A program made the translations under genes and the position numbers. Shown here in pieces: positions 1 through 64,000 of a DNA stretch of 64,000 nucleotides. The stretch lies in NCBI RefSeq assembly GCF_026967925.1, contig NZ_JAPVBI010000002.1, positions 671,528 to 735,527 on the forward strand, given 5' to 3'. The first letter of the stretch is position 1, and every line of letters begins with the position of its first letter. Below the pieces are notes generated by a model. The model was not told the origin of the DNA. It saw only the letters and a list, made by a program, of their open reading frames with translations, and made no database searches. The stretch comes from Modestobacter sp. VKM Ac-2985 (GTDB lineage Bacteria > Actinomycetota > Actinomycetes > Mycobacteriales > Geodermatophilaceae).

Positions 1-398
1 ACGAACTGCTCGAGCCCACCCGCATCTACGCCCGCGACTGCCTGGCCCTGGTCGAGCAGCTGGGCGTGGAGACGGTGCACGCCTTCGCCCACATCACCGG
101 GGGCGGGCTGGCCGGCAACACCGTCCGTGTCGTCCCGGCCGGGCTGGAGGCGGTGCTGGACCGGGGCACCTGGGCGCTGCCTGCGGTGGTGCGGCTGCTG
201 GAGGAGCACGGCGTCCCCCGCGCGGAGTCCGAGCGGGCCTTCAACTGCGGGGTCGGCATGGTGGCCGCGGTCGCTGCCGAGCACGCCGACCGGGCGGTCG
301 AGCTGCTCGTCGCCCGGGGCGTCCCGGCATGGGTGGGCGGCACGGTCGGCGCACACGACGGAGAGGCCTCGGCCCGGCTGGTCGGCTCCTACCGCTGA
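1..398 (+). CDS. purM: Phosphoribosylformylglycinamidine cyclo-ligase, C-terminal part (partial)
   Basis: Only the C-terminal end is in the window; the reading frame is already open at base 3. The protein would be AIR synthetase, which closes the imidazole ring of formylglycinamidine ribonucleotide with ATP in purine synthesis. The visible part has the family signatures 'HITGGGLAGN' (about residues 30-40 of the fragment) and 'FNCGVGMV', followed by the usual short tail 'GEASARLVGSYR'. It ends in TGA just before a strong hairpin. The neighbour order purM, then DUF3073 and valine dehydrogenase on the other strand, is common in actinobacteria. The 5' part and start lie upstream of the window. 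Confidence 0.93.
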   Translation, partial: ELLEPTRIYARDCLALVEQLGVETVHAFAHITGGGLAGNTVRVVPAGLEAVLDRGTWALPAVVRLLEEHGVPRAESERAFNCGVGMVAAVAAEHADRAVELLVARGVPAWVGGTVGAHDGEASARLVGSYR

Positions 399-443
399 GC
401 CGGCCACCGGCCGGCCCTGGCATGGGCCGGCTGGTCCAGCACG

Positions 444-487
444 CACGGCAGCACCGCTCCTCCCGGAGGAGGAGCGGTGCTGCCGTG
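444..487. terminator. Bidirectional intrinsic terminator between purM and the DUF3073 gene
   Basis: A perfect 20-bp stem (444-463 pairing with 468-487) closes on a 4-base loop, CGGA. It sits between two convergent stop codons, so it can serve both genes. There is no long T-run, as is usual for actinobacterial terminators. Confidence 0.85.
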
Positions 488-517
488 TCTCAGGGGATGG
501 GTCGCGGGCTCAGCGGG

Positions 518-733
518 TCAACGACTGGCAGCCCAGTCGTCGTCCTCGTCTTCCTGCGACCAGCTCCCGGCGTGCGTGTCGTCCTCGTCGTCGTCCTTCG
601 GCCCCCGAGAGGGGAACGACGACGGCTGTCCAGCCAGTTCTCGCTGGAGGGCAGTGAGGTCGGTGTTGGGTGAGCTGTACTTGAGCTCACGGGCCACGCG
701 TGTCTGCTTGGCCTTCGCTCGGCCGCGCCCCAT
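518..733 (-). CDS. DUF3073 family protein
   Basis: A 71-residue protein starting 'MGRGRAKAKQTRVARELKY', the hallmark N-terminus of the actinobacterial DUF3073 family, followed by 'SSPNTDLTALQRELAG' and a very acidic tail rich in D and E. An upstream in-frame start would add 14 residues, but family members begin at MGRGRAKAKQ, so the ATG at 733 is chosen. No function is established; the basic head and acidic tail could suggest nucleic-acid or protein contacts (inference). It lies convergent to purM, a conserved neighbourhood. The 300 bases upstream (734-1029) hold no gene, only its presumed promoter and the hairpin after the dehydrogenase gene. Confidence 0.85.
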   Translation of the reverse strand: MGRGRAKAKQTRVARELKYSSPNTDLTALQRELAGQPSSFPSRGPKDDDEDDTHAGSWSQEDEDDDWAASR

Positions 734-956
734 GGCTCGACCCCCTCGTGACGGAGTGCGGGTCGTCTCCAGCACTGGGCTGGACGGCCCGTGTGGCGAC
801 CCCGACTGAGTGACTGTGTCCTTGGCCGAGCTTACGACACGGATCGGTCACGAGCACACGGCGCACCCCGCAGGACCCTCATCCGGAGGTGGATGTGACC
901 GGGGTCTCACTCGATCCGGCTGTCCCGGCCCCCTCGCAGGGGCCCGCCGCGAGTGG

Positions 957-1030
957 AAGGACCCCGTCCTCCTCATCCCTCGCACGCTCGGGACGAGCCT
1001 CGGGACGGGGCCGGGGGTGAGGGGGTCCTT
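957..1030 (-). terminator. Probable terminator of the valine dehydrogenase gene
   Basis: A long imperfect inverted repeat lies directly after the stop codon: AAGGACCCC (957-965) pairs with GGGGTCCTT (1022-1030), and CCTCATCCC pairs with GGGGTGAGG inside it. The outer arm touches the stop codon. The loop is long and may hold a second small stem, so this is a likely rather than certain terminator. Confidence 0.5.
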
Positions 1031-2097
1031 CAGCAGCGGGGCAGCCGGATGGTCGCCAGCCGCCCGACCGAGCGCATCCGCTCCTCGGCGAGCCGGTCGG
1101 CGGCGACGGCCGGGGAGACGTCCTCGGCGTCGGCTGCGGCGAACACCCGCAGCGCGACGTCGAAGATCGAGGTGGCCTTGGACTCGGCGCGGGCGAAGGA
1201 GAACCCGTGCCGTTCGTCCTCGACCTGGATCACGCCGCCGGCGTTCACCAGGTAGTCGGGGGCGTAGAGGACTCCCCGGGAGCGCAGCAGCTCGGCGGTG
1301 CCCTCGTGGGCCAGCTGGTTGTTCGCCCCGCCACAGACGATCTGGGCGGGCAGGACGGCCACGGTCTCGTCGTCCAGGGCGCCACCGAGGGCGCAGGGGG
1401 CGTAGACGTCGTGCGGCGTGCGCACCAGCGCGGCGGTGTCGGCGACGGCGGAGACCTGCGGGTGCCGGGCCCGGACCCGCGCGACCGCGGCCGGGTCGAC
1501 GTCGGTGACGACGACGGACGCGCCGTCGGTGACCAGCCGGTCGACCAGCCAGCTGCCGACCTTGCCCACGCCGGCCACGGCGACGGTGCGCCCGGCCAGG
1601 GTCGGGGAGCCCCAGCGGTGCTGGGCCGCGGCCCGCATGCCCTGGAAGACCCCGAAGGCGGTGAGCACCGAGGAGTCGCCACAGCCGCCGAAGGCCTCGG
1701 ACCGACCGTGCGCGAAGCGGGTCTCCCGGGCGACGACGTCCAGGTCGGCGTTGTAGGTGCCGACGTCGCAGGCGGTGAGGTAACGCCCGCCCAGGCTCTC
1801 CACGAAGCGGCCGTAGGCGCGCAGCAGGGCCTCGGTCTTGTCGGTGCGCGGGTCGCCGATGATCACCGCCTTGCCGCCGCCCAGGTCGAGGCCGGCCAGG
1901 CTGTTCTTGTAGGCCATCGCCTTCGACAGCGCCAGCGCGTCGGCCACCGCGGCCTCCTCGGAGGCGTACGGGAAGAACCGGGTGCCGCCGAGCGCCGGGC
2001 CGAGCGCGGTGGAGTACACCGCGATCACCGCGCGCAGCCCCGACCCGGGATCGGAGCAGAAGACGACCTGTTCGTGCCCGGAGCCCATCACGTCCAC
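1030..2097 (-). CDS. vdh: Leucine/valine dehydrogenase (Glu/Leu/Phe/Val dehydrogenase family)
   Basis: NAD-dependent oxidative deamination of branched-chain amino acids to the 2-oxo acids, the first step of valine catabolism. The 355-residue protein shows the family glycine-rich catalytic loop '[14 protein letters not shown]' with its catalytic lysine (about residue 76), 'TACDVGT', and a C-terminal Rossmann domain with '[15 protein letters not shown]' (about 175-190). The motif '[13 protein letters not shown]' near residue 260 is also typical. Length matches Streptomyces Vdh. The GTG at 2097 is preferred because a TAGGCT hexamer lies 6 bases upstream, fitting leaderless transcription; an ATG at 2088 is the alternative. 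It is a single-gene unit downstream of the DUF3073 promoter region. Confidence 0.88.
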
Positions 2098-2103
2098 GCC
2101 GGC

Positions 2104-2109
2104 AGCCTA
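2104..2109 (-). promoter_or_regulatory. -10 element (TAGGCT) for leaderless vdh transcript
   Basis: On the minus strand TAGGCT lies 6 bases before the GTG start. This spacing would put the transcription start on the start codon. No clear -35 is seen. Confidence 0.45.
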
Positions 2110-2366
2110 GGCAGCCGCGGGTCGCTGCGCCTGCGTCCGCCCGCCTCCGGGTCGGGGTGCCGGGTGGCGTGCCCCGGCAACGACGGGGTCTCGGTGCGGA
2201 GGTCCGTGCCGTGTCCGGTCCCCCGGGCGGGCATGATCGGGGGCTCACGACGGCACCGGCCGATCCCGGTGCCGCACACTCCTCCGGGCGGGCCGAGTCG
2301 AGGCCCGGTCGGCGGAGGACATCAGCGGGGCATCGCTGCGCCGCCACACAGGAGGACACGCACACG

Positions 2367-3350
2367 ATGGCTCGACCCAAGCGGCTGCTCGCACTCGCCC
2401 TGGCGGCACCCCTGTTGCTGAGCGCCTGCTCCACGGAGAACTCCGGCGCGGGCGACGAGAGCGGGGACGGCGGCGGTGCGACCGCCTCCGGTGACCTCGA
2501 CTTCGCCGTCGTCACCCACGGGTCGGCCGGTGACGCCTTCTGGGACGTCGTGCAGAACGGTGCCGAGGCCGCCGGTGAGGACCTGGGCGTGGGCGTCGAC
2601 TACCAGAGCGACGGTGACCCGCAGCGCCAGTCCCAGCTGATCGAGGCCGCGGTCAACCAGGACGTCGACGGGATCGTCGTCTCGATGGCGAACCCGGACG
2701 CGCTGCAGGACTCGATCACCGCGGCAGCTGACGCCGGCATCCCGGTGGTCACGATCAACTCCGGGGCGGACCGGTCGGCGGAGTTCGGCGCGATCGGGCA
2801 CGTCGGCCAGGACGAGACGGTCGCCGGCATCGGCGCCGGGCAGCAGCTGGCCGCCGACGGCGCGCAGAACGTGCTCTGCGTGGTGCACGAGCCCGGCAAC
2901 ATCGGCCTGGAACAGCGCTGTGCCGGCGCCTCGCAGGGGCTGGGCACCGACGTCCGGCTGCTGCAGGTGGACATCAACGACATCCAGGCGGCCCAGTCGA
3001 CGATCACCTCGCAGCTGCAGAGCGACTCCTCGATCGACGCCGTGCTGACCCTGAACTCCGCGGTGGCGCCGGTGGCGGCGTCCGCCGCCGCCGACGCCGG
3101 CTCCGACGCCGCGATCGCCACCTTCGACCTCAACGCCGACGTCATCGACGCCATCCAGGACGGCACGATCTCCTTCGCCGTGGACCAGCAGCAGTACGAG
3201 CAGGGCTACCTGCCGATCGTGATGCTCAAGCTGTACGCGGAGAACCTGAACACCGTCGGTGGTGGCCAGCCCGTGCTGACCGGTCCGGGGATCGTCGACG
3301 CCGAGAACGTCGACGAGATCGCGGAGCTCGCCTCGGCAGGGACCCGCTGA
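2367..3350 (+). CDS. Sugar ABC transporter substrate-binding lipoprotein
   Basis: A 327-residue extracellular binding protein of the periplasmic-binding type 1 (Peripla_BP_4, RbsB-like) fold. The N-terminus is a lipoprotein signal with lipobox 'LLSAC' (about residues 18-22), then a Gly/Ser/Asp linker. The domain shows 'DGIVVSMANPDALQ', 'GIPVVTINSGAD' and 'GYLPIVMLKLY', typical for simple-sugar binders. The ATG at 2367 is chosen over an in-frame upstream start because GGAGG lies 11 bases before it and it begins the signal peptide. It leads an operon with a permease (4-base overlap) and an ATPase. The substrate cannot be read from sequence; ribose, fructose, inositol or a similar simple sugar is likely. 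Confidence 0.9.
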   Translation: MARPKRLLALALAAPLLLSACSTENSGAGDESGDGGGATASGDLDFAVVTHGSAGDAFWDVVQNGAEAAGEDLGVGVDYQSDGDPQRQSQLIEAAVNQDVDGIVVSMANPDALQDSITAAADAGIPVVTINSGADRSAEFGAIGHVGQDETVAGIGAGQQLAADGAQNVLCVVHEPGNIGLEQRCAGASQGLGTDVRLLQVDINDIQAAQSTITSQLQSDSSIDAVLTLNSAVAPVAASAAADAGSDAAIATFDLNADVIDAIQDGTISFAVDQQQYEQGYLPIVMLKLYAENLNTVGGGQPVLTGPGIVDAENVDEIAELASAGTR

Positions 3351-4408
3351 GCGCGACCCGGGAGGCGCCCGTCGACGGGCCGGCGCGCGCCGACGAACGC
3401 GTCGCCCGGGTCGGCCCGTGGCGGCGGCTGCTGGTCAAGCCCGAGCTCGGGTCGCTGATCGGCGCCGTCGTCATCCTGGGGTTCTTCTCCGCCCAGTCCG
3501 ACGTCTTCCGGTCGCTGGCCGGGGTGGCCAACTGGCTGGACGTCGCCTCGATCCTGGGGATCATGGCGGTCGCCGTCGCCCTGCTGATGATCGGCGGGCA
3601 CTTCGACCTCTCCGCCGGGGTGATGACCGGCACCACCGCGCTGACCGTGGGCATCGTGGCGGTGGAGCTTCAGCAGAACATCTGGGTGGCGATCGCCGCG
3701 GCGCTGGTGCTGGCGCTGGGGGTCGGCGCCTTCAACGGCTGGCTGGTCACCCGCACCGGCCTGCCCAGCTTCATCATCACGCTGGGCACCTTCCTGATGC
3801 TGCAGGGGCTCAACCTGGGGCTCACCAAGGCGTTCACCGGCACGGTGCAGGTGCGGGGGCTGGCCGATGCGCCCGGTTACCACTCGGCCGAGCTGGTGCT
3901 GGCGTCCACGGTCGAGGTCTTCGGGCAGCCGTTCCGGATCGCCGTCCTCTGGTGGCTGCTGGTCACGGCGCTGGCCGCCTGGGTGCTGCTGCGCACCCGG
4001 TTCGGCAACTGGGTCTTCGCCACCGGCGGTGACGAGGTCGCCAGCCGCAACGTCGGGGTCCCGGCGCGGCGGACGACGATCGTGCTGTTCATGACCACCG
4101 CGACCGCCGCGTGGCTGGTCGGCTCGATCACCGCCGTCCGGCTCACCTCCGTGCAGGCCAACACCGGCACCGGACAGGAGCTGATCTACATCGTCGCGGC
4201 CGTGATCGGCGGCTGCCTGCTCACCGGCGGGTACGGCTCGGCCGTCGGTGCGGCCCTGGGCGCGCTGATCTTCGGCATGACCCAGCAGGGCATCGTCTAC
4301 CTGAACTGGGACGCCGACTGGTTCTACTTCTTCCTCGGGGCCATGTTGCTGCTCGCGGTGCTCACCAACCGGCTGGTCCGGCGCTACGCCGAGGCGGCTC
4401 CGCGATGA
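3347..4408 (+). CDS. Sugar ABC transporter permease (RbsC-like), probable CTG start
   Basis: Integral membrane subunit of the importer, about 353 residues and 8-10 membrane segments. Family marks include '[13 protein letters not shown]' and '[20 protein letters not shown]'-type segments near the C-terminus. The first ATG/GTG/TTG in frame is a GTG at 3524, but the frame upstream encodes a typical cytoplasmic leader and first membrane helix (around '[16 protein letters not shown]', bases 3446-3493). A start at the CTG 3347, overlapping the previous TGA as CTGA with 'AGGGA' 4 bases upstream, restores the full family length. No ATG, GTG or TTG exists between 3341 and 3524 in this frame. A start at 3524 would remove the first helix. 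Confidence 0.85.
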
Positions 4409-5223
4409 GCGCGGCAGCCGGCCGGCCGGCCGCGCCCGGGGACACCCCGCTGCTGGAGCTGCGCGACATCGGCAAGGACTTCGGCTCGGTCATCGCGCTC
4501 GACGGCATCTCCACCAGCGTGCGCGCCGGGCAGGTCACCTGCGTGCTGGGGGACAACGGCGCGGGCAAGTCGACGCTGATCAAGGTGCTCTCCGGGGTGC
4601 ACCGGCCGACCCGGGGACAGCTGTTCCTGGACGGTGCGCCGGTCGACTTCGACGCGCCGCGCGAGGCGCTGGACGCCGGCATCGCCACCGTCTACCAGGA
4701 CCTGGCGATGATCCCGCTGATGTCGATCTGGCGGAACTTCTTCCTCGGCTCGGAGCCGACGACCGGCTGGGGCCCGTTCCGGCGGTTCGACCGGGCGACG
4801 GCCAAGGACGTCACCCGGCGTGAGCTGGCGGCGATGGGCATCGACATCCGTGACCCCGACCAGCCGGTCGGCACGCTCTCCGGTGGCGAGCGGCAGTCGG
4901 TGGCGATCGCCCGGGCAGTGCACTTCGGGGCCCGGGTGCTGATCCTGGACGAGCCGACGTCGGCGCTCGGCGTCAAGCAGGCCGCCGTGGTGCTGCGCTA
5001 CATCGCCCAGGCGCGCGACCAAGGGCTCGGCGTCGTCTTCATCACCCACAACCCGCACCACGCGCACCCGGTGGGCGACCGCTTCCTGCTGCTCAACCGC
5101 GGCCGCAGCATGGGCGACTTCGCCAAGGCGGAGGTGACCCGGGAGCAGTTGACCGACATGATGGCCGGCGGGGACGAGCTCAGCCGGCTCGCCGAGGAGC
5201 TGGGGCGGCCGGGCGCACCCTGA
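4405..5223 (+). CDS. Sugar ABC transporter ATP-binding protein
   Basis: Nucleotide-binding subunit of the importer, 272 residues with a single ATPase domain. It shows Walker A 'GDNGAGKST' (about residues 50-58), the Q-loop 'VYQDLAM', signature 'LSGGERQ', Walker B '[11 protein letters not shown]' and the switch histidine in 'FITHN'. Many sugar importers of this class use a fused two-domain ATPase (RbsA); here only one domain is present, so it should act as a homodimer. Its ATG overlaps the permease stop (ATGA), so translation is coupled. No regulator gene is adjacent. Confidence 0.92.
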
Positions 5224-5383
5224 CCTGCCGGGTCGACATGGGCACAGGGGGACCGGGTGCGGCGGTGACCGAGCTGTTTGAGACGGACTGCGTCGTAGCT
5301 GCGCGTGTTGCATCTGTGACTGGTGGTGCGACTGGGACGCTCGCTGAGCCCACCCGTCCATCCCTCTTCCCCAGGGAGCGACC

Positions 5384-6703
5384 ATGACGCAGCACGTGCG
5401 GCGCCCGGCCACGGCGGCCGGCTGCCCGGTCCGCGCCGGACGCCGCCGACCGGCCCGACTGCTGGCCGGTGCGCTGACCGCAGCGGTCGCGGCCGTGCTG
5501 GTCGGGGCCGGCGGCGGCAGCGCGCGGGCCGAACCGGTGAACCCGAGTGACGAACAGCTGGCCGGTGCCCAGTCGGCCCAGGACGCAGCTGCGGCCGAGG
5601 TCGGCCGGATCGCCGCGCAGGTGGCTGCCGCCGAGGCGCAGCTGGAGCAGGTCCAGGTGCTGGCCGAGTCCGCCGGCACCGTCTACCTGGCGGCGGAGGA
5701 GGCCCGGGTGCAGGCCGAGGCCGCGGCCGCACGGGCGGCGCAGGACCTGCAGGTCGCGGCCGACGCCGTCGCCGCCGCCCAGGCCCGGATCGCCGAGTTC
5801 TCCCGGGACACCTACAAGAACGGTGGCGAGCTCACCAGCGAGATGGCGCTGCTGGACGTCGGTGGACCGGCCGAGCTGGTGCAGAAGGCCGCGATGCTGT
5901 CCTACGTCGGCGACCACCAGGTCGACGTCCTGGGGGTGATGGAGGCGGCCCGGGTGGCGCAGGCCCAGGCGGACGCGGCCGCGCGGGCGGCCCGGGACGA
6001 GAAGGTGGCGGCCGAGGCGGCGGCCGAGACGGCCCGGGTGGAGGCCGAGCGGCAGCTGGCCAACCAGCAGTCGGTGTACACCCAGGTGACCGCGGACAAG
6101 GCGGCGCTGGACCAGCAGCTGCAGGACGCCCAGGTGCAGCTGCTCACCCTGCAGGGAGCCCGCAACGCCTACGAGGTCTGGCAGCAGCAGAAGGCGGCCG
6201 AGGAGGCCGCGGCCCGGCTGGCCGAGGAGCAGGCCCGCGCCCAGGCGCTCGCCGACGACCGGCAGGCACTCCTGGCGGACGCCGACACCGCAGGCTCCGG
6301 CTACGCCCGGCCGGCCGTCGGCATCACCAGCAGCTGCTTCGGCGCACGCTGGGGGGTCACCCACTTCGGCGTCGACATCGGCGCGCCGATCGGCACGCCG
6401 GTGCGGGCCGTCACGGCCGGGGTGGTCCAGCGGGCGGGGCCGGCGACCGGCTTCGGGCTGGCGGTCTACCTCCGCGGCGACGACGGTGCGATCACCGTGT
6501 ACGGCCACGTCAACCGGTCCTTCGTCCGCGCCGGGGAGCGGGTCGCGGCCGGTGAGCAGATCGCCGAGGTGGGCAACCGGGGCCAGTCGACCGGGCCGCA
6601 CCTGCACTTCGAGGTCCACCCCGGCGGGGCGATGCACAGCGGCCAGGTCGACCCGGTGCCGTGGTTGCGGGCCCGCGGCATCACGATCCGGGGCTGCGGC
6701 TGA
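5384..6703 (+). CDS. Secreted coiled-coil M23 peptidase (murein hydrolase or its activator type)
   Basis: A 439-residue exported protein. A basic N-terminus and hydrophobic stretch (about residues 26-46) ending in 'ARA' forms a Sec signal. Residues about 50-300 are an Ala/Glu/Gln-rich coiled coil like that of FtsX-associated or EnvC/RipA-type proteins. The C-terminal M23 domain (about 320-430) keeps the zinc ligands in 'HFGVDIG' and the 'HLHFEVH' motif, so it is probably an active endopeptidase cutting peptidoglycan cross-bridges. The ATG at 5384 follows 'CAGGGAG'. The 160 bases upstream carry a plausible promoter but I could not assign boxes. A strong terminator follows. Confidence 0.87.
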   Translation: MTQHVRRPATAAGCPVRAGRRRPARLLAGALTAAVAAVLVGAGGGSARAEPVNPSDEQLAGAQSAQDAAAAEVGRIAAQVAAAEAQLEQVQVLAESAGTVYLAAEEARVQAEAAAARAAQDLQVAADAVAAAQARIAEFSRDTYKNGGELTSEMALLDVGGPAELVQKAAMLSYVGDHQVDVLGVMEAARVAQAQADAAARAARDEKVAAEAAAETARVEAERQLANQQSVYTQVTADKAALDQQLQDAQVQLLTLQGARNAYEVWQQQKAAEEAAARLAEEQARAQALADDRQALLADADTAGSGYARPAVGITSSCFGARWGVTHFGVDIGAPIGTPVRAVTAGVVQRAGPATGFGLAVYLRGDDGAITVYGHVNRSFVRAGERVAAGEQIAEVGNRGQSTGPHLHFEVHPGGAMHSGQVDPVPWLRARGITIRGCG

Positions 6704-6726
6704 GCCCGGGGAGACGACCGGTGCAG

Positions 6727-6772
6727 CGCACCGCGGCCCGGCACCCTGGGGAGGGGGCCGGGCCGCGGTGCG
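6727..6772. terminator. Bidirectional intrinsic terminator
   Basis: Perfect 16-bp GC stem: 6727-6742 pairs with 6757-6772 around a 14-base loop. It lies between the convergent M23 peptidase and lipoprotein genes. Confidence 0.85.
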
Positions 6773-6779
6773 TCGGGGG

Positions 6780-7250
6780 TCAGGCGTTGTCGCAGTTCTC
6801 CGTGATCCAGGTGTCCAGCCGGGTCTGGGACTCGGTCGCCTGCGCCTCGATCTCGGCCAGCGCCTGCTCCGCGCTGGCCTGGCCCTCCGGGGTGGTCAGG
6901 TCGACGTCGCCGAGGGTGTCCCGGATGCCGACGAACGTGTCGACCAGGACGTCCCAGTCGGCGCTGATCTCGGCCGGCGGGTCCAGCTGCTCCAGCTCGG
7001 CGATGGTCTGGTCGAGCAGCTCCTCCTGGGTCAGCTCGGCTGCATCGGGGGCGGTGAGCACGGCCTCGGCCTCGGTGCAGAACGCCTGCACCTCCTCGTC
7101 GGAGGTGGTGGCCTCGGCGGCGGCGGAGCTGGTCGGGCTGCTGGTCGTCGACGCGGCGTCGGGTTGCTCGTCGTCGCTGCTGCACGCGGACAGGAGGACG
7201 ACGGCGACGGTGGCGAGACCGGCGCGGAAGGGGGTGGCGAGTGCGCGCAT
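6780..7250 (-). CDS. Small secreted lipoprotein of unknown function
   Basis: A 156-residue protein with a lipoprotein signal: basic start, hydrophobic core and lipobox 'LLSACSS' (about residues 19-25). A low-complexity linker rich in S, T, A and D follows, then an acidic helical domain with cysteines in 'FCTEAEAV' and 'TENCDNA', which could form a disulfide outside the cell. I do not recognise the domain. The ATG at 7250 is supported by a TACCGT hexamer 7 bases upstream (leaderless). It is convergent to the M23 peptidase and divergent from the MBL-fold gene. Confidence 0.75.
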   Translation of the reverse strand: MRALATPFRAGLATVAVVLLSACSSDDEQPDAASTTSSPTSSAAAEATTSDEEVQAFCTEAEAVLTAPDAAELTQEELLDQTIAELEQLDPPAEISADWDVLVDTFVGIRDTLGDVDLTTPEGQASAEQALAEIEAQATESQTRLDTWITENCDNA

Positions 7251-7257
7251 GACCTCG

Positions 7258-7263
7258 ACGGTA
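7258..7263 (-). promoter_or_regulatory. -10 element (TACCGT) for the lipoprotein gene
   Basis: On the minus strand TACCGT ends 7 bases before the ATG at 7250, the spacing expected for a leaderless transcript. Confidence 0.4.
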
Positions 7264-7306
7264 TCCGCTGCCGGCGGTGAGCACCGAGGCCCGCCGGGGG
7301 GCCGGT

Positions 7307-7312
7307 TACGGT
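7307..7312 (+). promoter_or_regulatory. -10 element (TACGGT) for the MBL-fold gene
   Basis: TACGGT ends 7 bases before the GTG at 7320. This supports that GTG over the in-frame GTG at 7311, which overlaps the hexamer. Confidence 0.45.
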
Positions 7313-7319
7313 GCTCCGC

Positions 7320-8186
7320 GTGACCGCCCCCGTCGACCCGCGGACCAGCTGGGCGCTGCCCGCGCCCGGGGAGATGGCCCCGGTCGCGGACCCCGAGCCG
7401 CTGGTCACCCGGGTGCTGGCCCCGAACCCCTCGCCGATGACGCTGGACGGCACGAACACCCACCTGGTGGGCGAGCCGGGCTCGGGTCAGGCCGTCGTCG
7501 TCGACCCCGGCCCGGACGACGCCGCCCACCTGGCCGCCGTCGAGGCCGCGCTGGCCGCCCGCGGCGCCCGGGTGGTGGCCGTGCTGGTCACCCACCACCA
7601 CGCCGACCACGCCGAGGCGGCGCTGCCCTGGGGCCGGCACTTCGGTGCACCGGTCGCCGCCGCCACCCCTGCGGTCGCCGGCCCGGGCGGCCGGCTGCTC
7701 CGGGCGGGGGAGCGGCTGGAGCTGGCGGGCACGACGCTGGACGTCGTCCCGACGCCCGGGCACACCGCCGACCACCTGGCCTTCCGGCTGGCCTCCGGGG
7801 CGGTGCTGGTCGGCGACCACGTGCTCGGCCGGGGCACCTCCGTGGTCACCCACCCCGAGGGCGACGTGCTCGCCTACCTGGAGTCGCTGCGCCGGGTGCA
7901 CGACCTGGGGCCCTCGGCGCTGTACTGCGGCCACGGGCCCGAGCTGACCACCGACCCCGGGGCGGTGCTGCGTTTCTACCTGGCCCACCGGGCGTACCGG
8001 GAGCAGCAGCTGCTCGACGCCCTCGCGGCCGGCGCCCGGACGGTCGAGGAGCTGGTCGCCGTGGTCTACGCGGGCGTGCCGCAGGCCGTCCGGCCGGCCG
8101 CTGCGCAGTCGACCCGGGCCACGCTCGCCAAGCTGGCCGCCGAGGGCCGGGTGGAGCCCGTCGAGGACCGGGTGCGGCTGGCCTGA
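7320..8186 (+). CDS. MBL-fold metallohydrolase (LACTB2-like) with C-terminal winged-helix domain
   Basis: A 288-residue metallo-beta-lactamase-fold hydrolase. Zinc-binding residues are seen in 'THHHADHAEA' (HxHxDH, about residues 83-92), in 'TPGHTADH', in the aspartate of 'LVGDHVLG' and the histidine of 'YCGHGPEL'. The C-terminal ~70 residues match the small helical domain of LACTB2-like proteins. The family includes hydrolases of thioesters and nucleic acids; the true substrate is unknown. The GMC oxidoreductase gene follows after 26 bases but has its own -10-like hexamer, so the two may be transcribed separately. Confidence 0.83.
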   Translation: MTAPVDPRTSWALPAPGEMAPVADPEPLVTRVLAPNPSPMTLDGTNTHLVGEPGSGQAVVVDPGPDDAAHLAAVEAALAARGARVVAVLVTHHHADHAEAALPWGRHFGAPVAAATPAVAGPGGRLLRAGERLELAGTTLDVVPTPGHTADHLAFRLASGAVLVGDHVLGRGTSVVTHPEGDVLAYLESLRRVHDLGPSALYCGHGPELTTDPGAVLRFYLAHRAYREQQLLDALAAGARTVEELVAVVYAGVPQAVRPAAAQSTRATLAKLAAEGRVEPVEDRVRLA

Positions 8187-8199
8187 CCGGCCGCCGTCC

Positions 8200-8205
8200 T
8201 ACTGT
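8200..8205 (+). promoter_or_regulatory. -10 element (TACTGT) for the GMC oxidoreductase gene
   Basis: TACTGT ends 7 bases before the GTG start at 8213, again the leaderless spacing seen repeatedly in this window. Confidence 0.45.
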
Positions 8206-8212
8206 TCCGAGG

Positions 8213-9829
8213 GTGGAGCCGGCCGGGGAGTGGGACGTCGTGGTCGTCGGCGCCGGGTCCGCCGGGTGCGCGCTGGCCGCCCGGCTGGTCGACGCCGGAC
8301 GGCGGGTGCTGGTCCTGGAGGCCGGCGCCGACCACCCGCTGCCGGAGGACTTCCCGGCGACGATCCGGGACGCCGCGACGATGGGGGCCGCGACCCCCGG
8401 CCACCCCGCCAACTGGGAGCTCACCGGAGAGCTCACCGACGACCTGCGCTGGCCGGTGCCCCGGGGGAAGGTGCTGGGCGGCTCCAGCGCGCTGAACGGC
8501 ACGTACTTCATCCGGGCCACCCGCGCCGACCTGGACGGCTGGGCCGCCGCCGGCAACGACCTGTGGTCGGCCGACGCGCTGCGCCCGGCCTTCGCCCGGT
8601 GCGAGAGCGACGCCGACTACGGCGACCGCCCCGGGCACGGCTCGACCGGCCCGCTGCCGGTCACCCGGGTGCACGAGCCGCACCCGGTCACCGATGCCTT
8701 CGCCGGCGCCTGCGACGCCCTCGGCTTCCCGCCCGAGCCGGACAAGAACGCCGACGGCCCGCCCGGGCACGGGCCGGTGCCGTTCACCGTCGCCGACGGC
8801 GTGCGGGTCAACACCGCGATGGCCTACCTCTCCCCGCGCCGGGGGCAGCCCGGGCTGACCGTGCGGGGCGGCGTGCGGGTGACCCGGGTGCTGGTGGAGC
8901 ACGGCCGGGCGGTGGGCGTGCAGACCGACCGCGGCCCGGTGCGCGCCGCGGAGGTCGTGCTGTCGGCCGGCGCCGTCGGCTCCCCGCACCTGCTCCTGCT
9001 GTCCGGGATCGGCCCCGCCGACCACCTGCGGGCCACCGGCGTCGCCGTCGTCGCCGACGTCCCGGGAGTGGGGCAGGGGTTCAGCGACCACCCCGACGTC
9101 TACGTGACCTACCGGCCGGCCCGGCGCACCCCGATGCCCCGCGGGCTGCTCCCGCTGGCCACCGCGCTCAACACCGCCGACCACCTCGAGGTCATGCCCT
9201 GGCTCAAGCCGTTCCGGCAGGTGATGCTCTCGCGGTCCTCGGGGTCGGCGCTGTCCGGCGTCGCCGAGGTGCTGCGCCGGCCCGCGGCGACACTGCGGGC
9301 GTTGCGGGGGGCCTCCGTGCCGCGGCTGCTGGACTCCGCGCGCCGGCGGGACGACCTCTACCTCGCCGTGGCCCTGCAGCAGGAGGAGAGCCGCGGGCGG
9401 ATCAGCCTGACCACCGCCGACCCGCTGGTGCAGCCACGGATCCAGTACCGCTACCTGACGCAGGACGCCGACCGGCGCCGGCTGCGGGCCGGCGTCCGGC
9501 TGGCCGCCGAGCTGCTGCGGACCCCGGCCTTCGCCCCGCTGGTCGCCGAGCGCACCGGCCTGCCCGACGACGTCCTGGCCGACGACCGGGAGCTGGACCG
9601 GTGGACCCGGGCGCACCTGGCGACCGCCGTGCACCTGGCCGGCAGCGCCCGGATGGGGCCGGCCACCGACCCCGGGGCGGTGGTCGACCAGCACCTGCGG
9701 GTGCGGGGGGTGGCGGGCCTGCGGGTGGTCGACACCTCGGTGATGCCGTTGGTGCCCTCCCGTGGGCCGGCGGCGACCGCCGTGGCGATCGGGGAGCGCG
9801 CCGCCGAGCTGATCACCGGCGGCGGCTGA
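8213..9829 (+). CDS. GMC family oxidoreductase, MftG-like
   Basis: A 538-residue FAD enzyme. It has the ADP-binding motif 'VVGAGSAGCALAARL' at residues about 9-23, the GMC signature 'PRGKVLGGSSALNG' near 85, a second GMC signature 'GAVGSPHLLLLSGIGP' near 255, and the C-terminal 'VHLAGSARMG' with the catalytic histidine. 'VMPLVPSRGPAAT' resembles MftG, the mycofactocin-associated GMC oxidoreductase, as do 'HGSTGPLPV' and the 'RGRISLTTADP' stretch. No mycofactocin genes (mftA-F) are visible here, so the MftG assignment is by similarity of motifs only; it may be a general alcohol oxidoreductase. GTG 8213 is chosen because it begins directly before the FAD motif and follows a -10 hexamer. Confidence 0.8.
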   Translation: MEPAGEWDVVVVGAGSAGCALAARLVDAGRRVLVLEAGADHPLPEDFPATIRDAATMGAATPGHPANWELTGELTDDLRWPVPRGKVLGGSSALNGTYFIRATRADLDGWAAAGNDLWSADALRPAFARCESDADYGDRPGHGSTGPLPVTRVHEPHPVTDAFAGACDALGFPPEPDKNADGPPGHGPVPFTVADGVRVNTAMAYLSPRRGQPGLTVRGGVRVTRVLVEHGRAVGVQTDRGPVRAAEVVLSAGAVGSPHLLLLSGIGPADHLRATGVAVVADVPGVGQGFSDHPDVYVTYRPARRTPMPRGLLPLATALNTADHLEVMPWLKPFRQVMLSRSSGSALSGVAEVLRRPAATLRALRGASVPRLLDSARRRDDLYLAVALQQEESRGRISLTTADPLVQPRIQYRYLTQDADRRRLRAGVRLAAELLRTPAFAPLVAERTGLPDDVLADDRELDRWTRAHLATAVHLAGSARMGPATDPGAVVDQHLRVRGVAGLRVVDTSVMPLVPSRGPAATAVAIGERAAELITGGG

Positions 9830-9856
9830 CGGACCACCCGGCCGGCTCAGCCGCCG
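9820..9856. terminator. Convergent hairpin spanning both stop codons
   Basis: A 10-bp stem, CGGCGGCTGA (9820-9829) with TCAGCCGCCG (9847-9856), includes the stop codons of the two convergent genes. It could end transcription from both sides. Confidence 0.5.
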
Positions 9857-10533
9857 GCGTCGCGGGCCGCGTCGGCCACGGCGAGGGACCGGTCCAGGTA
9901 GACCGCGTTGCCGGACAGCAGCCGGTGCAGCTCCCGGAACGACCGGTCCAGCACCGCGGTGGGGTCGGTGTCGGCCGGGTCCGGGTCGGGCGCCTGGCCG
10001 GCCATCTCGGCCAGCCCGACGGCCGCGTCGGCCAGCGTGGGCCACAGGTGGGCCCACTGCCAGAACTCGTAGGTGGCCGGCCCGACCAGGGCCGATGGCG
10101 GGGTGCCCAGCAGGCCGATCCCGTCGACGCCCGGCCGGCCGGGCGGTTCGCCCAGCCCGAGCAGCAGGGACTGGACCCGGTGGGTGCGGGCGAACTCGGC
10201 GGCAGGTTCGGAGCCGGGGGCGAGCTCGGCGACCAGCCCCCGCTCGATGAGCGCGTCGAGCACCGGGTCGCAGTCGGGGACCCCGGCCTCCTCGGCTGCC
10301 TGGCGGACCGCGGTGCGGGTCCACGGCACGCCGTCCTGCACCCGGCTGGGCACCCCGTGCGTCAGCGTCCACACGTCGGCGGTGGTCTGGTCGCCCAGCA
10401 GCGGGCTGTCCCAGCCCAGCCGCACCACCCAGTAGCTCGGCGGCTCCCCGCGGTGCTGGTGGAAGGCCCCCATGGGGTGACCGACGGGGAAGACGAGCGC
10501 CTCCGCCGGCGTCACCGGGTCGGCGGTGGACAT
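9847..10533 (-). CDS. Unrecognised protein, paralogue of the upstream gene
   Basis: A 228-residue soluble protein of unknown function. After a short lead it reads 'VFPVGHPMGAF', then 'TLTHGVPSR', a probable helical winged-helix-like stretch ('WTRTAVRQAAEEAGVPDCDP', 'ALIERGLVAEL'), a hydrophobic 'QSLLLGLG' segment and 'ELHRLLSGNAVYLDRSL' at the end. The gene encoded just upstream has the same motif order throughout, so the two arose by tandem duplication. The ATG overlaps the upstream stop by one base (TGATG), so they are translationally coupled and their products may form a heteromer (inference). No signal peptide or membrane helix is seen. Confidence 0.7.
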   Translation of the reverse strand: MSTADPVTPAEALVFPVGHPMGAFHQHRGEPPSYWVVRLGWDSPLLGDQTTADVWTLTHGVPSRVQDGVPWTRTAVRQAAEEAGVPDCDPVLDALIERGLVAELAPGSEPAAEFARTHRVQSLLLGLGEPPGRPGVDGIGLLGTPPSALVGPATYEFWQWAHLWPTLADAAVGLAEMAGQAPDPDPADTDPTAVLDRSFRELHRLLSGNAVYLDRSLAVADAARDAGG

Positions 10534-11153
10534 CAGCTCACCGCCCAGGTGTCCAGGTGGACGGCGTTGGGGGTGAGGAGCCGGTGCAGGTCCTCCAGCA
10601 GCGAGGTCAGCAGCGCGTCCGGGTCGGTGGCGAGAGGGTCGGTGATGCCCACCCGTGCCGCGGTGGCCGCAGCGCCCTCGCAGGCCCGCCACAGGCTGGT
10701 CTCCATGTGCGCCCACTCGAACAGGTCGTAGGCGGCGGCCGACAGCACGGCGAGCGGCCGGCCGGGCAGCCCGACCGCGTAGGCGTCCGGCGCGCCGGCG
10801 CTGTTCCCCAGCCCCAGCACCAGGGGCACCATCCGGACCCGGCGGGCCAGGTCGCGGGCCGAGTCGGTGCCCGGTGCGGCGAGGGCGACCAACCCCTGCT
10901 CCTGCAGCCGGGCCAGTCGCTGCGCACAGTCCGGGAGGCCCACCGCATCGGCCTGCGCGGCCAGCGCGTCGGGGGTCCACGGGCGCGGCTGGTGGTCGGC
11001 GGGCCCGTGCGCCATCGCCCAGACCCCGAACTCGGCCGAGGTCAGGCTGTGCAGGGCCGCGCCGACCCGGACGTCGAACTGGTCCACGACCGCGCGGACG
11101 CCGATCAGCTGACCGATCGGGTAGACCTGCAGCGCGGGCGAGTCGCTGGTCAT
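10533..11153 (-). CDS. Unrecognised protein, first of a tandem paralogous pair
   Basis: A 206-residue protein with no family I can name. It shares with the downstream gene the order 'VYPIGQLIGV', 'WAMAHGPAD', 'WTPDALAAQADAVGLPDC', 'LQEQGLVALAAPG', 'LVLGLGNSAGAP', 'YAVGLPGRPLAVL', 'YDLFEWAHM' and 'DLHRLLTPNAVHLDTW'. The middle part (about residues 60-110) looks like a small helix-turn-helix or winged-helix unit, but this is weak. ATG 11153 is preferred over an upstream in-frame start because a TAGGCT hexamer lies 7 bases before it. The pair appears to form its own leaderless operon. Confidence 0.7.
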   Translation of the reverse strand: MTSDSPALQVYPIGQLIGVRAVVDQFDVRVGAALHSLTSAEFGVWAMAHGPADHQPRPWTPDALAAQADAVGLPDCAQRLARLQEQGLVALAAPGTDSARDLARRVRMVPLVLGLGNSAGAPDAYAVGLPGRPLAVLSAAAYDLFEWAHMETSLWRACEGAAATAARVGITDPLATDPDALLTSLLEDLHRLLTPNAVHLDTWAVS

Positions 11154-11160
11154 CGCGGCG

Positions 11161-11166
11161 AGCCTA
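11161..11166 (-). promoter_or_regulatory. -10 element (TAGGCT) for the paralogous-pair operon
   Basis: On the minus strand TAGGCT ends 7 bases before the ATG at 11153; same leaderless arrangement as at vdh. Confidence 0.45.
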
Positions 11167-11239
11167 GCCGGGGCCGGAACTCCTGCGCCGGACCGCCGCC
11201 GGGCCGCGCGGCCCGGCCGAGTGCGCGGCGCGGGCCAGC

Positions 11240-11449
11240 TCAGCGGATGGTGCGGATCTGGGTGCTCGTGGTCGACAGCGGGGCCCACGGGTCGGGGTGT
11301 GGCTGCCCGGCGTCGCTCACCCAGCCTGGTGCGCGGGTGCCCGTCGTGCTGCCCCGGGTCGCCGGGCGGGCACTGAGGTGCACGATCAGGGAGAGCAGGA
11401 CGAACAGCCCCACGAGCACGCCGGCGATGGTCATGAGCGTCGAGAGCAT
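11240..11449 (-). CDS. Small single-pass membrane protein
   Basis: A 69-residue protein whose first 28 residues ('MLSTLMTIAGVLVGLFVLL' onward) form one membrane helix, followed by a short polar tail rich in R, T, P and S that should face the cytoplasm or the outside. No family is recognised. It stands alone between the paralogous-pair operon and pobA, on the same strand as both. The ATG at 11449 begins the hydrophobic helix directly. The 200 bases upstream contain no other gene. Confidence 0.55.
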   Translation of the reverse strand: MLSTLMTIAGVLVGLFVLLSLIVHLSARPATRGSTTGTRAPGWVSDAGQPHPDPWAPLSTTSTQIRTIR

Positions 11450-11645
11450 GCTGGAGAAGTTAGTGGTGGGGACTGGTCCGTGTCCGGCGTTGCGCTGGGC
11501 ACAAATAGCCGAACTCGATCATCAGAAGCGGGAAGTCTGACAGTTGACGTCGACTTGTCGACCCGAGCTGGACGATCCGCCCCGTCAGAGTCTGCCAGTG
11601 CGGGCCAGCTCGTGACAGCCCGGCCCGGCGTCCCAGACCGTCACT

Positions 11646-11677
11646 CCCACCACCAGAATGGCCATCTTGGTGGTGGG
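11646..11677. repeat. 32-bp imperfect palindrome, copy 1 of a dispersed repeat
   Basis: Centred on ATGGCCAT with arms CCCACCACCA / TGGTGGTGGG; there is one mismatch and one G-T pair in 16 bp. It lies just past the pobA stop, so it might also act as a terminator. A 26-base stretch (11650-11675) is identical to 49761-49786 inside hrpA. Confidence 0.75.
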
Positions 11678-11682
11678 TGGGC

Positions 11683-12855
11683 TCAGGTGTCGAGGGGGAG
11701 GCCGGTGTAGTTCTCGGCCAGCTCCCGGGCCGCGGCCTCCGAGGAGCAGACCCGGCGGAGCTGGGAGAGCTGCAGCTCGGCGTCGAAGTCGTCGCCGGCG
11801 CGGTGCAGCATCGACGTCATCCACCAGGAGAAGTGGGTGCAGCGCCAGACCCGGGCGAGCGCGCGGTCGGAGTAGCTGTCGACCAGGTCCGTCTGCTTCT
11901 CGGCCAGCAGGCGGACCAGCGCGGTGGCGAGCAGGGTGACGTCGGCGACGGCGAGGTTGAGGCCCTTGGCGCCGGTCGGCGGCACGATGTGCGCGGCGTC
12001 GCCGGCCAGGAAGAGCCGCCCGCGGCGCATCGGCGCGCTGACGAACGAGCGCATCGGCAGGATCGACTTCTCGGTGACCGGGCCGGTCTCCAGCTCCCAG
12101 CCGTCGAGGGCGAACCGGGTGGACAGCCCGTCCCAGATCCGGTCGTCGGACCAGTCCTCGATCTTCTCCTCCGGGTCGACCTGCAGGTACAGGCGCGACA
12201 CCGACGGCGAGCGCATCGACAGCAGCGCGAAGCCGTCGGGGTGCCAGGCGTAGACGAGCTCCTCCTCCGACGGGGCGACGTCGGCCAGGATGCCCAGCCA
12301 GGCGTAGGGGTAGGTGCGCTCCCACAGCCGGCCCGCGGTGCCGGCGGTGACGACCGGGCGGGAGACGCCGTGGAAGCCGTCGGTGCCGGCGATGGCGTCG
12401 CACTCGAGCACCTGGGGCACGCCGTCGGCGTCGGTGAACCGGATCCGCGGGTGGTCGGTGTCGACGTCCTCGGGGGTGACGTCGGAGACGTCGAACAGCA
12501 GCGGCGGGCCGCCGGCGAGCTGGGCGGCGATGAGGTCCTTGGTCACCTCGGTCTGGCCGTAGACCCAGACCTTGCGGCCGCACAGCTCGGGGAAGTCCAG
12601 GTGGTGCCGGGTGCCGGGGTACTGCAGGAAGATGCCGTTGTGCGGCAGGCCCTCCCGCTGCAGCCGGTCGCCCATGCCGGCGTCGATCAACGTGGAGACG
12701 GTGTGCTGCTCCAGGATCCCGGCGCGGATCCGGGCCTCCACGTAGTCGCGGGAGCGGTTCTCCAGGACGACGGTGTCGATGCCCTGCAGCTGCAGGAGGC
12801 GGGACAGCAGCAGTCCCGCCGGGCCGGCTCCGATGATCCCCACCTGGGTGCGCAT
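11683..12855 (-). CDS. pobA: 4-hydroxybenzoate 3-monooxygenase
   Basis: Flavin monooxygenase converting 4-hydroxybenzoate to protocatechuate with NAD(P)H and O2. The 390-residue protein (usual length ~390) has the FAD motif 'GIIGAGPAGLLLSRLL' at residues 5-20, 'ARIRAGILEQ' near 42, the DG-type motif 'AGTDGFHGVSR' near 157, and the second FAD motif 'LFLAGDAAHIVPPTGAKGLN' near 280. It lies beside the regulator and the protocatechuate genes, supplying their substrate. It is transcribed away from pcaHGBDC and may share transcription with the IclR gene 62 bases upstream. Confidence 0.93.
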   Translation of the reverse strand: MRTQVGIIGAGPAGLLLSRLLQLQGIDTVVLENRSRDYVEARIRAGILEQHTVSTLIDAGMGDRLQREGLPHNGIFLQYPGTRHHLDFPELCGRKVWVYGQTEVTKDLIAAQLAGGPPLLFDVSDVTPEDVDTDHPRIRFTDADGVPQVLECDAIAGTDGFHGVSRPVVTAGTAGRLWERTYPYAWLGILADVAPSEEELVYAWHPDGFALLSMRSPSVSRLYLQVDPEEKIEDWSDDRIWDGLSTRFALDGWELETGPVTEKSILPMRSFVSAPMRRGRLFLAGDAAHIVPPTGAKGLNLAVADVTLLATALVRLLAEKQTDLVDSYSDRALARVWRCTHFSWWMTSMLHRAGDDFDAELQLSQLRRVCSSEAAARELAENYTGLPLDT

Positions 12856-12892
12856 CGGCCGAGTGTGACCCCGGCTACCAGTGGCGGGCGAC

Positions 12893-12917
12893 CCCTTCCT
12901 CCCGCTGGACGGAAGGG
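12893..12917 (-). terminator. Short hairpin after the IclR gene
   Basis: CCCTTCC (12893-12899) pairs with GGAAGGG (12911-12917) around an 11-base loop, directly after the regulator's stop codon and before pobA. It could be a weak terminator or a second regulator site; only the repeat itself is seen. Confidence 0.35.
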
Positions 12918-13694
12918 TCAGCGGAACTGCTCGGTGCGCGCCAGGGCCCGGCCGATGCCCCGGGCCGCCACCTGCAGCACCGGGGCCAGTCGGCCCACGT
13001 CGCGGCGGTGGACCGGGACGACGATGCCCAGCGCGGCGACCACCACCGGCCCGGACAGCCGCTCCACGGTCACCGGGACGGCGACCGAGGCGGCGCCCAG
13101 GCTCATCTCCTCCGCGGTCCGGGCCCAGCCGCGGCGGCGCACCTCGGCGAGCTCCCGGCTCAGCAGCCCGGCGTCGACGACGGTGTGCCGGGTCTCCCGG
13201 GTCGGCTGCCGGAGCACCTGCTCCAGGACGTCGTCCGGCGCGGAGGCCAGCAGCACCTTGCCCACCCCGGTGGCGTGCAGTGGCAGCCGGCTGCCGACCT
13301 GGCTGACCACCGGGACCGACTCGCGGCCGGAGACCCGTTCGACGTAGAGCGCCTTCGTGCCCTCGCGGACCGCCAGGTGCACGGTGTCGCGGGTGGCGGT
13401 GTGCACGTCGAGCAGGAACGGCGAGGCGACCTGGCGCAGCTCCAGGTCGACCGGGGCGAGCAGCCCGAGGTCCCAGAGCTTGCGGCCGACCTCGTAACGG
13501 CCGTCGCTGCGCCGGACCAGGGCGCCCCAGGCGGCGAGGTCGGCGAGCAGCCGGTGGGCGGTGGTCAGCGGGGTGCCCGACCGTTCGGCGACCTCGGAGA
13601 GGCTGAGCCGGGGGTGGGCGGCGTCGAAGGCGTCCAGGACGCCGAGCGCCCGTGAGGTCACCGATCGACCGGCTGCGGCGGCTCCACCGGCCAC
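12918..13694 (-). CDS. IclR family transcriptional regulator of the protocatechuate cluster
   Basis: A 258-residue regulator. The N-terminal winged helix-turn-helix is at about residues 10-65 ('LSLSEVAERSGTPLTTAHRL'), followed by the IclR effector domain ('LHATGVGKVLLAS' near 150, 'SLGAASVAVPV' near 205). PcaR, PcaU and PobR regulators of aromatic degradation are IclR proteins, and the divergent placement from pcaH fits that role. The longer in-frame ORF reaches 13778, but that would cover the palindromic operator and almost touch pcaH; the GTG at 13694 gives a normal family N-terminus. The likely effector is protocatechuate, 4-hydroxybenzoate or 3-oxoadipate (inference). Confidence 0.85.
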   Translation of the reverse strand: MAGGAAAAGRSVTSRALGVLDAFDAAHPRLSLSEVAERSGTPLTTAHRLLADLAAWGALVRRSDGRYEVGRKLWDLGLLAPVDLELRQVASPFLLDVHTATRDTVHLAVREGTKALYVERVSGRESVPVVSQVGSRLPLHATGVGKVLLASAPDDVLEQVLRQPTRETRHTVVDAGLLSRELAEVRRRGWARTAEEMSLGAASVAVPVTVERLSGPVVVAALGIVVPVHRRDVGRLAPVLQVAARGIGRALARTEQFR

Positions 13695-13715
13695 GTCGTC
13701 CCACTTTCTGCTCAG

Positions 13716-13733
13716 CGGAAGCAGTTGCTTCCG
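13716..13733. promoter_or_regulatory. Perfect 18-bp palindrome, probable IclR operator
   Basis: CGGAAGCA-GT-TGCTTCCG lies 22 bases upstream of the regulator start and 31 bases upstream of pcaH. Position in the divergent promoter and perfect symmetry suggest it is the binding site of the adjacent IclR protein. Confidence 0.65.
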
Positions 13734-13764
13734 GCAGCGTACTGCTGCGCCGTACGGTCCGACC

Positions 13765-14532
13765 ATGACCGGGACCACATCTCGCGAGCCGCGACCGGCG
13801 TCGGACAGTGCCCTCGTGCTGCCCCGCTACCTCCGGGAGCCCGCCGACCGGCGCACCCCGGTGGCCTACCCCGGCTACCGGAGCACGGCGTCCCGGGCGC
13901 CGCTGCGCACCCCGGTCGACCTGCCGCACCGGTTGACCGAGATCACCGGCCCGGTGCTCGGCGAGGACCTGGTCACCGCCGCCGACGCGGACCTGACCCT
14001 GCGCCAGGGCGGCGAGGCCCAGGGGCAGCGGATCATCGTCCACGGCCGGGTGCTCGACAGTGACGGCCGCCCGGTGCCGCACGCACTGGTCGAGATGTGG
14101 CAGGCCAACGCCGCCGGCCGCTACCGGCACGTGGTCGACAACTGGCCCGCGCCGCTGGACCCGCACTTCGACGGGCTGGGCCGGGTGGTGACCGACGAGC
14201 TGGGGCGCTACGAGTTCACCACCATCAAGCCCGGGGCCTACCCGTGGGGCAACCACCACAACGCCTGGCGGCCGGCGCACATCCACTTCAGCCTGTTCGG
14301 TCAGGCGTTCACCCAGCGGCTGGTCACCCAGATGTACTTCCCGGACGACCCGCTCTTCGGGCAGGACCCGATCTTCAACTCCATGCCGACCACGGCGCGG
14401 CACCGGGCGATCAGCCGGTTCGACCTGGAGCGCAGCCAGCCCAACTGGGCGCTGGCGTTCCAGTGGGACATCGTGCTGCGCGGCCGTGAGCAGACCCCCT
14501 TCGAGACCGATGACGACGGAGATGTCGCGTGA
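13765..14532 (+). CDS. pcaH: Protocatechuate 3,4-dioxygenase beta subunit
   Basis: Catalytic Fe(III)-binding subunit of the intradiol dioxygenase that opens protocatechuate to 3-carboxy-cis,cis-muconate. The 255-residue protein shows the dioxygenase signature around 'HGRVLDSDGRPVPHALVEMW' (about residues 92-111), a tyrosine in 'NAAGRYRHV', and the ligand stretch 'YPWGNHHNAWRPAHIHFSLF' with the Tyr and His-x-His iron ligands. The first ATG consistent with the family is at 13765. It opens the operon pcaHGBDC and overlaps pcaG by GTGA. Confidence 0.95.
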   Translation: MTGTTSREPRPASDSALVLPRYLREPADRRTPVAYPGYRSTASRAPLRTPVDLPHRLTEITGPVLGEDLVTAADADLTLRQGGEAQGQRIIVHGRVLDSDGRPVPHALVEMWQANAAGRYRHVVDNWPAPLDPHFDGLGRVVTDELGRYEFTTIKPGAYPWGNHHNAWRPAHIHFSLFGQAFTQRLVTQMYFPDDPLFGQDPIFNSMPTTARHRAISRFDLERSQPNWALAFQWDIVLRGREQTPFETDDDGDVA

Positions 14533-15209
14533 GCGCCGACCGACTGTCCCCCCTGGTGCTGGCCGCCGACGAGACCAACGACCGCCGGCTGGGGACGCCG
14601 CGGCGCGGCACCGGCTTCCTGACCGAGCCCTTCCGGCTGGGCACCACCCCCAGCTCGACGGTCGGGCCGTACCTGGCGATCGGCCTGACCTGGGCCGACG
14701 GCCCGGACGTCGTCGCCGAGGGCACCCCGGGTGCCGTCTGGCTGCGCGGCCAGGTCTTCGACGGCAACGGCGACCTCGTGCCCGACGGCATGATCGAGAC
14801 CTGGCAGGCCGACCCGGACGGCCGCTTCGCGCACCCGGACGACCCGCGCGGCGCCGTCGCCACCCCCGGGTTCCGTGGCGTGGGGCGGTCGCACACGGTC
14901 GACGGGGGTGCCTACGCCGTCCGCACGCTCAAGCCCGGCCGGGTGCCCGACGGGGAGGGCGGGCTGCAGGCGCCGCACGTCGACGTCTCGGTCTTCGCCC
15001 GTGGCCTGCTCGACCGGCTCGTCACCCGGATCTACTTCGCCGACGAGGCCGCCGCCAACGCCGAGGACGTCGTCCTGCGCAGCCTCCCGGACGACGCCGC
15101 GCGCGCCACGCTGATCGCCCGGCCCAGCGAGGACGGCTACGTGCTGGACATCCACCTGCAGGGCTGCGCGGCCCAGGGCATGGACGAGACCGTCTTCTTC
15201 GCGGTGTGA
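14529..15209 (+). CDS. pcaG: Protocatechuate 3,4-dioxygenase alpha subunit
   Basis: The 226-residue partner of PcaH, related in sequence but lacking the iron ligands. It shows 'FRLGTTPSSTVGPYLAIGL' near the N-terminus and 'DGNGDLVPDGMIETWQADPD' (about 77-96), with 'LQAPHVDVSVFARGLL' and 'RIYFADE' typical of alpha subunits. It overlaps pcaH by 4 bases, fitting 1:1 production of the (alpha-beta) complex. Start GTG. Confidence 0.95.
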   Translation: MSADRLSPLVLAADETNDRRLGTPRRGTGFLTEPFRLGTTPSSTVGPYLAIGLTWADGPDVVAEGTPGAVWLRGQVFDGNGDLVPDGMIETWQADPDGRFAHPDDPRGAVATPGFRGVGRSHTVDGGAYAVRTLKPGRVPDGEGGLQAPHVDVSVFARGLLDRLVTRIYFADEAAANAEDVVLRSLPDDAARATLIARPSEDGYVLDIHLQGCAAQGMDETVFFAV

Positions 15210-15246
15210 GCACCGGCCACGGGGGAGCACCCGCCAGGATGGGCGC

Positions 15247-16572
15247 GTGATCCTCGACGCGACCTTCGCCCGCGGCCCCGTCTCGGCCGGCACCGCCGGG
15301 GACGCGTGGCTGGTGGCCCTGCTCGAGGTGGAGGGCGCGCTGGCCCGCGCCGCCGCCCGGGTCGGTCTGGTGGCCGGCGCGGCCGCGGACGAGGTGAGCC
15401 GGGTGTGCGCCGACCCGGCCGTCCTGGACCTTCCTGCGGTGTACGCCCGGGCCGGGGACGCCGGCAACCCGGTGCCCCCGCTGGTCCGGGCGCTGCAGGA
15501 CGCCGTCGGGCCGCACGCCGCCCGGGCGGTGCACGTCGGCGCCACCAGTCAGGACGTCGTCGACACCGCGGCGGTGCTGCTGGCCCGGCGCGGCCTGCAC
15601 CTGATCGACGCCGATCTCGCCGCGGCCGCGGAGACCTGCGCCCGGCTGGCGGGCACGCACCGGGACGACGTGCTGATGGGCCGCACCCTGCTGCAGCAGG
15701 CGCTGCCGATCACCGCCGGCCTCAAGGCCGCCACCTGGCTCGCCGGGCTGGACGGCGTGCGCGCCCGGGTCGCCGCGGTCGCCGCGGCGCTGCCGGTCCA
15801 GTACGGCGGGGCGGTCGGCACGCTCGCCGCCAGCTCGGGCTCCGGCGTCGACCTGCGCCGGGAGCTGGCCGCCGAGCTCGGGCTGGCCACCACCGAGGTG
15901 CCCTGGTTCACCGTGCGGCTGCCGATCGCCGACGTCGCGGGCGTGCTGGGCGCGGCGGCCGGGGTGGTGGCCACGATCGCGCTGGACGTCGTCCTGCTGG
16001 CCCAGACCGAGGTCGCCGAGCTGGCCGAGGTCGCCGAGGGCCGCGGCGGCTCCTCGGCGATGCCGCACAAGGCCAACCCGGTGGCGGCGGTCTCCGCCCG
16101 GGCCTGCGCCCGCCGCGCCCCCGGCCTGGTCGCCACCCTGTTCGCCGCGATGGAGCAGGAGCACGAGCGCGGCGCAGGCACCTGGCACGCGGAGTGGCCG
16201 ACGCTGACCGACCTGCTGGGCACGGTCGGCTCCGCGGCGTCCTGGCTGGCCGAGTGCCTGTCCTCGCTGCGGCTGGACACCGAGCAGATGGCGCGGACCG
16301 TGGCCGCGGCCGGCGACCCGCAGCTGGCCGGAGCGCTGGCCGAGGCCCTCACCCCGGCGCTGGGCGCGGGTGCGGCGCACGACGCCGCCGCCGCCGCGGT
16401 GCGGGAGGCGGCCACGGCCGGTCGCCCGCTGGCCGACCTCGTGGCCGAGCGCACCGACGTCGACGGCGCCGCACTGGTCGCCGACGGCACCCCGGACGTC
16501 GGTGAGGCCGGTGCCCAGGTGGACGCCGCGCTCGCCGCCCACACCATCGCGATGCAGGGAGGACACCCGTGA
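15247..16572 (+). CDS. pcaB: 3-carboxy-cis,cis-muconate cycloisomerase
   Basis: Converts the dioxygenase product to 4-carboxymuconolactone. The 441-residue protein is in the fumarase/aspartase superfamily: 'VGATSQDVVDTA' near residue 98 and the signature loop 'GGSSAMPHKANP' near 267-278 with the catalytic serine. It starts at GTG 37 bases after pcaG. A CAGGAT hexamer 6 bases upstream might act as an internal promoter. It overlaps pcaD by GTGA. Confidence 0.93.
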   Translation: MILDATFARGPVSAGTAGDAWLVALLEVEGALARAAARVGLVAGAAADEVSRVCADPAVLDLPAVYARAGDAGNPVPPLVRALQDAVGPHAARAVHVGATSQDVVDTAAVLLARRGLHLIDADLAAAAETCARLAGTHRDDVLMGRTLLQQALPITAGLKAATWLAGLDGVRARVAAVAAALPVQYGGAVGTLAASSGSGVDLRRELAAELGLATTEVPWFTVRLPIADVAGVLGAAAGVVATIALDVVLLAQTEVAELAEVAEGRGGSSAMPHKANPVAAVSARACARRAPGLVATLFAAMEQEHERGAGTWHAEWPTLTDLLGTVGSAASWLAECLSSLRLDTEQMARTVAAAGDPQLAGALAEALTPALGAGAAHDAAAAAVREAATAGRPLADLVAERTDVDGAALVADGTPDVGEAGAQVDAALAAHTIAMQGGHP

Positions 16573-17345
16573 CCGCCGTCGAGGTGCACGCCGTCGTCGA
16601 GGGCCCGGCCGAGGCGCCGGTGCTGCTGCTGTCCAACTCACTCGGCTCGGACCTGTCGATGTGGGACCCGCAGGTGCCGGCGCTGACCGAGCGGTTCCGG
16701 GTGGTCCGCTACGACACCCGCGGGCACGGCCGGTCACCGTCGGGGTCCGGTGACGCCACGATCGACGACCTGGCCGACGACGTCGTCGCGCTGCTGGACC
16801 GGCTGGGGGTGGCCCGGGCGCACGTCGCCGGGGTGTCGATCGGCGGGATGACCGGCCTGCGGCTGGCCGTGCGCGAGCCGCAGCGGGTGCTCACCCTGGC
16901 GGTGCTGTGCAGCTCGGCGCACACCGGCAACGCGGCCAGCTGGGCGGAGCGGGCGCGCACCGTGCGCGCCGAGGGCACCGGCGCGATCGCCGAGCAGGTG
17001 GTCAGCCGGTGGCTCACCCCGCCGTACGCCGCGGAACACCCCGACCTGGTGGCCCGGTTGCAGGCGATGGTGGCCGCCGCCGACGACGAGGGGTACGCCG
17101 GCTGCTGCGCGGCGATCGAGCGGATGGACCAGCGCCCCGACCTGCACCGGATCACGGCCCCGACGCTGGTGGTCTCCGGCGCCGAGGACCAGGCGGTGCC
17201 CCCGGAGCACCAGCAGCTGATCGCCGACGGCGTCCCCGGCGCCCGGCTGCTCAGCCTCGGCCCGGCCGCGCACCTGGCCAACCTGGAACAGCCCGAGCAG
17301 GTCAGCCGGGCCCTGATCGCACACGCCACCGGAGGCGACCTGTGA
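16569..17345 (+). CDS. pcaD: 3-oxoadipate enol-lactonase
   Basis: Alpha/beta hydrolase that opens 3-oxoadipate enol-lactone to 3-oxoadipate. The 258-residue protein has the oxyanion region 'LSNSLGSDLSMWD', the nucleophile elbow 'GVSIGGM' (Ser near residue 97), an acid in 'VSGAEDQAVP' and the histidine in 'GPAAHLANLEQP'. In some actinobacteria PcaD and PcaC are fused as PcaL; here they are separate genes overlapping by GTGA. Confidence 0.92.
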   Translation: MTAVEVHAVVEGPAEAPVLLLSNSLGSDLSMWDPQVPALTERFRVVRYDTRGHGRSPSGSGDATIDDLADDVVALLDRLGVARAHVAGVSIGGMTGLRLAVREPQRVLTLAVLCSSAHTGNAASWAERARTVRAEGTGAIAEQVVSRWLTPPYAAEHPDLVARLQAMVAAADDEGYAGCCAAIERMDQRPDLHRITAPTLVVSGAEDQAVPPEHQQLIADGVPGARLLSLGPAAHLANLEQPEQVSRALIAHATGGDL

Positions 17346-17758
17346 CCGAACCGCTGGAGACCGGACCGCTGGAGACCGACGAGCAGCGGCGGGCGGCCGG
17401 CATGCGGGTGCGCCGGGAGGTGCTCGGCGACGCCCACGTGGACCGGGCGGTCGCCAGCGTCACCCCGTTCACCGCGGACTTCCAGGACTTCATCACCCGC
17501 GTCGCGTGGGGCGACCTGTGGCAGCGACCCGGGCTGGACCGCCGCGAGCGCAGCATGCTGACCCTGGCGATCACCGCGGCGCTGCGGCACTGGGACGAGT
17601 TCGCGCTGCACGTGAAGGCGGCGGTGCACAACGGGCTGACCGACGAGGAGATCGCCGAGGTGTGCCTGCACACCGCGGTCTACGCCGGGGTGCCGGCGGC
17701 CAACCACGCCCTGGCCGTCGCCAAGCCGATCCTCGCCGAGCTCCGCACCCAGGGCTGA
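17342..17758 (+). CDS. pcaC: 4-carboxymuconolactone decarboxylase
   Basis: Removes CO2 from 4-carboxymuconolactone to give 3-oxoadipate enol-lactone. The 138-residue protein has the CMD fold marks 'WGDLWQRPGLDRRERSMLT' and 'HVKAAVHNGLTDEEIAEVCLH', of normal length for a stand-alone PcaC. It is the last gene of the pcaHGBDC operon. The CoA transferase and thiolase (pcaIJ, pcaF) needed to finish the pathway are not in this window. Confidence 0.93.
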   Translation: MTEPLETGPLETDEQRRAAGMRVRREVLGDAHVDRAVASVTPFTADFQDFITRVAWGDLWQRPGLDRRERSMLTLAITAALRHWDEFALHVKAAVHNGLTDEEIAEVCLHTAVYAGVPAANHALAVAKPILAELRTQG

Positions 17759-17773
17759 GGCCCCCGAAGGCGG

Positions 17774-19225
17774 TCAGCCGGCGGGGACGGAGACCGGCAC
17801 CCTCGCCCCGCCGGTGCCCAGGTCGACCGAGGCGCCGTCGGGGAAGGTCGCGGAGCCGGCGACCACGAGCGTCCCCTCGGTGAACCCGGCCGGCACGTCG
17901 AAGGCGGTGATCACCCGCGTCGGGGAGGCGTCCAGGTCCAGCGCCCGGAGCGTGGTCCCGTCCGGCAGGCGCAGCGACAGCAGCCCCGGCGGCAGCGCGC
18001 CGGGCGTGGCCTCCGGCAGCGCCATCGTCACGTCGAGCAGCAGCAGGGCGCGGCTCGGGTCGGCCGGCCGCGCGTCCTGGACGAACCACTCGAGCCGGCC
18101 GCCGCCGACCGCGATCGTGACGGGCAGGGACGCGGAGACCCGGCCGGGCGCGCTCAGCGTCGCCGCCAGCTGCCGGACGGCGTCCACGTCGGCCTCCCGG
18201 GAGGTGCGCGCCAGCACCTGCAGGTTGCCCGGGTCGGGGGCGCCGGTGAGCAGCGACAGCCGTTGCTCGACCCCGGCGTCGACGACCACGAGGTCGGCGG
18301 CGGTGGTGTCCGCGGGCACCGACAGCAGCGCCTCGACGGTGGTGCCCGGGGCGGTCATCGCCGGGGCGACGACGACCGGCTCCCGGCCGGGGACCTGGTA
18401 GCTGATCGAAGGCGGGGTGGGGGAGCGGCCCTCGCCCTGCTCGACCAGGTACCGCACGGCGAGGAACTCCTCACCGTCGGCCGGCCGCCGGGCGGCGTCC
18501 CCGGTGCCCACCCGGTCCGGCCGGGCCAGGCCGGTCACCGCCACCGCCGCAGCCGGACCGGAGAGCCGGGCCGGGCCGGCCGGCTCGGTCCAGGTCACGT
18601 CGGGGAACGGCCCGACCGCGGTGTGGCCGGGGCTCGCCTGCGGCACGGCCGGTGCGGTCAGCCCGCCGGCGCCCCGCGGTGGCTCCTCCCGGTCCGGCCG
18701 GCGGAGCAGCTCGCGGTGGGTCAGTGGCTCGGGGGCGGGGTTGGCCGGCAGCGCGGCGACCGACAGCCGCACGTCGCCGCCGGCCGGGGTGCCGGTCAGG
18801 GGGAACCGGAGCCAGCTGGCGTCGTCCTGCCCGTCGACGAACAGTGCCGGGCCGCACAGCAGCTCCGGGCGGAGCTCGGAGCCGGCGGCGTCCTCCAGCT
18901 GGAACCAGCAGCGGCTGTCCGCGCCGCGGACACCCTGCCGCAGCGCCACGTGGTCGCTGAAGGCGCGGTCGGCCGCAGCGAGGACGACGGCGGGGTCGGT
19001 GACGTAGCGGCCACCGAAGGTGAGCGGGTCCTCGCGCAGCAGTGCGAACAGCCCGGCGCCGACCAGCAGCACGACCAGCAGCGCAGCGCTGAGGATCGAT
19101 CCGATCGGCCGGCGACGTCGACGACCGGGCACCGGCGCCGGGGGAACGGCCGGGTCGGGCCCCGGGGCGTCGGAACGCTCCTCGGCGACTCCGCCCACTG
19201 GTCCTCCGGCCTCTTGCTGCTCCAC
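17774..19225 (-). CDS. Membrane-anchored protein of unknown function
   Basis: A 483-residue protein with a short cytoplasmic Pro/Arg-rich lead, a basic patch 'PGRRRRRPIGS', one membrane helix ('ILSAALLVVLLVGAGLFALL', about residues 43-62) and a large extracellular part. The outside region has two cysteines ('SRCWFQLED', 'PELLCGPALF') that may pair, then beta-rich sequence. No catalytic motif or family is recognised. The GTG at 19225 is chosen from an ORF reaching 19291 because it gives a compact lead, but the start is uncertain. It is convergent to pcaC. Confidence 0.65.
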   Translation of the reverse strand: MEQQEAGGPVGGVAEERSDAPGPDPAVPPAPVPGRRRRRPIGSILSAALLVVLLVGAGLFALLREDPLTFGGRYVTDPAVVLAAADRAFSDHVALRQGVRGADSRCWFQLEDAAGSELRPELLCGPALFVDGQDDASWLRFPLTGTPAGGDVRLSVAALPANPAPEPLTHRELLRRPDREEPPRGAGGLTAPAVPQASPGHTAVGPFPDVTWTEPAGPARLSGPAAAVAVTGLARPDRVGTGDAARRPADGEEFLAVRYLVEQGEGRSPTPPSISYQVPGREPVVVAPAMTAPGTTVEALLSVPADTTAADLVVVDAGVEQRLSLLTGAPDPGNLQVLARTSREADVDAVRQLAATLSAPGRVSASLPVTIAVGGGRLEWFVQDARPADPSRALLLLDVTMALPEATPGALPPGLLSLRLPDGTTLRALDLDASPTRVITAFDVPAGFTEGTLVVAGSATFPDGASVDLGTGGARVPVSVPAG

Positions 19226-19464
19226 GGCGGCCTGGCAGGGGCCGACCGGGAACGCTAACCGACCAGCCAGGGCGACCGCACGCACCGCCACCGGAACGGG
19301 GAGCGGGTCGCCGCGCTGCGGTCACCCGGAGGGAGGAGTGGCTCCTTGTCTCTCGGTTGGGCAGCGGCTACACCGGGTAGGGGCGATCCGTTGGACCCAC
19401 CCACTCGTCGAGGAGGACCGCCCCTGCCGCGTCGGAGTGATCGACCGCAGGAGGCTTCCACCGC

Positions 19465-20505
19465 GTGACCGCAGTGCCCGAGGAGACCGCCCGCCCGCTG
19501 CGGGTGGCGACCGTGCCGTACGCCGGCGCCTACGCCGCCGCGGTGCTCCCGGTCGGCGTCGTCCGGGTGGGCCCGGACCTCTCACCCAGCCCGTGGCTGG
19601 ACCCCGAGCAGCTGGCCGCCCATGCCGCGGAGATCGACGTGCTGCACCTGCACGGCGGGTACGAGCACCTGACGGCCCCGGAGCTGGACGCCTGGACGGC
19701 GGCGGTGCGCCGCTGCGGGGTGCCGCTGGTGGTCACGGTCCACGACCTCGCCCCCCGGGAGGCGCCCGACGGCACCCTCCGGCGCACCCGGCACCGGGCC
19801 CACCTGCGCACCCTGCTGGCCACCGCGGAGGTCGTGCTCACCCTGACCCGGGGAGCCGCCGACGAGATCGCCGACCGCTTCGGCCGGACGGCGATCGTCG
19901 TCGCCCACCCCTCGCTGGCCGAGCCCACCCCCGACGTCGGGCGCGAGACCCGGCTGGTCGGCCTGCACCTGGGGCGGCTGGGTGCGGCGGTGGCGGAGCC
20001 CGAGGCGATCGTCCGGGCCGCACTGTCGGGGGCGGTGTCCGGTGGCGGCCGGCTGCGGGTCGACGTGCACCCCGAGGTCGACCTGGCCGCGCGGCTGCCG
20101 GGGCTGCTGGAGCTCGCCGACGCCGGGGAGCTGGAACTGGCCCGCAGCTGGCCGCAGGGGCCGGCCGAGTGGGTCCGCCACCTGCAGGGGCTGCACGTGT
20201 CGGTGCTGCCCCGCCGCACGGCCACCCACTCGGGCTGGGTGGAGCTGTGCCGCGACGCCGGCACCCGGCTCCTCGTCCCCCGCGGTGGCCGGCACGCCGA
20301 GCAGTGGGCCGACGTCGTCCTGTACGGCAACGACCCCGAGCAGGGGCTGGACGCCGCGTCGCTGACCTCGGCCGTGGTCGCCGCCCTCACCCGGCCGGCG
20401 CCGGACCGGGTGGACCGCTCCTGGCGGGCCGCGCAGCGCGCCGCCGTGCAGCGGGTGCACGCCCAGGTCTACGAGCAGGTGGCCGCCGACGCCGCGGTGG
20501 TCTGA
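19465..20505 (+). CDS. Glycosyltransferase family 4-like protein
   Basis: A 346-residue protein with the architecture of GT-B glycosyltransferases: an N-terminal acceptor domain ('DVLHLHGGYEHL' and 'VPLVVTVHDLAPREAPDG') and a C-terminal domain ('GLHLGRLG', 'LHVSVLPRRTATHSGWVELCRDAGTR' region) that resembles the E-x7-E nucleotide-sugar site. It starts at GTG after a good CAGGAGG at 19448-19454. It stands alone between divergent and convergent neighbours, so donor and acceptor cannot be guessed. Confidence 0.75.
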   Translation: MTAVPEETARPLRVATVPYAGAYAAAVLPVGVVRVGPDLSPSPWLDPEQLAAHAAEIDVLHLHGGYEHLTAPELDAWTAAVRRCGVPLVVTVHDLAPREAPDGTLRRTRHRAHLRTLLATAEVVLTLTRGAADEIADRFGRTAIVVAHPSLAEPTPDVGRETRLVGLHLGRLGAAVAEPEAIVRAALSGAVSGGGRLRVDVHPEVDLAARLPGLLELADAGELELARSWPQGPAEWVRHLQGLHVSVLPRRTATHSGWVELCRDAGTRLLVPRGGRHAEQWADVVLYGNDPEQGLDAASLTSAVVAALTRPAPDRVDRSWRAAQRAAVQRVHAQVYEQVAADAAVV

Positions 20506-20516
20506 GCGGCAGCCGG

Positions 20517-22013
20517 TCAGCCGGCCTCGGGGGCGGACTGCGTGGCGTGCGGCAACCGCACGGTGAAGGCGGTGTGCCCGGGGGCGCTGGCGAGCTGCAC
20601 GCTGCCGCCGTGCGCGGCGACGACGGCGTGCACGATCGCCAGTCCCAGCCCGGTGCTCCCGGCCGACCGCGACCGGGAGGCGTCCCCGCGGGCGAACCGC
20701 TCGAAGACGTGCCCCTGGAGTCCGGGGGGCACGCCCGGGCCGTCGTCGGTGACGTGCAGCACCGCACAGTCGGCCTCCGTCCGCAGCCGGGTGGTCACGG
20801 TCGTGCCCGCGGGGGTGTGGGTGCAGGCGTTGCCCAGCAGGTTGACCAGCACCTGGTGCAGCCGGGCGGCGTCGCCCCGGACCAGGACCGGGGTGTCGGG
20901 GAGGTCGAGCTGCCAGCGGTGGCCCGGGCCGGCGACGTGCGCGTCGCTGACCGCGTCGACGGCCAGGGCGGTGACGTCGACCTCCTCGGCGGCGAGCTCG
21001 CGGCCGGCGTCCAGCCGGGCCAGCAGCAGCAGCTCCTCGACCAGGGCCGACATGCGCAGCGCCTCGGACTCCACCCGGCTCATCGCGCGGCCGACGTCCC
21101 CGGCCACCTCGGGATGCTGCCGCCGGACCAGTTCGGCGTAGCCGCGGATGGAGGCCAGCGGGGTGCGCAGCTCGTGGCTGGCGTCGGCGACGAACTGGCG
21201 CACCCGGGTCTCCGACTCCTGCCGGGCGGCCAGCGAGCCCTCGACGTGATCGAGCATCCGGTTCAGCGCCGCCCCGACCTGGCCGACCTCGGTGCCCGGG
21301 TCGGTGTCCCGCGGGGCCACCCGCTCGGCCAGCTGCACCTCGCCGCTGGCCAGTGGGAGCTCGGAGACGCGGGTGGCGGTGGCCGCGACCCGGTCGAGCG
21401 GCGCGAGGGTGCGGCGGATGACGAGCACGGCGGCGGCGGCGGCGGCGAGCAACGCGGCCAGCCCGGCCAGCAGCTCGACCGCGATCAGGTTGCGGACGGC
21501 GTCAGCGGCGCCCCCCAACGGCAGCCCGTTCACCAGCACCCCGCCCGGCATGCTGCTGGCGACCAGCCGGTACTCGCCGAGGTCGCCGCCCAGGTCCCGG
21601 GTCGCCGGGGCCGTGTCGGTGGGGAGATCGGCGAGGACGGCCTCCTGAGCGTCGGTCAGGGGCAACGGCGCACCGCTCCGGCCGAGCACTGCGGAGTCGG
21701 CGACGGCCCCGTCGACGACCATGGCGCCGAGCGTCCCCTCGCCCTGGCCGCGGGCGCCCAGGCCGCCCGGCCCACCAGGCCATCCGCCCGCGCGGCCGGG
21801 GCCGAACCACCCGTCGTCCGGCGCGGCGGCGTAGCCCTGCGCGCGGTCGGTGACCGTCTCCAGCTGGCTGTCGACCTGGCCGACCAGCTCCGAGCGCAGC
21901 GCGGTCACCGAGACGACGCCGACCAGGGCCAGCACCAGGACCAGCGGGACGACGAAGGCGATGAGCAGCCGGGTGCGCAGCGAACGGCGGGACCGGAGCG
22001 GGCTGCCCGTCAC
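20517..22013 (-). CDS. Sensor histidine kinase
   Basis: A 498-residue membrane sensor. Two membrane helices (about residues 16-38 and 178-200) flank an extracellular Gly/Pro-rich sensor part; then HAMP, the HisKA box 'ASHELRTPLASIRGYAEL' with phospho-accepting histidine, and the ATPase boxes 'NLLGNACTHT', 'DDGPGVPP' and 'GSTGLGLAIVHAV'. It follows the response regulator by 16 bases in the same operon. Resembles TrcS-type kinases of actinobacteria; the signal is unknown. Confidence 0.9.
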   Translation of the reverse strand: MTGSPLRSRRSLRTRLLIAFVVPLVLVLALVGVVSVTALRSELVGQVDSQLETVTDRAQGYAAAPDDGWFGPGRAGGWPGGPGGLGARGQGEGTLGAMVVDGAVADSAVLGRSGAPLPLTDAQEAVLADLPTDTAPATRDLGGDLGEYRLVASSMPGGVLVNGLPLGGAADAVRNLIAVELLAGLAALLAAAAAAVLVIRRTLAPLDRVAATATRVSELPLASGEVQLAERVAPRDTDPGTEVGQVGAALNRMLDHVEGSLAARQESETRVRQFVADASHELRTPLASIRGYAELVRRQHPEVAGDVGRAMSRVESEALRMSALVEELLLLARLDAGRELAAEEVDVTALAVDAVSDAHVAGPGHRWQLDLPDTPVLVRGDAARLHQVLVNLLGNACTHTPAGTTVTTRLRTEADCAVLHVTDDGPGVPPGLQGHVFERFARGDASRSRSAGSTGLGLAIVHAVVAAHGGSVQLASAPGHTAFTVRLPHATQSAPEAG

Positions 22014-22029
22014 CGGTGGTGGTCAGACG

Positions 22030-22770
22030 TCATGCGGCGGGCTTGATCACGTACCCGGCGCCCCGGAGGGTGTGGATCATCGGCGGGCGGCCCGCGTCGA
22101 TCTTGCGCCGCAGGTAGGAGATGTAGAGCTCGACGATGTTGCCCTGGCCGCCGAAGTCGTACTGCCAGACCCGGTCGAGGATCTGCGCCTTGGACAGCAC
22201 CCGCTTGGGGTTGCGCATCAGGTAGCGCAGCAGCTCGAACTCGGTGGCGGTCAGCCGGATGTCCTCCCCGGCCCGGGTGACCTCGTGGCTCTCCTCGTCC
22301 AGGGTCAGGTCGCCGACCACCAGCAGGCCGTCGTCGGCCACGACCCGGCTGGTGCGGCGCAGCAGGCCGCGCAGCCGGGCGGCGACCTCCTCCAGGCTGA
22401 AGGGCTTGGTGACGTAGTCGTCGCCGCCGGCGGTGAGGCCGGCGATCCGGTCCTCCAGCGCGTCCTTGGCGGTCAGGAAGACCACCGGGACCAGCGGGGT
22501 GTCCGCGCGGACCCGGCGCAGCACCTCCAGCCCGTCCATGTCGGGGAGCATGACATCCAGGACGACGGCGTCCGGGCGGAACTCGCGGGCGGCGCGCACC
22601 GCGTCGGTGCCGTCGTGGGCGGTGCGGACGTCCCAGCCCTCGTAGCGCAGGGCCATGGACAGCAGTTCACAGATCGAGGGCTCGTCGTCGACGACCAGCA
22701 CCCGCAGGGCGCTGCCGTCCGGCCGGGTGAGCTGGGCTCGGGAGCTGGGAGCGGGCGAGGTGGTCGTCAT
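22030..22770 (-). CDS. OmpR/TrcR-family response regulator
   Basis: A 246-residue DNA-binding regulator. The receiver domain has the acidic pair in 'VVDDEP', the phosphorylated Asp in 'VVLDVMLPDMDGLEV', 'FLTAKD' and the lysine of 'VTKPFS'. The C-terminal winged helix shows 'LTATEFELLRYLMRNPKRVL' and 'YISYLRRKID...HTLRGAGYVI'-type motifs. The ATG at 22770 gives the usual short lead; the open frame reaches 22848. It heads the operon with the kinase. Confidence 0.92.
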   Translation of the reverse strand: MTTTSPAPSSRAQLTRPDGSALRVLVVDDEPSICELLSMALRYEGWDVRTAHDGTDAVRAAREFRPDAVVLDVMLPDMDGLEVLRRVRADTPLVPVVFLTAKDALEDRIAGLTAGGDDYVTKPFSLEEVAARLRGLLRRTSRVVADDGLLVVGDLTLDEESHEVTRAGEDIRLTATEFELLRYLMRNPKRVLSKAQILDRVWQYDFGGQGNIVELYISYLRRKIDAGRPPMIHTLRGAGYVIKPAA

Positions 22771-22881
22771 GGACCGACTGTGCGGCCTGGACCTGAGAAC
22801 ATCCTGTGTGCCGGACAGGAGATCCCTGGGCGTCTGCCCAGCGGCCATGAGCGGGGCCGGGCAGGCGGGGATGACGTGAGG

Positions 22882-22955
22882 TGGGCAGGGGCGGGGTCGA
22901 ACCGCCGACCTCTCACTTTTCAGGCGAGCGCTCGTACCAACTGAGCTACCTGCCC
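22882..22955 (-). tRNA. tRNA-Phe (GAA)
   Basis: Cloverleaf on the minus strand: 7-bp acceptor GGGCAGG/CCTGCCC, D-arm GCTC/GAGC, anticodon loop CTGAAAA (GAA) and T-arm GGCGG-TTCGACC-CCGCC. 74 bases without CCA. Confidence 0.95.
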
Positions 22956-22982
22956 CTACCCGGTGTGCTGGACACCGGGTGG

Positions 22983-23056
22983 CGACCCTGACGGGACTCG
23001 AACCCGCGACCTCCGCCGTGACAGGGCGGCGCGCTAACCAACTGCGCTACAGGGCC
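22983..23056 (-). tRNA. tRNA-Asp (GTC)
   Basis: Acceptor GGCCCTG/CAGGGTC with discriminator G, anticodon stem CCGCC/GGCGG and loop CTGTCAC (GTC). 74 bases; lies 27 bases from tRNA-Phe in a three-tRNA cluster. Confidence 0.95.
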
Positions 23057-23096
23057 TTGCTGTACTGCTCGGTGTGCTGTTGTCGTGCATGGTGCG

Positions 23097-23169
23097 TGCC
23101 CCCAACGGGGTTCGAACCCGTGCTACCGCCTTGAAAGGGCGGCGTCCTGGACCGCTAGACGATGGGGGC
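23097..23169 (-). tRNA. tRNA-Glu (TTC)
   Basis: Acceptor GCCCCCA/TGGGGGC, anticodon stem CCGCC/GGCGG, loop CTTTCAA (TTC), discriminator A. 73 bases. First transcribed tRNA of the Glu-Asp-Phe cluster. Confidence 0.95.
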
Positions 23170-23286
23170 TCGTGGTCGCTGGAGGCAGGGAGAACCATAC
23201 ATGCCCTGTCGGACGTCGTCCCACAGGGGGGTCACCGGTGCGCGTGGCAGCCGGGCCGGCAGCGTCCACCGTGCCAGCATCCACGC

Positions 23287-23940
23287 GTGCTGATCCGCCG
23301 TCCCGCCCGGGTGACCCGTTCCGCCGGCCTTGCTGTCGCCCTCCTGCTGGTGGCCGGCTGCGCCGCGCAGCCCGACACCGACAGTGCGGGGTCGACCGGG
23401 GAGGCGTCGTCCAGCAGCGCCGCCCCGGAGGCCACCGAGACGACCGCGGAGGCGACCGAGGAGACGACCGCGCCAGCGTCACAGAGCCCGGCCGCGGAGT
23501 TCCCCGCGGACACCTCGGCCGACACCGCCGACCCGGTGGACCCCGAGGGCCTCACGGTGACCGCCGTCCGCGCCGCCGAGCACGAGGGGTACGACCGGGT
23601 GGTCTTCGAGCTCGCCGGCAGCGGCACCCCCGGCTGGCAGGTGGAGTACGTCGACGCGCCGTCGTCCCAGGGGTCCGGTGCTGCCGTCGAGGTCCCCGGC
23701 GCGGCGTTCCTCCAGGTGACGCTGCAGGGCACGAGCTACCCGTACGAGACCGGCGCCGAGGAGGTCGCCCGGGGGCCGGTGTCGGTGTCCGGCACCGACA
23801 CCGTGCAGGGCGTCGTCTACGACGCAACCTTCGAGGGCACCTCCGTTGCCTGGATCGGCACCAGCGCCGAGGTGCCCTTCCGGGTGTCCGCGCTGAGCGA
23901 CCCCACCCGGCTGGTGGTCGAGGTCGCCGACGCAGGCTGA
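23287..23940 (+). CDS. AMIN-like domain lipoprotein
   Basis: A 217-residue exported protein: signal with lipobox 'LLVAGCAAQ' (about residues 18-26), a long T/E/A/S linker, then a beta-rich domain beginning 'YDRVVFELAGSGTPGWQVEYVD'. This matches the actinobacterial AMIN-like domain, which is thought to bind cell-wall material (family knowledge, not shown here). The GTG at 23287 starts the signal peptide; a longer frame open upstream runs into tRNA-Glu and is rejected. Convergent with a small lipoprotein gene two bases away. Confidence 0.82.
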   Translation: MLIRRPARVTRSAGLAVALLLVAGCAAQPDTDSAGSTGEASSSSAAPEATETTAEATEETTAPASQSPAAEFPADTSADTADPVDPEGLTVTAVRAAEHEGYDRVVFELAGSGTPGWQVEYVDAPSSQGSGAAVEVPGAAFLQVTLQGTSYPYETGAEEVARGPVSVSGTDTVQGVVYDATFEGTSVAWIGTSAEVPFRVSALSDPTRLVVEVADAG

Positions 23941-23942
23941 GC

Positions 23943-24269
23943 TCAGCCCAGGGAGGCGCTGAGCTCCACCGACCCGGGCGCCACCGTCGTGCAGGTCAGC
24001 GACAGCGGCCCGGCGGAGACGCTCTCGCCCTCGGCGCAGGAGACGCTGGTGTCGCCGACCGTGAGGCTGGCTCGGCCGTCCGCGGTCCCGCCGAAGGAGA
24101 GCTCGGTGCCGAGGACGGTGACCGCCGCGTCGTCGCCGCTGAGCGTCGCGGTGCACTCGTTCCCCGAGCAGGCGACGCTGGGTGAGCTGCACGCCGCCAG
24201 TGGCAGGAGGAGGAGCAGCCCGGTGGCTGCGCCGGCCGCCAGACGGCCGGGGCGGTTCATGATCGACAT
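23943..24269 (-). CDS. Small secreted lipoprotein
   Basis: A 108-residue protein: signal with lipobox 'LLPLAACSS' then a compact beta-rich domain with four cysteines ('VACSGNECTATL', 'VSCAEGES', 'LTCTTV'), likely paired as two disulfides. No family recognised. ATG 24269 has a TAGGCT hexamer 6 bases upstream (leaderless). Its stop is two bases from the convergent AMIN-like gene. Confidence 0.7.
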   Translation of the reverse strand: MSIMNRPGRLAAGAATGLLLLLPLAACSSPSVACSGNECTATLSGDDAAVTVLGTELSFGGTADGRASLTVGDTSVSCAEGESVSAGPLSLTCTTVAPGSVELSASLG

Positions 24270-24275
24270 GCGAGC

Positions 24276-24281
24276 AGCCTA
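24276..24281 (-). promoter_or_regulatory. -10 element (TAGGCT) for the small lipoprotein gene
   Basis: On the minus strand TAGGCT ends 6 bases before ATG 24269. Confidence 0.42.
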
Positions 24282-24375
24282 GGTGTGGCTCGCCGGGCTC
24301 CCCCGGAGCCGTCGCGGCGAGCCGTCGCGCCAAGTCAGGAGGCGATCGCGCTCGGGGAGCTCGGTCGGTGGGGCC

Positions 24376-24900
24376 TCAGTCGCGGGGAGCCGGCGAGAAC
24401 ACCCAGGTGCGCAGGGCGACGAACCGGATCAGGCCGATCGCACCGGTGACCGCGGCGATCAGGGAGAGCTGGACGACGGTGCCCACGTCACCGGTCAGGG
24501 TGTGCAGCCCCGCCAGGGCCAGCGAGGTGGCGACCAGCCCGATCCCGGCCAGGCCACCCCCCTCCCACTGGGCGGTGAACCAGGAGACCCGGCCACCGGC
24601 GTGGAAGGTCGACCGGCGGTGCATCTCGTTGGCCAGCAGCGTGGACGCGATCGCGCCGGACAGGTTCGCGACCTGCGCGCCGAAGCCCTGCAGGCTGATG
24701 AACACCACGGCGTAGAGGGCACTGGAGAGCCCGCCGACGACGACGAAGCGGACGAACTGTGCGCGGGCGTCGTCCTGCTGCAGTCGCTCGCGCGCCGCGC
24801 TGGACCGCGCCCGCACCCACGTCGGCTCGATCCAGCCGTCGAGACGTCCCTGGCGCACGCCGTCCACGGCGGTGCGACGGAGCAGGGACGGGCAGGTCAC
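24376..24900 (-). CDS. GtrA family membrane protein
   Basis: A 174-residue protein with four predicted membrane helices after a ~45-residue cytoplasmic lead. 'FVRFVVVGGLSSALYAVVF' begins the GtrA domain and 'RFVALRTWVFSPAP' ends it, both typical. GtrA proteins are thought to flip or carry polyprenyl-linked sugars for wall glycan decoration. The GTG at 24900 gives the full lead; a shorter start is possible. No glycosyltransferase is adjacent, so its partner is unclear. Confidence 0.83.
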   Translation of the reverse strand: MTCPSLLRRTAVDGVRQGRLDGWIEPTWVRARSSAARERLQQDDARAQFVRFVVVGGLSSALYAVVFISLQGFGAQVANLSGAIASTLLANEMHRRSTFHAGGRVSWFTAQWEGGGLAGIGLVATSLALAGLHTLTGDVGTVVQLSLIAAVTGAIGLIRFVALRTWVFSPAPRD

Positions 24901-25094
24901 GGGTCCTCCTCAGGACGTGAGCACAGGTCCATGCTCGGTCAGCAGGCTCATCTTCCGACAGCAACCCATGAGCCGCATGTGCATTCCCGGTGCGTTCCCG
25001 CAACGCTCCGTGACCTCCCTCACGGAGAGTGGTCACGGCCGACTCACAGTCCCCTGTCAGGGGGACCCCCGGTTCGGCGGGCACGGTCGAGGAC

Positions 25095-25571
25095 ATGAGC
25101 GGAACCGGTCCCCGTCGCCCCTGGCTCTACGACCCGAGCGCGGGCGGCCTGCTCGTCCGCGCCCACCGACCGTCGTCGGCCGGAGCCGTCGGCGCCGCGG
25201 TGTCCGACGTGCTGTGGACCGACGTGCTGCGGGTGGTCCGCTGGGCGACGGCCACGCTCGACTGCCGGCCCGTCCTCGTCGACGGGACCGCCTGGCGGAC
25301 GGCGGCCGCGTCGGCCGGCCTGCTGCGCCGGCTGCCCGGGCTGTGCGGGGAGGTCGGCCTGACCTGGGGCGGGGTCGCCGCGACGTCCGGGACCGAGGGA
25401 TCGGCCCGGGAGCGGTTGCGGGGGGCCACCGACCGGCTGTCCGGCCACCTCCGCTCCCCGGCGGACGAGGTCGTGGACGCAGACCTCCTGGCCGCAGTCG
25501 CTGCCGACGCGGTCGGGGCCGCTGCCGTCGCCCTGCTGGCCGAGGAGGCCGACTGGCGGGTGCGGCGGTGA
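25095..25571 (+). CDS. Hypothetical protein
   Basis: A 158-residue Ala/Arg/Leu-rich soluble protein with no family I recognise. It starts at ATG 25095 and ends overlapping the VanZ gene (GTGA), so it is the first gene of a three-gene string. Weak motif-like parts are 'PWLYDPSAGGLLVRAHRP' and 'VLWTDVLRVVRWATATLDC'. No signal or membrane helix. Coding is supported by position and codon pattern, not by homology. Confidence 0.55.
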   Translation: MSGTGPRRPWLYDPSAGGLLVRAHRPSSAGAVGAAVSDVLWTDVLRVVRWATATLDCRPVLVDGTAWRTAAASAGLLRRLPGLCGEVGLTWGGVAATSGTEGSARERLRGATDRLSGHLRSPADEVVDADLLAAVAADAVGAAAVALLAEEADWRVRR

Positions 25572-26017
25572 GCCCACGCAACCGCCTGCTGGTCCTGGAC
25601 GGCGCCCTGGTCGGCAGCCTGCTCGTCGTCGGTCTGCTGACCCTCGGTCCGACCGGCGCCGCCGGGTGGGCGTGGGGTGACCCGGTCGCCGAGCTGCACT
25701 GGTACGCCGGCGCGGCCAGCTCTCCCACGGCGGCCGCCCAGCTCGTCGGCAACCTGTTCCTGCTGGTGCCGACCGCGGTCCTGGCGGTGCTCCGTGAGCC
25801 GGCCCTCCGGCGGCCGGCCGCGCTGGTGCCCGCCGCCGCGGCCGGGATGCTGATCGAGCTGTTGCAGTGGGCGCTGCCACTGGGGCGGGTGGTCTCGCCG
25901 GTGGACGCGCTGCTCAACGGGGTCGGCGCGCTCGTCGTCGGCGGCCTGACTGCGGTGGCACTGACCCTGCGGACGGCGGGTTCCAGGCGGCCGCACCGGG
26001 TATGGGGCGCTGCATGA
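25568..26017 (+). CDS. VanZ family membrane protein
   Basis: A 149-residue protein with four membrane helices. VanZ-like marks: 'LVGNLFLLVPTAVL' and 'IELLQWALPLGRVVSPVDALLNGVGALVG'-type end (about residues 97-125, with 'ELLQ' and 'D.LLN.VG'). VanZ is linked to teicoplanin resistance in enterococci, but most actinobacterial members have no known role. It is coupled by 4-base overlaps to both neighbours. Confidence 0.82.
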   Translation: MSPRNRLLVLDGALVGSLLVVGLLTLGPTGAAGWAWGDPVAELHWYAGAASSPTAAAQLVGNLFLLVPTAVLAVLREPALRRPAALVPAAAAGMLIELLQWALPLGRVVSPVDALLNGVGALVVGGLTAVALTLRTAGSRRPHRVWGAA

Positions 26018-26901
26018 GCCTGTTCGGTGTGCTGGACCGCCTGTCCGAGGTGTCGTCGTTCGACACGAAGCTGGAGTCCGCCCGGACGGCGGTGAACAAG
26101 GTGCTGCAGCCGCAGGCGTTCCGCGACCTGCTGCACGGCACCTGGCTGGGCCATCCGCTGCACCCGATCCTGGCGATGGTGCCGGTGGGCACCTGGCTGT
26201 CGGCCGGGATCCTGGACCTGCTGCCCCCGGCTCGCCCGGCGGCCACCGCGCTGATCGGCACCGGCGTGGCGGCCAGCCTGCCGGCGGCGATGGCCGGCGC
26301 GGCCGACTGGTCCGAGCAGGACGACGCCGTCCGCCGGCTGGGTGCCCTCCACGCCGTCACCAACGTCGCCGCGCTGGGCCTCTACGTCGGCTCGCTGGTG
26401 GCCCGCGGCAAGGGCAACGGCACGCTGGGGCGGGTGCTGGCCTACAGCGGCCTCGGCCTGGCCAGCGGCTCGGCGGCGATCGGGGGCCACATGTCCTACG
26501 CGCAGTCCTCGGGTGCGAACCACGCCGTCACCGACGCCCGACAGCTCACCACCGACTGGATCGACCTCGGCCCGCTCGACGACCTGCCGGAGGGGCGGCC
26601 GGCGCTGCGCACCGGCGAGGGCCAGGGCACGCCCGTGGCGCTGGCCGTGGTGCGCCGGGGTGCGCGGGTCGATGCGTTCATCAACTCCTGCGCGCACGTG
26701 GGTGGGCCGCTGGCCGAGGGCACCGTGGAGAAGGTGCGCGGGTCGGACTGCATCGTGTGCCCCTGGCACGCCTCCGCCTTCGACCTGGACAGCGGCGAGC
26801 CTCGGCGGGGCCCGACCGCGTCGGCCCAGGAGCGGCTCGAGGTCAAGTACGAGGCCGGCCGCGTGCTCGGCAAGCTGCCCAACCGGCACTCCCCGAAGTG
26901 A
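26014..26901 (+). CDS. DUF2231 membrane domain fused to a Rieske [2Fe-2S] domain
   Basis: A 295-residue protein. Residues about 40-175 are a DUF2231-type four-helix membrane domain ('GTWLGHPLHPILAMVPVGTW'). The C-terminal ~95 residues are a Rieske domain with both cluster motifs: 'CAHVGGPL' (C-x-H) and 'CPWHASAF' (C-x-x-H). It may move electrons at the membrane; the partner is unknown. The ATG at 26014 overlaps the VanZ stop (ATGA); an upstream ATG at 26002 is possible. Confidence 0.85.
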   Translation: MSLFGVLDRLSEVSSFDTKLESARTAVNKVLQPQAFRDLLHGTWLGHPLHPILAMVPVGTWLSAGILDLLPPARPAATALIGTGVAASLPAAMAGAADWSEQDDAVRRLGALHAVTNVAALGLYVGSLVARGKGNGTLGRVLAYSGLGLASGSAAIGGHMSYAQSSGANHAVTDARQLTTDWIDLGPLDDLPEGRPALRTGEGQGTPVALAVVRRGARVDAFINSCAHVGGPLAEGTVEKVRGSDCIVCPWHASAFDLDSGEPRRGPTASAQERLEVKYEAGRVLGKLPNRHSPK

Positions 26902-26947
26902 CCGCCTGGGGCTGAGGCCGCCCTGCCCTCGATGCCGTGCGGACGGT

Positions 26948-27151
26948 GTGCGCCCCCGGCTGCGCGGCGGGCGGGTCGCCGTCCGGCCGGCCACCTGCGA
27001 GCCGCACGTGCTGGCCGAGACCGAGCAGCCGTTCGTCCTCCCACTCCGGCTGGCCGTCGGCGACGGCGAGGACGTCGTCGTCGACCTGCCGCTGGACATC
27101 GGGCAGGCGGCGCAGCTGCAGGAGCTGCTCGGCCGGGTCTGCACCGGCTGA
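26948..27151 (+). CDS. Small hypothetical protein
   Basis: A possible 67-residue protein starting at GTG 26948, with 'TCEPHVLAETEQPFVLPLRL' and 'LDIGQAAQLQELLGRVCTG'. No family recognised. Support is modest: it fills a gap on the same strand as its neighbours and its frame has a sensible composition. The start is uncertain. Confidence 0.4.
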   Translation: MRPRLRGGRVAVRPATCEPHVLAETEQPFVLPLRLAVGDGEDVVVDLPLDIGQAAQLQELLGRVCTG

Positions 27152-27190
27152 CCGCGGTTGACCGGCCGGTGCGGCGGGCACCGGAGGACG

Positions 27191-27289
27191 GTGTTCCTCT
27201 TCTTCACCAGCCGGCTCGGGTGCCTGGGGTCGCTGCTGGTCAGCCTGTTGCTCACCGGACTGCTCTTCCTGCTGTTCACCCTGCTCTGA
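27191..27289 (+). CDS. Very short membrane protein (32 residues)
   Basis: GTG 27191 is preceded directly by GGAGGA (27183-27188). It encodes 32 residues, 'MFLFFTSRLGCLGSLLVSLL' then a second hydrophobic run ending 'FTLL'. Short actinobacterial proteins of this form (M-F-hydrophobic-RLGC-GSLLVS) recur in this phylum, from memory. One membrane helix is expected. Too short for most gene finders. Function unknown. Confidence 0.6.
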   Translation: MFLFFTSRLGCLGSLLVSLLLTGLLFLLFTLL

Positions 27290-27310
27290 GCCCGGTCGCT
27301 GGCGGGACGG

Positions 27311-28363
27311 TCAGGGTCCCGACGGGCCGTCGGGGACCGTGAGGACCACCTTGCCGCGGGCGTGGCCGTCGACGAGGTGCCGCATGCCGGCCGCGACCTG
27401 GTCGAGCGGGAGCGTCCGGTCGACGACGGGCGTGAGCGCGGCGGACTCGATCAGCTCGCGCAGGGTCTGCAGGTCCCGGGCGTTCTCCGACGAGAGGAAC
27501 GTCCGCAGCGTCTGCCCGATGACGGGGGACAGCAGCTGTGCGCGCACCAGGCGGTCGGTGCCACCGAGCCACCGCCCGCCCGTCTCGCCGCCGACGATGA
27601 CCAGCCGGCCGCGCGGGCTAGGCACCCGGCGCAGCAGGCCGAGCGGGCGGTTTCCGCCGATGTCGAGGACGACGTCGTAGCGGTGGCCGCCGGCGGTGAC
27701 GTCCTCGCGGGTGTGGTCGATGACGTGCTGGGCCCCGAGCGCCCGGACGAGGTCCGCCTTCGAGCCGCTGCAGACCCCGGTCACCTCGGCCCCGAGGTGC
27801 ACGGCGAGCTGGACGGCGAAGGTGCCCACGCCGCCGGAGGCGCCGATGACCAGGACCCGCTGCCCCGCCGTGACCCGACCCTGGTCGCGGACCGCCTGGA
27901 GAGCGGTGAGCCCGGAGATCGGCACCGCGGCCGCCTGCTCGAAGGACAGGTTCCCGGGCTTGGGCGCGAGCTTGTCGGCCCGGGCGCGGGAGTGCTCGGC
28001 GAACGAGCTGCGGCCGACGCCGAAAACCTCGTCGCCGGGTGCGAAGCCGGCGACGTCCGCGCCGACGGCGGTGACGACCCCCGCCAGGCTGCGGCCGGGG
28101 TTGGTGTCCCTCGGGCGCCGCAGACCGAAACCGGCGCGGACGGGGTACGGCAGCCCGGCCATGACGTGCCAGGTGCCCCGGTCGATGCTGGCGGCGCGCA
28201 CCCGGACCAGCACCTCGTCGGCGTCGATGGCCGGCCGCTCGACCTCCGCGACCCGGAGGACCTCCTCCGGGTCGGTGCCGTACCGGTCGTGGACGACCGC
28301 CGTCATCCGGTCGGCGGGGGCGAGCTGTGTCGAGCGTGCGTCGGTTCGGGGTGAGCGTGTCAT
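27311..28363 (-). CDS. NAD(P)-dependent MDR reductase (quinone-oxidoreductase type)
   Basis: A 350-residue medium-chain dehydrogenase/reductase without zinc ligands. The catalytic domain runs to about residue 150, then the Rossmann motif 'VLVIGASGGVGTFAVQLAVHLGAEV' region (about 167-190), 'AQHVIDHTREDV' and 'GKVVLTVPD'. Such enzymes reduce quinones or enones with NADPH; the substrate is unknown. It is divergent from a TetR regulator with twin palindromes between them, so it is most likely the regulated target. Start ATG at 28363. Confidence 0.86.
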   Translation of the reverse strand: MTRSPRTDARSTQLAPADRMTAVVHDRYGTDPEEVLRVAEVERPAIDADEVLVRVRAASIDRGTWHVMAGLPYPVRAGFGLRRPRDTNPGRSLAGVVTAVGADVAGFAPGDEVFGVGRSSFAEHSRARADKLAPKPGNLSFEQAAAVPISGLTALQAVRDQGRVTAGQRVLVIGASGGVGTFAVQLAVHLGAEVTGVCSGSKADLVRALGAQHVIDHTREDVTAGGHRYDVVLDIGGNRPLGLLRRVPSPRGRLVIVGGETGGRWLGGTDRLVRAQLLSPVIGQTLRTFLSSENARDLQTLRELIESAALTPVVDRTLPLDQVAAGMRHLVDGHARGKVVLTVPDGPSGP

Positions 28364-28386
28364 CGGATCGCCTTCGTCGATGGGTT

Positions 28387-28421
28387 CCTTACGCCGTAAG
28401 GCTGTTCCTTACAGCGTAAGG
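28387..28421. promoter_or_regulatory. Twin palindromic operator, probable TetR binding sites
   Basis: CCTTACG-C-CGTAAGG (28387-28401, perfect) and CCTTACA-G-CGTAAGG (28407-28421, one mismatch), centres 20 bp apart, sit in the divergent promoter between the reductase and TetR genes. Confidence 0.72.
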
Positions 28422-28444
28422 TTGTCAAGGACGAGAGGAGTCGC

Positions 28445-29113
28445 ATGAGCCCGTCGGACGCCGTACGCGCGCCGCTGGACCGGGGGCGGGTGCTGCGGGC
28501 GGCCGTGGCGCTGGCCGGGGAGACCGGCATCGAGTCGCTGAGCATGCGGAAGCTGGGCCAGGCGCTCGGGGTCGAGGCGATGTCGCTGTACCACCACGTG
28601 TCGAACAAGGTCGACCTGCTCGACGGCATGGTCGACCTGGTCTTCGGCGAGGTCGACCTGCCCGCCACCGGGGTCGGCTGGAAGCCGGCGATGCGACGCC
28701 GGGCGGTGTCGATGCGCGAGGCCCTGTCCCGGCACCGTTGGGCGATCGGCCTCATGGACTCGCGCACGGCGCCCGGGCAGGCGACCCTGGCACACCACGA
28801 CGCGGTCATCGGCTGCCTTCGGGGAGCCGGCTTCTCGGTCGGGCTGACCGCGCACGCCTTCTCGGCCATCGACAGCTACGTCTACGGGTTCGCCCTGCAG
28901 GAGCGTTCGCTGCCGTTCGAGACGGCCGAGCAGACCGCCGAGCTGGCGGAGGAGATGCTGGCCCAGTTCCCGCCCGGGGCGTACCCGCACCTCGTCGAGC
29001 TGGCGACCGCGCACGTGCTGCAGCCCGGCTACGACTACGGCGAGGAGTTCGAGTTCGGTCTGGACCTGGTGCTGGACGGGCTGGAGCGGGCAGCTGCGCG
29101 AGAGGCCCGGTAG
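28445..29113 (+). CDS. TetR family transcriptional regulator
   Basis: A 222-residue repressor. The N-terminal helix-turn-helix is at about residues 15-62 ('[22 protein letters not shown]') and the rest fits the TetR_C_1 class ('[20 protein letters not shown]'). ATG 28445 follows 'GAGAGGAG'. It probably represses itself and the divergent MDR reductase via the CCTTACG palindromes; the inducer is unknown. Confidence 0.87.
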
Positions 29114-29364
29114 TCGGGACGGGGACGGCCCGCTCCCAGCGGTAACCTCGCACCGGGCCGCGGGGCCACCGAGGCGCACGCCGGTTCGTGGTCGCCTGGG
29201 AGCTCCCGCACCCACCGGGCCTCTGGGGCACGGCGAAAAATGCGTTCGCCCTGGACGGCGGCGTGGCTGCTTCGGGCGGGCAACGTCGATTTGGCCGACC
29301 GGTAACGCCGTAGAGGTGGGCGCCCGCCCATGAAGCGCTCTGGGGCGAACTGAAGGGAGCGCCT

Positions 29365-29820
29365 TCAGGCGGTCGAAGCCCAGGGCTCGTACCAACGACG
29401 GCGCTCAGGGCCTTCGACCGAGCCGGTTGCAGTGCGCGGGTCAGGCACGTCGGTGCCCGTGACATGCCCTGCCTCGTCAATCTCATCGAACACCTCGCCC
29501 CTGGCGACGAGGTGCAATACCTCAAGCAGATCCTCGTCAGCCGAACGAAACGGCGGGTCGGTGTTCTCGTTGATGGGGCCAGCGATCTCGATCGGCCTGG
29601 CTTCTCCGGCAACGAAGACGTAGACCACGTAACTGTCCGCGTGACCGGCGGTCCGCACGACCACGTCTGCGGCACCGTCTGCCCGAGGCTTCAGCAGGAT
29701 CGCCTCGTTGCCGTCCGCGGCTCGCTCGTATCCCACGTCGACCATCGGCAGGAGGTCGTTTGCTTCCAGAAATCCCGCGACGACCTCGCGGACGCGTTCG
29801 CTTGGTGGTCGAGCGTTCAT
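29365..29820 (-). CDS. Hypothetical protein of the accessory segment
   Basis: A 151-residue acidic soluble protein: 'VREVVAGFLEANDLLPMVDV', 'SYVVYVFVAGEARPIEIAG' and 'ADEDLLEVLHLVARGEVFDE'. No family recognised. Base and codon use are less GC-biased than in flanking genes, fitting transferred DNA. It is the last of three minus-strand genes; 66 bases separate it from the zinc-ribbon gene. The 250 bases before its stop side (29114-29364) contain no gene. Confidence 0.65.
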   Translation of the reverse strand: MNARPPSERVREVVAGFLEANDLLPMVDVGYERAADGNEAILLKPRADGAADVVVRTAGHADSYVVYVFVAGEARPIEIAGPINENTDPPFRSADEDLLEVLHLVARGEVFDEIDEAGHVTGTDVPDPRTATGSVEGPERRRWYEPWASTA

Positions 29821-29886
29821 CTCACTCCCGGTAGCGGCGATTCAGGACGCTGTCCCTCGGCCAGCCGCCCATGGGCAGTCCCGAAC

Positions 29887-30546
29887 CTATCTCCACCTCT
29901 CTGGCACGCGGTCCTGCCAGAGACTCGGCTTCCAGTCGACTGGCTCCGCGTCGCTGGGTGACCACCAGGGACACCCCGCTTCGACCCATTTCATTCGGGT
30001 CCTGCGGACTTGGGCGAGGTTCGAGTCGTCGACACCCGACTCCGATCCGCAGCAGGGGCAGATGACGTACTTCGGGTGCCCGAGGCCGTTGAACCGTTGG
30101 TCCCCGTCGTTGTAGCCGCAGATACGGCAGTTGCTCTCGATCATGAGATGAACCGGGGGATGTCGGCGGCGGGCTTCTTCGACGTTCTTCAGCCACTCGA
30201 CTCGATCGAGGGCCGCGAGGTCGCCCTTCGTTGGTCGCCGCCGCCCCTCCGCCTTTTCCTGGCGTCGCCGTTGCGCGAAGGCCGCGCGGTACCTGAGATG
30301 GCTCTCGCGTGACTCGTCTAGCACGCGGAGGGCCTCAAGCAGTCGCGGCTCGGTCCATCGGCGCAGAAGACCGACGCCAGCGGCCTTGCGCAGCCGTGTT
30401 CTGGTGTCCAGGAAGCCCAGAGGCGCGTGGTGGTTCGCGACAAGAGAGTGCAGAGCCGTCACGCGCTGCGCCATCGGCCGGTCTGAATCGCGCACTCGGC
30501 GCACCGTCGCCGACCAACTCACGAAGCGACCGTATCCGGAGATCAC
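29887..30546 (-). CDS. Protein with two-part zinc ribbon, unknown function
   Basis: About 219 residues. The N-terminal ~140 residues are basic and helical ('RLRKAAGVGLLRRWTEPRLL', 'AFAQRRRQEKAEGRRRP'). The C-terminus carries 'CRICGYNDG' and 'VICPCCGSESGVDD', four paired CxxC cysteines likely to bind zinc, then 'WVEAGCPWWSP'. Similar cysteine-rich tails occur in uncharacterised bacterial proteins often linked to immunity or toxin neighbourhoods (loose recollection). The open frame reaches 30633; GTG 30546 or ATG 30474 are the plausible starts. It overlaps the end of the upstream gene by 140-210 bases in another frame, which is suspicious for that gene's end. Confidence 0.6.
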   Translation of the reverse strand: MISGYGRFVSWSATVRRVRDSDRPMAQRVTALHSLVANHHAPLGFLDTRTRLRKAAGVGLLRRWTEPRLLEALRVLDESRESHLRYRAAFAQRRRQEKAEGRRRPTKGDLAALDRVEWLKNVEEARRRHPPVHLMIESNCRICGYNDGDQRFNGLGHPKYVICPCCGSESGVDDSNLAQVRRTRMKWVEAGCPWWSPSDAEPVDWKPSLWQDRVPERWR

Positions 30547-31636
30547 CGCGCCAGTCGCTTGCCGGGTCTCCTGAGAGGGCGCGTCGTGGGAGCCAGGTCT
30601 TACCGCGCACAGCGACTGCGACAAGCACGCCACCGCCCGCTACTGCGGCAGGGTGGCAGGGGTCAGGCACGTTTCCAGAGGACATCGGAAGGCGTGGCGG
30701 GTCGCGGAACGCGAGGGTCGGCCGTCCCTCGGGTCCGATCACGCCAGCCAGATCGGCGCTGTAGAGCCACTCGCCTCGGACGTCCTCAGGTGCCTCGGAG
30801 TACAGCCGGACTGCGCGGACGGTGTGTGGACGCCCATTCCTTGTGCCGGTGATCTCGACGATGAAGTGACCGTCGATGACAGCCCATCCCTCGTCGTGGA
30901 CGGTCTCGGTCCAATCGTCGGGCAAGTGGGCCACAAGAACGGGGCCTGCCGGGTCGTAGCAGCCGTCGACCCCTGCGGGCGCATACGCGTTCGTGGCGCG
31001 GATGACGGTGCTGTCCTGGCGCCTAGTTGCGTCGATCGGCAGCCCGACCGCGCGTGCTTGTTCGCGCGCACTTGGATTCAGTAGCGGACCGGCGGCGGCT
31101 GCAAGCCGGTCGTCGGCTTCGGCATCACCAGGAAGAGGCTCGACCGCGACCCAGCCTTGCAGGGCCGCCATAACTTCCTCCTCGGCGATCTGGTCAACGC
31201 TCAGCGCCCCCAGAACCCCTGGCACACCGCTGCGAGAGGCCCTGATCCGCTGGCCGAAGCCGACGGTCGCACTCGTGACCATGCTGTGAACCCAGGCGGG
31301 GTCCGGAAGGGCGTTGGGTGCGACGCTCGCCAGCGTCGCGGCCTCCGGCATCTGCATGTACGCCTCGCCACGCATCGCCATCCGCAGATGACTGAGGTCG
31401 ACACGTCCGCCTGTCGCGATAGTGGCCAGGGAGGGACGCCTGGGATGGCGACTCAGAGCATCCCTGGTCGCGACCACGATGCAGTGCTGGAGGACGGCGC
31501 CCCGCAAGTCGCGCGCTGCACCGCCGGTCGGCCACTGCAACGGCAGCCCGGCCTGCGGCCCACCAGCGGGGGTGTGACCGAACTGTCGCGCGTTGCGGAA
31601 GTAGTCGATCGGTCTTCGGGCGCGGGCGGACGGCAC
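30335..31636 (-). CDS. Unknown protein, 3' end possibly frameshifted
   Basis: An open frame of up to 433 residues starting at GTG 31636 ('VPSARARRPIDYFRNARQFG'). The middle is protein-like: 'RMAMRGEAYMQMPEAATLAS', 'VDQIAEEEVMAALQGWVAVE', 'DDWTETVHDEGWAVIDGHF'. After 'TLAFRDPPRLP' (near 30690) the sequence turns Arg/Pro/Gly-rich and runs 200 bases into the next gene. A one-base shift there would instead end at TGA 30663-30665 with tail 'SDVLWKRA'. So either the gene is mutated or the annotated end is wrong. No family recognised. A LexA box lies 90 bases upstream of the start. Confidence 0.5.
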   Translation of the reverse strand: MPSARARRPIDYFRNARQFGHTPAGGPQAGLPLQWPTGGAARDLRGAVLQHCIVVATRDALSRHPRRPSLATIATGGRVDLSHLRMAMRGEAYMQMPEAATLASVAPNALPDPAWVHSMVTSATVGFGQRIRASRSGVPGVLGALSVDQIAEEEVMAALQGWVAVEPLPGDAEADDRLAAAAGPLLNPSAREQARAVGLPIDATRRQDSTVIRATNAYAPAGVDGCYDPAGPVLVAHLPDDWTETVHDEGWAVIDGHFIVEITGTRNGRPHTVRAVRLYSEAPEDVRGEWLYSADLAGVIGPEGRPTLAFRDPPRLPMSSGNVPDPCHPAAVAGGGVLVAVAVRGKTWLPRRALSGDPASDWRGDLRIRSLRELVGDGAPSARFRPADGAARDGSALSCREPPRASGLPGHQNTAAQGRWRRSSAPMDRAATA

Positions 31637-31702
31637 TTGCGGACTGTATGTGCCGGTCCGTTGATCCTCGGTGATCTCCGCTGATGGTGCCGCTCTTACG
31701 GG

Positions 31703-31738
31703 TTGACAGTCTGCTACAGCGCTCGAACATGTGTTCGA
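31703..31738 (+). promoter_or_regulatory. LexA (SOS) box with TTGACA -35
   Basis: TCGAAC-ATGT-GTTCGA (31723-31738) is a perfect match to the actinobacterial/Gram-positive SOS box core GAAC-N4-GTTC with extended flanks. TTGACA (31703-31708) on the plus strand lies upstream so that the box would cover the -10 region. It could control rightward genes (small ORF, recombinase-like operon) and possibly the divergent leftward gene. Confidence 0.75.
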
Positions 31739-31770
31739 TCGATCAGGGCCGCAGCCCCAAAGGAGGCGCC

Positions 31771-32073
31771 ATGAGGTCACGCTGCCTGGTGTCGCGCCCT
31801 TCGGCTGCCTCCGTGCGCGAGGGTCTCTCCGACCCACAAGTGGGTTCGGGGGACCCTCATCTGACCGATTCAGGCGGACACGACCCGGTCCTCGGTCAGG
31901 TAATGGGGCGTGTCGCCTTCCCCGACGTGCACGGCCTCGCCACGCCCAGCACCTACTCCTCGACCGGCCCTGTCGGCACTCGGCCGCACACCCTCCGCAC
32001 ACGTCTCGACGGCCTCCCCCTCCCGGCTGGCGGTCTGGCGCGCAGACCCACAGTCGCGCCGGTCGCCGTCTGA
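31771..32073 (+). CDS. Possible small protein after the SOS box
   Basis: ATG 31771 has a strong AAAGGAGG 6 bases upstream and lies 33 bases after the LexA box, so the initiation signals look real. The 100-residue product ('MRSRCLVSRPSAASVREGLS') is low-complexity and matches nothing I know. It is in the same frame as the recombinase-like gene, separated by one TGA (32071-32073), so it could be a leader peptide or the 5' remnant of a longer gene. Confidence 0.35.
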   Translation: MRSRCLVSRPSAASVREGLSDPQVGSGDPHLTDSGGHDPVLGQVMGRVAFPDVHGLATPSTYSSTGPVGTRPHTLRTRLDGLPLPAGGLARRPTVAPVAV

Positions 32074-32112
32074 TCCCAGGCACGCGCTCCGGCCCCATCA
32101 CAGGGAGCGGCA

Positions 32113-33210
32113 ATGCCACGAGCCGAGCAGCGTCGCCGGGGACGCCATCGGTTGCATCCACCGGGTCCGGAGGTGACGCGGCGGCGGGTCGGTGACCCAA
32201 GTCCACGAGGAAGCCTCAAGCGCCCCTCCGGGCGGTTCGCCCTCGCCGCAGACCTGACCGGCCATGGCGAGATCACTTGGGCTGACGCCCTTGCCCGAAT
32301 CGAAGCGGACTGGGACGCGCAGGTCGCCGAAGGGCGCGTGAGCGCCACCGTCATCAGGGACTACAAGCGCGAGGCGCAGCGGTTGCGCCGCCGCGCCGAG
32401 GCGCACGGCCGCCCACTGCTGGGTGAGACCGACCCAACGTTCATCTTCGAGTCTCTGCGGCTGCGTCACGCTGGCGCCCCGGCACAGCCGGTCGCCGAGA
32501 ATACCCGGCGGATGCGGTTGGCCGCCGCGCGCGCGGTGTTCCTGACTGCGCAGCGCCTGGGCCTGCACGACCAGAACCCTGCCAAGGCGGTCGAAGAGGT
32601 CCGCCGCCAAGGCCGCTATGTGCACGCCTTCACCGCCGAGCAGATCGAGCACCTCAAGCGCACCGCCCGCTACCACCTCGGAGAGACCAAGACCCCCGCA
32701 GCGCTCGCTCTGGCGCTGCTCGGCGCCAGCAGCGGCGAGAATGCCGCGGTCCGCGTCCGCGACATCGATCTGGATCGGCGCCGGGTGTGGCTGCACGACG
32801 GCGGCTACCGCACCGGCCCCCGGTGGGTGCCCATCTACGACGAGTGGTGCTCGGCCGCGCTCCGAACCCGGATCGAGGCCCTGGCTGCCACGGTCACCGC
32901 CGACGCACTACCTGACACCCCCGTCACCTACTCGTGGCGTGGCGGCAGCGGAAGTCCGGAGAGCAGGGCCGCCGCGACCGGCATGACCCTCCTGGCCCTG
33001 CTCAAGAAGGCGCGACTGCACCAACCCGGCGTCACTCGCGCGGAGTCGATCCGCGAACACTTGGCCCACCGGGTCTTCGCCGAGACCGGCCGGGTCGAGG
33101 CGGTCGCCATCCGGCTCGGCCTGGCCAGCCTGGACGCAGCAGCCCACCTCGTCGGCTACGACTGGGTCGCCAAGCACACCGTCGACACAGACGGTCCTCC
33201 GGCGCCGTGA
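32113..33210 (+). CDS. Tyrosine-recombinase-like protein lacking the usual catalytic motifs
   Basis: A 365-residue protein with the layout of phage integrases: an SAM-like core-binding domain (about residues 50-150, 'ITWADALARIEADWDAQVAE', 'VSATVIRDYKREAQRLR') and a catalytic-like domain ('AFTAEQIEHLKRTARYH', 'ALALLGASSGENAAVRVRDI', 'LGLASLDAAAHLVGYDW'). At the place where active enzymes have G-x-R-x-x-E it reads S-S-G-E, and the H-x-x-R box is not intact, so it may be inactive or a divergent class. It overlaps the next gene by GTGA, a fixed pairing with a DDE-type gene. It is probably under the SOS box upstream. Confidence 0.65.
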   Translation: MPRAEQRRRGRHRLHPPGPEVTRRRVGDPSPRGSLKRPSGRFALAADLTGHGEITWADALARIEADWDAQVAEGRVSATVIRDYKREAQRLRRRAEAHGRPLLGETDPTFIFESLRLRHAGAPAQPVAENTRRMRLAAARAVFLTAQRLGLHDQNPAKAVEEVRRQGRYVHAFTAEQIEHLKRTARYHLGETKTPAALALALLGASSGENAAVRVRDIDLDRRRVWLHDGGYRTGPRWVPIYDEWCSAALRTRIEALAATVTADALPDTPVTYSWRGGSGSPESRAAATGMTLLALLKKARLHQPGVTRAESIREHLAHRVFAETGRVEAVAIRLGLASLDAAAHLVGYDWVAKHTVDTDGPPAP

Positions 33211-34936
33211 CCGCACCACGCCGCCGGAAGCCCAGCGGAAGTACGTCTTCCTCGGCTTCGAATCCGCGGTTCCGGAATGCGGAGGCGCTGTTTGCCCGCA
33301 TCCCGGCCGAGAGGCTGAATGCGGCCCTGGCGGCGACGACCCCGTCGTCGCGCTACCGCCATGCCCAGACCCGGATCGGGGAGGAACACTCGGCCATCAC
33401 CGATGTGGCCCAACTGTTCGCTCTTCCCACGTCCCCTTGGTTCTGGGACCTGGTGAGACTGCTCCCTGGCAACGACCTCACGCAGCAGCGCCGCGGTCGC
33501 CCAGCGCACTATCCCGACTGGTTGTTGTTCCTGCTGTGCTGCGCCTCGGCGATCACGGGAATCTGCTCTCGGGCCGCCGCTGCTGCCCTGCTGGAGCAAC
33601 CACATCTGTGGACGCAGTTCGCCGCACACGTCGACCGCTACGTGCCCGACGGAATGACCCGCATCGCCGACCTGACCCCGCGCCCGGATCGTCCGGCCCG
33701 GCTAAAGGCCCGTCCCGCCGCACCGCCGCGACCCACGCCCGCCAGGGCCATGCAACCGCGCGCCGCCGCGGCAACCCGGCTGCCAGCCCAGCCTCCGATG
33801 CCTGCACCCGCCCAACACCATCTGGACTACTTCGTGCTCCGTTGGCGGGGCCTCGACAAGGCCGGTCAGTCACTGCCACCCGGCCATCCCTGGCATGGCC
33901 TGGATCATCGCCGAGTTCGAGACGCTCGCCGTCGGCCAGGCGCAACAAATGGGACTGCTCGACCCTGCGCTGGACTTCCAGTAACAGCGGCCGGACCGCA
34001 GCCAGTACATCGGCTTCGACGGAACCGTGATGCCCCTGAGCCGTCGCCACAAGGGAGACACCGCCCAGGAGTGGAAGACCGGTGAAGGCCGGATGGTGCT
34101 CGGCTCCAAGTACACGACCCGCTTCGACCCGCTTCGACGGTGAAGCCCATTCCCGGATCTGCCTCGGCTTCGCTCAGACCGGCAGGAGTCAGGAGTCGGT
34201 GTACGCCGACGAGGAGAAGGCCGTCCTCGACATGGCCGTTCGCCTGCGGCGCCTGTCCGGTGGTGGCATCAAGGGGATCGTCGTGGACAGCGCGGTTCGC
34301 GGCCACGCGGTCAGTCGCCTCCAGCGGCAGTGGATCACCGTCGTGAACTACCCGCACGCGCAGTCCAACCCCGACGGCGGTCCGGCCAACCGACTCAACG
34401 CCACTCGCCAGGAGAAGGACCACCTGCGTCGGATCTCCGTTCACGCCGACGAGAACGGCACCCCCTGCGAGCACTTCATCTACGCCTATGGCGGCGAACT
34501 CGTCCAACTGGTCGAGACTGACGATGGCCACTCCATCGTCCGGCTCCCTGTCTCCAAGTACGAGCAGCGGCCCAACCGTGACGGCACCCGGCGCGAGTAC
34601 AAGACCGTCCAGATCGACTGCGACATCGCAGGCTCCTACACCGAACGCGTCGCCCTGTTCCACACCGACAGCACCAGCAACGACCCCCAGTACAACTGGG
34701 GAGAGGTCGTACGCGTCTTCGCGCCCACCACCGTTGAGTTCCAGTACCTCTACGGCGCCCGCAACGACACCGAGTCCCGGCACGCTGACCTCAAGAGTCG
34801 GATCAAGTACCTGCCACCCGACATCCCCGGACAAGACCTTCGGATGCTTAGCGCGATGGTCACCGCCAACGCCTTGGCCTGGCAGGTGCACCTGCAAGCC
34901 CGCGAACAACCGAACGTCTTCGACGGAACCGCCTGA
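33207..34936 (+). pseudogene. Broken DDE-transposase-like gene
   Basis: Starts at GTG 33207 overlapping the recombinase-like gene. Frame 1 of the protein covers residues like 'YPDWLLFLLCCASAITGICS' and 'TQFAAHVDRYVPDGMT' to about 33890; the continuation lies in the next frame ('WIIAEFETLAVGQAQQMGLL') until TAA 33982-33984, then 'YIGFDGTVMPLSRRHKGD' to 34128; a 10-bp tandem duplication then moves the rest to the third frame (to TGA 34936). The pieces together hold candidate DDE acids: 'FDGT', 'GIVVDSAVRG' and 'NDTESRHADLKSR'. At least two shifts and one stop, so it is inactive unless heavily recoded. Related uncharacterised transposase-like proteins paired with an integrase-like gene occur in other actinobacteria (from memory). 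Confidence 0.65.
34117..34136 (+). repeat. 10-bp tandem duplication causing a frameshift
   Basis: ACCCGCTTCG is present twice in a row (34117-34126, 34127-34136). Removing one copy joins 'KYTTRF' to 'DGEAHSRICLGFAQ' in a single frame. Confidence 0.85.
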
Positions 34937-35111
34937 CCACTGGGCCCCTAACCCGCGCCCGAGCACGCGGACCGGTCTGTCCGCCGCCGTCTGAACCCCC
35001 TCCAGACCCCGTCCCGCGCCGCTGACGATGGCAGGATGAGGTCGATCCAGGCCCACAGGACCTTGATCAACGAGGCGCGGCGAGTTTTCTGAGACTTTGT
35101 CGCCGTGTCCC

Positions 35112-35184
35112 GGGCCTCTAGCTCAACTGGCAGAGCAGCGGACTTTTAATCCGCGGGTTGTGGGTTCGATCCCCACGGGGCCCA
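35112..35184 (+). tRNA. tRNA-Lys (TTT)
   Basis: Acceptor GGGCCTC/GGGGCCC with one G-T pair, D-arm GCTC/GAGC, anticodon stem GCGGA/TCCGC with loop CTTTTAA (TTT), T-arm TGTGG-GTTCGAT-CCCCA. 73 bases, followed by encoded CC. It borders the accessory segment; no obvious attachment-site duplicate was found. Confidence 0.95.
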
Positions 35185-35930
35185 CCGCGTCGGCCTGTGC
35201 GTTCGCGTCTCTACCACCACCGCCGAGTGGTGACTGGCAGCAGCCGTTGGCAGCGCCGGGGCATCCCCCGGGCTCCTCAACGTCCCGTCAGCACGCGTGG
35301 GTGAACATCAGCGGCAGAGCGCCGATCTCATCGGCCGCGGCCGTACCCTTCGCGCCCGACCGCTCGACCCAAGGGGATAACTCGCGTTTGTCGGTAGCGC
35401 AGCGGCGGCCGCCAGCTGTGCCGGCCGGGAGGGCCGGCGGCTGATGGACGGGGGAGCCTGGCCCTCGGCGCGCCGTAGCGACTGGGCTCCTGGCCCCACC
35501 GTGGTCCGGGCAGTGCGTCCTCGCTGACCATCAGGACAGGAGACCTCACCGTCGGGTTCCCCGATCCCACCGGGACAGCGCAGCTGCCACGACAGGAAAG
35601 CGCGGGACGTGCCATTCACTGTCCGCGAGTCGTGGCGCCGATGCGTACGGGGCCGCCTGCGGAATGGCGGGCACAACATGCCGGTGGAACCGTCCAGATC
35701 TTGATGACCGTCCCGTGATCTGGGAAAAGGCCAGCTCAGCGCCGCACGGATGTCGACAAGGCGGCTGCTGAGAGGCCGGTCATCGACCGTTCGGATGGGT
35801 TGCACAACGATTCGGTGACGGGACTGTGATGACGGTGTGAAAGCGCGTCGTCCGGCGCGGCGGGAGCCCTAGCTTTTGGCATGTCCGCGGCACTTCCCCA
35901 GCCGCGACGGACTGCCCCGAGGAGCCATCT
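35185..35930. other. Gene-free interval after tRNA-Lys
   Basis: About 745 bases in which I see no convincing gene on either strand; open frames are Arg/Pro/Ser-rich noise. It holds short hairpins (for example near 35425-35445) and, at its right end, an AT-richer stretch (35795-35880) likely to be the promoter for the next operon, including GTTG-CA-CAAC. Confidence 0.5.
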
Positions 35931-36155
35931 GTGAACACCGCGCTCGACCTCGCACCCCGCCCGTCGTCCACCGCGATCCCCGCGGAGGAGGAGCTGGACC
36001 TGGCCGCCCTGCTCCAGCTGTTCGAGCCCGGCGAGGACGAGCCGACGTCGGTGCGGGCCTCGCTGCGGTCGTCCGGCACCTCGCTCCTGCGGTGGGCCCA
36101 GGGCTCCTCGCGTCGGGCCGCCAGCTGGGGCGCCGTCTCCGCCGGGTGGCAGTGA
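35931..36155 (+). CDS. Small hypothetical protein
   Basis: A 74-residue protein from GTG 35931 with 'GAGGAG' upstream. The first half is acidic ('AEEELDLAALLQLFEPGEDE'), the second basic ('TSLLRWAQGSSRRAASWG'). No family known. Its stop overlaps the ATG of the next gene (TGATG), so the two are coupled. Confidence 0.6.
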   Translation: MNTALDLAPRPSSTAIPAEEELDLAALLQLFEPGEDEPTSVRASLRSSGTSLLRWAQGSSRRAASWGAVSAGWQ

Positions 36156-37030
36156 TGCTGCTCTGGCCGGTGGTCGCGGTGGTCGGTTTCGTGGTGCTGG
36201 CTGCGCTGGTCGTGGCCCTCGCGCAGAGCTCGACCGCGCGGTACGAGTTCGAGCGCAACCAGGTGCAGGGCCAGCAGGCCACGGCCGAGGCGACGGCCCC
36301 GGTCGCGGCCCCCGTGGCGGTGGGGGCGGCAGCGGTCTCGGGCGGTGCGGTGGCCCAGCCGCGGGTCGCTGAGCCGGCCAACGTCGTGGCGCCGGTGCCC
36401 ACGCCGGGCATGGCGGCGCACCCGGCGGGTCGGCAGGGCGGCGCGCAGGGCACCCCGCCGGCCTGGTGGCTGGTCGAGGAGTCGGGGGACGGCGCACGGG
36501 AGCAGGTGCTGGCGGGCCCCTTCGCCGACCCGATCGAGGCGGACTGGCTGGCGATGTCCGCGGCACCGGCGGGTGCCGGCCGCGCCGTCTACGGCGTGCT
36601 CCGCTCCGACGGCCGGCTGGTCCGCCGGCAGCTGCCGGCCGAGCGGGAGTGGCTCAGCGACCTCGGTGACCAGCTCGACCGGCTGCCCGAGGAGTGGGAC
36701 GGGCCGCTGGCGGAGGAGGACGACCTCGTCTCGCTGGGGGTCGAGGTGGCCGCGGCACTGGTCGAGGCGGGGCTCCAGCTGCACGACTGCGCGGGGGAGG
36801 GGCCGGCCGGCGGCGTCTGCCTCACGCCCGAGCCCGGGCACCCGGGTGTGCTGGTCAGCTGGCACCAGCACGACCGGATGAGCCGCCACCAGATGCGCGG
36901 CGCCGACGCGCACGAGGCGGTGCAGCGCACGATGAACGCCGCGATCGCCGAGTGTCTGCTGCAGCTGGGCTTCGACGTCCAGCCGTTCGGTAGCACCGGC
37001 TGCTCGCTGGTGGCGGTCGACCCGCACTGA
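36155..37030 (+). CDS. Membrane-anchored protein with C-terminal soluble domain
   Basis: A 291-residue protein. One N-terminal membrane helix ('MLLWPVVAVVGFVVLAALVV') is followed by 'SSTARYEFERNQ', an Ala/Val/Pro-rich linker (about residues 45-105) and a soluble domain with 'PAWWLVEESGDG', 'LEDDLVSLGV'-like acidic helices and 'LVSWHQHDRMSR'. No family recognised for the domain. The anchor and 'TARYE' motif recur in the 59-residue protein at 42.0 kb, so they share an ancestor. Coupled to the small gene upstream; convergent to the polymerase gene. Confidence 0.68.
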   Translation: MLLWPVVAVVGFVVLAALVVALAQSSTARYEFERNQVQGQQATAEATAPVAAPVAVGAAAVSGGAVAQPRVAEPANVVAPVPTPGMAAHPAGRQGGAQGTPPAWWLVEESGDGAREQVLAGPFADPIEADWLAMSAAPAGAGRAVYGVLRSDGRLVRRQLPAEREWLSDLGDQLDRLPEEWDGPLAEEDDLVSLGVEVAAALVEAGLQLHDCAGEGPAGGVCLTPEPGHPGVLVSWHQHDRMSRHQMRGADAHEAVQRTMNAAIAECLLQLGFDVQPFGSTGCSLVAVDPH

Positions 37031-37043
37031 ACCGGCCGTCGGC

Positions 37044-38723
37044 TCAGTGCGCGTCGGCCCAGGAGTCGACGACGGAGACGTCGAGCGGGAAGTCGACCGG
37101 GAAGCCGCCGAACAGCAGCCGGCCGGCCTGCGCCGCGGCCTGGTGCACCGCCTCGGTCACCTCTGCGACGAGGGCGGCGGGGGTGTGCACCACGACCTCG
37201 TCGTGCAGGAAGAACACCAGGTGCGGGCGGTCGGTGAGCTCGCCGGCGCCGCCGAGTCGCCAGAGCCGGTTGCGCAGGTCGGCCAGCCAGCACAGCGCCC
37301 ACTCGGCACCGGTGCCCTGGACGACGAAGTTGCGGGTGAACCGACCCCAGGCGCGGCGGTCGCGGGCGTGGTCCTCGGGTGGCACTCCGTCGTCCGCGGG
37401 TTCGAGCGAGCGCTCGGCCCACGCGCCGGTCGGCAGCGGGGCCCCCCGGCCGAGCAGGGTGTGCACCACCTCCCCCCGCTCGCCGGCCCGGGCGGCCTCC
37501 TCGACCAGCCCGATTGCCCGCGGGTAGCGGCGCGCCAGCCGGGGGAGCATCCGCCCGCTCTCGCCCCGGGTGCCGCCGTACATCGCGCCGAGCATCCCGA
37601 GCTTGGCGTCGCCGCGACTCGGCACGGCGCCACTGTCGACCATCGCCTGGTAGAGGTCCGCCGCCCGCGCGGCCTCGGCCATGGCGGTGTCGCCGCTCAT
37701 CCCGGCGAGCACCCGGGGCTCCAGCTGGGCGACGTCGGCGACGACGAACCGCCACCCCGGGTCGGCGACGGCCGCCGGGCGGATCTGGGTCGGCACCGAC
37801 AGCGCCCCGCCGCCGGACGACGCCCACCGGCCGGTCACCACCCCGCCGGGCAGGTACGTGGGGCGGAACCGGCCGTCGCGCACCCAGCTGTCCAGCCAGG
37901 CCCAGCCGTTCGCCGCGAGCAGCCTCGCGAGCTTCCTGTACTCCAGCAGCGGCGGGACGCCGGGGTGGTCCAGCTGCTCCAGCGTCCAGGACCGGGTGTC
38001 GCTCACCGGCAGCCCGGCGTTCTGCAGCGCCCGCAGCAGCTCGCCGGGGGAGTCCGGGTTCAGCTGCGGCGCACCCAGGGCGGCGCGAATCTCCGGGACC
38101 AGCCGTTCCAGCTGCGCCGGCCGTTGCCCCCGCGGCGGGCGTGGGCCCATCAGCTCGGTCAACAGCCGGTCGTGGACGTCGGCGCGCCAGGGGAGCCCGG
38201 CGTGCGTCAGCTCTGCGGCCACCAGGGCACCGGAGGACTCCGCGGCCAGCAGCAGGGCCAGCCGCCCACGTTCGCGCGCCGCGGCCAGGGCCGCCTGCTG
38301 CCGGCCGTGCTCGGCCACCGGGTCCAGCCGGTCGGCCAGGTCGCCAAGCGCGAAGAGGGTGTGCTCCTCGGCGGCGACGGGGGCGAGCGCGTCCCAGGCC
38401 GCGGCGTCGTCACCGGCGAGGGACGTCTGGTCGACGAAGGGGGAGTGGCGCAGCAGTGCACGGCTCAGCCGGAGGTCGCTGCAGCGCTCGACCCGCACCC
38501 CGGCCGCCAGCAGCGCCGGGTACCAGCGGGTGGTGTCGTCCCAGACCCACCGGGTGCGCTCGCGCTGCCGCACGAACCCGGGCAGCTCTTCCTCCGGCAG
38601 CCGCACCGGCGGGCCGGTGACGCCACCGGAGAGCTCCCGCGCCTCGACCCGACCGGGCGCCGCGCGGACCAGGAGCACCCGGTCAGGGATGCCGTCCTCC
38701 GGCGTCGGCCTGCCCGTGGTCAC
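37044..38723 (-). CDS. Bifunctional 3'-5' exonuclease / family A DNA polymerase
   Basis: A 559-residue stand-alone polymerase, much shorter than PolA and without a 5' nuclease domain. Polymerase motifs are intact: motif A 'VVADVAQLEPRVLAGMSGD' (about residue 325), motif B 'RGDAKLGMLGAMYGGTRGES' (about 365) and motif C 'FFLHDEVVVHT' (about 505). The N-terminal ~190 residues resemble a degenerate exonuclease domain. This actinobacterial family is annotated as bifunctional exonuclease/polymerase; a repair role is presumed. Start at GTG 38723. Confidence 0.85.
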   Translation of the reverse strand: MTTGRPTPEDGIPDRVLLVRAAPGRVEARELSGGVTGPPVRLPEEELPGFVRQRERTRWVWDDTTRWYPALLAAGVRVERCSDLRLSRALLRHSPFVDQTSLAGDDAAAWDALAPVAAEEHTLFALGDLADRLDPVAEHGRQQAALAAARERGRLALLLAAESSGALVAAELTHAGLPWRADVHDRLLTELMGPRPPRGQRPAQLERLVPEIRAALGAPQLNPDSPGELLRALQNAGLPVSDTRSWTLEQLDHPGVPPLLEYRKLARLLAANGWAWLDSWVRDGRFRPTYLPGGVVTGRWASSGGGALSVPTQIRPAAVADPGWRFVVADVAQLEPRVLAGMSGDTAMAEAARAADLYQAMVDSGAVPSRGDAKLGMLGAMYGGTRGESGRMLPRLARRYPRAIGLVEEAARAGERGEVVHTLLGRGAPLPTGAWAERSLEPADDGVPPEDHARDRRAWGRFTRNFVVQGTGAEWALCWLADLRNRLWRLGGAGELTDRPHLVFFLHDEVVVHTPAALVAEVTEAVHQAAAQAGRLLFGGFPVDFPLDVSVVDSWADAH

Positions 38724-38778
38724 CGCGGCAGTGTCCTGGACGGGTACGACGGGACGGGCCCCGGCCCGGATGGACTGG

Positions 38779-38997
38779 TCAGTCGCCGTACTGGCAGGCC
38801 GGGCAGAGCCCGGTGTCGTCCGGCACGTCCTCCACCGGCACCACCTGCACGTAGGTCCCGCACAGCGCCGGCACGTCCTCGTGCGACTGCAGCGCCGGGC
38901 GTCCGACGGCCGCGTCGACCGCGTGCAGCGGGCCGGCCAGCTTCTCGCCCACCGGGTCCTGCGCCGTCCGCCGGGCCCGCCCGATCACGTTCGCCAT
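38779..38997 (-). CDS. Small hypothetical protein
   Basis: A 72-residue protein: 'MANVIGRARRTAQDPVGEKL' then 'LCGTYVQVVPVEDVPDDTGL' and a final 'CPACQYGD'. The three cysteines could bind metal, but only one CxxC is present. It lies just upstream of the polymerase gene on the same strand. ATG 38997 is preferred; a start at 39006 would add three residues. Confidence 0.6.
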   Translation of the reverse strand: MANVIGRARRTAQDPVGEKLAGPLHAVDAAVGRPALQSHEDVPALCGTYVQVVPVEDVPDDTGLCPACQYGD

Positions 38998-39121
38998 GGG
39001 ACCCACTGTCCCCCACCGGCGGCCGGTGGGCCCGGCCTGCGCATGGGACCGGTCGGCCTGGGGCAGGATCCGGGTCCGTCTCAGCCCCGGACGTCGCGCT
39101 GCCGCACGCCAGGAGCCACCG

Positions 39122-39832
39122 ATGTCCCGATCGATCGCCGACCAGACCGTCGAGGAGCTCGGCGGGCCCGGCAGCGTCCTCGCCCGTCAGCGCGCGGACC
39201 ACGCGGAGCTGGACCGGCTGCTGCACGAGCTCGACGGCACCACCGGCACCGACCAGGAGCGGGTGCTGCGCCGGGTCGACCGGCTGGTCTTCAGCCACGC
39301 CTTCGCCGAGGAGACGGTGCTCTGGCCGGTGATCCGGCGGGTGCTGCCCGACGGCGACGCGCTGACCCGCCAGGTCGAGGAGGAGCACCAGGAGGTCAAC
39401 GAGCTGGTCAGCGAGCTGGAGGCGCTCGGGCACGACGACCCGCGCCGGGCGGAGGCGCTGGCCCGCCTGGTGGAGGTGCTGCGCGAGGACGTCCGGGACG
39501 AGGAGGACGTGATGTTTCCCCGCCTGCAGGACGAGCTGGACGACGATGCGCTGCGCCGGCTGGGTCGGCAGTGGCAAGTCGCCCGGCGGGTCTCGCCGAC
39601 CCGCCCGCACCCGACCGTCTCCCGCCGCCCGCCGGGGAACGCCCTCTCCGGGCTCCCGCTGTCGGTGCTCGACCGCACCCGCGACCTGGTCGACGCGGGG
39701 GTGCAGCACGCTCCGGACCGGATCGCCCCGGCCGGCCAGGCGGTCAGCCGGGGACTGGCGACGGTCGCCGGCTGGGTGGAGCGGGTGCCGCTGGCCCGCC
39801 GCGGTGACGGCGGCCAGTCCACCAGCCGCTGA
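39122..39832 (+). CDS. Hemerythrin HHE domain protein
   Basis: A 236-residue protein. Residues about 20-150 form a four-helix hemerythrin-like domain with likely iron ligands in 'RADHAEL', 'SHAFAEETVLWP', 'EEEHQEV' and 'RDEEDVMFP'. Such proteins bind a di-iron centre and sense or store O2 or NO; the exact role is unknown. The C-terminal ~85 residues are basic and unlike hemerythrin. Start ATG 39122 after 'CAGGAGCC'. Confidence 0.85.
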   Translation: MSRSIADQTVEELGGPGSVLARQRADHAELDRLLHELDGTTGTDQERVLRRVDRLVFSHAFAEETVLWPVIRRVLPDGDALTRQVEEEHQEVNELVSELEALGHDDPRRAEALARLVEVLREDVRDEEDVMFPRLQDELDDDALRRLGRQWQVARRVSPTRPHPTVSRRPPGNALSGLPLSVLDRTRDLVDAGVQHAPDRIAPAGQAVSRGLATVAGWVERVPLARRGDGGQSTSR

Positions 39833-39909
39833 GTGCCGGTGCCGGCCGCGTGGTCTGATCGCAGGGACACGGTCGGCACCGTCGCCGGCCGACGACGCGA
39901 GGGAGTCGC

Positions 39910-40671
39910 ATGTCCGGCAGTCCAGGCCAGAGCTCAGGCGAGGTCCAGCTCGAGGTCTCCGAAGGCGTCGCTGTCGTGACGCTCAACGCCCCGCAGCGGC
40001 GCAACGCGCTCACCCCCGCGATGGCCGCCGAGCTGATCGCCACCTTCGACGAGGTCGACGCCCGCGAAGACGTGGGCGCGCTGGTCGTGCAGGCGGTCGG
40101 GAAGTCGTTCTGCGCCGGTGGCGACGTGCAGACCCTGACCGACGCCGGCCGCGACCCGGCGGCGCCCGAGGCGTACGCCGGGATGGGCGCCATCTACGAC
40201 TCGTTCTACCGGCTCGGCCAGGTCCGGGTGCCGACGATCGCCGCCGTCCGGGGCTCGGCGGTCGGCGCCGGGATGAACATGCTGCTCGCCGCCGACCTGC
40301 GGATCGTCGCCCGCGACGCCCGGCTGATCTGCGGCTTCCTCAAGCGCGGGATCCACCCCGGCGGTGGGCACTTCGTGCTGCTCTCCCGGCTGATCGGGCG
40401 GGAGGCCGCCGCGGCGATGGCGCTGTTCGGCGAGGAGGTCGACGGCGAGGCCGCCGTCCGGTTGGGCCTGGCCTGGGAGACCCACGACGACGACGCCGTC
40501 GAGGGCCGCGCCCGGGAGCTGGCCGCCCGGGTGGCCAAGGACCCCGCGCTGGCCCGGCTGGCGATCGGCAACTTCCGCAAGGAGACCGGGCCGCCCGGGG
40601 TCAGCTGGGAGATCGCCACCCAGTTCGAGCGCCCCGCCCAGATGTGGTCGATGCGCCGGCCGACCGACTGA
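39910..40671 (+). CDS. Enoyl-CoA hydratase/isomerase family protein
   Basis: A 253-residue crotonase-fold protein. It has 'VVTLNAPQRRNALTPAMAAEL' (about residues 22-42), the oxyanion-hole segments 'SFCAGGDVQTL' and 'VRGSAVGAGMNMLLAADLRI' (about 115-134). One of the two usual catalytic glutamates is not clear, so it could be a hydratase or isomerase. Start ATG 39910 follows 'GAGGGAG'. Single gene with a strong terminator. Confidence 0.86.
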   Translation: MSGSPGQSSGEVQLEVSEGVAVVTLNAPQRRNALTPAMAAELIATFDEVDAREDVGALVVQAVGKSFCAGGDVQTLTDAGRDPAAPEAYAGMGAIYDSFYRLGQVRVPTIAAVRGSAVGAGMNMLLAADLRIVARDARLICGFLKRGIHPGGGHFVLLSRLIGREAAAAMALFGEEVDGEAAVRLGLAWETHDDDAVEGRARELAARVAKDPALARLAIGNFRKETGPPGVSWEIATQFERPAQMWSMRRPTD

Positions 40672-40678
40672 GGACACA

Positions 40679-40714
40679 CGACGGCCCCCGGTCCAGCAGG
40701 ACCGGGGGCCGTCG
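40679..40714. terminator. Bidirectional intrinsic terminator
   Basis: Perfect 16-bp stem, 40679-40694 with 40699-40714, loop AGCA, between the convergent enoyl-CoA hydratase and YihY genes. Confidence 0.88.
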
Positions 40715-40729
40715 CGTCGTGCCGGTGGA

Positions 40730-41782
40730 TCAGGTGGTCTGCTGACGCTTGGGGTCGTCCCGGGCGTCGAGCTGGATCTCCTTGTCCGCACGCGGCACGC
40801 CGTCCTTGAGCTCCTTCGTCCGCTCCATCTCGGAGTCGAGCTCGATGCCGAACAGCAGGGCGAGGTTGATCAGCCAGAACCAGATCAGGAAGATCACCAC
40901 GCCGGCCAGCGCCCCGTAGGTGGCGTTGTAGCTGCTGAAGTTCGCCACGTAGAAGGCGAACAGCGCGGAGGCGACGACCGCCACCAGGATGGCCATGCCA
41001 GCACCGGGGCTGACCCACTTGAAGCCGCGCAGCTTGGCGTTGGGGGTGGCGTAGTACAGGACGGCGATCATCAGTGCGAGCACCACCAGGATGACCGGCC
41101 ACTTCACCCAGGTCCAGACGGTGAGCACGGTGCTGCCCAGGCCGAGCGCCTGGCCGACGGCGTCGACCACCGGGCCGCTGAGCACCAGCATCGCCAGGAT
41201 CAGGGCGGCGAAGAGGATGCCGATCAGCGTGATCAGCAGCTGGAGGGGCTTGAGCTTCCAGATCTTGCGGCCCTCGCGGGTCTCGTAGACCACGTTGGCC
41301 GCGCGGGTGAAGGCGCCGACGTAGCCCGAGGCCGACCAGATGGCGCCGAACAGACCCAGCACCAGGCCGAAGCCGGCCGCGCTCGGACTGCCGGCGACCT
41401 GCTCGATCACCGGGTTGAGCGTGTTGGCCGCCTGCTCGGGCACGACCTCGGTGAGCGCGGTGGTGAGCTCTTCCGGGTCGGTGAGCAGGCCGATGATGGA
41501 CGCCAGCGCGGTGAGCGCGGGGAAGAGCGCGAGCACGCCGTAGTAGGTGAGCGTGGCCGCCCAGTCGGTGAGCCCGTCCTCGCTGAACTCCTTGGCGGCT
41601 CGCTTGAGCGTCCCGCCGGTGCTCGTGCTGGTGTCCACGCCGGTGGGCGCGAAGTCGGCCCGCTCGTGCGTGATGTTGTCGTCGCCCGGGGCGATGTCCC
41701 CGCCGTCGCGGTCGTCGGTCGGGTCGCGGTCGTCGGTCGTGTTGCGGCCCTCGTGGGGGGTTCGTGCACTTGCTCCGGCCAT
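40730..41782 (-). CDS. YihY/virulence factor BrkB family membrane protein
   Basis: A 350-residue protein with a charged ~60-residue lead and six membrane helices. 'LTYYGVLALFPALTALASI' and 'ANVVYETREGRKIWKLKPLQ' are standard YihY marks, and 'YNATYGALAGVVIFLIWFWL' lies in the last helices. Despite the old name RNase BN it is a membrane protein of unknown role. The acidic tail ends 'DDPKRQQTT'. ATG 41782; the open frame further upstream is not needed. Confidence 0.88.
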   Translation of the reverse strand: MAGASARTPHEGRNTTDDRDPTDDRDGGDIAPGDDNITHERADFAPTGVDTSTSTGGTLKRAAKEFSEDGLTDWAATLTYYGVLALFPALTALASIIGLLTDPEELTTALTEVVPEQAANTLNPVIEQVAGSPSAAGFGLVLGLFGAIWSASGYVGAFTRAANVVYETREGRKIWKLKPLQLLITLIGILFAALILAMLVLSGPVVDAVGQALGLGSTVLTVWTWVKWPVILVVLALMIAVLYYATPNAKLRGFKWVSPGAGMAILVAVVASALFAFYVANFSSYNATYGALAGVVIFLIWFWLINLALLFGIELDSEMERTKELKDGVPRADKEIQLDARDDPKRQQTT

Positions 41783-42042
41783 CGGGGCCTCCGGTGATCG
41801 ACGCGGGCTGGGTCGGACCGTGGGTGCCCCGGCAACAGCCGTCGCACGCCTGGTGGCGTGGAATTCCGGATCCGGTGGGTTCCCGCTGGCCTGCGCCGTG
41901 ACCACGCGCCGCACCGTCACCGGATCGTGACCAGGCAAACAGGTTCCGGAGGGTTCGCAGCCCGCCGGGGCGGGCAGAGGAGCATCGGACCTGAGTCGCC
42001 GGGAGGTCGCCGGCGGGCCCCGAGAGAGATGTGGAGTGACAG

Positions 42043-42222
42043 ATGGTGTTGTGGCCAGCGTTGAGCCTGATCGGGTTCTTGGCCCTGACGGCCCTGGTGA
42101 TCGCGATGGGCACGCAGTCCACCGCACGGTACGAGGCAGAGAAGCGCGCGTCCTCCAGGCCGCTCGGGCGGGCCGCGACGACGGAGTCCCGCTCCCCGCG
42201 CCCTGCGAACGCCGTCTCCTGA
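42043..42222 (+). CDS. Short membrane-anchor protein related to the 36.2-kb gene
   Basis: A 59-residue protein from ATG 42043: one membrane helix 'MVLWPALSLIGFLALTALV' and then 'TQSTARYEAEKRASSRPL'. The helix start (L-W-P) and 'TARYE' match the N-terminus of the 291-residue protein at 36155. Function unknown. Too short for many gene finders; ends before a terminator hairpin. Confidence 0.6.
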   Translation: MVLWPALSLIGFLALTALVIAMGTQSTARYEAEKRASSRPLGRAATTESRSPRPANAVS

Positions 42223-42264
42223 CGCACCCGGGGAGGCCGGCCGGCCTGCCCGAACTGCCGCACC

Positions 42265-42294
42265 ACGGCGGTCCTCCTCCCGGAGGGCCGCCGT
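42265..42294. terminator. Intrinsic terminator
   Basis: 13-bp stem with one T-G pair, 42265-42277 with 42282-42294, loop TCCC, between the convergent short membrane protein and acyl-CoA dehydrogenase genes. Confidence 0.75.
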
Positions 42295-42336
42295 CGTCGT
42301 GCCCGCAGGTGGCTGTCGCCACGCGCGGGCGGCCGC

Positions 42337-44133
42337 TCAGCTGAACCAGTCGCCGCGCATGTCCAGCACCGTGGTGTCCAGCGAGGCCAGCAGGGCCAGC
42401 TGCGGGCCGACCTTCGGCAGCTCCCAGCGCTGGAAGTACCGCGCCGCCTGGCGCTTGCCGGCGTAGAAGTCGCCCTCCCGGCCCTCGGTCGCCAGGGCCT
42501 GCTCCAACCACAGCCAGCCGACGACGACGTGGCCGGCCGCCTCGAGGTAGACGCTGGCGTTGGCCAGCGCCACCTGCGGGTCGCCCTGCCCCCACAGCGT
42601 CGCGGTGACCGCCCCGAGCTGCTGCACCAGACCGTCGAGCTGCTCGCCCAGGTCGGCCCACTGGGTACCGGCCGCCCGCGCGGTGGTCGCCGCGATCGTC
42701 TCACCGAGCAGCGCCAGGCCGGCCCCGCCGGACATGACGACCTTGCGACCGAGCAGGTCCAGCGCCTGGACGCCGTGGGTGCCCTCGTGGATGGGGTTGA
42801 GCCGGTTGTCCCGGTAGAACTGCTCGACCGGGTAGTCGCGGGTGTAGCCGTAGCCCCCGTGCACCTGGATCGCCAGGTCGTTCGCGGCCAGACACCACTG
42901 CGAGGGCCAGCTCTTGGCGATCGGGGTCAGCATCTCCAGCAGCAGGTGCGCCCGGGCGCGTTCCTCCTCGGTCTCCGCCGTCCGCTCCTCGTCGACCAGC
43001 CGGGCGCAGTAGAGCCCCAGCGCCAGCCCGCCCTCGACGTAGGACTTGCCGGCCAGCAGCATCCGCCGGACGTCGGGGTGCTCGATGATCGGCACCGGCG
43101 GGGCTGCCGGGTCCTTGCCCGACAGCGGCCGGCCCTGGGTGCGGTCGCGGGCGTAGTCGACGGCGTGCAGCCAGCCGGTGTAGCCCAGCCCGGTGGCGCC
43201 CATCCCGACGCCGATCCGCGCCTCGTTCATCATGTGGAACATGTAGGTCAGGCCCCGGTGCTGCTCGCCGACCAGGAAGCCGACGGCGCCGGGTCGCCCG
43301 CCGGGGGTGTGCACGCCCTCGCCGAAGTTCAGCAGGGTGTTCGTCGTCCCGCGGTAGCCCATCTTGTGGTTCAGGCCGGCCAGCACGACGTCGTTCCGCT
43401 CGCCGAGCGACCCGTCCTCCTCGACCAGGAACTTCGGCACGATGAACAGCGAGATGCCCTTCACGCCCGCCGGGCCCCCGGGCACCTTGGCCAGCACCAG
43501 GTGGACGATGTTCTCGGTCAGCTCGTGGTCACCGGCCGAGATCCACATCTTGTTGCCGGTCAGCCGGTAGCTGCCGTCGTCCTGCGGGACGGCGCGGGTG
43601 GTGATGTCGGCCAGCGACGACCCGGCCTGCGGCTCCGACAGCGCCATCGTGCCGAACCAGCGGCCCTCGGCCATCGGCGGCACGTAGGTCTGCACCTGCT
43701 CCGGGGTCGCGTGCGCGACCAGCAGGTTCGCGTTGGCCATCGTCAAGAAGGGATAGGCCGAGGTGCCGATGTTGGCGGCCTGGAACCACACGTGCACCGC
43801 CTGGTTCACCACCGCCGGCAGCTGCAGCCCGCCGAGCTCCTCGGGCAGCGCGGCGGCGTTCATCCCCGCCTCGGCGAAGACCCGCAGCGCGGCCGCCACC
43901 TCCGGGATCAGCACCACCGTGCCGTCGACGACGTGGGGTTCGTTCTCGTCGGCCTTGCGGTTGTGTGGGGCGAACTGCTCGGTGGCGATCTGCTCGGCCA
44001 GTTCCAGGACGGCGTCGAACGTCTCCCGCGAGTGCTCGGCGTACCGCTCCCGCTTCGTCAGCGTCTCGACCTGCAGCCACTCGTGCAGCAGGAACTCGAG
44101 GTCGCGGGGGGACAGGACGAGCGACGAGCGCAC
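42337..44133 (-). CDS. Acyl-CoA dehydrogenase
   Basis: A 598-residue flavoenzyme, longer than the ~380-residue classical type and similar to the FadE5/DmdC-like class with a C-terminal extension. It shows 'MALSEPQAGSSLADITTRA' (FAD/substrate, about residue 160), 'MMNEARIGVGMGATGLGY' and 'QVHGGYGYTRDYPVEQFYRD' (about 415-434), and the catalytic glutamate in 'NPIHEGTHGVQ'. It oxidises an acyl-CoA to the 2-enoyl-CoA; chain length is not readable. Start GTG 44133. Confidence 0.9.
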   Translation of the reverse strand: MRSSLVLSPRDLEFLLHEWLQVETLTKRERYAEHSRETFDAVLELAEQIATEQFAPHNRKADENEPHVVDGTVVLIPEVAAALRVFAEAGMNAAALPEELGGLQLPAVVNQAVHVWFQAANIGTSAYPFLTMANANLLVAHATPEQVQTYVPPMAEGRWFGTMALSEPQAGSSLADITTRAVPQDDGSYRLTGNKMWISAGDHELTENIVHLVLAKVPGGPAGVKGISLFIVPKFLVEEDGSLGERNDVVLAGLNHKMGYRGTTNTLLNFGEGVHTPGGRPGAVGFLVGEQHRGLTYMFHMMNEARIGVGMGATGLGYTGWLHAVDYARDRTQGRPLSGKDPAAPPVPIIEHPDVRRMLLAGKSYVEGGLALGLYCARLVDEERTAETEEERARAHLLLEMLTPIAKSWPSQWCLAANDLAIQVHGGYGYTRDYPVEQFYRDNRLNPIHEGTHGVQALDLLGRKVVMSGGAGLALLGETIAATTARAAGTQWADLGEQLDGLVQQLGAVTATLWGQGDPQVALANASVYLEAAGHVVVGWLWLEQALATEGREGDFYAGKRQAARYFQRWELPKVGPQLALLASLDTTVLDMRGDWFS

Positions 44134-44306
44134 GGGAGCTCCTAGGACGACGGCGGTGTCGGCGGGGCGGAGGACCGACCCCCTGCCAGGTTAAGCGCCC
44201 GGCGGTGGTCACCGGCGGTGCTCGGTGACCAGCGTCGGGCGGTCGGCGTGCAGCGTGTCGCACTGTCCGGGGTTGGCCGCCCCGCGGAGCCGGGTACCCG
44301 CGCGCC

Positions 44307-44777
44307 ATGCCCCTTTCAGACATCCTGGCCCGGGCGGCCGGGCTGGCCTCCGAGGCCGGCAGCGGCGCGCTGAAGCAGCTCCAGCACGTCCGGCTCCCCG
44401 GGGTCGGTCAGGCCTCGGCCACCGACGACCCGCAGACCGCCGCCCGGCGCTGGCGAGCGGTTACCGTGCTGACCGATCCCGATCAGCTGCGCTCGGCGAC
44501 CCCGGCCCCCCTGACCAGGTTCGGCGATCGGGTGGAGATCCGGGTGACCCCGGCCCCGGGAGGCCGCGGGGCCGAGCTGGCCGCCCGTTTCCGCGAACCC
44601 GTCGGCGAGGACGACCTCGGCGAGCTGCGGTCGGCGCTTCGCGAGACCAAGCAGCGGACAGAGACCGGCGAGGTGCTCCGGAACGAGCCGCAGCCGCACG
44701 GCCACCGCGCGCAGACCCCGCAGGGCAAGGCCTTGGACGGGATGGACGAACGAGCAGCGAAGGAAGGTGTGCTGTGA
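44307..44777 (+). CDS. Hypothetical protein coupled to alcohol dehydrogenase
   Basis: A 156-residue soluble protein: 'AVTVLTDPDQLRSATPAPLT' and 'VEIRVTPAPGGRGAELAARF' resemble a SRPBCC/START-type beta sheet core, and the tail is polar ('ETKQRTETGEVLRNEPQPHG'). Similar proteins sit beside zinc alcohol dehydrogenases in other actinobacteria, from memory. The stop overlaps the next start (GTGA), so a shared function is likely but unknown. Confidence 0.68.
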   Translation: MPLSDILARAAGLASEAGSGALKQLQHVRLPGVGQASATDDPQTAARRWRAVTVLTDPDQLRSATPAPLTRFGDRVEIRVTPAPGGRGAELAARFREPVGEDDLGELRSALRETKQRTETGEVLRNEPQPHGHRAQTPQGKALDGMDERAAKEGVL

Positions 44778-45949
44778 AGGCCGCGACCTGGACCGGCGTC
44801 AACGAGGTCTCCGTCGAGGAGGTGCCCGAGCCGACGCTGCTCAACGACCACGACGTGATCCTGAAGGTCACGCAGTCGGTGACCTGCGGGTCGGACCTGC
44901 ACCTGCTGGGCGGCTACATCCCGTTCATGCGCGCCGGCGACGTGCTGGGCCACGAGTTCATCGGCGAGATCGTCGAGGCCGGGCCCGCCGTGCGGCACCG
45001 CAAGGTCGGCGACCGTGTCGTCGGCGCACCGTTCGCCGCCTGCGGGAACTGCTGGTACTGCAAACAGGAGGAGTACTCCCTCTGCGACAACGGCAACGCG
45101 AACCCCGGCATCACCGAGGGGCTGTGGGGGCAGAGCCCCGGCGGCTGCCTCGGGTACTCCCACGCCATGGGCGGCTACGCCGGCAGCCACGCGGAGTACA
45201 TCCGGGTGCCCTACGGCGACGTCGGCACGTTCGTCGTCCCCGAGGGCATCGACGACACCCGGGCGCTGTTCGCCTCCGACGCGGCCTCGACCGGCTGGAT
45301 GGGCGCCGACCTCGCCGGCACGAAGCCCGGCGACGTGGTGGCCGTCTGGGGCGCCGGCGGGGTGGGCCAGATGGCGGCGCGGGCAGCGATGCTGCTGGGT
45401 GCCGAGCAGGTCTTCGTCGTCGACCGCGTCCCCGAGCGGCTGCAGCAGGTGCGCGAGCACGTGGGTGCCGAGGCCATCGACTACTCGAGCACCGACGTCC
45501 TCGCCGAGCTGCGCGAGCGGACCGGTGGCCGCGGGCCCGACGTCTGCATCGAGGCGGTCGGCATGGAGGCGCACAGCTCCGGCGCCGCGGGGGTCTACGA
45601 CCAGGTCAAGCAGCAGCTGCGGCTGCAGACCGACCGGCCCACCGCCCTGCGCGAGGCGGTGATGGCCTGCCGCAAGGGCGGCAGCCTGTTCACCCTCGGG
45701 GTCTTCGCCGCCATGGTGGACAAGTTCCCGCTGGGCGCGGTGATGAACAAGGGCCTCACCCTGCGCGGGGCGCAGGTGCACGCCCAGCGCTACATCCCCG
45801 AACTGCTCGAGCGCATGGAGCGGGGGGAGCTGACCACCGAGCACCTGGCCACCCACGTGATGCCGTTGAGCGAGGCGCCCCGCGGCTACCAGATGTTCAA
45901 GGACAAGGAGGACGGCTGCGTGCGGGCCGTCTTCACCCCCGGCAGCTGA
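44774..45949 (+). CDS. Zinc-dependent alcohol dehydrogenase (formaldehyde-dehydrogenase-like)
   Basis: A 391-residue zinc MDR enzyme. Catalytic zinc ligands: Cys in 'TCGSDLH' (about 38) and 'GHEFIGE'; structural zinc cysteines in 'CGNCWYCKQEEYSLC' (about 93-107). The Rossmann motif is 'VWGAGGVGQMAARAAML' near 195. 'GQSPGGCLGYSHAMGGYAGS' is typical of glutathione-independent formaldehyde dehydrogenase-like proteins. GTG 44774 follows AGGAAGG and is coupled to the upstream gene. Ends at a strong terminator. Confidence 0.88.
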   Translation: MKAATWTGVNEVSVEEVPEPTLLNDHDVILKVTQSVTCGSDLHLLGGYIPFMRAGDVLGHEFIGEIVEAGPAVRHRKVGDRVVGAPFAACGNCWYCKQEEYSLCDNGNANPGITEGLWGQSPGGCLGYSHAMGGYAGSHAEYIRVPYGDVGTFVVPEGIDDTRALFASDAASTGWMGADLAGTKPGDVVAVWGAGGVGQMAARAAMLLGAEQVFVVDRVPERLQQVREHVGAEAIDYSSTDVLAELRERTGGRGPDVCIEAVGMEAHSSGAAGVYDQVKQQLRLQTDRPTALREAVMACRKGGSLFTLGVFAAMVDKFPLGAVMNKGLTLRGAQVHAQRYIPELLERMERGELTTEHLATHVMPLSEAPRGYQMFKDKEDGCVRAVFTPGS

Positions 45950-45952
45950 CCC

Positions 45953-45988
45953 GGCCCGTCCCCGGCCGTGCGAGGCTGGGGACGGGCC
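45953..45988 (+). terminator. Intrinsic terminator after the alcohol dehydrogenase gene
   Basis: GGCCCGTCCCC (45953-45963) pairs with GGGGACGGGCC (45978-45988), 14-base loop, 4 bases after the stop codon and before the riboswitch. Confidence 0.78.
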
Positions 45989-46000
45989 CGGCACCGGGCT

Positions 46001-46043
46001 CCCGGACGAGCACGCCGTACCCGGACAGCGACAAGACGGTGTA
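46001..46043 (+). promoter_or_regulatory. Guanidine-III riboswitch (ykkC-III)
   Basis: The leader matches the conserved core of the guanidine-III class: CCGGACGAG (46002-46010), GCCGTACCCGGACAG (46014-46028), then GACAAGACGG (46030-46039). This order and these exact blocks are diagnostic of the class, which folds as a pseudoknot that binds guanidinium. The Shine-Dalgarno AGGAG (46046-46050) follows directly, so ligand binding likely frees the ribosome site of the exporter gene. Confidence 0.9.
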
Positions 46044-46055
46044 CCAGGAGGCCCG

Positions 46056-46370
46056 GTGTACTGGCTCGTCCTCGTCCTCTCCGGCGTGCTCGAGGCCGTC
46101 TGGGCCACCGCGCTCGGCCGGTCGGAGGGCTTCACCCGCCTGGGCCCGACGGCCGTCTTCGCGGTCGGCCTCGCCGGGAGCATGGCCGGGCTGGCCTACG
46201 CGATGCGCGGCCTGCCCATCGGCACGGCCTACGCGGTCTGGGTGGGCATCGGCGCGACGCTGACCGCCGGCTGGGCGATGTGGTCGGGGGACGAGCAGTT
46301 CTCCGTCGTCCGGGTGCTGCTGCTGGCCGGGATCGTCGGCTGCGTCGTCGGGCTGAAGCTCATCCACTGA
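46056..46370 (+). CDS. sugE: SMR-family guanidinium exporter (SugE/Gdx type)
   Basis: A 104-residue small multidrug resistance protein with four membrane helices. It has the invariant glutamate in 'LSGVLEAVWATALGRSEGF' (about residue 13) and the Gdx/SugE-type 'WA..LG.S.GF' pattern; 'GLPIGTAYAVWVGIGA' is the family's third helix motif. The upstream guanidine-III riboswitch supports export of guanidinium rather than quaternary ammonium drugs. SMR exporters act as dual-topology dimers; only one gene is present, which fits. Start GTG 46056. Confidence 0.93.
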   Translation: MYWLVLVLSGVLEAVWATALGRSEGFTRLGPTAVFAVGLAGSMAGLAYAMRGLPIGTAYAVWVGIGATLTAGWAMWSGDEQFSVVRVLLLAGIVGCVVGLKLIH

Positions 46371-46392
46371 CCGCACCCGCTCTGCACGCGTC

Positions 46393-46434
46393 CCGGGCGC
46401 TCTGCACGCGCCGCAGCACGTGCAGAGCGCCCGG
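46393..46434. terminator. Bidirectional intrinsic terminator
   Basis: Perfect 16-bp stem, 46393-46408 with 46419-46434, 10-base loop, between convergent sugE and the MFS gene. Confidence 0.88.
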
Positions 46435-46454
46435 AGAGCGTGCGATGCGAGCGG

Positions 46455-48341
46455 TCAGCGCCGTCCGCGGGCCCCGCCGGGCAGGTGGTCGGCGGGGACG
46501 CTGTCCAGCCCGGTCGGCTGGTCCCCGGCCGCCTCGTGGCGGCCGGCCGGAGCTCCGACCCCGGGTGCACCGGCCGGGTCGTCGTCCAGCCGACGGTCGG
46601 TGCGGTCGGCGTCGTCGACCGGTGGCTCCACCGACGTCGGTGCCGCGGCGCCGGCCGCGTGCGCCGCCGCCGTGTTCGGGTCGTCGGTGACCTCCCGGGC
46701 GCCGGCCTGCTGGGCCTGGATCCCGGACTGCGTCCGCAGCGCCAGCTGGGGCAGCAGGAGCAGCACGAAGAAGCCCAGCGCGACCACGCCGGCGGCGATC
46801 AGGAACACCATGTCGATCGAGTCGGCGAAACCGGTCTTGAACGGCAGCGCCACGGCGCTGGGCAGCTCCTGGATGAAGGAGGTGTCCGACAGGTCGGCGG
46901 CGTTGCCCGCCGCCGCCTGCAGCTGTGGCGCCAGTTCCGGGTCCGCCGCGGCGGCGTCGGAGACCGCGCGGCCGATGTCGCTGGGCAGCCGGGTGAACAG
47001 CACCGAGAGGAAGACCGCCGTCCCCAGGGTGCCGCCCATCTGGCGGAAGAACGTCACCGAGGAGGTGGCGACGCCGATCTCCCGCGGGCTCACCGCGTTC
47101 TGCACCGCCAGGATGACCGGCTGGAAGTTGAAGCCCAGGCCCAGCCCCATCAGCGTCATGAAGGGGAACATCAGCGGCACCGGGGTGTCCGCTCCGACGA
47201 TGAAGGACAGGGACACCAGTGCGGTGACGATGAAGACCACGCCGACCAGCGGGAACGCCTTGTACTTCCCGGTCCGGGCGATGACCTGACCGGCGATGAT
47301 CGACCCGGCCATGATCCCCATGACCAGCGGGATCATCTGCAGCCCGGCCTCGGTCGGGCTGGAACCCTGCACGATCTGCAGGTACTGGGGCAGCAGCAGG
47401 ATGCCGCCGAACATGCCCGCGCCCAGCACGATGCTGCTGAGGCTGGTCACCGCGAAGGTGCGGTTGGCGAACATCCGCAGCGGCAGCAGGGCGTCGTCCC
47501 CGTAGGCCCGCTCGGCGAGCACGAAGAGCACGAAGCCGAGCGCGGACAGGGCGTAGCAGACCAGTGCCCCGGTGCTGGCCCAGCCCCACGTGCGGCCCTG
47601 CTCGGCGACGATCAGCAGCGGCACCAGGAAGGTGATCAGCGCCAGCGCGCCGGGGACGTCGATCCGGTGCTCGCGCTTGGTGTGCGGCAGGTGCAGGACC
47701 TTGAAGACGACGGCGAACGCCAGGATGCCCAGCGGCACGTTGACGTAGAAGATCCACCGCCAGCCGGTGATGCCCAGGATCGTGGACTGGCCGGCGAGGA
47801 ACCCGCCGATGACCGGGCCGAGCACGCTGGAGGTGCCGAAGACGGCCATGAAGTACCCCTGGTACTTCGAGCGCTCCCGCGGCGGCACGATGTCGGCGAT
47901 GATCGCCAGCGCCAGCGACATCAGGCCACCGGCGCCGATGCCCTGGATCGCCCGGTAGACGGCCAGCTGGTACATCGTGTCGGCCAGGCCGCACAGCATC
48001 GAGCCGAGGACGAAGACGGCGATCGCGAACAGGTAGAACGGCCGGCGGCCGTACATGTCGCTCAGCTTGCCGTAGAGCGGCGTGGTGATCGTCGAGGTGA
48101 TCAGGAAGGCCGTGGTCGCCCACGCCTGCAGGTCGTAGCCGTTCAGGTCGTCGGCGATCGTGCGGATCGCCGTGGACACCACGGTCTGGTCCAGCGCGGC
48201 GAGGAACATGCCGAGCAGGAGGCCGCCCAGGATCGTCATGATCTGGCGGTGGGTGAACGCCCCGGACTCGTCGGGCGCCGCCGCGGCGGCCCGGGCGGTG
48301 CGGCGTTCGGCTCCCGTCGTGCGGTCGCTGGTCTGGGTCAT
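46455..48341 (-). CDS. DHA2-family (EmrB/QacA) MFS drug exporter
   Basis: A 628-residue 14-helix proton antiporter. Marks include motif C-like 'GPVIGGFLAGQ', 'FLAALDQTVVSTAIRTIADD' in helix 1 and the inter-helix 'GKLSDMYGRRPFYL'. A long polar cytoplasmic C-terminal tail (about residues 545-628, rich in D, A, G and P) is extra. It is the second gene of an operon with a MarR regulator (ATGA overlap), which probably represses it until a toxic compound binds. Substrate unknown. Confidence 0.92.
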   Translation of the reverse strand: MTQTSDRTTGAERRTARAAAAAPDESGAFTHRQIMTILGGLLLGMFLAALDQTVVSTAIRTIADDLNGYDLQAWATTAFLITSTITTPLYGKLSDMYGRRPFYLFAIAVFVLGSMLCGLADTMYQLAVYRAIQGIGAGGLMSLALAIIADIVPPRERSKYQGYFMAVFGTSSVLGPVIGGFLAGQSTILGITGWRWIFYVNVPLGILAFAVVFKVLHLPHTKREHRIDVPGALALITFLVPLLIVAEQGRTWGWASTGALVCYALSALGFVLFVLAERAYGDDALLPLRMFANRTFAVTSLSSIVLGAGMFGGILLLPQYLQIVQGSSPTEAGLQMIPLVMGIMAGSIIAGQVIARTGKYKAFPLVGVVFIVTALVSLSFIVGADTPVPLMFPFMTLMGLGLGFNFQPVILAVQNAVSPREIGVATSSVTFFRQMGGTLGTAVFLSVLFTRLPSDIGRAVSDAAAADPELAPQLQAAAGNAADLSDTSFIQELPSAVALPFKTGFADSIDMVFLIAAGVVALGFFVLLLLPQLALRTQSGIQAQQAGAREVTDDPNTAAAHAAGAAAPTSVEPPVDDADRTDRRLDDDPAGAPGVGAPAGRHEAAGDQPTGLDSVPADHLPGGARGRR

Positions 48342-48856
48342 CGGTCCTTCTCCTCCTCGCTGTCGTCCCCGGCGCTGCCAGCGGGGGCGCCCAGGGTCGG
48401 GAGGTGGTCGGTGAGGTCCTGCACGAACCGCTGCAGCGCCGCGGTGAAGGAGTCCAGCTCGGCCGGGGTCCACCCGGCGGTGGCCGTGGCCAGGTGGGCG
48501 TTGCGCTCCTCGCGCAGCCGCTCCATGGCGGCCTCGCCGGCCGGGGTGACGATGAGCCGGCTGGCCCGGCCGTCCCGCTCGTCGGCCACCCGGCGGACGA
48601 GCCCCTGGTCGACGAGGAGCGTGACGTGCCGGCTGACCGTCGAGGGGTCGGCGTGCACCACCTCGGCGAGCGCGCCCTGACGGAGCGGGCCCAGCCGGGT
48701 CAGCGGGAACAGCAGCACGTGCGCCGCCCGCTCCCGGGCGTCGGGGCCGGACTCGTCGGTGGCCAGCGACTTGAGCGCGTGCATCACCCGCATCAGGCGG
48801 GCGAGCTCGTCACCCAGGACCGCCTGTTGGTCTGGATGTGGGGCGAGGTCGGTCAC
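48338..48856 (-). CDS. MarR family transcriptional regulator
   Basis: A 172-residue winged-helix repressor: 'LRQGALAEVVHADPSTVSRH' recognition region (about residues 60-80) and wing 'RVADERDGRASRLIVTPAG'. The open frame extends to 49087, but GTG 48856 gives a normal family length. It is the first gene of the exporter operon and probably binds the repeats just upstream of itself. Confidence 0.87.
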   Translation of the reverse strand: MTDLAPHPDQQAVLGDELARLMRVMHALKSLATDESGPDARERAAHVLLFPLTRLGPLRQGALAEVVHADPSTVSRHVTLLVDQGLVRRVADERDGRASRLIVTPAGEAAMERLREERNAHLATATAGWTPAELDSFTAALQRFVQDLTDHLPTLGAPAGSAGDDSEEEKDR

Positions 48857-48912
48857 GAGCGCTCCGGGGGACGCGGTGGGCTGAGCAGCGCGACGGTGCG
48901 CCGGAGGAACAG

Positions 48913-48946
48913 TTGCACGATACAAGCCGTTGCGCGATACACGCAA
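48913..48946. promoter_or_regulatory. Probable MarR operator repeats
   Basis: TTGCACGATACA (48913-48924) and TTGCGCGATACA (48930-48941) are direct repeats 17 bp apart; the second overlaps an inverted repeat TTGCG-N7-CGCAA (48930-48946). They lie 57 to 90 bases upstream of the MarR start. Confidence 0.55.
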
Positions 48947-49044
48947 CCAGTTGTGCTCTGCACTGGATCCGCTGCCTGCGGTCGCGGCCGCGGAGGTGAG
49001 ACCCTGGGGAGTCGTCCCCCTCTTCAAGGAACTGCGAGCACCCC

Positions 49045-52000
49045 GTGACCACCCCGCACGACGACCTCCGGTCCCGGCTGTCCGCACTCACCCTCGCCGA
49101 CGAGCACCGGCTCCGCCGACGGCTCGACGGCACCCGGCGCACCAAGGACCCGGCGGCCCGAGCCCGCCAGCACGAGCAGGTCGCCGCGGACGTCGCCGCC
49201 GCCGAGGAGCGGATCGCCCGCCGCCGCGCCGCCGTCCCGGTGGTCAGCTACCCGGAGGAGCTGCCGGTCAGCCAGCGCCGCGAGGACATCGCCGCCGCGC
49301 TGCGCGACTCCCAGGTGGTCGTGGTGGCCGGCGAGACGGGCTCGGGCAAGACCACCCAGCTGCCGAAGATCCTGCTCGAGCTGGGCCGCGGGGTGCGCGG
49401 CCGGATCGGGCACACCCAGCCGCGCCGGCTGGCCGCCCGCACGGTGGCCGAGCGGATCGCCGAGGAGATCGGCTCCCCGCTGGGCGACGTCGTCGGCTGG
49501 AAGGTGCGGTTCACCGACGAGGTCGGCGACCGCACGCTGGTCAAGCTGATGACCGACGGCGTCCTGCTGGCCGAGGTGCAGCGCGACCGGATGCTGCGCC
49601 AGTACGACACGATCATCATCGACGAGGCCCACGAGCGGAGCCTCAACATCGACTTCCTGCTGGGCTACCTCGCCCGGCTGCTGCCCCGCCGCCCGGACCT
49701 GAAGCTGGTCATCACCTCGGCGACCATCGACGTCGACCGGATCGCCAAGCACTTCTCCGGCCACCAGAATGGCCATCTTGGTGGTGACGACGGGGGCGGC
49801 ACAGAGGTGCCGGTCGTGGAGGTCAGCGGGCGCACCTACCCGGTCGAGGTCCGCTACCGCCCGGTCATCGACCCCGACGACGCCGACGCCGACCCCGACC
49901 GCGACCAGGTGTCGGCGATCGTCGACGCCTGCGCCGAGCTGGTCGCCGAGGGGCCGGGTGACGTGCTGGTGTTCCTGGCCGGTGAGCGGGAGATCCGGGA
50001 CACCGCCGAGGCGCTGGCCGGGACGACGGAGCGCAACGGCACGCCCATCGACGTCCTGCCGCTCTACTCCCGGCTGTCGGCCGCCGACCAGCACAAGGTC
50101 TTCCAGGCGCACACCGGCCGCCGCATCGTGCTGGCCACCAACGTCGCCGAGACGTCACTGACGGTCCCCGGCATCAAGTACGTCGTCGACCCCGGCACCG
50201 CGCGGATCTCCCGGTACAGCCATCGCACGAAGGTGCAGCGGCTGCCGATCGAGCCGGTCAGCCAGGCCTCGGCCCGGCAGCGGTCGGGCCGGTGCGGGCG
50301 CACCAGCGAGGGCATCGCGATCCGGCTGTACACGGAGGACGACTACGACGCCCGGCCGGAGTACACCGACCCGGAGATCCTGCGCACCAACCTCGCCTCG
50401 GTGCTGCTGCAGATGGCCTCGCTCGACCTCGGCGACGTCGCCGACTTCCCGTTCATCGACCCGCCGGACAGCCGGGCGGTCGCCGACGGGCTGGCCCTGC
50501 TGACCGAGCTCGCCGCCCTGGACGGCGAGGGGAAGCTCACCGAGACCGGCCGTGCGTTGGCCGCGCTGCCGCTGGACCCGCGGATCGCCCGGATGGTCGT
50601 GGAGGCCGACCGGCGCGGGGTGCTGGAGGAGGTGCTGGTCATCGCCGCCGGCCTCACCGTGCAGGACGTGCGGGAGCGCCCGGCGGAGCACCAGCAGGCC
50701 GCCGACGAGCTGCACAAGCGCTTCGCCGACGAGACCTCCGACTTCCTCGCGCTGCTCAACCTCTGGCAGTACCTGTCGGAGCGGGCCGAGGAGCTGTCGG
50801 GCAACCAGTTCCGGCGCACCGTCAAGAAGGAGTTCCTGCACTACCTGCGGATCCGTGAGTGGCAGGACCTGCACGGCCAGCTGCGCAGCACGGCCCGCCG
50901 GCTGGGCATGACCACCGGCTCGCTGGCCCCCGCCCCCGACGAGCGGGGCGTCACCGCGTCACTGCTCGCCGGGCTGCTCTCCCAGGTCGGGATGCAGGCC
51001 GAGCCGGTCAAGGACCGCAGCGGCAAGCCCGGCCGGCCCGGCCGGGAGTACCTGGGCACCCGGAACACCCGGTTCGTGATCGCCCCGGGCACCCCGCTGG
51101 CCAAGAAGCCGCCACGCTGGGTGGTCGCCGCTGAGCTGGTCGAGACCAGCCGGCTGTTCGCCCGCACCGTCGCCCGGATCGACCCCGAGGTGGTCGAGCG
51201 GCTGGCCGATCACCTGGTGCACCGGCAGTACAGCGAGCCGCGCTGGGACGCCAAGCGCGGTTCGGTCGTCGCGACCGAGCGGGTCACCCTCTACGGCCTG
51301 CCGCTGGTGGTGGGCCGGCGGGTGCAGTACGGCTCGATCGACCCGGTGGTCTCCCGCGAGCTGTTCATCCGGCACGCCCTGGTGCAGGGCGAGTGGACGA
51401 CGCACCACCGGTTCTGGGCGGAGAACCAGGCCGCCGTCGAGCGGGTCGCCGAGCTCGAGGAGCGGGCCCGCCGGCGCGACATCCGGGTGGACGACGAGAC
51501 GGTGTTCGAGCTCTACGACGCCCGCGTCCCGGCCGACGTCGTCTCCACCCGGCACTTCGACCGCTGGTGGAAGGAGGCCCGGCGGACCCGGCCGGACCTG
51601 CTCACCTTCACCCCGGAGATGCTCACCAACGCCGCGGCGGCCGGCCAGGTGCAGGCCGAGGACTACCCGGACGAGGTGCGGCTGACGCAGGGGCTGACCC
51701 TGCCGTTGTCCTACGCCTTCGCCCCGGGCGCGGTCGAGGACGGCGTCACCGTCGACGTCCCGCTGGGTGTGCTGGAGACCCTCGCCGCGACGTCGGGGGA
51801 GTCGCTGGCGTTCACCGTGCCCGGGCAGCGGGCCGAGCTGGTCACCGAGCTGCTGCGGTCGCTGCCCAAGCAGCTGCGCCGTGGCCTGGTGCCGATCCCC
51901 GACCGGGTGCGCGAGGTGCTGCCGCACATCGACCCCACCGAGCCGCTGCTGCCGGCGCTGGAGCGCGAGCTGCGCCGGGCGACCTCGGTGGTCGTCCCGC

Positions 52001-53034
52001 CCGACGCCTGGCAGCCGGCCGAGGTGCCCGCCCACCTGCGGGCGACCTTCCGGGTGCTCGACGACCAGCAGCGTCCGCTGGCCCAGGGCAAGGACCTGAC
52101 CGCGCTGCGGGCCGAGGTGGCACCGCACGCGCGGGCCAGCCTTGCGCGGGCGGCCTCCACCTACGAGCGCACCGGCCAGACCAGCTGGACCTTCGGCGAC
52201 CTGCCGGCGACCGTGGAGGTGCAGCGCGGCGGGCACGTGGTCACCGCGTACCCGGCGCTGGTCGACGAGGGCGCGACGGTCGGCGTCCGGGTGGTGGCGA
52301 CCCAGGCCGAGGCGATCCGGCTGGGCTGGCGCGGGGCGCGGCGGCTGCTGGTGCTGGTCGCCGGGGCACCGGTCAAGCAGGTGGTCAAGGGGCTGGGCCC
52401 GCGCAGCCGGCTGGCGCTGCAGTTCAACCCGGACGGCGAGATCCCCGACCTGGTGGCCGACTGCGTGGACGCCGCCGCCGACGAGCTCATCGCCGCGGCC
52501 GGTGGGCCGCCGCGCACCGAGGCCGCGTTCACCGCGCTGGTCGCCTCGGCGCGGGAGCAGCTGCTGCCGCTGACCTCCGACGCCGTCCGCCGGGTGGAGG
52601 CGGTGCTGACCCAGGCCCGCGAGGTCGCCATCGCCATCGGTGCCGCACCCGGACGCCGGGTGCCGGAGGCGGCGATCGCCGACCTGCGCGCTCAGATGGG
52701 CGGTCTGCTGCACCGCGGGTTCGTCGCCGCCGCCGGGCGGCGCCGGTTGCCGGACCTGGTGCGGTACCTGACCGCGATGGCCCACCGGCTGGAGAAGCTG
52801 CCGGCCAACGCCGCCCGCGACCAGCTGTGGACCGCGCAGGTCGCCGCGGTGACGGCCGAGTACGCGCAGCTGCGTGCCGCCGCGCCGCCGACCGGGGCGC
52901 CGGACGACCCGGTCACCCGGGTGCGCTGGATGATCGAGGAGCTCCGGGTGGGGCTGTTCGCGCAGACCGTCGGCACCCCGCGGCCGATCTCCGAACAGCG
53001 GGTCTACAAGGCGATCGACGCGATCAGCGCCTGA
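49045..53034 (+). CDS. hrpA: ATP-dependent RNA helicase HrpA
   Basis: A 1329-residue DEAH-box helicase. Motif I 'AGETGSGKTTQLPKILLE' (about residue 94), Ia 'GHTQPRRLAARTVAERI', DEAH box 'IIIDEAHERSLN', motif III 'ITSATID', motif V 'NVAETSLTVPGIKYVVD' and VI 'QRSGRCGR' are all present, followed by winged-helix, OB-fold and the long DUF3418 C-terminal region. Length is normal for HrpA. Residues 240-247 (HQNGHLGG) and the Gly/Asp stretch after them are not usual in the family and are encoded by a palindromic repeat inserted in frame. Start GTG 49045. Confidence 0.94.
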   Translation: MTTPHDDLRSRLSALTLADEHRLRRRLDGTRRTKDPAARARQHEQVAADVAAAEERIARRRAAVPVVSYPEELPVSQRREDIAAALRDSQVVVVAGETGSGKTTQLPKILLELGRGVRGRIGHTQPRRLAARTVAERIAEEIGSPLGDVVGWKVRFTDEVGDRTLVKLMTDGVLLAEVQRDRMLRQYDTIIIDEAHERSLNIDFLLGYLARLLPRRPDLKLVITSATIDVDRIAKHFSGHQNGHLGGDDGGGTEVPVVEVSGRTYPVEVRYRPVIDPDDADADPDRDQVSAIVDACAELVAEGPGDVLVFLAGEREIRDTAEALAGTTERNGTPIDVLPLYSRLSAADQHKVFQAHTGRRIVLATNVAETSLTVPGIKYVVDPGTARISRYSHRTKVQRLPIEPVSQASARQRSGRCGRTSEGIAIRLYTEDDYDARPEYTDPEILRTNLASVLLQMASLDLGDVADFPFIDPPDSRAVADGLALLTELAALDGEGKLTETGRALAALPLDPRIARMVVEADRRGVLEEVLVIAAGLTVQDVRERPAEHQQAADELHKRFADETSDFLALLNLWQYLSERAEELSGNQFRRTVKKEFLHYLRIREWQDLHGQLRSTARRLGMTTGSLAPAPDERGVTASLLAGLLSQVGMQAEPVKDRSGKPGRPGREYLGTRNTRFVIAPGTPLAKKPPRWVVAAELVETSRLFARTVARIDPEVVERLADHLVHRQYSEPRWDAKRGSVVATERVTLYGLPLVVGRRVQYGSIDPVVSRELFIRHALVQGEWTTHHRFWAENQAAVERVAELEERARRRDIRVDDETVFELYDARVPADVVSTRHFDRWWKEARRTRPDLLTFTPEMLTNAAAAGQVQAEDYPDEVRLTQGLTLPLSYAFAPGAVEDGVTVDVPLGVLETLAATSGESLAFTVPGQRAELVTELLRSLPKQLRRGLVPIPDRVREVLPHIDPTEPLLPALERELRRATSVVVPPDAWQPAEVPAHLRATFRVLDDQQRPLAQGKDLTALRAEVAPHARASLARAASTYERTGQTSWTFGDLPATVEVQRGGHVVTAYPALVDEGATVGVRVVATQAEAIRLGWRGARRLLVLVAGAPVKQVVKGLGPRSRLALQFNPDGEIPDLVADCVDAAADELIAAAGGPPRTEAAFTALVASAREQLLPLTSDAVRRVEAVLTQAREVAIAIGAAPGRRVPEAAIADLRAQMGGLLHRGFVAAAGRRRLPDLVRYLTAMAHRLEKLPANAARDQLWTAQVAAVTAEYAQLRAAAPPTGAPDDPVTRVRWMIEELRVGLFAQTVGTPRPISEQRVYKAIDAISA
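49761..49786. repeat. Palindromic repeat inside hrpA, copy 2
   Basis: 26 bases identical to 11650-11675, centred on ATGGCCAT, in frame in the helicase gene and encoding HQNGHLGG. Confidence 0.8.
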
Positions 53035-53091
53035 AGCAGTGCCCCCCTGCCCCCCCGGCAGGGGCCGAACGGCCCAGGGGAGCCGTGGGGC

Positions 53092-53454
53092 TCAGGTCGG
53101 GTCGGTCGTCTCCCGGAGCAGGGCGGAGATCCGCTGCCTGGTCACGCCGAAGAGCGCGGCGATCCGGTTGATGCTCACGTCCTCGGCCTGGAGGGCGGCC
53201 GCCTGCTCGCGCCGCCAGGCGTGCCCGGCGGTGGACAGCACGCCCAGCACGGTGCTGATCCGCTCGACGATGAGCGGGCGCGCCTCCGAGCCGACGACGT
53301 CGAGCCACGGCAGGCCGGATGCACGTGCGGCGAGCAGCGCCTCGGCCCGGGCCTTCGCCTGCTCGAGCTGGACGGTGCAGGAGTCCAGTTCGCTCAGCAG
53401 GGTGCGCAGGGCGCGGGCGGCGTCGTCCTCGGGCGGTTCGCCGGTCTCGGTCAC
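53092..53454 (-). CDS. Small protein with C-terminal helix-turn-helix
   Basis: A 120-residue protein. A helical, partly coiled-coil N-terminal half ('LDSCTVQLEQAKARAEALLA') and a C-terminal helix-turn-helix, 'INRIAALFGVTRQRISALLR' (about residues 94-113). This layout is common in small actinobacterial DNA-binding proteins. It is divergent from an ATPase gene with palindromes between, which it may bind (inference). Family not named. Confidence 0.68.
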   Translation of the reverse strand: MTETGEPPEDDAARALRTLLSELDSCTVQLEQAKARAEALLAARASGLPWLDVVGSEARPLIVERISTVLGVLSTAGHAWRREQAAALQAEDVSINRIAALFGVTRQRISALLRETTDPT

Positions 53455-53531
53455 GCGGTCGCCCCTCCGGGTCCGTGGACCCGGGTCCGTCGAGCCGGGT
53501 GATCAATTGGACACTACCGGACTGAACGGGT

Positions 53532-53605
53532 GTTGCACGCAACGGCCGTTGCGCTTGCCGACTCCCGATGGGATGGTGGTGCGCCTGCCAGTTGCCCGCA
53601 ACTGG
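53532..53605. promoter_or_regulatory. Twin GTTGC-NN-GCAAC palindromes
   Basis: GTTGC-AC-GCAAC (53532-53543) overlaps a perfect 16-bp palindrome CGCAACGG/CCGTTGCG (53538-53553). GTTGC-CC-GCAAC (53591-53602) is inside a perfect CCAGTTG-CCCG-CAACTGG (53588-53605). Both lie in the 174-base divergent interval before the ATPase gene. Confidence 0.6.
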
Positions 53606-53628
53606 ACATCCTGCCGAGAAGAGACGAC

Positions 53629-54033
53629 ATGTCCTCCTTCACCGCGAGCATCGACCTGCCGTCCCGGGCGAGCAGCGTCCCGCTGGCCCGTCGGCTGGTC
53701 CGCGACGTGCTGCACACCTGGCACGCCCCGCAGGACCGGGAGGACGCCGAGCTGCTGGTGGCCGAGCTGGTGGCCAACGTCGTCGACCACGCCGGCGGGG
53801 GCGTGCTGACCCTCGAGCTCGGCCTGGCCGGTGCCTGGCTGCGGATCGGGGTCGTGGACGGCTCGGCGGTGATGCCGGTGGTCCGGGCGCTGTCGCTCAC
53901 CGAGGAGCGGGGGCGGGGGATGCGGCTGGTCGCCGCTCTGTCGGACCGCTGGGGGGCCGAGGAGCACCGGGACGGCAAGCGCGTGTGGTTCGAGCTCGCC
54001 CCCGCCGGGGTGGGGGAGCCCGCCGAGCTCTGA
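53629..54033 (+). CDS. RsbW-like ATP-binding protein (HATPase_c anti-sigma type)
   Basis: A 134-residue single-domain GHKL ATPase. 'AELLVAELVANVVDHAGGG' is the N-box and 'LSLTEERGRGMRLVAALSD' the G-box. It resembles the serine-kinase anti-sigma/regulatory proteins abundant in actinobacteria, which bind sigma factors or anti-anti-sigma proteins; the partner is not adjacent. Start ATG 53629 after 'GAGAAGAGAC'. Confidence 0.82.
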   Translation: MSSFTASIDLPSRASSVPLARRLVRDVLHTWHAPQDREDAELLVAELVANVVDHAGGGVLTLELGLAGAWLRIGVVDGSAVMPVVRALSLTEERGRGMRLVAALSDRWGAEEHRDGKRVWFELAPAGVGEPAEL

Positions 54034-54108
54034 CCGCCGCTGGTTTGCCGTCCCCGCGTCACGGGGACGGTCGAGGGGACCGCGATCGTCAGACGAAGGA
54101 GTCGTCGC

Positions 54109-54291
54109 ATGAGTGAGCCCACCAGCCACACCGAGCCCGCCGGGCAGGGTCTGTCCGACGAGGAGATGGTGGAGACCGTCGCCGGGCAGACCGACAGCGC
54201 CTCCGAGAACGCCGACACGGCCGGCAAGGACTGGAACGGCGAGGCCGCGGACGCCCCGCAGTCGGACGCGGCGACCGACCCGTCGGCCTGA
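54109..54291 (+). CDS. Short acidic hypothetical protein
   Basis: A 60-residue, highly polar and probably disordered protein: 'GLSDEEMVETVAGQTDSASE' and 'DWNGEAADAPQSDAATDPSA'. ATG 54109 with AAGGAG 9-10 bases upstream. Unknown function; may be co-transcribed with the ATPase gene 75 bases upstream. Confidence 0.6.
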   Translation: MSEPTSHTEPAGQGLSDEEMVETVAGQTDSASENADTAGKDWNGEAADAPQSDAATDPSA

Positions 54292-54301
54292 CCCGGTAGG
54301 T

Positions 54302-55528
54302 CTACCCCGTCTGCGACGCCGTCCTCGCCTCGCCAGCGTCCAGGACGGCGTCGCGCGCGGCACCCCAGCCCGCCCGGAGCATCGGCGCCAGCAGCGCGAT
54401 GAGCAGCAGCAGAGGCCAGGTCCACCCGCTCGTGAGGTCGTGCAGGGCGCCCAGCACCACCGGGCCGGTGGAGGCCACCAGGTAGCCCAGGCACTGGGCG
54501 ACGCCCCCCAGCCGGGCGGCCACCAGCGGGGTCGGGCTGCGCAGCACGATGAGGGTCAGCGCCAGGGCGAACCCGCCGCCCTGGGCCACGCCGAAGACGG
54601 CCACCCAGACCAGCGTGCCGCTGGCCGGGGCGAGCAGCAGCCCGCCCAGCCCGACGGCGTACGCGGTCAGCACGCCGGCCACCAGGGGGCGTTGGTCGGC
54701 CATCCGTCCGGCCGCGGCCGGCACGAGCAGCGCCCCGACCGCACCGGTCACGTTCGAGGCGGCCAGCAGCAGCCCGCCCTCCCGGACCGGGACACCGGCG
54801 TCGGCGAGCAGGGTGGGCAGCCAGGCGGCGAAGGAGTAGAACTGCACGCTCTGCAGGCCGAGGTAGGCGGTCACCTGCCGGGCCAGCGGCTGCCGCAGCA
54901 GCGACCACGCCCCGGCACCGGTCTCCGTCGTCCGCGGCGGGGTGCCGCGCACCCCGGCCACCGGCAGCCAGAGCACCAGCCCGACGACGGCCAGCACCAG
55001 CCAGGAGGCGAGCGCCACCCGCCACTCCACGCCCAGCGCCACGCCCAGCGGCACGGTGAGCCCCGCGGCGGCAGCCGCCCCGATGTTGAGCGAGGCGGTG
55101 TAGGCGCCCATCACGGCGCCCGGGCGGGTGAACTCCCGTTTGACGTAGGCCGGCATCAGCACGTTCGCGATGGCGATCGCCGCGCCGGCCACCAGGCTGC
55201 CGGCGTAGAGGAGCGCGACCGGGGACAGCAGCCGCAGGGCGATGCCGACGGCCAGCAGCGCGAGCGAGGCGGCCACCGCCGTCTCCAGCCCGATCCGGCG
55301 GGCCAGCCGTGGGGCGAGCGGGGCGAACGCGCCGAAGCAGAGCACCGGCAGCGCGGTCAGCAGACCGGCCAGCGCACTGCTCAGGCCCGTGTCGGCCCGC
55401 AGCTGGCCCAGCAACGGGGCCACCGCCACGATGGCCGGCCGCTGGCTCAGCGCGACGACGACGATCGCGGTGACCAGCAGCAGCGCCGCGCCCCGCGAGC
55501 GAACGGCCCGCGGGGCGGACTGGTTCAC
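54302..55528 (-). CDS. MFS transporter (CynX/NimT-like)
   Basis: A 408-residue 12-helix transporter. 'ALSQRPAIVAVAPLLGQLRA' in the first helix region, 'NVLMPAYVKREF' and 'YLGLQSVQFYSFAAWLPTLL' are typical of the CynX/NimT cyanate/nitroimidazole group. Substrate unknown. The GTG 55528 overlaps the cysN stop (GTGA), so it is expressed with the sulfate-activation gene; a role in sulfur supply is possible but not shown. Confidence 0.85.
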   Translation of the reverse strand: MNQSAPRAVRSRGAALLLVTAIVVVALSQRPAIVAVAPLLGQLRADTGLSSALAGLLTALPVLCFGAFAPLAPRLARRIGLETAVAASLALLAVGIALRLLSPVALLYAGSLVAGAAIAIANVLMPAYVKREFTRPGAVMGAYTASLNIGAAAAAGLTVPLGVALGVEWRVALASWLVLAVVGLVLWLPVAGVRGTPPRTTETGAGAWSLLRQPLARQVTAYLGLQSVQFYSFAAWLPTLLADAGVPVREGGLLLAASNVTGAVGALLVPAAAGRMADQRPLVAGVLTAYAVGLGGLLLAPASGTLVWVAVFGVAQGGGFALALTLIVLRSPTPLVAARLGGVAQCLGYLVASTGPVVLGALHDLTSGWTWPLLLLIALLAPMLRAGWGAARDAVLDAGEARTASQTG

Positions 55529-56841
55529 CCGGCGGGGGTCAGCATCCCGGCGCCGACGGTGGCGTTGGTCGCCTCGTCGATCAGGATGAACCGGCCGGTG
55601 ACCCGGTTGCGGTGGTAGTCGTCGATGAACAGCGGCTGGGTGGTGCGCAGCCGCACCCGGCCGATGTCGTTGAGACCCAGCTCGGTCGCGTCGGCCTCCC
55701 GGTGCAGGGTGTTGACGTCCAGCCGGTACTGCAGGTCCTTGACCATCGCGCGCACCGTGCGGGTGGTGTGCTTGACGGCCAGCCGCATCCGCGGGGTCAG
55801 CGGGGTGTCGGCCATCCAGCAGACCAGCGCGTCCAGGTCCTGGGTGACCTGCGGGGCGTTGTGCGGGCGGCAGATCATGTCGCCGCGGGAGACGTCCAGG
55901 TCGTCGGCCAGCCGCACGGTCACCGACATCGGGGGGAACGCCGCCTCCACCGGTCCGTCGGGCCCGTCGATCGCGGTGATCGTGGTGGTCAGCCCGCTGG
56001 GCAGCACCTGGACCTCGTCGCCGGGGCGCAGCACGCCGGCACCGACCCGGCCGGCGTAGCCGCGGTAGTCGTGGAAGGCGTCGGACTGCGGCCGGACCAC
56101 GTACTGGACCGGGAACCGGGTGTCGACCAGGTTCCGGTCGCTGGCCACGTGCACGTGCTCGAGGTGGTGCAGCAACGAGGTGCCCTCGTACCAGGGGGTG
56201 TTCACCGACCGGGTCACCACGTTGTCGCCCTGCAGGGCCGAGATCGGGATGACGGTGAGGTCGGGGACCTCCAGCTTGGTGGCGAACGCGGTGAACTCGT
56301 CGCGGATGCCCTCGAAGACCTCCTCCGACCAGTCGACCAGGTCCATCTTGTTCACCGCGACCACCAGGTGCGGCACCCGCAGCAGGGAGGCGAGGAAGGC
56401 GTGCCGGCGGCTCTGCTCGACCATGCCCTTGCGGGCGTCGACCAGCACGATCGCCAGGTCCGCGGTCGAGGCGCCGGTGACCATGTTCCGGGTGTACTGC
56501 ACGTGCCCCGGCGTGTCGGCGAGGATGAACGTGCGCCGCGGGGTGCTGAAGTAGCGGTAGGCGACGTCGATCGTGATGCCCTGCTCGCGCTCGGCGCGCA
56601 GGCCGTCGGTGAGCAGCGCCAGGTCGACGTAGTCGCCCCGGCTGGCCCGCGCGATCGCGGCGTACTGGTCCTCGAACACGGCCTTGCTGTCGTACAGCAG
56701 GCGGCCGATCAACGTGCTCTTGCCGTCGTCGACCGAGCCGGCGGTGGCGATCCGCAGGATGTCCTTGCGGGCGTGCGCGATCTCCGCGGCTGCCTCGGCA
56801 ACGGCGGAGTGGACGTCGATGGGTGCGTCGGTGGAGGTCAT
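55525..56841 (-). CDS. cysN: Sulfate adenylyltransferase subunit 1 (GTPase)
   Basis: A 438-residue GTPase that drives APS synthesis with CysD. GTP-binding motifs: 'ATAGSVDDGKSTLIGRLLYD' (about residue 28), 'LADTPGHVQYTRNM' (about 107) and 'NKMDLVDW' (about 164). Length fits CysN without a fused CysC kinase. Unusually, it does not directly follow cysD: 406 bases holding an antisense ORF lie between. Start ATG 56841. Confidence 0.94.
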   Translation of the reverse strand: MTSTDAPIDVHSAVAEAAAEIAHARKDILRIATAGSVDDGKSTLIGRLLYDSKAVFEDQYAAIARASRGDYVDLALLTDGLRAEREQGITIDVAYRYFSTPRRTFILADTPGHVQYTRNMVTGASTADLAIVLVDARKGMVEQSRRHAFLASLLRVPHLVVAVNKMDLVDWSEEVFEGIRDEFTAFATKLEVPDLTVIPISALQGDNVVTRSVNTPWYEGTSLLHHLEHVHVASDRNLVDTRFPVQYVVRPQSDAFHDYRGYAGRVGAGVLRPGDEVQVLPSGLTTTITAIDGPDGPVEAAFPPMSVTVRLADDLDVSRGDMICRPHNAPQVTQDLDALVCWMADTPLTPRMRLAVKHTTRTVRAMVKDLQYRLDVNTLHREADATELGLNDIGRVRLRTTQPLFIDDYHRNRVTGRFILIDEATNATVGAGMLTPAG

Positions 56842-56927
56842 CGGGCGGCCTCTCCCCTGTCTCGTCGGAGGTCTCGCTGGCGGGTGCCGCCGAGGTGGCG
56901 GACGCTGGGGCCCACGTCCACGGAGAG

Positions 56928-57257
56928 GTGACGGTGTTCGTCTTCGCTGCCGCAGTGCCCGCGCTCATGGTCGTGGTGCTCGGCTACGTCATCGGCTACG
57001 CCGTCACCGAGTGGGCCAGCGTCCTGCTCGACTCGGCGTTCGGTGCGCCGCTGGGCCCGGGCGTGCCCGAGGTGGTCGGCTGGCTGACCGGGCTGGTGCT
57101 GCTGGGCGTCGTCGTCCGGGTGCTGGTCGACCGCCGCCGGCGCCTGCGGCGCTCGCTGCGCCGGGCTCGCCTGCACGGGCAGCAGGCCGAGGTCGAGCGG
57201 CTGGAGGCCGCGCTGGCCGCGCGTGCCCGGCGCCATCAGGACCGCCATCAGAAGTAG
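56928..57257 (+). CDS. Membrane protein ORF antisense between cysD and cysN
   Basis: A possible 109-residue protein from GTG 56928: two membrane helices ('AAVPALMVVVLGYVIGYAV' and 'VVGWLTGLVLLGVVVRVLVD') with a basic tail ending in a helical 'AEVERLEAALAARARRHQD'. It reads against the flanking cys genes and overlaps the 3' end of cysD by 10 bases. The good transmembrane pattern argues that it is real. No family recognised; the start may be GTG 56934. Confidence 0.58.
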   Translation: MTVFVFAAAVPALMVVVLGYVIGYAVTEWASVLLDSAFGAPLGPGVPEVVGWLTGLVLLGVVVRVLVDRRRRLRRSLRRARLHGQQAEVERLEAALAARARRHQDRHQK

Positions 57258-58261
57258 CCCTCCTTCTTCCGGTCCTCCATGGCGGCGTCGCTGACCTTGT
57301 CGTCGCCGCGGGTGGCGCCACGCTCGGTCAGCCGGGTCACCGCGATCTCGGCGATGACCTCCTCGACGTCGGTGGCGGTCGAGCGGACGGCAGCGGTCAG
57401 GTTGGCGTCGCCGACGGTGCGGTACCGCACGCTCTCGCGCAGCACCTGCTCGCCGTCCCGGGGCGTGATGAACTCGTTGACCGCGTAGAGCATCCCCTGG
57501 CGGTCCACCACGTCCCGCTCACGGGCCAGGTACAGCTGCGGGATGGGGATCTCCTCCTGGGCGATGTAGCCCCAGATGTCCAGCTCCGTCCAGTTGGACA
57601 GCGGGAACACCCGGATCGACTCACCGAGGTGCGTGCGGCCGTTGTAGAGGTCCCAGAGCTCGGGGCGCTGGTTCTTCGGGTCCCACTGGCCGAACTCGTC
57701 GCGGAAGGAGAACATCCGCTCCTTGGCCCGGGCCTTGTCCTCGTCCCGCCGCGCGCCGCCGAACAGGGCGGTGAAGCCGTGTTGCTCGACGGCGTCCAGC
57801 AGCACGGGGGTCTGGATCCGGTTGCGCGACCCGTTGGGCTCCTCGCGCACCGTGCCGGCGGCGATGGCGTCGGGGACCGAGGCGATCACCAGCTCCACGC
57901 CGAGCTCGGCGACCCGCTTGTCCCGGAACTCGAGGACCTCGGGGAAGTTCAGCCCGGTGTCGATGTGCATCACCGGGAAGGGGATCCGGGCCGGTGCGAA
58001 CGCCTTGCGGGCGAGCTCGAGCATGACGATCGAGTCCTTGCCGCCGGAGAACAGCAGCACCGGCCGCTCGGACTCGGCGGCCACCTCGCGGAGCACGTGG
58101 ATGGACTCGGCCTCCAGCGTCTGCAGCTGGGTGAGCCGGTGGTCGGCGATGGACACGCTGTCGAGCTCCCGAGGACGGCGGCACGCATCGCCGGCCGGCG
58201 ACACGATCAGTGGGGCAACCGCATCGACGTGATGGGGATTCCCGGCACCAGTGTCCGTCAT
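57248..58261 (-). CDS. cysD: Sulfate adenylyltransferase subunit 2
   Basis: A 337-residue ATP pyrophosphatase-type subunit that makes adenosine 5'-phosphosulfate from ATP and sulfate. The PP-loop is 'VLLFSGGKDSIVML' (about residue 69), with 'HIDTGLNFPEVLEFRDKR' and 'FGGARRDEDKARAKERMFS' as family marks. It has an extra ~35-residue lead compared with E. coli CysD, and an internal start would give a standard protein. Upstream of cysN on the same strand. Confidence 0.94.
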   Translation of the reverse strand: MTDTGAGNPHHVDAVAPLIVSPAGDACRRPRELDSVSIADHRLTQLQTLEAESIHVLREVAAESERPVLLFSGGKDSIVMLELARKAFAPARIPFPVMHIDTGLNFPEVLEFRDKRVAELGVELVIASVPDAIAAGTVREEPNGSRNRIQTPVLLDAVEQHGFTALFGGARRDEDKARAKERMFSFRDEFGQWDPKNQRPELWDLYNGRTHLGESIRVFPLSNWTELDIWGYIAQEEIPIPQLYLARERDVVDRQGMLYAVNEFITPRDGEQVLRESVRYRTVGDANLTAAVRSTATDVEEVIAEIAVTRLTERGATRGDDKVSDAAMEDRKKEGYF

Positions 58262-58290
58262 GGCCCACCCGGCCCGGGCGGGCGGTGGGC

Positions 58291-59001
58291 TCAGCCGGGC
58301 TGGTCGACCACCGCGGTCGCGTCCCCGGGCCGGCCGGGCGGGGTGGACCGGCCGGAGGCGTCGGTGATGGCGGAGAAGTAGGCGGCGACCTGTTCCGGAC
58401 GCGGTGTGACGAAGACGCCGTGCGCCTGGACGAGCGGTTCGTCCGGGGCGGCCGCCAGCGCGATCGACCCGGAGACGGTGGTCCGGCGGCCGGAGTTCCC
58501 ACCGACCGTCGCGCGCAGCACCAGCGCCGTCTCCAGCGGGACCGGACGGCGGTAGTCGAGCTCGAGCCGCGCGGTCATGCCCCAGAGCCCGGCTGAGATC
58601 GCCGCAGACCCCAGCAGCTGGTCCATCAACAGGGCGCTGATCCCGCCGTGCACGTAGCTGGGCGGACCCTCGTACGCCAGCCCCAGCGTCACCTCGCTGA
58701 CGACTCCGCCGTCCTCGCGCCGGATGACCAGCGGTGGGGCCAGCGGACTGCCGACCCCGCTGACCGGGTTGAACACCCGCCGCCCCTGGGCCGGGTCGTC
58801 CAGCGCGGGCAGCTGGTCGCGGGTGCGCCGGGCCGCCGACAGCCGCGCGGTGACCTCCCGGACGGCGACGGCGGCCGCGCGCAGCTCCGCGGCCGGGACG
58901 GTCGTCGTCACCGTGGCGCCGACCAGCTCGCGCAGCGCGCTCCCCAGGTCGGTCACGGCGGTCAGCAGCTCGGCCTCGGTCGCGGTCTCCTCGATCGTCA
59001 C
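58291..59001 (-). CDS. PaaI-family thioesterase
   Basis: A 236-residue protein. The C-terminal ~130 residues are a hot-dog fold acyl-CoA thioesterase: 'YVHGGISALLMDQLLGSA' (about 128-145) is the catalytic helix and 'ARLELDYRRPVPLET' the following strand. The ~90-residue N-terminal part is helical. Substrate not known. Start ATG 59001. Confidence 0.82.
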   Translation of the reverse strand: MTIEETATEAELLTAVTDLGSALRELVGATVTTTVPAAELRAAAVAVREVTARLSAARRTRDQLPALDDPAQGRRVFNPVSGVGSPLAPPLVIRREDGGVVSEVTLGLAYEGPPSYVHGGISALLMDQLLGSAAISAGLWGMTARLELDYRRPVPLETALVLRATVGGNSGRRTTVSGSIALAAAPDEPLVQAHGVFVTPRPEQVAAYFSAITDASGRSTPPGRPGDATAVVDQPG

Positions 59002-59034
59002 CCGTGGATTGGACCAGCCGGTCCGGCGGCCGGC

Positions 59035-60597
59035 TCAGGAGGGGCTGGGCGCCTGCGGACCGGAGCGGGGCAGGTGGACGGCGAAGGTGGCGCCCTCGCC
59101 GGGGGCGGTGCGCAGCTCGACCCGGCCACCGTGCGCCTCGACCAGCGCGGCGACGATGGACAGCCCGAGCCCGGTGCCCCCGGCGGCGCGGGTGCGGGAG
59201 GAGTCGGCCCGGTAGAACCGCTCGAACACCCGGTCGGCGTCGGCCGGCGTCAGGCCGGGGCCATCGTCGCTGACCGCGACGACGAGCCCGTCGGGCTCGG
59301 TCTCGTCCTCGGCGACGCGCAGGGTCACCCGGGTGCCGGAGGGGGTGTGGGTGAGCGCGTTGGCGACCAGGTTCCCGATCACCTGGCGCAGCCGGGCCTC
59401 GTCGCCGCGCACGACGGGCACGTCGGTCAGCGAGGGGTCCAGCTGCAGGCTGACCGGGCGGTCGGGGTCGACGGCGCGGGCGTCGTGCACGGCGTCCCCG
59501 GCCAGCTCGGCCAGGTCGACCGGGGCCAGTGCCAGGGGTCGCTGCTGGTCCAGCCGGGCGAGCTGGAGCAGGTCCTCGACGAGCAACCCCATCCGGGTCG
59601 CCTCGGACTCGATCCGCTGCATCAGCCGGCCGGTGTCCTCCGGGCCGTCGACCGCACCCTGGCGGTGCAGCTCCGCGAAGCCGCGGATGGACGTCAGCGG
59701 GGTGCGCAGCTCGTGGCTGGCGTCGGCGACGAACCGGCGCATCCGCGCCTCGGAGGCGACGGCGTGCTCCTCGGAGGCCTGCTGGGCGCGGAAGGAGCTC
59801 TCGATCCGGCCGAGCATCCCGTTCAGCGCGGCCGACAGCCGGCCGACCTCGGTCCGGTCGTCGCCCACCGGCACGCGCCGGGACAGGTCGCCGGCGGCGA
59901 TCGCCCGGGCGGTGTGCTCCACCTCCACCAGCGGCCGCAGGCTGTTGCGCACGACGAGGTGGCCGGCGACGCCCAGCACCGCCAGGACCAGCAGGCCGAC
60001 GATGAGCTCGATCCGCACCAGCCGGCCCAGGGCGTCTTCGTCGGCGCTCAGGTCGAGTCCCAGGACGACGACGTACTCCTCGCTGACCGGGGTGCTGGGC
60101 ACCCGGATCGCGCCCACCCGCCAGGTGGTCCGCCCGTCCTGCGATGCGGTGGAGATGGCGGCCGTGCCGTCGACGCCGACTTCCGTCGCGTCCAGACGGC
60201 TGACGTCGGGCAGGTCGTCGTCGTCCGGGCCCTGCACCACCGAGACGGAGTCCTCCTCGGCGTCGAGGTCCAGGCAGGCGATGTACTGGTTGCTGGGGAT
60301 GCGGGGCCAGTCGCCGGCGCAGGCCTGCAGGATCCGGACCGGCTGCCCCGCCAGCTGTTCCAGGCCGGCGTCCAGCTGCTCGTCCTGCTGCTCGACCAGG
60401 TAGTCGCGCAGCAGGGAGGTGGCGGCGAAGCCGGTGGCGGCCAGCGCGGCCGCGACCAGGGCCACCATCAGGGCCACCAGGGTGACCCGCAGCGGGACCC
60501 TCGGCGCGGGGCCGTGTGCCGGCTGCGCCAGCGGCGTACTGGGGGGTGGCGGGGCCGCCGCGGTCTCCACCGCCCGGCTCCGGGCGGTCGCGGTCAC
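59035..60597 (-). CDS. Sensor histidine kinase
   Basis: A 520-residue membrane kinase. After a Pro-rich lead come two membrane helices (about residues 39-60 and 195-215) around an extracellular domain with cysteines ('ILQACAGD', 'YIACLDLD'), then HAMP ('LRPLVEVEHTARAIAAGDLS'), HisKA 'ASHELRTPLTSIRGFAEL' and ATPase boxes 'NLVANALTHT', 'DDGPGLT' and 'GGTGLGLSIV'. GTG 60597 overlaps the regulator stop (GTGA). Confidence 0.9.
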   Translation of the reverse strand: MTATARSRAVETAAAPPPPSTPLAQPAHGPAPRVPLRVTLVALMVALVAAALAATGFAATSLLRDYLVEQQDEQLDAGLEQLAGQPVRILQACAGDWPRIPSNQYIACLDLDAEEDSVSVVQGPDDDDLPDVSRLDATEVGVDGTAAISTASQDGRTTWRVGAIRVPSTPVSEEYVVVLGLDLSADEDALGRLVRIELIVGLLVLAVLGVAGHLVVRNSLRPLVEVEHTARAIAAGDLSRRVPVGDDRTEVGRLSAALNGMLGRIESSFRAQQASEEHAVASEARMRRFVADASHELRTPLTSIRGFAELHRQGAVDGPEDTGRLMQRIESEATRMGLLVEDLLQLARLDQQRPLALAPVDLAELAGDAVHDARAVDPDRPVSLQLDPSLTDVPVVRGDEARLRQVIGNLVANALTHTPSGTRVTLRVAEDETEPDGLVVAVSDDGPGLTPADADRVFERFYRADSSRTRAAGGTGLGLSIVAALVEAHGGRVELRTAPGEGATFAVHLPRSGPQAPSPS

Positions 60598-61325
60598 GAG
60601 CCGCGGGGGAGGCGGAGGGAGTAGCCGACGCCGCGCAGCGTGTGCAGCAGTCGCGGTTCGGTGGTGTCGATCTTGCGGCGGAGGTAGGAGATGTAGGACT
60701 CGACGACGTTGGCCTCGCCGTTGAAGTCGTAGTTCCACACGTGGTCGAGGATCTGTGCCTTGGACAGCACCCGGCCGGCGTTGGTCATCAGGTAGCGGAG
60801 CAGCTTGAACTCCGTCGGCGACAGGCTGACCAGCTTGCCGGCCTTGAGGACCTCGTGCGACTCCTCGTCGAGCTCGATGTCGGCGAAGGTCAGCCGTGGC
60901 GCCTCGGTGGCCTGCTGCACGCTCTGGGTGCGACGCAGGACCGCCCGGATCCGGGCCAGCACCTCGTCGAGGCTGAACGGCTTGGTGACGTAGTCGTCCC
61001 CGCCCAGGGTCAGGCCGGTCACCTTGTCCTCGGCGGCGTCCCGGGCGGTCAGGAAGAGCACCGGGGTGTTCGTCCCCTTCTGACGCAGCCGCCGGACGAC
61101 GCCGAAGCCGTCGAGTCCGGGCATCATCACGTCCAGCACCAGCAGGTCCGGCTGGAACTGGTCGGCGATCGACAGGGCCTGCTGCCCGTCCGGGGCGGTG
61201 GCGACCTCGAAGCCCGCGTACCGGAGGCTGGCCGACAGCAGCTCGCGGATGTTCGGCTCGTCGTCGACGACGAGGAGCCGCGCCTCGGGCCGCTGGGCGC
61301 CGGGCGCCGGTGAGCCGGAGCTCAT
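60594..61325 (-). CDS. OmpR-family response regulator
   Basis: A 243-residue regulator paired with the kinase. Receiver: 'LLVVDDEPNIRELLSASLRY', phospho-Asp in 'LLVLDVMMPGLDGFGV', 'FLTARD' and 'VTKPFSLDEV'. DNA-binding part: 'LSPTEFKLLRYLMTNAGRVL' and 'SYISYLRRKIDTTEPRLLHT'. ATG 61325 has GGAGGGG about 8 bases upstream and is preferred over ATG 61370. Confidence 0.9.
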   Translation of the reverse strand: MSSGSPAPGAQRPEARLLVVDDEPNIRELLSASLRYAGFEVATAPDGQQALSIADQFQPDLLVLDVMMPGLDGFGVVRRLRQKGTNTPVLFLTARDAAEDKVTGLTLGGDDYVTKPFSLDEVLARIRAVLRRTQSVQQATEAPRLTFADIELDEESHEVLKAGKLVSLSPTEFKLLRYLMTNAGRVLSKAQILDHVWNYDFNGEANVVESYISYLRRKIDTTEPRLLHTLRGVGYSLRLPRGS

Positions 61326-61461
61326 GGTGGACACGTCCCCTCCCGATGGACCCTGCGGCGACGTCGTCATCACTCCAGGGTCCCGCTGGCGGCTGCGGCT
61401 GGCCTGGACGGTACCTGTGAGGAGCCTGGGGATCAGGTCGAGGAGGCCGTCGGCGCGGCGG

Positions 61462-62286
61462 TCAACCGGCCGGGGACATCGCGCGGCCGGCGCGCCAGTA
61501 ACCGATGGCGTGATGCTGCCCCCGGCGCAGCCCCCAGCGACCCCGCAAGTCGGCGCGCACCGCGCGGACGACGGCCGACTCGGCGCCCACCCAGGCGAAC
61601 AGGTCCTCACCCGGCGGGCGGGGCAGGGCGGCCACCGCCTCGACCAGCAGGGTGCTCACCCCGGGCGCCACGCCGTCCCGGTGCAGCCAGCGCACCGCGA
61701 CGCCGGGCGGCGCGGTCAGTGGCTGTTCCTCCTGGGGGCCGGCCACCTCGAGCAGGACCACGCCACGGGCGTCCGGGGCAGCCGTCGCCAGGATCCGGCT
61801 GATCGCCGGGAGCGCGGTCTCGTCACCTGCCAGCAGCAGCCAGCCGGCAGGAGAAGCGCCCAGGGGAGCGGCGCTGGCCAGCCCGAGCACGGCACCGGGC
61901 GCGGCGGCCGCGGCCCAGGAGGCGGCCGGGCCGTCGCCGTGCAGGACGAAGTCGACGTCGACCTCACCGGCGGCCGGGTCCTGCCGGCGCGCGGTGTAGC
62001 TGCGCAGGGCGACGCCGTGGCTGCCCTGCGGCCAGACGATGCGGCCGTCGCGAGCCACCTCCGGCCACCGCGGGGAGCGGTCGTCGGCGCGGGGGACGAG
62101 CAAGGACATCGTGGGCCCGCAGGCGGCGACCACGGTGGCGGGGGCGGTGAGGGTCACCCGGCGGACCGCGGGTGTCACGTCGCGCACGGACGTCACGGTG
62201 AGCACGTCGACCGGGCGGACTGCGGGATCGGCTGCCCCGGCGCCTGGCGCGGCTGCCGTGGGGGCGGGTTCCTCGGTCGATGACAC
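61462..62286 (-). CDS. Siderophore-interacting protein (FAD-dependent ferric reductase)
   Basis: A 274-residue SIP/ViuB-type reductase that uses NAD(P)H and FAD to free iron from ferric siderophores in the cytoplasm. FAD-binding: 'VALRSYTARRQDPA' (about residue 84, R-x-Y-T); NAD-binding region 'WLLLAGDETALPAISRILA' and 'FAWVGAESAVVRAVRADLRG'; the end 'AIGYWRAGRA' is the family C-terminus. GTG 62286 is chosen inside an ORF reaching 62418. A siderophore uptake system is not in this window. Confidence 0.87.
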   Translation of the reverse strand: MSSTEEPAPTAAAPGAGAADPAVRPVDVLTVTSVRDVTPAVRRVTLTAPATVVAACGPTMSLLVPRADDRSPRWPEVARDGRIVWPQGSHGVALRSYTARRQDPAAGEVDVDFVLHGDGPAASWAAAAAPGAVLGLASAAPLGASPAGWLLLAGDETALPAISRILATAAPDARGVVLLEVAGPQEEQPLTAPPGVAVRWLHRDGVAPGVSTLLVEAVAALPRPPGEDLFAWVGAESAVVRAVRADLRGRWGLRRGQHHAIGYWRAGRAMSPAG

Positions 62287-62602
62287 GAGGACCGACCCTA
62301 ACGGGGCCGACCCGGCCGGCCCCGGGGGAATGGGACCAGCCGAGCCGGCGATCGTGGACGAGGGCCTCACCCACCGTGACCAGTTCATCGCACTGATCAG
62401 GGGAGACGCTGTGTGCACCCCGTCGAATGAGCACGCTACGTGACGATCTCGCCGTCGTCACCACCGTCCCCCCGGACACCCCCCGAACGGGTGACCGCCG
62501 TCGGGTGGCCGACGGTCACCCGGCGCACACCGTCGCTCGATGTGTGCGCGGCTGTCGCCACGGGCAGGCACACCGGACCGACGGTGCGAGAGGGAGGCCG
62601 GG
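62287..62602. other. Intergenic interval with an imperfect hairpin
   Basis: 316 bases with no convincing gene, holding the divergent promoters. An imperfect inverted repeat (about 62488-62522, CGGGTGACC ... GGTCACCCG with a small bulge) lies 80 bases before the next start and may be a regulator site or leader hairpin. Confidence 0.4.
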
Positions 62603-62812
62603 ATGGCGAAGGAGTTCTCGAAGGGCGACCACGTGAGCTGGAAGAGCCACGGTGGTACGGCTGAGGGCACGGTGCAGCGGGAGATCACCGAGGACACCGA
62701 GGCGGCCGGGCGCACGGTGCGCGCCAGTCCGGACGACCCGCAGTACGAGGTGGAGAGCGAGAAGAGCGGGGGCACCGCCGTGCACAAGCCGAGCGCACTG
62801 GAGAAGGACTGA
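62603..62812 (+). CDS. DUF2945 / TUDOR-like small protein
   Basis: A 69-residue protein: 'FSKGDHVSWKSHGGTAEGTV' then 'DPQYEVESEKSGGTAVHKPS'. This is the short SH3/Tudor-like DUF2945 family found in many soil bacteria, sometimes called hypervirulence-associated. Function unknown. ATG 62603 follows GGGAGG at 62592-62597. It leads a pair with the DUF2795 gene. Confidence 0.82.
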   Translation: MAKEFSKGDHVSWKSHGGTAEGTVQREITEDTEAAGRTVRASPDDPQYEVESEKSGGTAVHKPSALEKD

Positions 62813-62846
62813 GCGGCGCGGCGACGCCCGCACGGAGGAGGACATC

Positions 62847-63272
62847 GTGAGCGAGACCGAGGGCGGCTTCACTGGGAGCCGGAGCACCAAGCACAACCCG
62901 CGCCTGGACGAGGAGCTCGAGCACGAGGTCCAGGGGATGATGAAGGCCGAGCGGGCCACCCGCTCCTCGGAGTGGCGCGAGGTGGAGCCGGTCGGCGAGG
63001 ACCAGCCCGACATCGACGCCGACCCGGCCGGCACCTTGGTCGGCGGGGTCCCGGAGGGCATGGACGCCGATGCGGTCGTGGCCCGGGCCGAGCTGTCCCG
63101 CTGGCTGGACCGCGCGGACTTCCCCAGCACCGGCCCGGAGCTGGTCGAGGCCGCTCGCGATCATCGGGCCCCGGACGTGGTGGCCAGCGAGCTCTCCCGG
63201 CTGCCCGAGGGTCAGGTCTACGAGCGGATCGGGGACGTCGTCCGGGCGCTGGGCTACCCGACGGAGACCTGA
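62847..63272 (+). CDS. DUF2795 domain protein
   Basis: A 141-residue protein. The N-terminal half is polar and charged ('RLDEELEHEVQGMMKAERAT'); the C-terminal ~70 residues fit DUF2795 ('ARAELSRWLDRADFPSTGPE', 'SRLPEGQVYERIGDVVRALG'). Role unknown; members often sit beside stress-type small proteins as here. GTG 62847 has GGAGGAG 7-13 bases upstream. Confidence 0.78.
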   Translation: MSETEGGFTGSRSTKHNPRLDEELEHEVQGMMKAERATRSSEWREVEPVGEDQPDIDADPAGTLVGGVPEGMDADAVVARAELSRWLDRADFPSTGPELVEAARDHRAPDVVASELSRLPEGQVYERIGDVVRALGYPTET

Positions 63273-63288
63273 GCGCAGACCCGGCCAG

Positions 63289-63324
63289 CGACCGGCGTCG
63301 TCCCCTCGGGGGCGGCGCCGGTCG
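63289..63324. terminator. Intrinsic terminator
   Basis: 17-bp stem with two G-T pairs (63289-63305 with 63308-63324), very tight loop, between the DUF2795 gene and the convergent repeat-containing gene. Confidence 0.75.
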
Positions 63325-63330
63325 GTGCGT

Positions 63331-64000
63331 TCAGGAGGAGGAGTTCTCCGACTCGGCCTCCTCCTCGGCGATCTCCTCGGCACCGCGGCGCCGGAACAGC
63401 CGCGAGCCGGGGAAGCCCTTCACCACCTGCCGCATGTCCTGCACGGTCTCCACCAGGGTGTGCACGTCCGGTGCGACGTCGCTCAGGGTCAGCAGCACCG
63501 GCAGGACGTCCTCGTCGAGGTGCACGACCAGGTCGGGGAGCCGGTCGACGAGGGTGATGATCGCGGTGACCTCGTCGGTGTGCAGCTCCTCGGCGAACCG
63601 GGTCAGCGACGGAGCCAGCGCGGTCAACGCCGGGCGGTAGTCGTCCAGCAGCGGGGAGATCGCGGCGAGCAGCGCCTCGGCGCGGGCCAGTGTGCCGTCG
63701 GCGGCGCCGGCCGTGCCGCCGACCGCCTCGAGGAGCGCGTCGGCGGCGTCGGTCGACCGGCCGATCCGGGCGACGGACTGGTCCGCCGCGTCGTTGGTGA
63801 CCCCGATGCGGGCGACGGCTGCGTCAGCGGCGTCGTTGGTGACGCCGATCCGGGCCACGGACTGGTCAGCGGCGTCGTTGGTGACCCCGATGCGGGCCAC
63901 GGACTGGTCGGCGGCGTCGTTGGTGACCCCGATCCGGGCGACGGCTGCGTCAGCGGCGTCGTTGGTGACGCCGATCCGCTCCACGGCGCCGTCCGCAGCG
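63331..64000 (-). CDS. Repeat-containing protein, N-terminus beyond the window (partial)
   Basis: At least 223 residues; the frame is open to the window edge, so the start is outside. The visible N-terminal part consists of 14-residue repeats 'VARIGVTNDAADQS'/'VERIGVTNDAADAA'. The C-terminal ~130 residues are helical ('LLAAISPLLDDYRPALTALA', 'ITLVDRLPDLVVHLDEDVLP') and end 'EEAESENSSS'. The C-terminal part resembles conserved actinobacterial proteins of unknown function found near membranes (weak). A GTG at 63984 could start a shorter form but the repeat continues upstream of it. Confidence 0.65.
   Translation of the reverse strand, partial: AADGAVERIGVTNDAADAAVARIGVTNDAADQSVARIGVTNDAADQSVARIGVTNDAADAAVARIGVTNDAADQSVARIGRSTDAADALLEAVGGTAGAADGTLARAEALLAAISPLLDDYRPALTALAPSLTRFAEELHTDEVTAIITLVDRLPDLVVHLDEDVLPVLLTLSDVAPDVHTLVETVQDMRQVVKGFPGSRLFRRRGAEEIAEEEAESENSSS
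63733..64000 (-). repeat. 42-bp tandem repeats (14-residue coding units)
   Basis: At least five units of 42 bp plus one diverged unit (63733-63774) are visible and continue past the window. Two subtypes alternate: ...NDAADQS and ...NDAADAA. Confidence 0.85.

Follow-up and report, generated by a model that had tools for sequence, protein, structure and literature searches.

The window, a stretch of 64,000 nucleotides from Modestobacter sp. VKM Ac-2985, carries on its plus strand an ORF of 365 aa (32113..33210) encoding a tyrosine-recombinase-like protein, followed by a gene encoding a DDE transposase (33207..34936). The TGA stop codon of the former overlaps the GTG start codon of the latter in a GTGA motif (33207..33210), as seen by ORF comparison and in agreement with the original prediction. 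Matches of the first protein to XerC/XerD profiles are weak (best E 6e-5), but its predicted fold is clearly that of a tyrosine recombinase, with a core-binding and a catalytic domain. Among the matches listed by Foldseek and VIA-align, this fold resembles those of active integrases and also those of SroF, YopR and MrpR. We aligned 31 of these proteins, placing the catalytic columns by alignment and the Tyr column by motif spacing: Arg-I, His-II, His-III and Tyr are each found in 0/31, whereas Arg-II is kept in 26/31 and a nearby Tyr (Y349) is present in 24/31. Judged from the alignment, the recombinase-like partner is catalytically dead, its catalytic residues being lost in all 31 proteins, and we propose it as a target selector (see below). 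The absence of the usual catalytic motifs had been noticed beforehand, and the fold modelling suggested for locating catalytic residues recovered the recombinase fold with the residues missing; the idea of an element with two enzymes is not supported.

The transposase gene is interrupted by a frameshift between positions 33872 and 33904, an in-frame TAA (33982-33984) and a second frameshift near 34120. Open, full-length relatives exist, including those of loci L017 and L019 with which it was compared, so that both the broken state of this copy and the existence of intact relatives were correctly anticipated. The protein is predicted to be Tn5-like, with an RNase H fold and a beta insertion domain; residues D288 and D377 are invariant and E542 is conserved in at least 90% in A3, while D377 and E542 are invariant in A2. 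No match was detected in Pfam for the transposases of L019, L017, L021 and L022, in NCBIfam for those of L019, L017, L022, L026 and L082, or in PHROGs for those of L019, L017, L022 and L026. The L026 transposase, a distant member, is borderline for the Pfam family DDE_Tnp_1 (22.9 bits vs a cut-off of 23). The pieces of the window transposase produced sub-threshold family matches only, and a PDB profile search with the transposase gave one chance-level match and no sequence match to Tn5. No curated family was found for the transposase, which supports the original prediction of a candidate undescribed element.

The two genes belong to an element of 5,887 bp (29225..35111), recognised by its ends and composition (G+C content of 68.3%, vs 74-75% in the 10-kb flanks) and missing from three relatives within the genus (L140, L154 and L147), whose empty sites set its boundary. 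The left terminal inverted repeat GGGGCACGGCGAAAAA (29225..29240, plus strand) matches, at 11 of its first 12 nucleotides, the right one, GGGACACGGCGA read inwards (35100..35111, minus strand; end comparison). An 8-bp target duplication, GGGCCTCT, flanks the element on the left (29217..29224) and on the right (35112..35119) and corresponds to nucleotides 1-8 of a tRNA-Lys gene with anticodon TTT (35112..35186, plus strand; predicted by ARAGORN). This target gene is intact and directly adjoins the right end of the element (35111/35112), the insertion lying at the 5′ end of the tRNA, as opposed to its 3′ end or some other att core. With inverted repeats, flanking target duplication and an empty site, the pair is part of a decayed 5.9-kb DNA transposon inserted exactly at the 5′ end of the tRNA-Lys gene. 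A mobile element had indeed been proposed here, with an extent of 31703..34936 that covered the pair and overlooked the tRNA gene, the ends and the duplication; the true span is 29225-35111. Sibling genomes carry partial repeats of the tRNA-Lys 3′ end, of the kind left by integrase islands.

The sequence preceding the pair contains, as announced, a promoter-like TTGACA (31703..31708, plus strand) and an exact LexA-type palindrome, TCGAACATGTGTTCGA (31723..31738), which is present as a single exact copy in the genome, with six further places at one mismatch. The recombinase-like gene begins 375-410 bp further downstream, and the interval contains a small ORF of 100 aa (31771..32073, plus strand; no family found) behind a ribosome-binding-like site, AAAGGAGG. 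The ORF listing provides possible cargo on the minus strand: an ORF of 151 aa (29365..29820), one of 248 aa with a Cys-rich stretch (29887..30633) and a possible further one that is part of a long open frame and has an uncertain start (30335..31696). None of the three has a Pfam match, and the last has no NCBIfam match near a cut-off. We found no TnsA, TnsB, TnsC or TniQ in the window element, whose six minus-strand ORF stretches lack Pfam matches; its remaining ORFs gave nothing above the Pfam cut-off and one sub-threshold match to DUF4768.

Both proteins are readable side by side in 29 loci across Actinomycetota, two of them near-identical (genome counts are lower bounds, since larger searches scored three or four first-look candidates per genome). 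The proposed co-occurrence of the pair is supported; the 4-nt overlap is frequent without being universal (17/29 loci, L083 being doubtful as no start codon is listed there), and the LexA box is not conserved (see below). To count neighbouring tRNA genes, we dropped 6 of 57 transposase ends with less than 700 bp of contig downstream; close relatives and second copies from one locus are counted among the remaining 51. As 'upstream' we took the 700 bp that precede the recombinase-like gene; where we found no such gene, the 700 bp were taken ahead of a point lying 1.5 kb upstream of the match. In 28 of the 51 ends, the pair lies directly upstream of a tRNA gene, all 28 in the same orientation, while 23 have no tRNA within 700 bp. 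Outside the 57, the tRNA of L098, where the transposase match stops early, begins 50 bp past the open frame. Some tRNA-less ends are in arrays or are second copies; the first-type loci outside this explanation are L019-L025, L081, L089 and L200, among which L021-L023, L081, L089 and L200 fall in one clade. We considered RNA families other than tRNA as neighbours of these members and rejected them: in the nine loci scanned with Rfam (all but L020), no RNA is adjacent, and the only match, in L024, is a tRNA distant from the pair.

Similar right ends recur with the transposase in many lineages, and the right-end consensus is located directly before tRNA nucleotide 1 in 25 of 28 non-redundant ends. 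Left ends were searched assuming tRNA nucleotides 1-8 as the duplication, in 25 of 32 tRNA-side loci (seven with less than 1.8 kb upstream were dropped). They were accepted in six loci (uncorrected z of at least 3.8), plus L098 as weak, all without empty sites, which are available for the window element only; none was found in the other 18, and the one-mismatch candidates of L091 (z 3.2) and L202 (z 3.6) were not accepted. These boundaries rest on end similarity, because loose matches were not clearly in excess over shuffled duplications in most loci (1 vs a mean of 1.3 in the window, 5 vs 2.4 in L096). Four loci contain tandem arrays, whose cargo includes predicted anti-phage genes.

How did these elements come to lie beside tRNA genes? 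The original prediction, in which release of LexA would switch on the pair and DNA damage would mobilise the element, relied on the exact box and TTGACA upstream of the recombinase-like gene. In the upstream region examined, 0/27 relatives have a box with at most one mismatch, and their top scores mostly resemble what shuffled sequence gives; LexA control as a family trait was rejected. The transposase of the window copy is moreover broken, and the box may act on the small ORF or on a minus-strand gene instead. We therefore consider SOS-induced mobilisation very improbable. An ordinary integrase island, with a recombinase active or supplied in trans, an att site in the tRNA and the transposase as a passenger, would fit the classic use of tRNA genes by integrases, the fold match to active integrases and the partial tRNA-Lys 3′ repeats of sibling genomes. 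It can hardly be reconciled with the missing catalytic residues, with a transposase whose similar right ends recur across many lineages, or with an insertion at the 5′ end that combines an 8-bp duplication with inverted repeats in register, the signature of a DDE transposase. Equally far-fetched is random insertion followed by selection, without target recognition: tRNA flanks are common safe harbours for insertions, but survival alone would not yield one orientation in all 28 tRNA-side cases and one position of the right-end consensus, and the window duplication, fixed by the empty site, begins at tRNA nucleotide 1.

We rather favour, as the probable explanation, a decayed tRNA-5′-end transposon whose dead recombinase-fold protein recognises the tRNA gene and recruits the predicted Tn5-like transposase. 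The dead protein would bind the tRNA gene, with the short sequence TAGCTCA shared at about tRNA nucleotides 8-14 as a candidate contact, and would contact its partner transposase. The latter would link the element ends to the target at tRNA nucleotides 1-8, presumably by cut-and-paste as in Tn5. Each insertion would set the right end against the tRNA and restore the latter, leaving the site available to later elements; this would account for the arrays. A less likely but serious competitor is recognition of the tRNA gene by the transposase without a partner, as has been proposed for the Dada transposons of fish; the dead protein would then serve as repressor or as end-binding accessory, comparable to SroF and MrpR, phage regulators of the same fold. 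Against it, the start overlap in 17/29 loci may indicate a partner produced along with the transposase rather than a regulator, TnsF provides a precedent for a dead recombinase as selector, and in two close pairs the recombinase-like protein diverges more where the tRNA type changes. There are counter-cases: a similar tendency is seen in two pairs of the same tRNA type (62/51 and 43/36), and the excess is absent from an Arg/Gly pair that is more distant (ratio 1.05). Clustering by tRNA type is not significant for either protein on trees of 17 loci, with seven changes each (86/200 shuffles as low for the recombinase-like protein, 62/200 for the transposase). Clustering on the recombinase-like tree of 24 loci (nine changes, 1/200 shuffles as low) was discounted, because it rests on the tRNA-less clade and the 17 tRNA-bearing loci alone give no signal.

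The transposase of this family shares with Tn5 and IS4-type elements the predicted fold (RNase H, beta insertion) and the D, D, E residues, whereas the family is site-specific, has a partner protein and produces an 8-bp duplication, that of Tn5 being 9 bp. SroF, YopR and MrpR, which have their fold in common with the recombinase-like protein, are non-catalytic DNA-binding phage regulators for which we know of no coupling to a transposase. CRISPR-associated Tn7-like transposons also use tRNA genes as attachment sites, with a different machinery (TnsB, TnsC, TniQ and Cas). To our knowledge, Dada transposons have no recombinase partner. These eukaryotic DNA transposons are described from several types of tRNA gene, in which they occupy internal positions near the anticodon or A box (PMC8869645) and not the 5′ start as here. 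ISAjo2 and the IS1202 family combine orientation-specific DDE insertion beside a tyrosine-recombinase binding site with a TnsB-like transposase and a 5-bp duplication; the proposed recombinase is host XerC at dif-like sites, and that account, unlike the present family, features no element-encoded recombinase-like partner (PMC10132070). A close parallel is TnsF of the Tn7-like Tn6022 (Faure et al. 2023, PMC10293859), reported as a tyrosine-recombinase-derived, non-catalytic target selector of a DDE transposon. It is directed at comM, acts together with TnsA/B/C and TniQ, and contains zinc fingers as well as a partial catalytic domain. Here too a dead recombinase-derived protein is encoded with a transposition gene, the selector role being proposed; the present family differs in its full-length recombinase fold, its single Tn5-fold transposase and its insertion at tRNA 5′ ends instead of comM.

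Genomic islands next to tRNA genes are numerous and are attributed to integrases that use the tRNA 3′ end; the present family would represent a second route to such islands, by a DDE transposon at the 5′ end. We see nearly even chances that it constitutes a separate bacterial transposon superfamily, homing to the first tRNA base via a dead, replaceable integrase-derived subunit and one Tn5-fold transposase, without Tn7 machinery, and, by renewing the tRNA site with every insertion, stacking elements upstream of one tRNA into still-unnamed defence and catabolic islands across Actinomycetota. If the dead recombinase is a selector, it would be a further conversion of an integrase into a guide, as in TnsF, within a much simpler two-protein machine, and the steering of a transposase by a recruited DNA-binding protein would become directly testable. 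The system could also yield a compact tool for site-specific insertion at actinobacterial tRNA genes, and the arrays are a place to seek new anti-phage genes. Among viral contigs, 50 pattern matches included no relative; matches on plasmids of Mycobacterium and Streptomyces (six records each) show 24-29% identity and are annotated as hypothetical protein.

The recombinase-like gene (32113-33210) and the overlapping broken frame of a DDE transposase were found in the window together with a promoter-like TTGACA and an exact LexA-type palindrome, as the original prediction had described them. The gene encodes a protein of predicted tyrosine-recombinase fold without catalytic residues, and the transposase has a predicted Tn5-like fold. 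The recombinase assignment is backed by weak profile matches (XerC, E 6e-5), and the transposase pieces matched curated families only below threshold. In three relatives from the same genus, the counterpart of the left flank (to 29224) continues directly into a tRNA-Lys gene (35112-35186, plus strand, in the window), and this uninterrupted junction delimits the insertion as 29225-35111. This decayed element terminates in GGGGCACGGCGA on the left and, reading inward from the tRNA side, in GGGACACGGCGA on the right, and GGGCCTCT, which corresponds to nucleotides 1-8 of the tRNA-Lys gene, is present at both flanks. A 10-bp direct repeat is visible too; in the window and in two related loci (L203 and L206), the inverted repeats are in register with the 8-bp duplication only. 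The G+C content of the element is 68.3%, versus 74-75% in its surroundings, and the adjacent tRNA-Lys gene is intact. In several sibling genomes (e.g., G101:C1:694711-696355), partial 3′ copies lie downstream of the same tRNA gene, resembling those that 3′-end integrase islands leave behind, suggesting that the gene may be exploited from both sides.

The association of the two genes was confirmed as a conserved unit, both proteins being readable side by side at 29 loci. The predicted 4-nt in-frame overlap is present in 17 of them (one doubtful), the remainder showing mostly short gaps or other overlaps. When the recombinase-like protein was searched against the database, with scores computed only for candidates that shared the most words, 49 proteins were listed, including that of the window. 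In the ten relatives first retrieved with DNA (L017-L026, among them the near-identical L017 and L018), a recombinase-like gene always precedes the transposase gene. Transposase relatives, counting the window genome each time, are present in 8 of the 112 genomes from the host's family and, as lower bounds since few candidates were scored per genome, in at least 12 of 397 genomes sampled from its order, at least 18 of 394 from its class and at least 20 of 396 from its phylum. Distant transposase relatives are also encoded by plasmids of Streptomyces and Mycobacterium (NZ_CP074103.1, NC_022654.1, NC_020275.1 and others), a possible route between cells.

The proposal that the pair is under SOS control did not extend to its relatives, as 27 of them have no counterpart of the LexA box. 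Judging from these sequences, the box is no part of the transposon family; it may matter for the window copy, whose transposase is broken anyway. The palindrome is the sole exact copy in the genome, and a small ORF with a strong AAAGGAGG site (31771-32073) directly follows it, so that the box may control this ORF instead of the pair. By eye, a small ORF apparently also precedes the recombinase-like gene in L017.

A tRNA target is shared by many relatives. Among 57 transposase C-termini, 51 are followed by at least 700 bp of contig, a set including second copies in one locus and closely related genomes; in 28 of these 51, a same-strand tRNA gene lies within 700 bp downstream, at 179-279 bp in 27 cases and at 572 bp in L085. 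No opposite-strand tRNA was detected in the 700 bp downstream of these 51 ends, and none upstream of the pair. The 31 target tRNAs correspond to Arg-CCT (13), Lys-TTT (7), Thr-GGT (4), Phe-GAA (3) and one each of Gly-TCC, Gly-CCC, Ala-TGC and Arg-TCT. Each of the 31 has TAGCTCA around nucleotides 8-14, versus 43 of 69 other tRNAs in the compared loci (18 of 26 by distinct sequence; Fisher p 1e-5), a background in which Lys, Asp and Phe genes of one genus are abundant. The last bases ahead of the targets form a common consensus, rare before other tRNAs: CCC is found in the six bases just before the tRNA at 25 of 28 ends versus 12 of 57 other tRNAs, and TTTY 1.6 versus 0.18 times per 50 nt before the tRNA.

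Left ends, recognized as a copy of tRNA nucleotides 1-8 followed by an end similar to the right end, were accepted in 6 of the 25 loci with sufficient upstream sequence, giving elements of 5,887 bp (window), 3,378 bp (L203), 1,410 bp (L206), 919 bp (L215), 26.8 kb (L082) and 17.3 kb (L096, 7 of 8 duplication bases). L098 (11.0 kb) counts as weak, and weaker candidates with one mismatch occur at L091 and L202. Because the scan assumes a duplication of nucleotides 1-8 and a looser scan gave, at most loci, no clear excess of hits over shuffled duplications, these left ends rest on end similarity, with the empty site as additional evidence in the window. In L082, L096, L206 and L215, a right-end-like sequence precedes the left duplication, so the elements are arranged in tandem at a single tRNA. 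L096 contains three right-end/duplication/left-end junctions upstream of its tRNA-Lys, at distances of roughly 17.3, 34.7 and 37.2 kb, i.e., stacked elements of about 17.3, 17.4 and 2.5 kb.

The minus-strand ORFs of the window element (29365-31696) match no Pfam family. Cargo ORFs of L096, L098 and L082 were chosen by a simple script. In L096 they include matches to PADLOC models of a CBASS cyclase, a ThsB-like TIR protein, a type II restriction enzyme, a Fic-type candidate (PDC-S04) and LmuA. One ORF of L098 matches cytosine methyltransferases (C5 methyltransferase) and another, ATPase-like by eye, weakly matches a restriction enzyme. Anti-phage defence model matches lie inside tRNA-side elements of L169 as well as of L096 and L098. 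By eye, the L082 cargo appears to be a transport and catabolic cluster.

Neither the recombinase-like protein nor the transposase sorts by tRNA type in trees of 17 tRNA-bearing loci. In two close pairs of loci with different tRNA types (Arg/Lys and Arg/Phe), the transposases have 61-62% in common and the recombinase-like proteins 42-43%. Four same-type pairs are about equal (transposase/recombinase-like 80/82, 46/44, 40/49 and 41/42). As counter-cases, two other same-type pairs lean like the different-type ones (62/51 and 43/36), and in an Arg/Gly pair of greater distance there is no excess (distance ratio 1.05). The comparison is suggestive only. According to Faure et al., 2023 (PMC10293859), the inactivated tyrosine-recombinase protein TnsF directs the Tn7-like Tn6022 to comM, so the principle of targeting by a dead recombinase is already known; here, in contrast to that system, a single Tn5-fold transposase is associated with a full-length dead recombinase and tRNA 5′ ends. 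Taken with the fold, this precedent and the pair comparison favour the recombinase-like protein as the putative selector. In the main competing reading, the tRNA is recognized by the transposase alone, and the partner regulates the transposase, in line with phage regulators of the same fold. Analogies also exist with the tRNA-targeting Dada transposons of fish (PMC8869645) and ISAjo2-type insertion sequences adjoining dif (PMC10132070). No published description of the family was found among the matches listed (titles and beginnings of abstracts) from a literature set that lacks bioRxiv preprints and the majority of subscription papers.

Ten loci (L019-L025, L081, L089 and L200) carry the pair with no tRNA within 700 bp. 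In the recombinase-like tree, which leaves out L020, L024 and L025, six of them (L021-L023, L081, L089 and L200) form one clade and L019 branches beside Lys-type proteins. A scan of nine loci found no other known RNA beside tRNA-less members, which may be domesticated, use another site or sit further inside an array. About 1-3 kb past the first pair, L021 (10803-12479), L022 (5646-4135), L024 (5288-3780) and L025 (7136-8632) have a second, distant transposase-like gene. In L021 (13467-13889), L022 (3802-3002) and L025 (8945-9781), it is followed by a recombinase-like gene, in reverse order, which may indicate a two-pair element; L097 carries this reverse arrangement alone (7091-9397).
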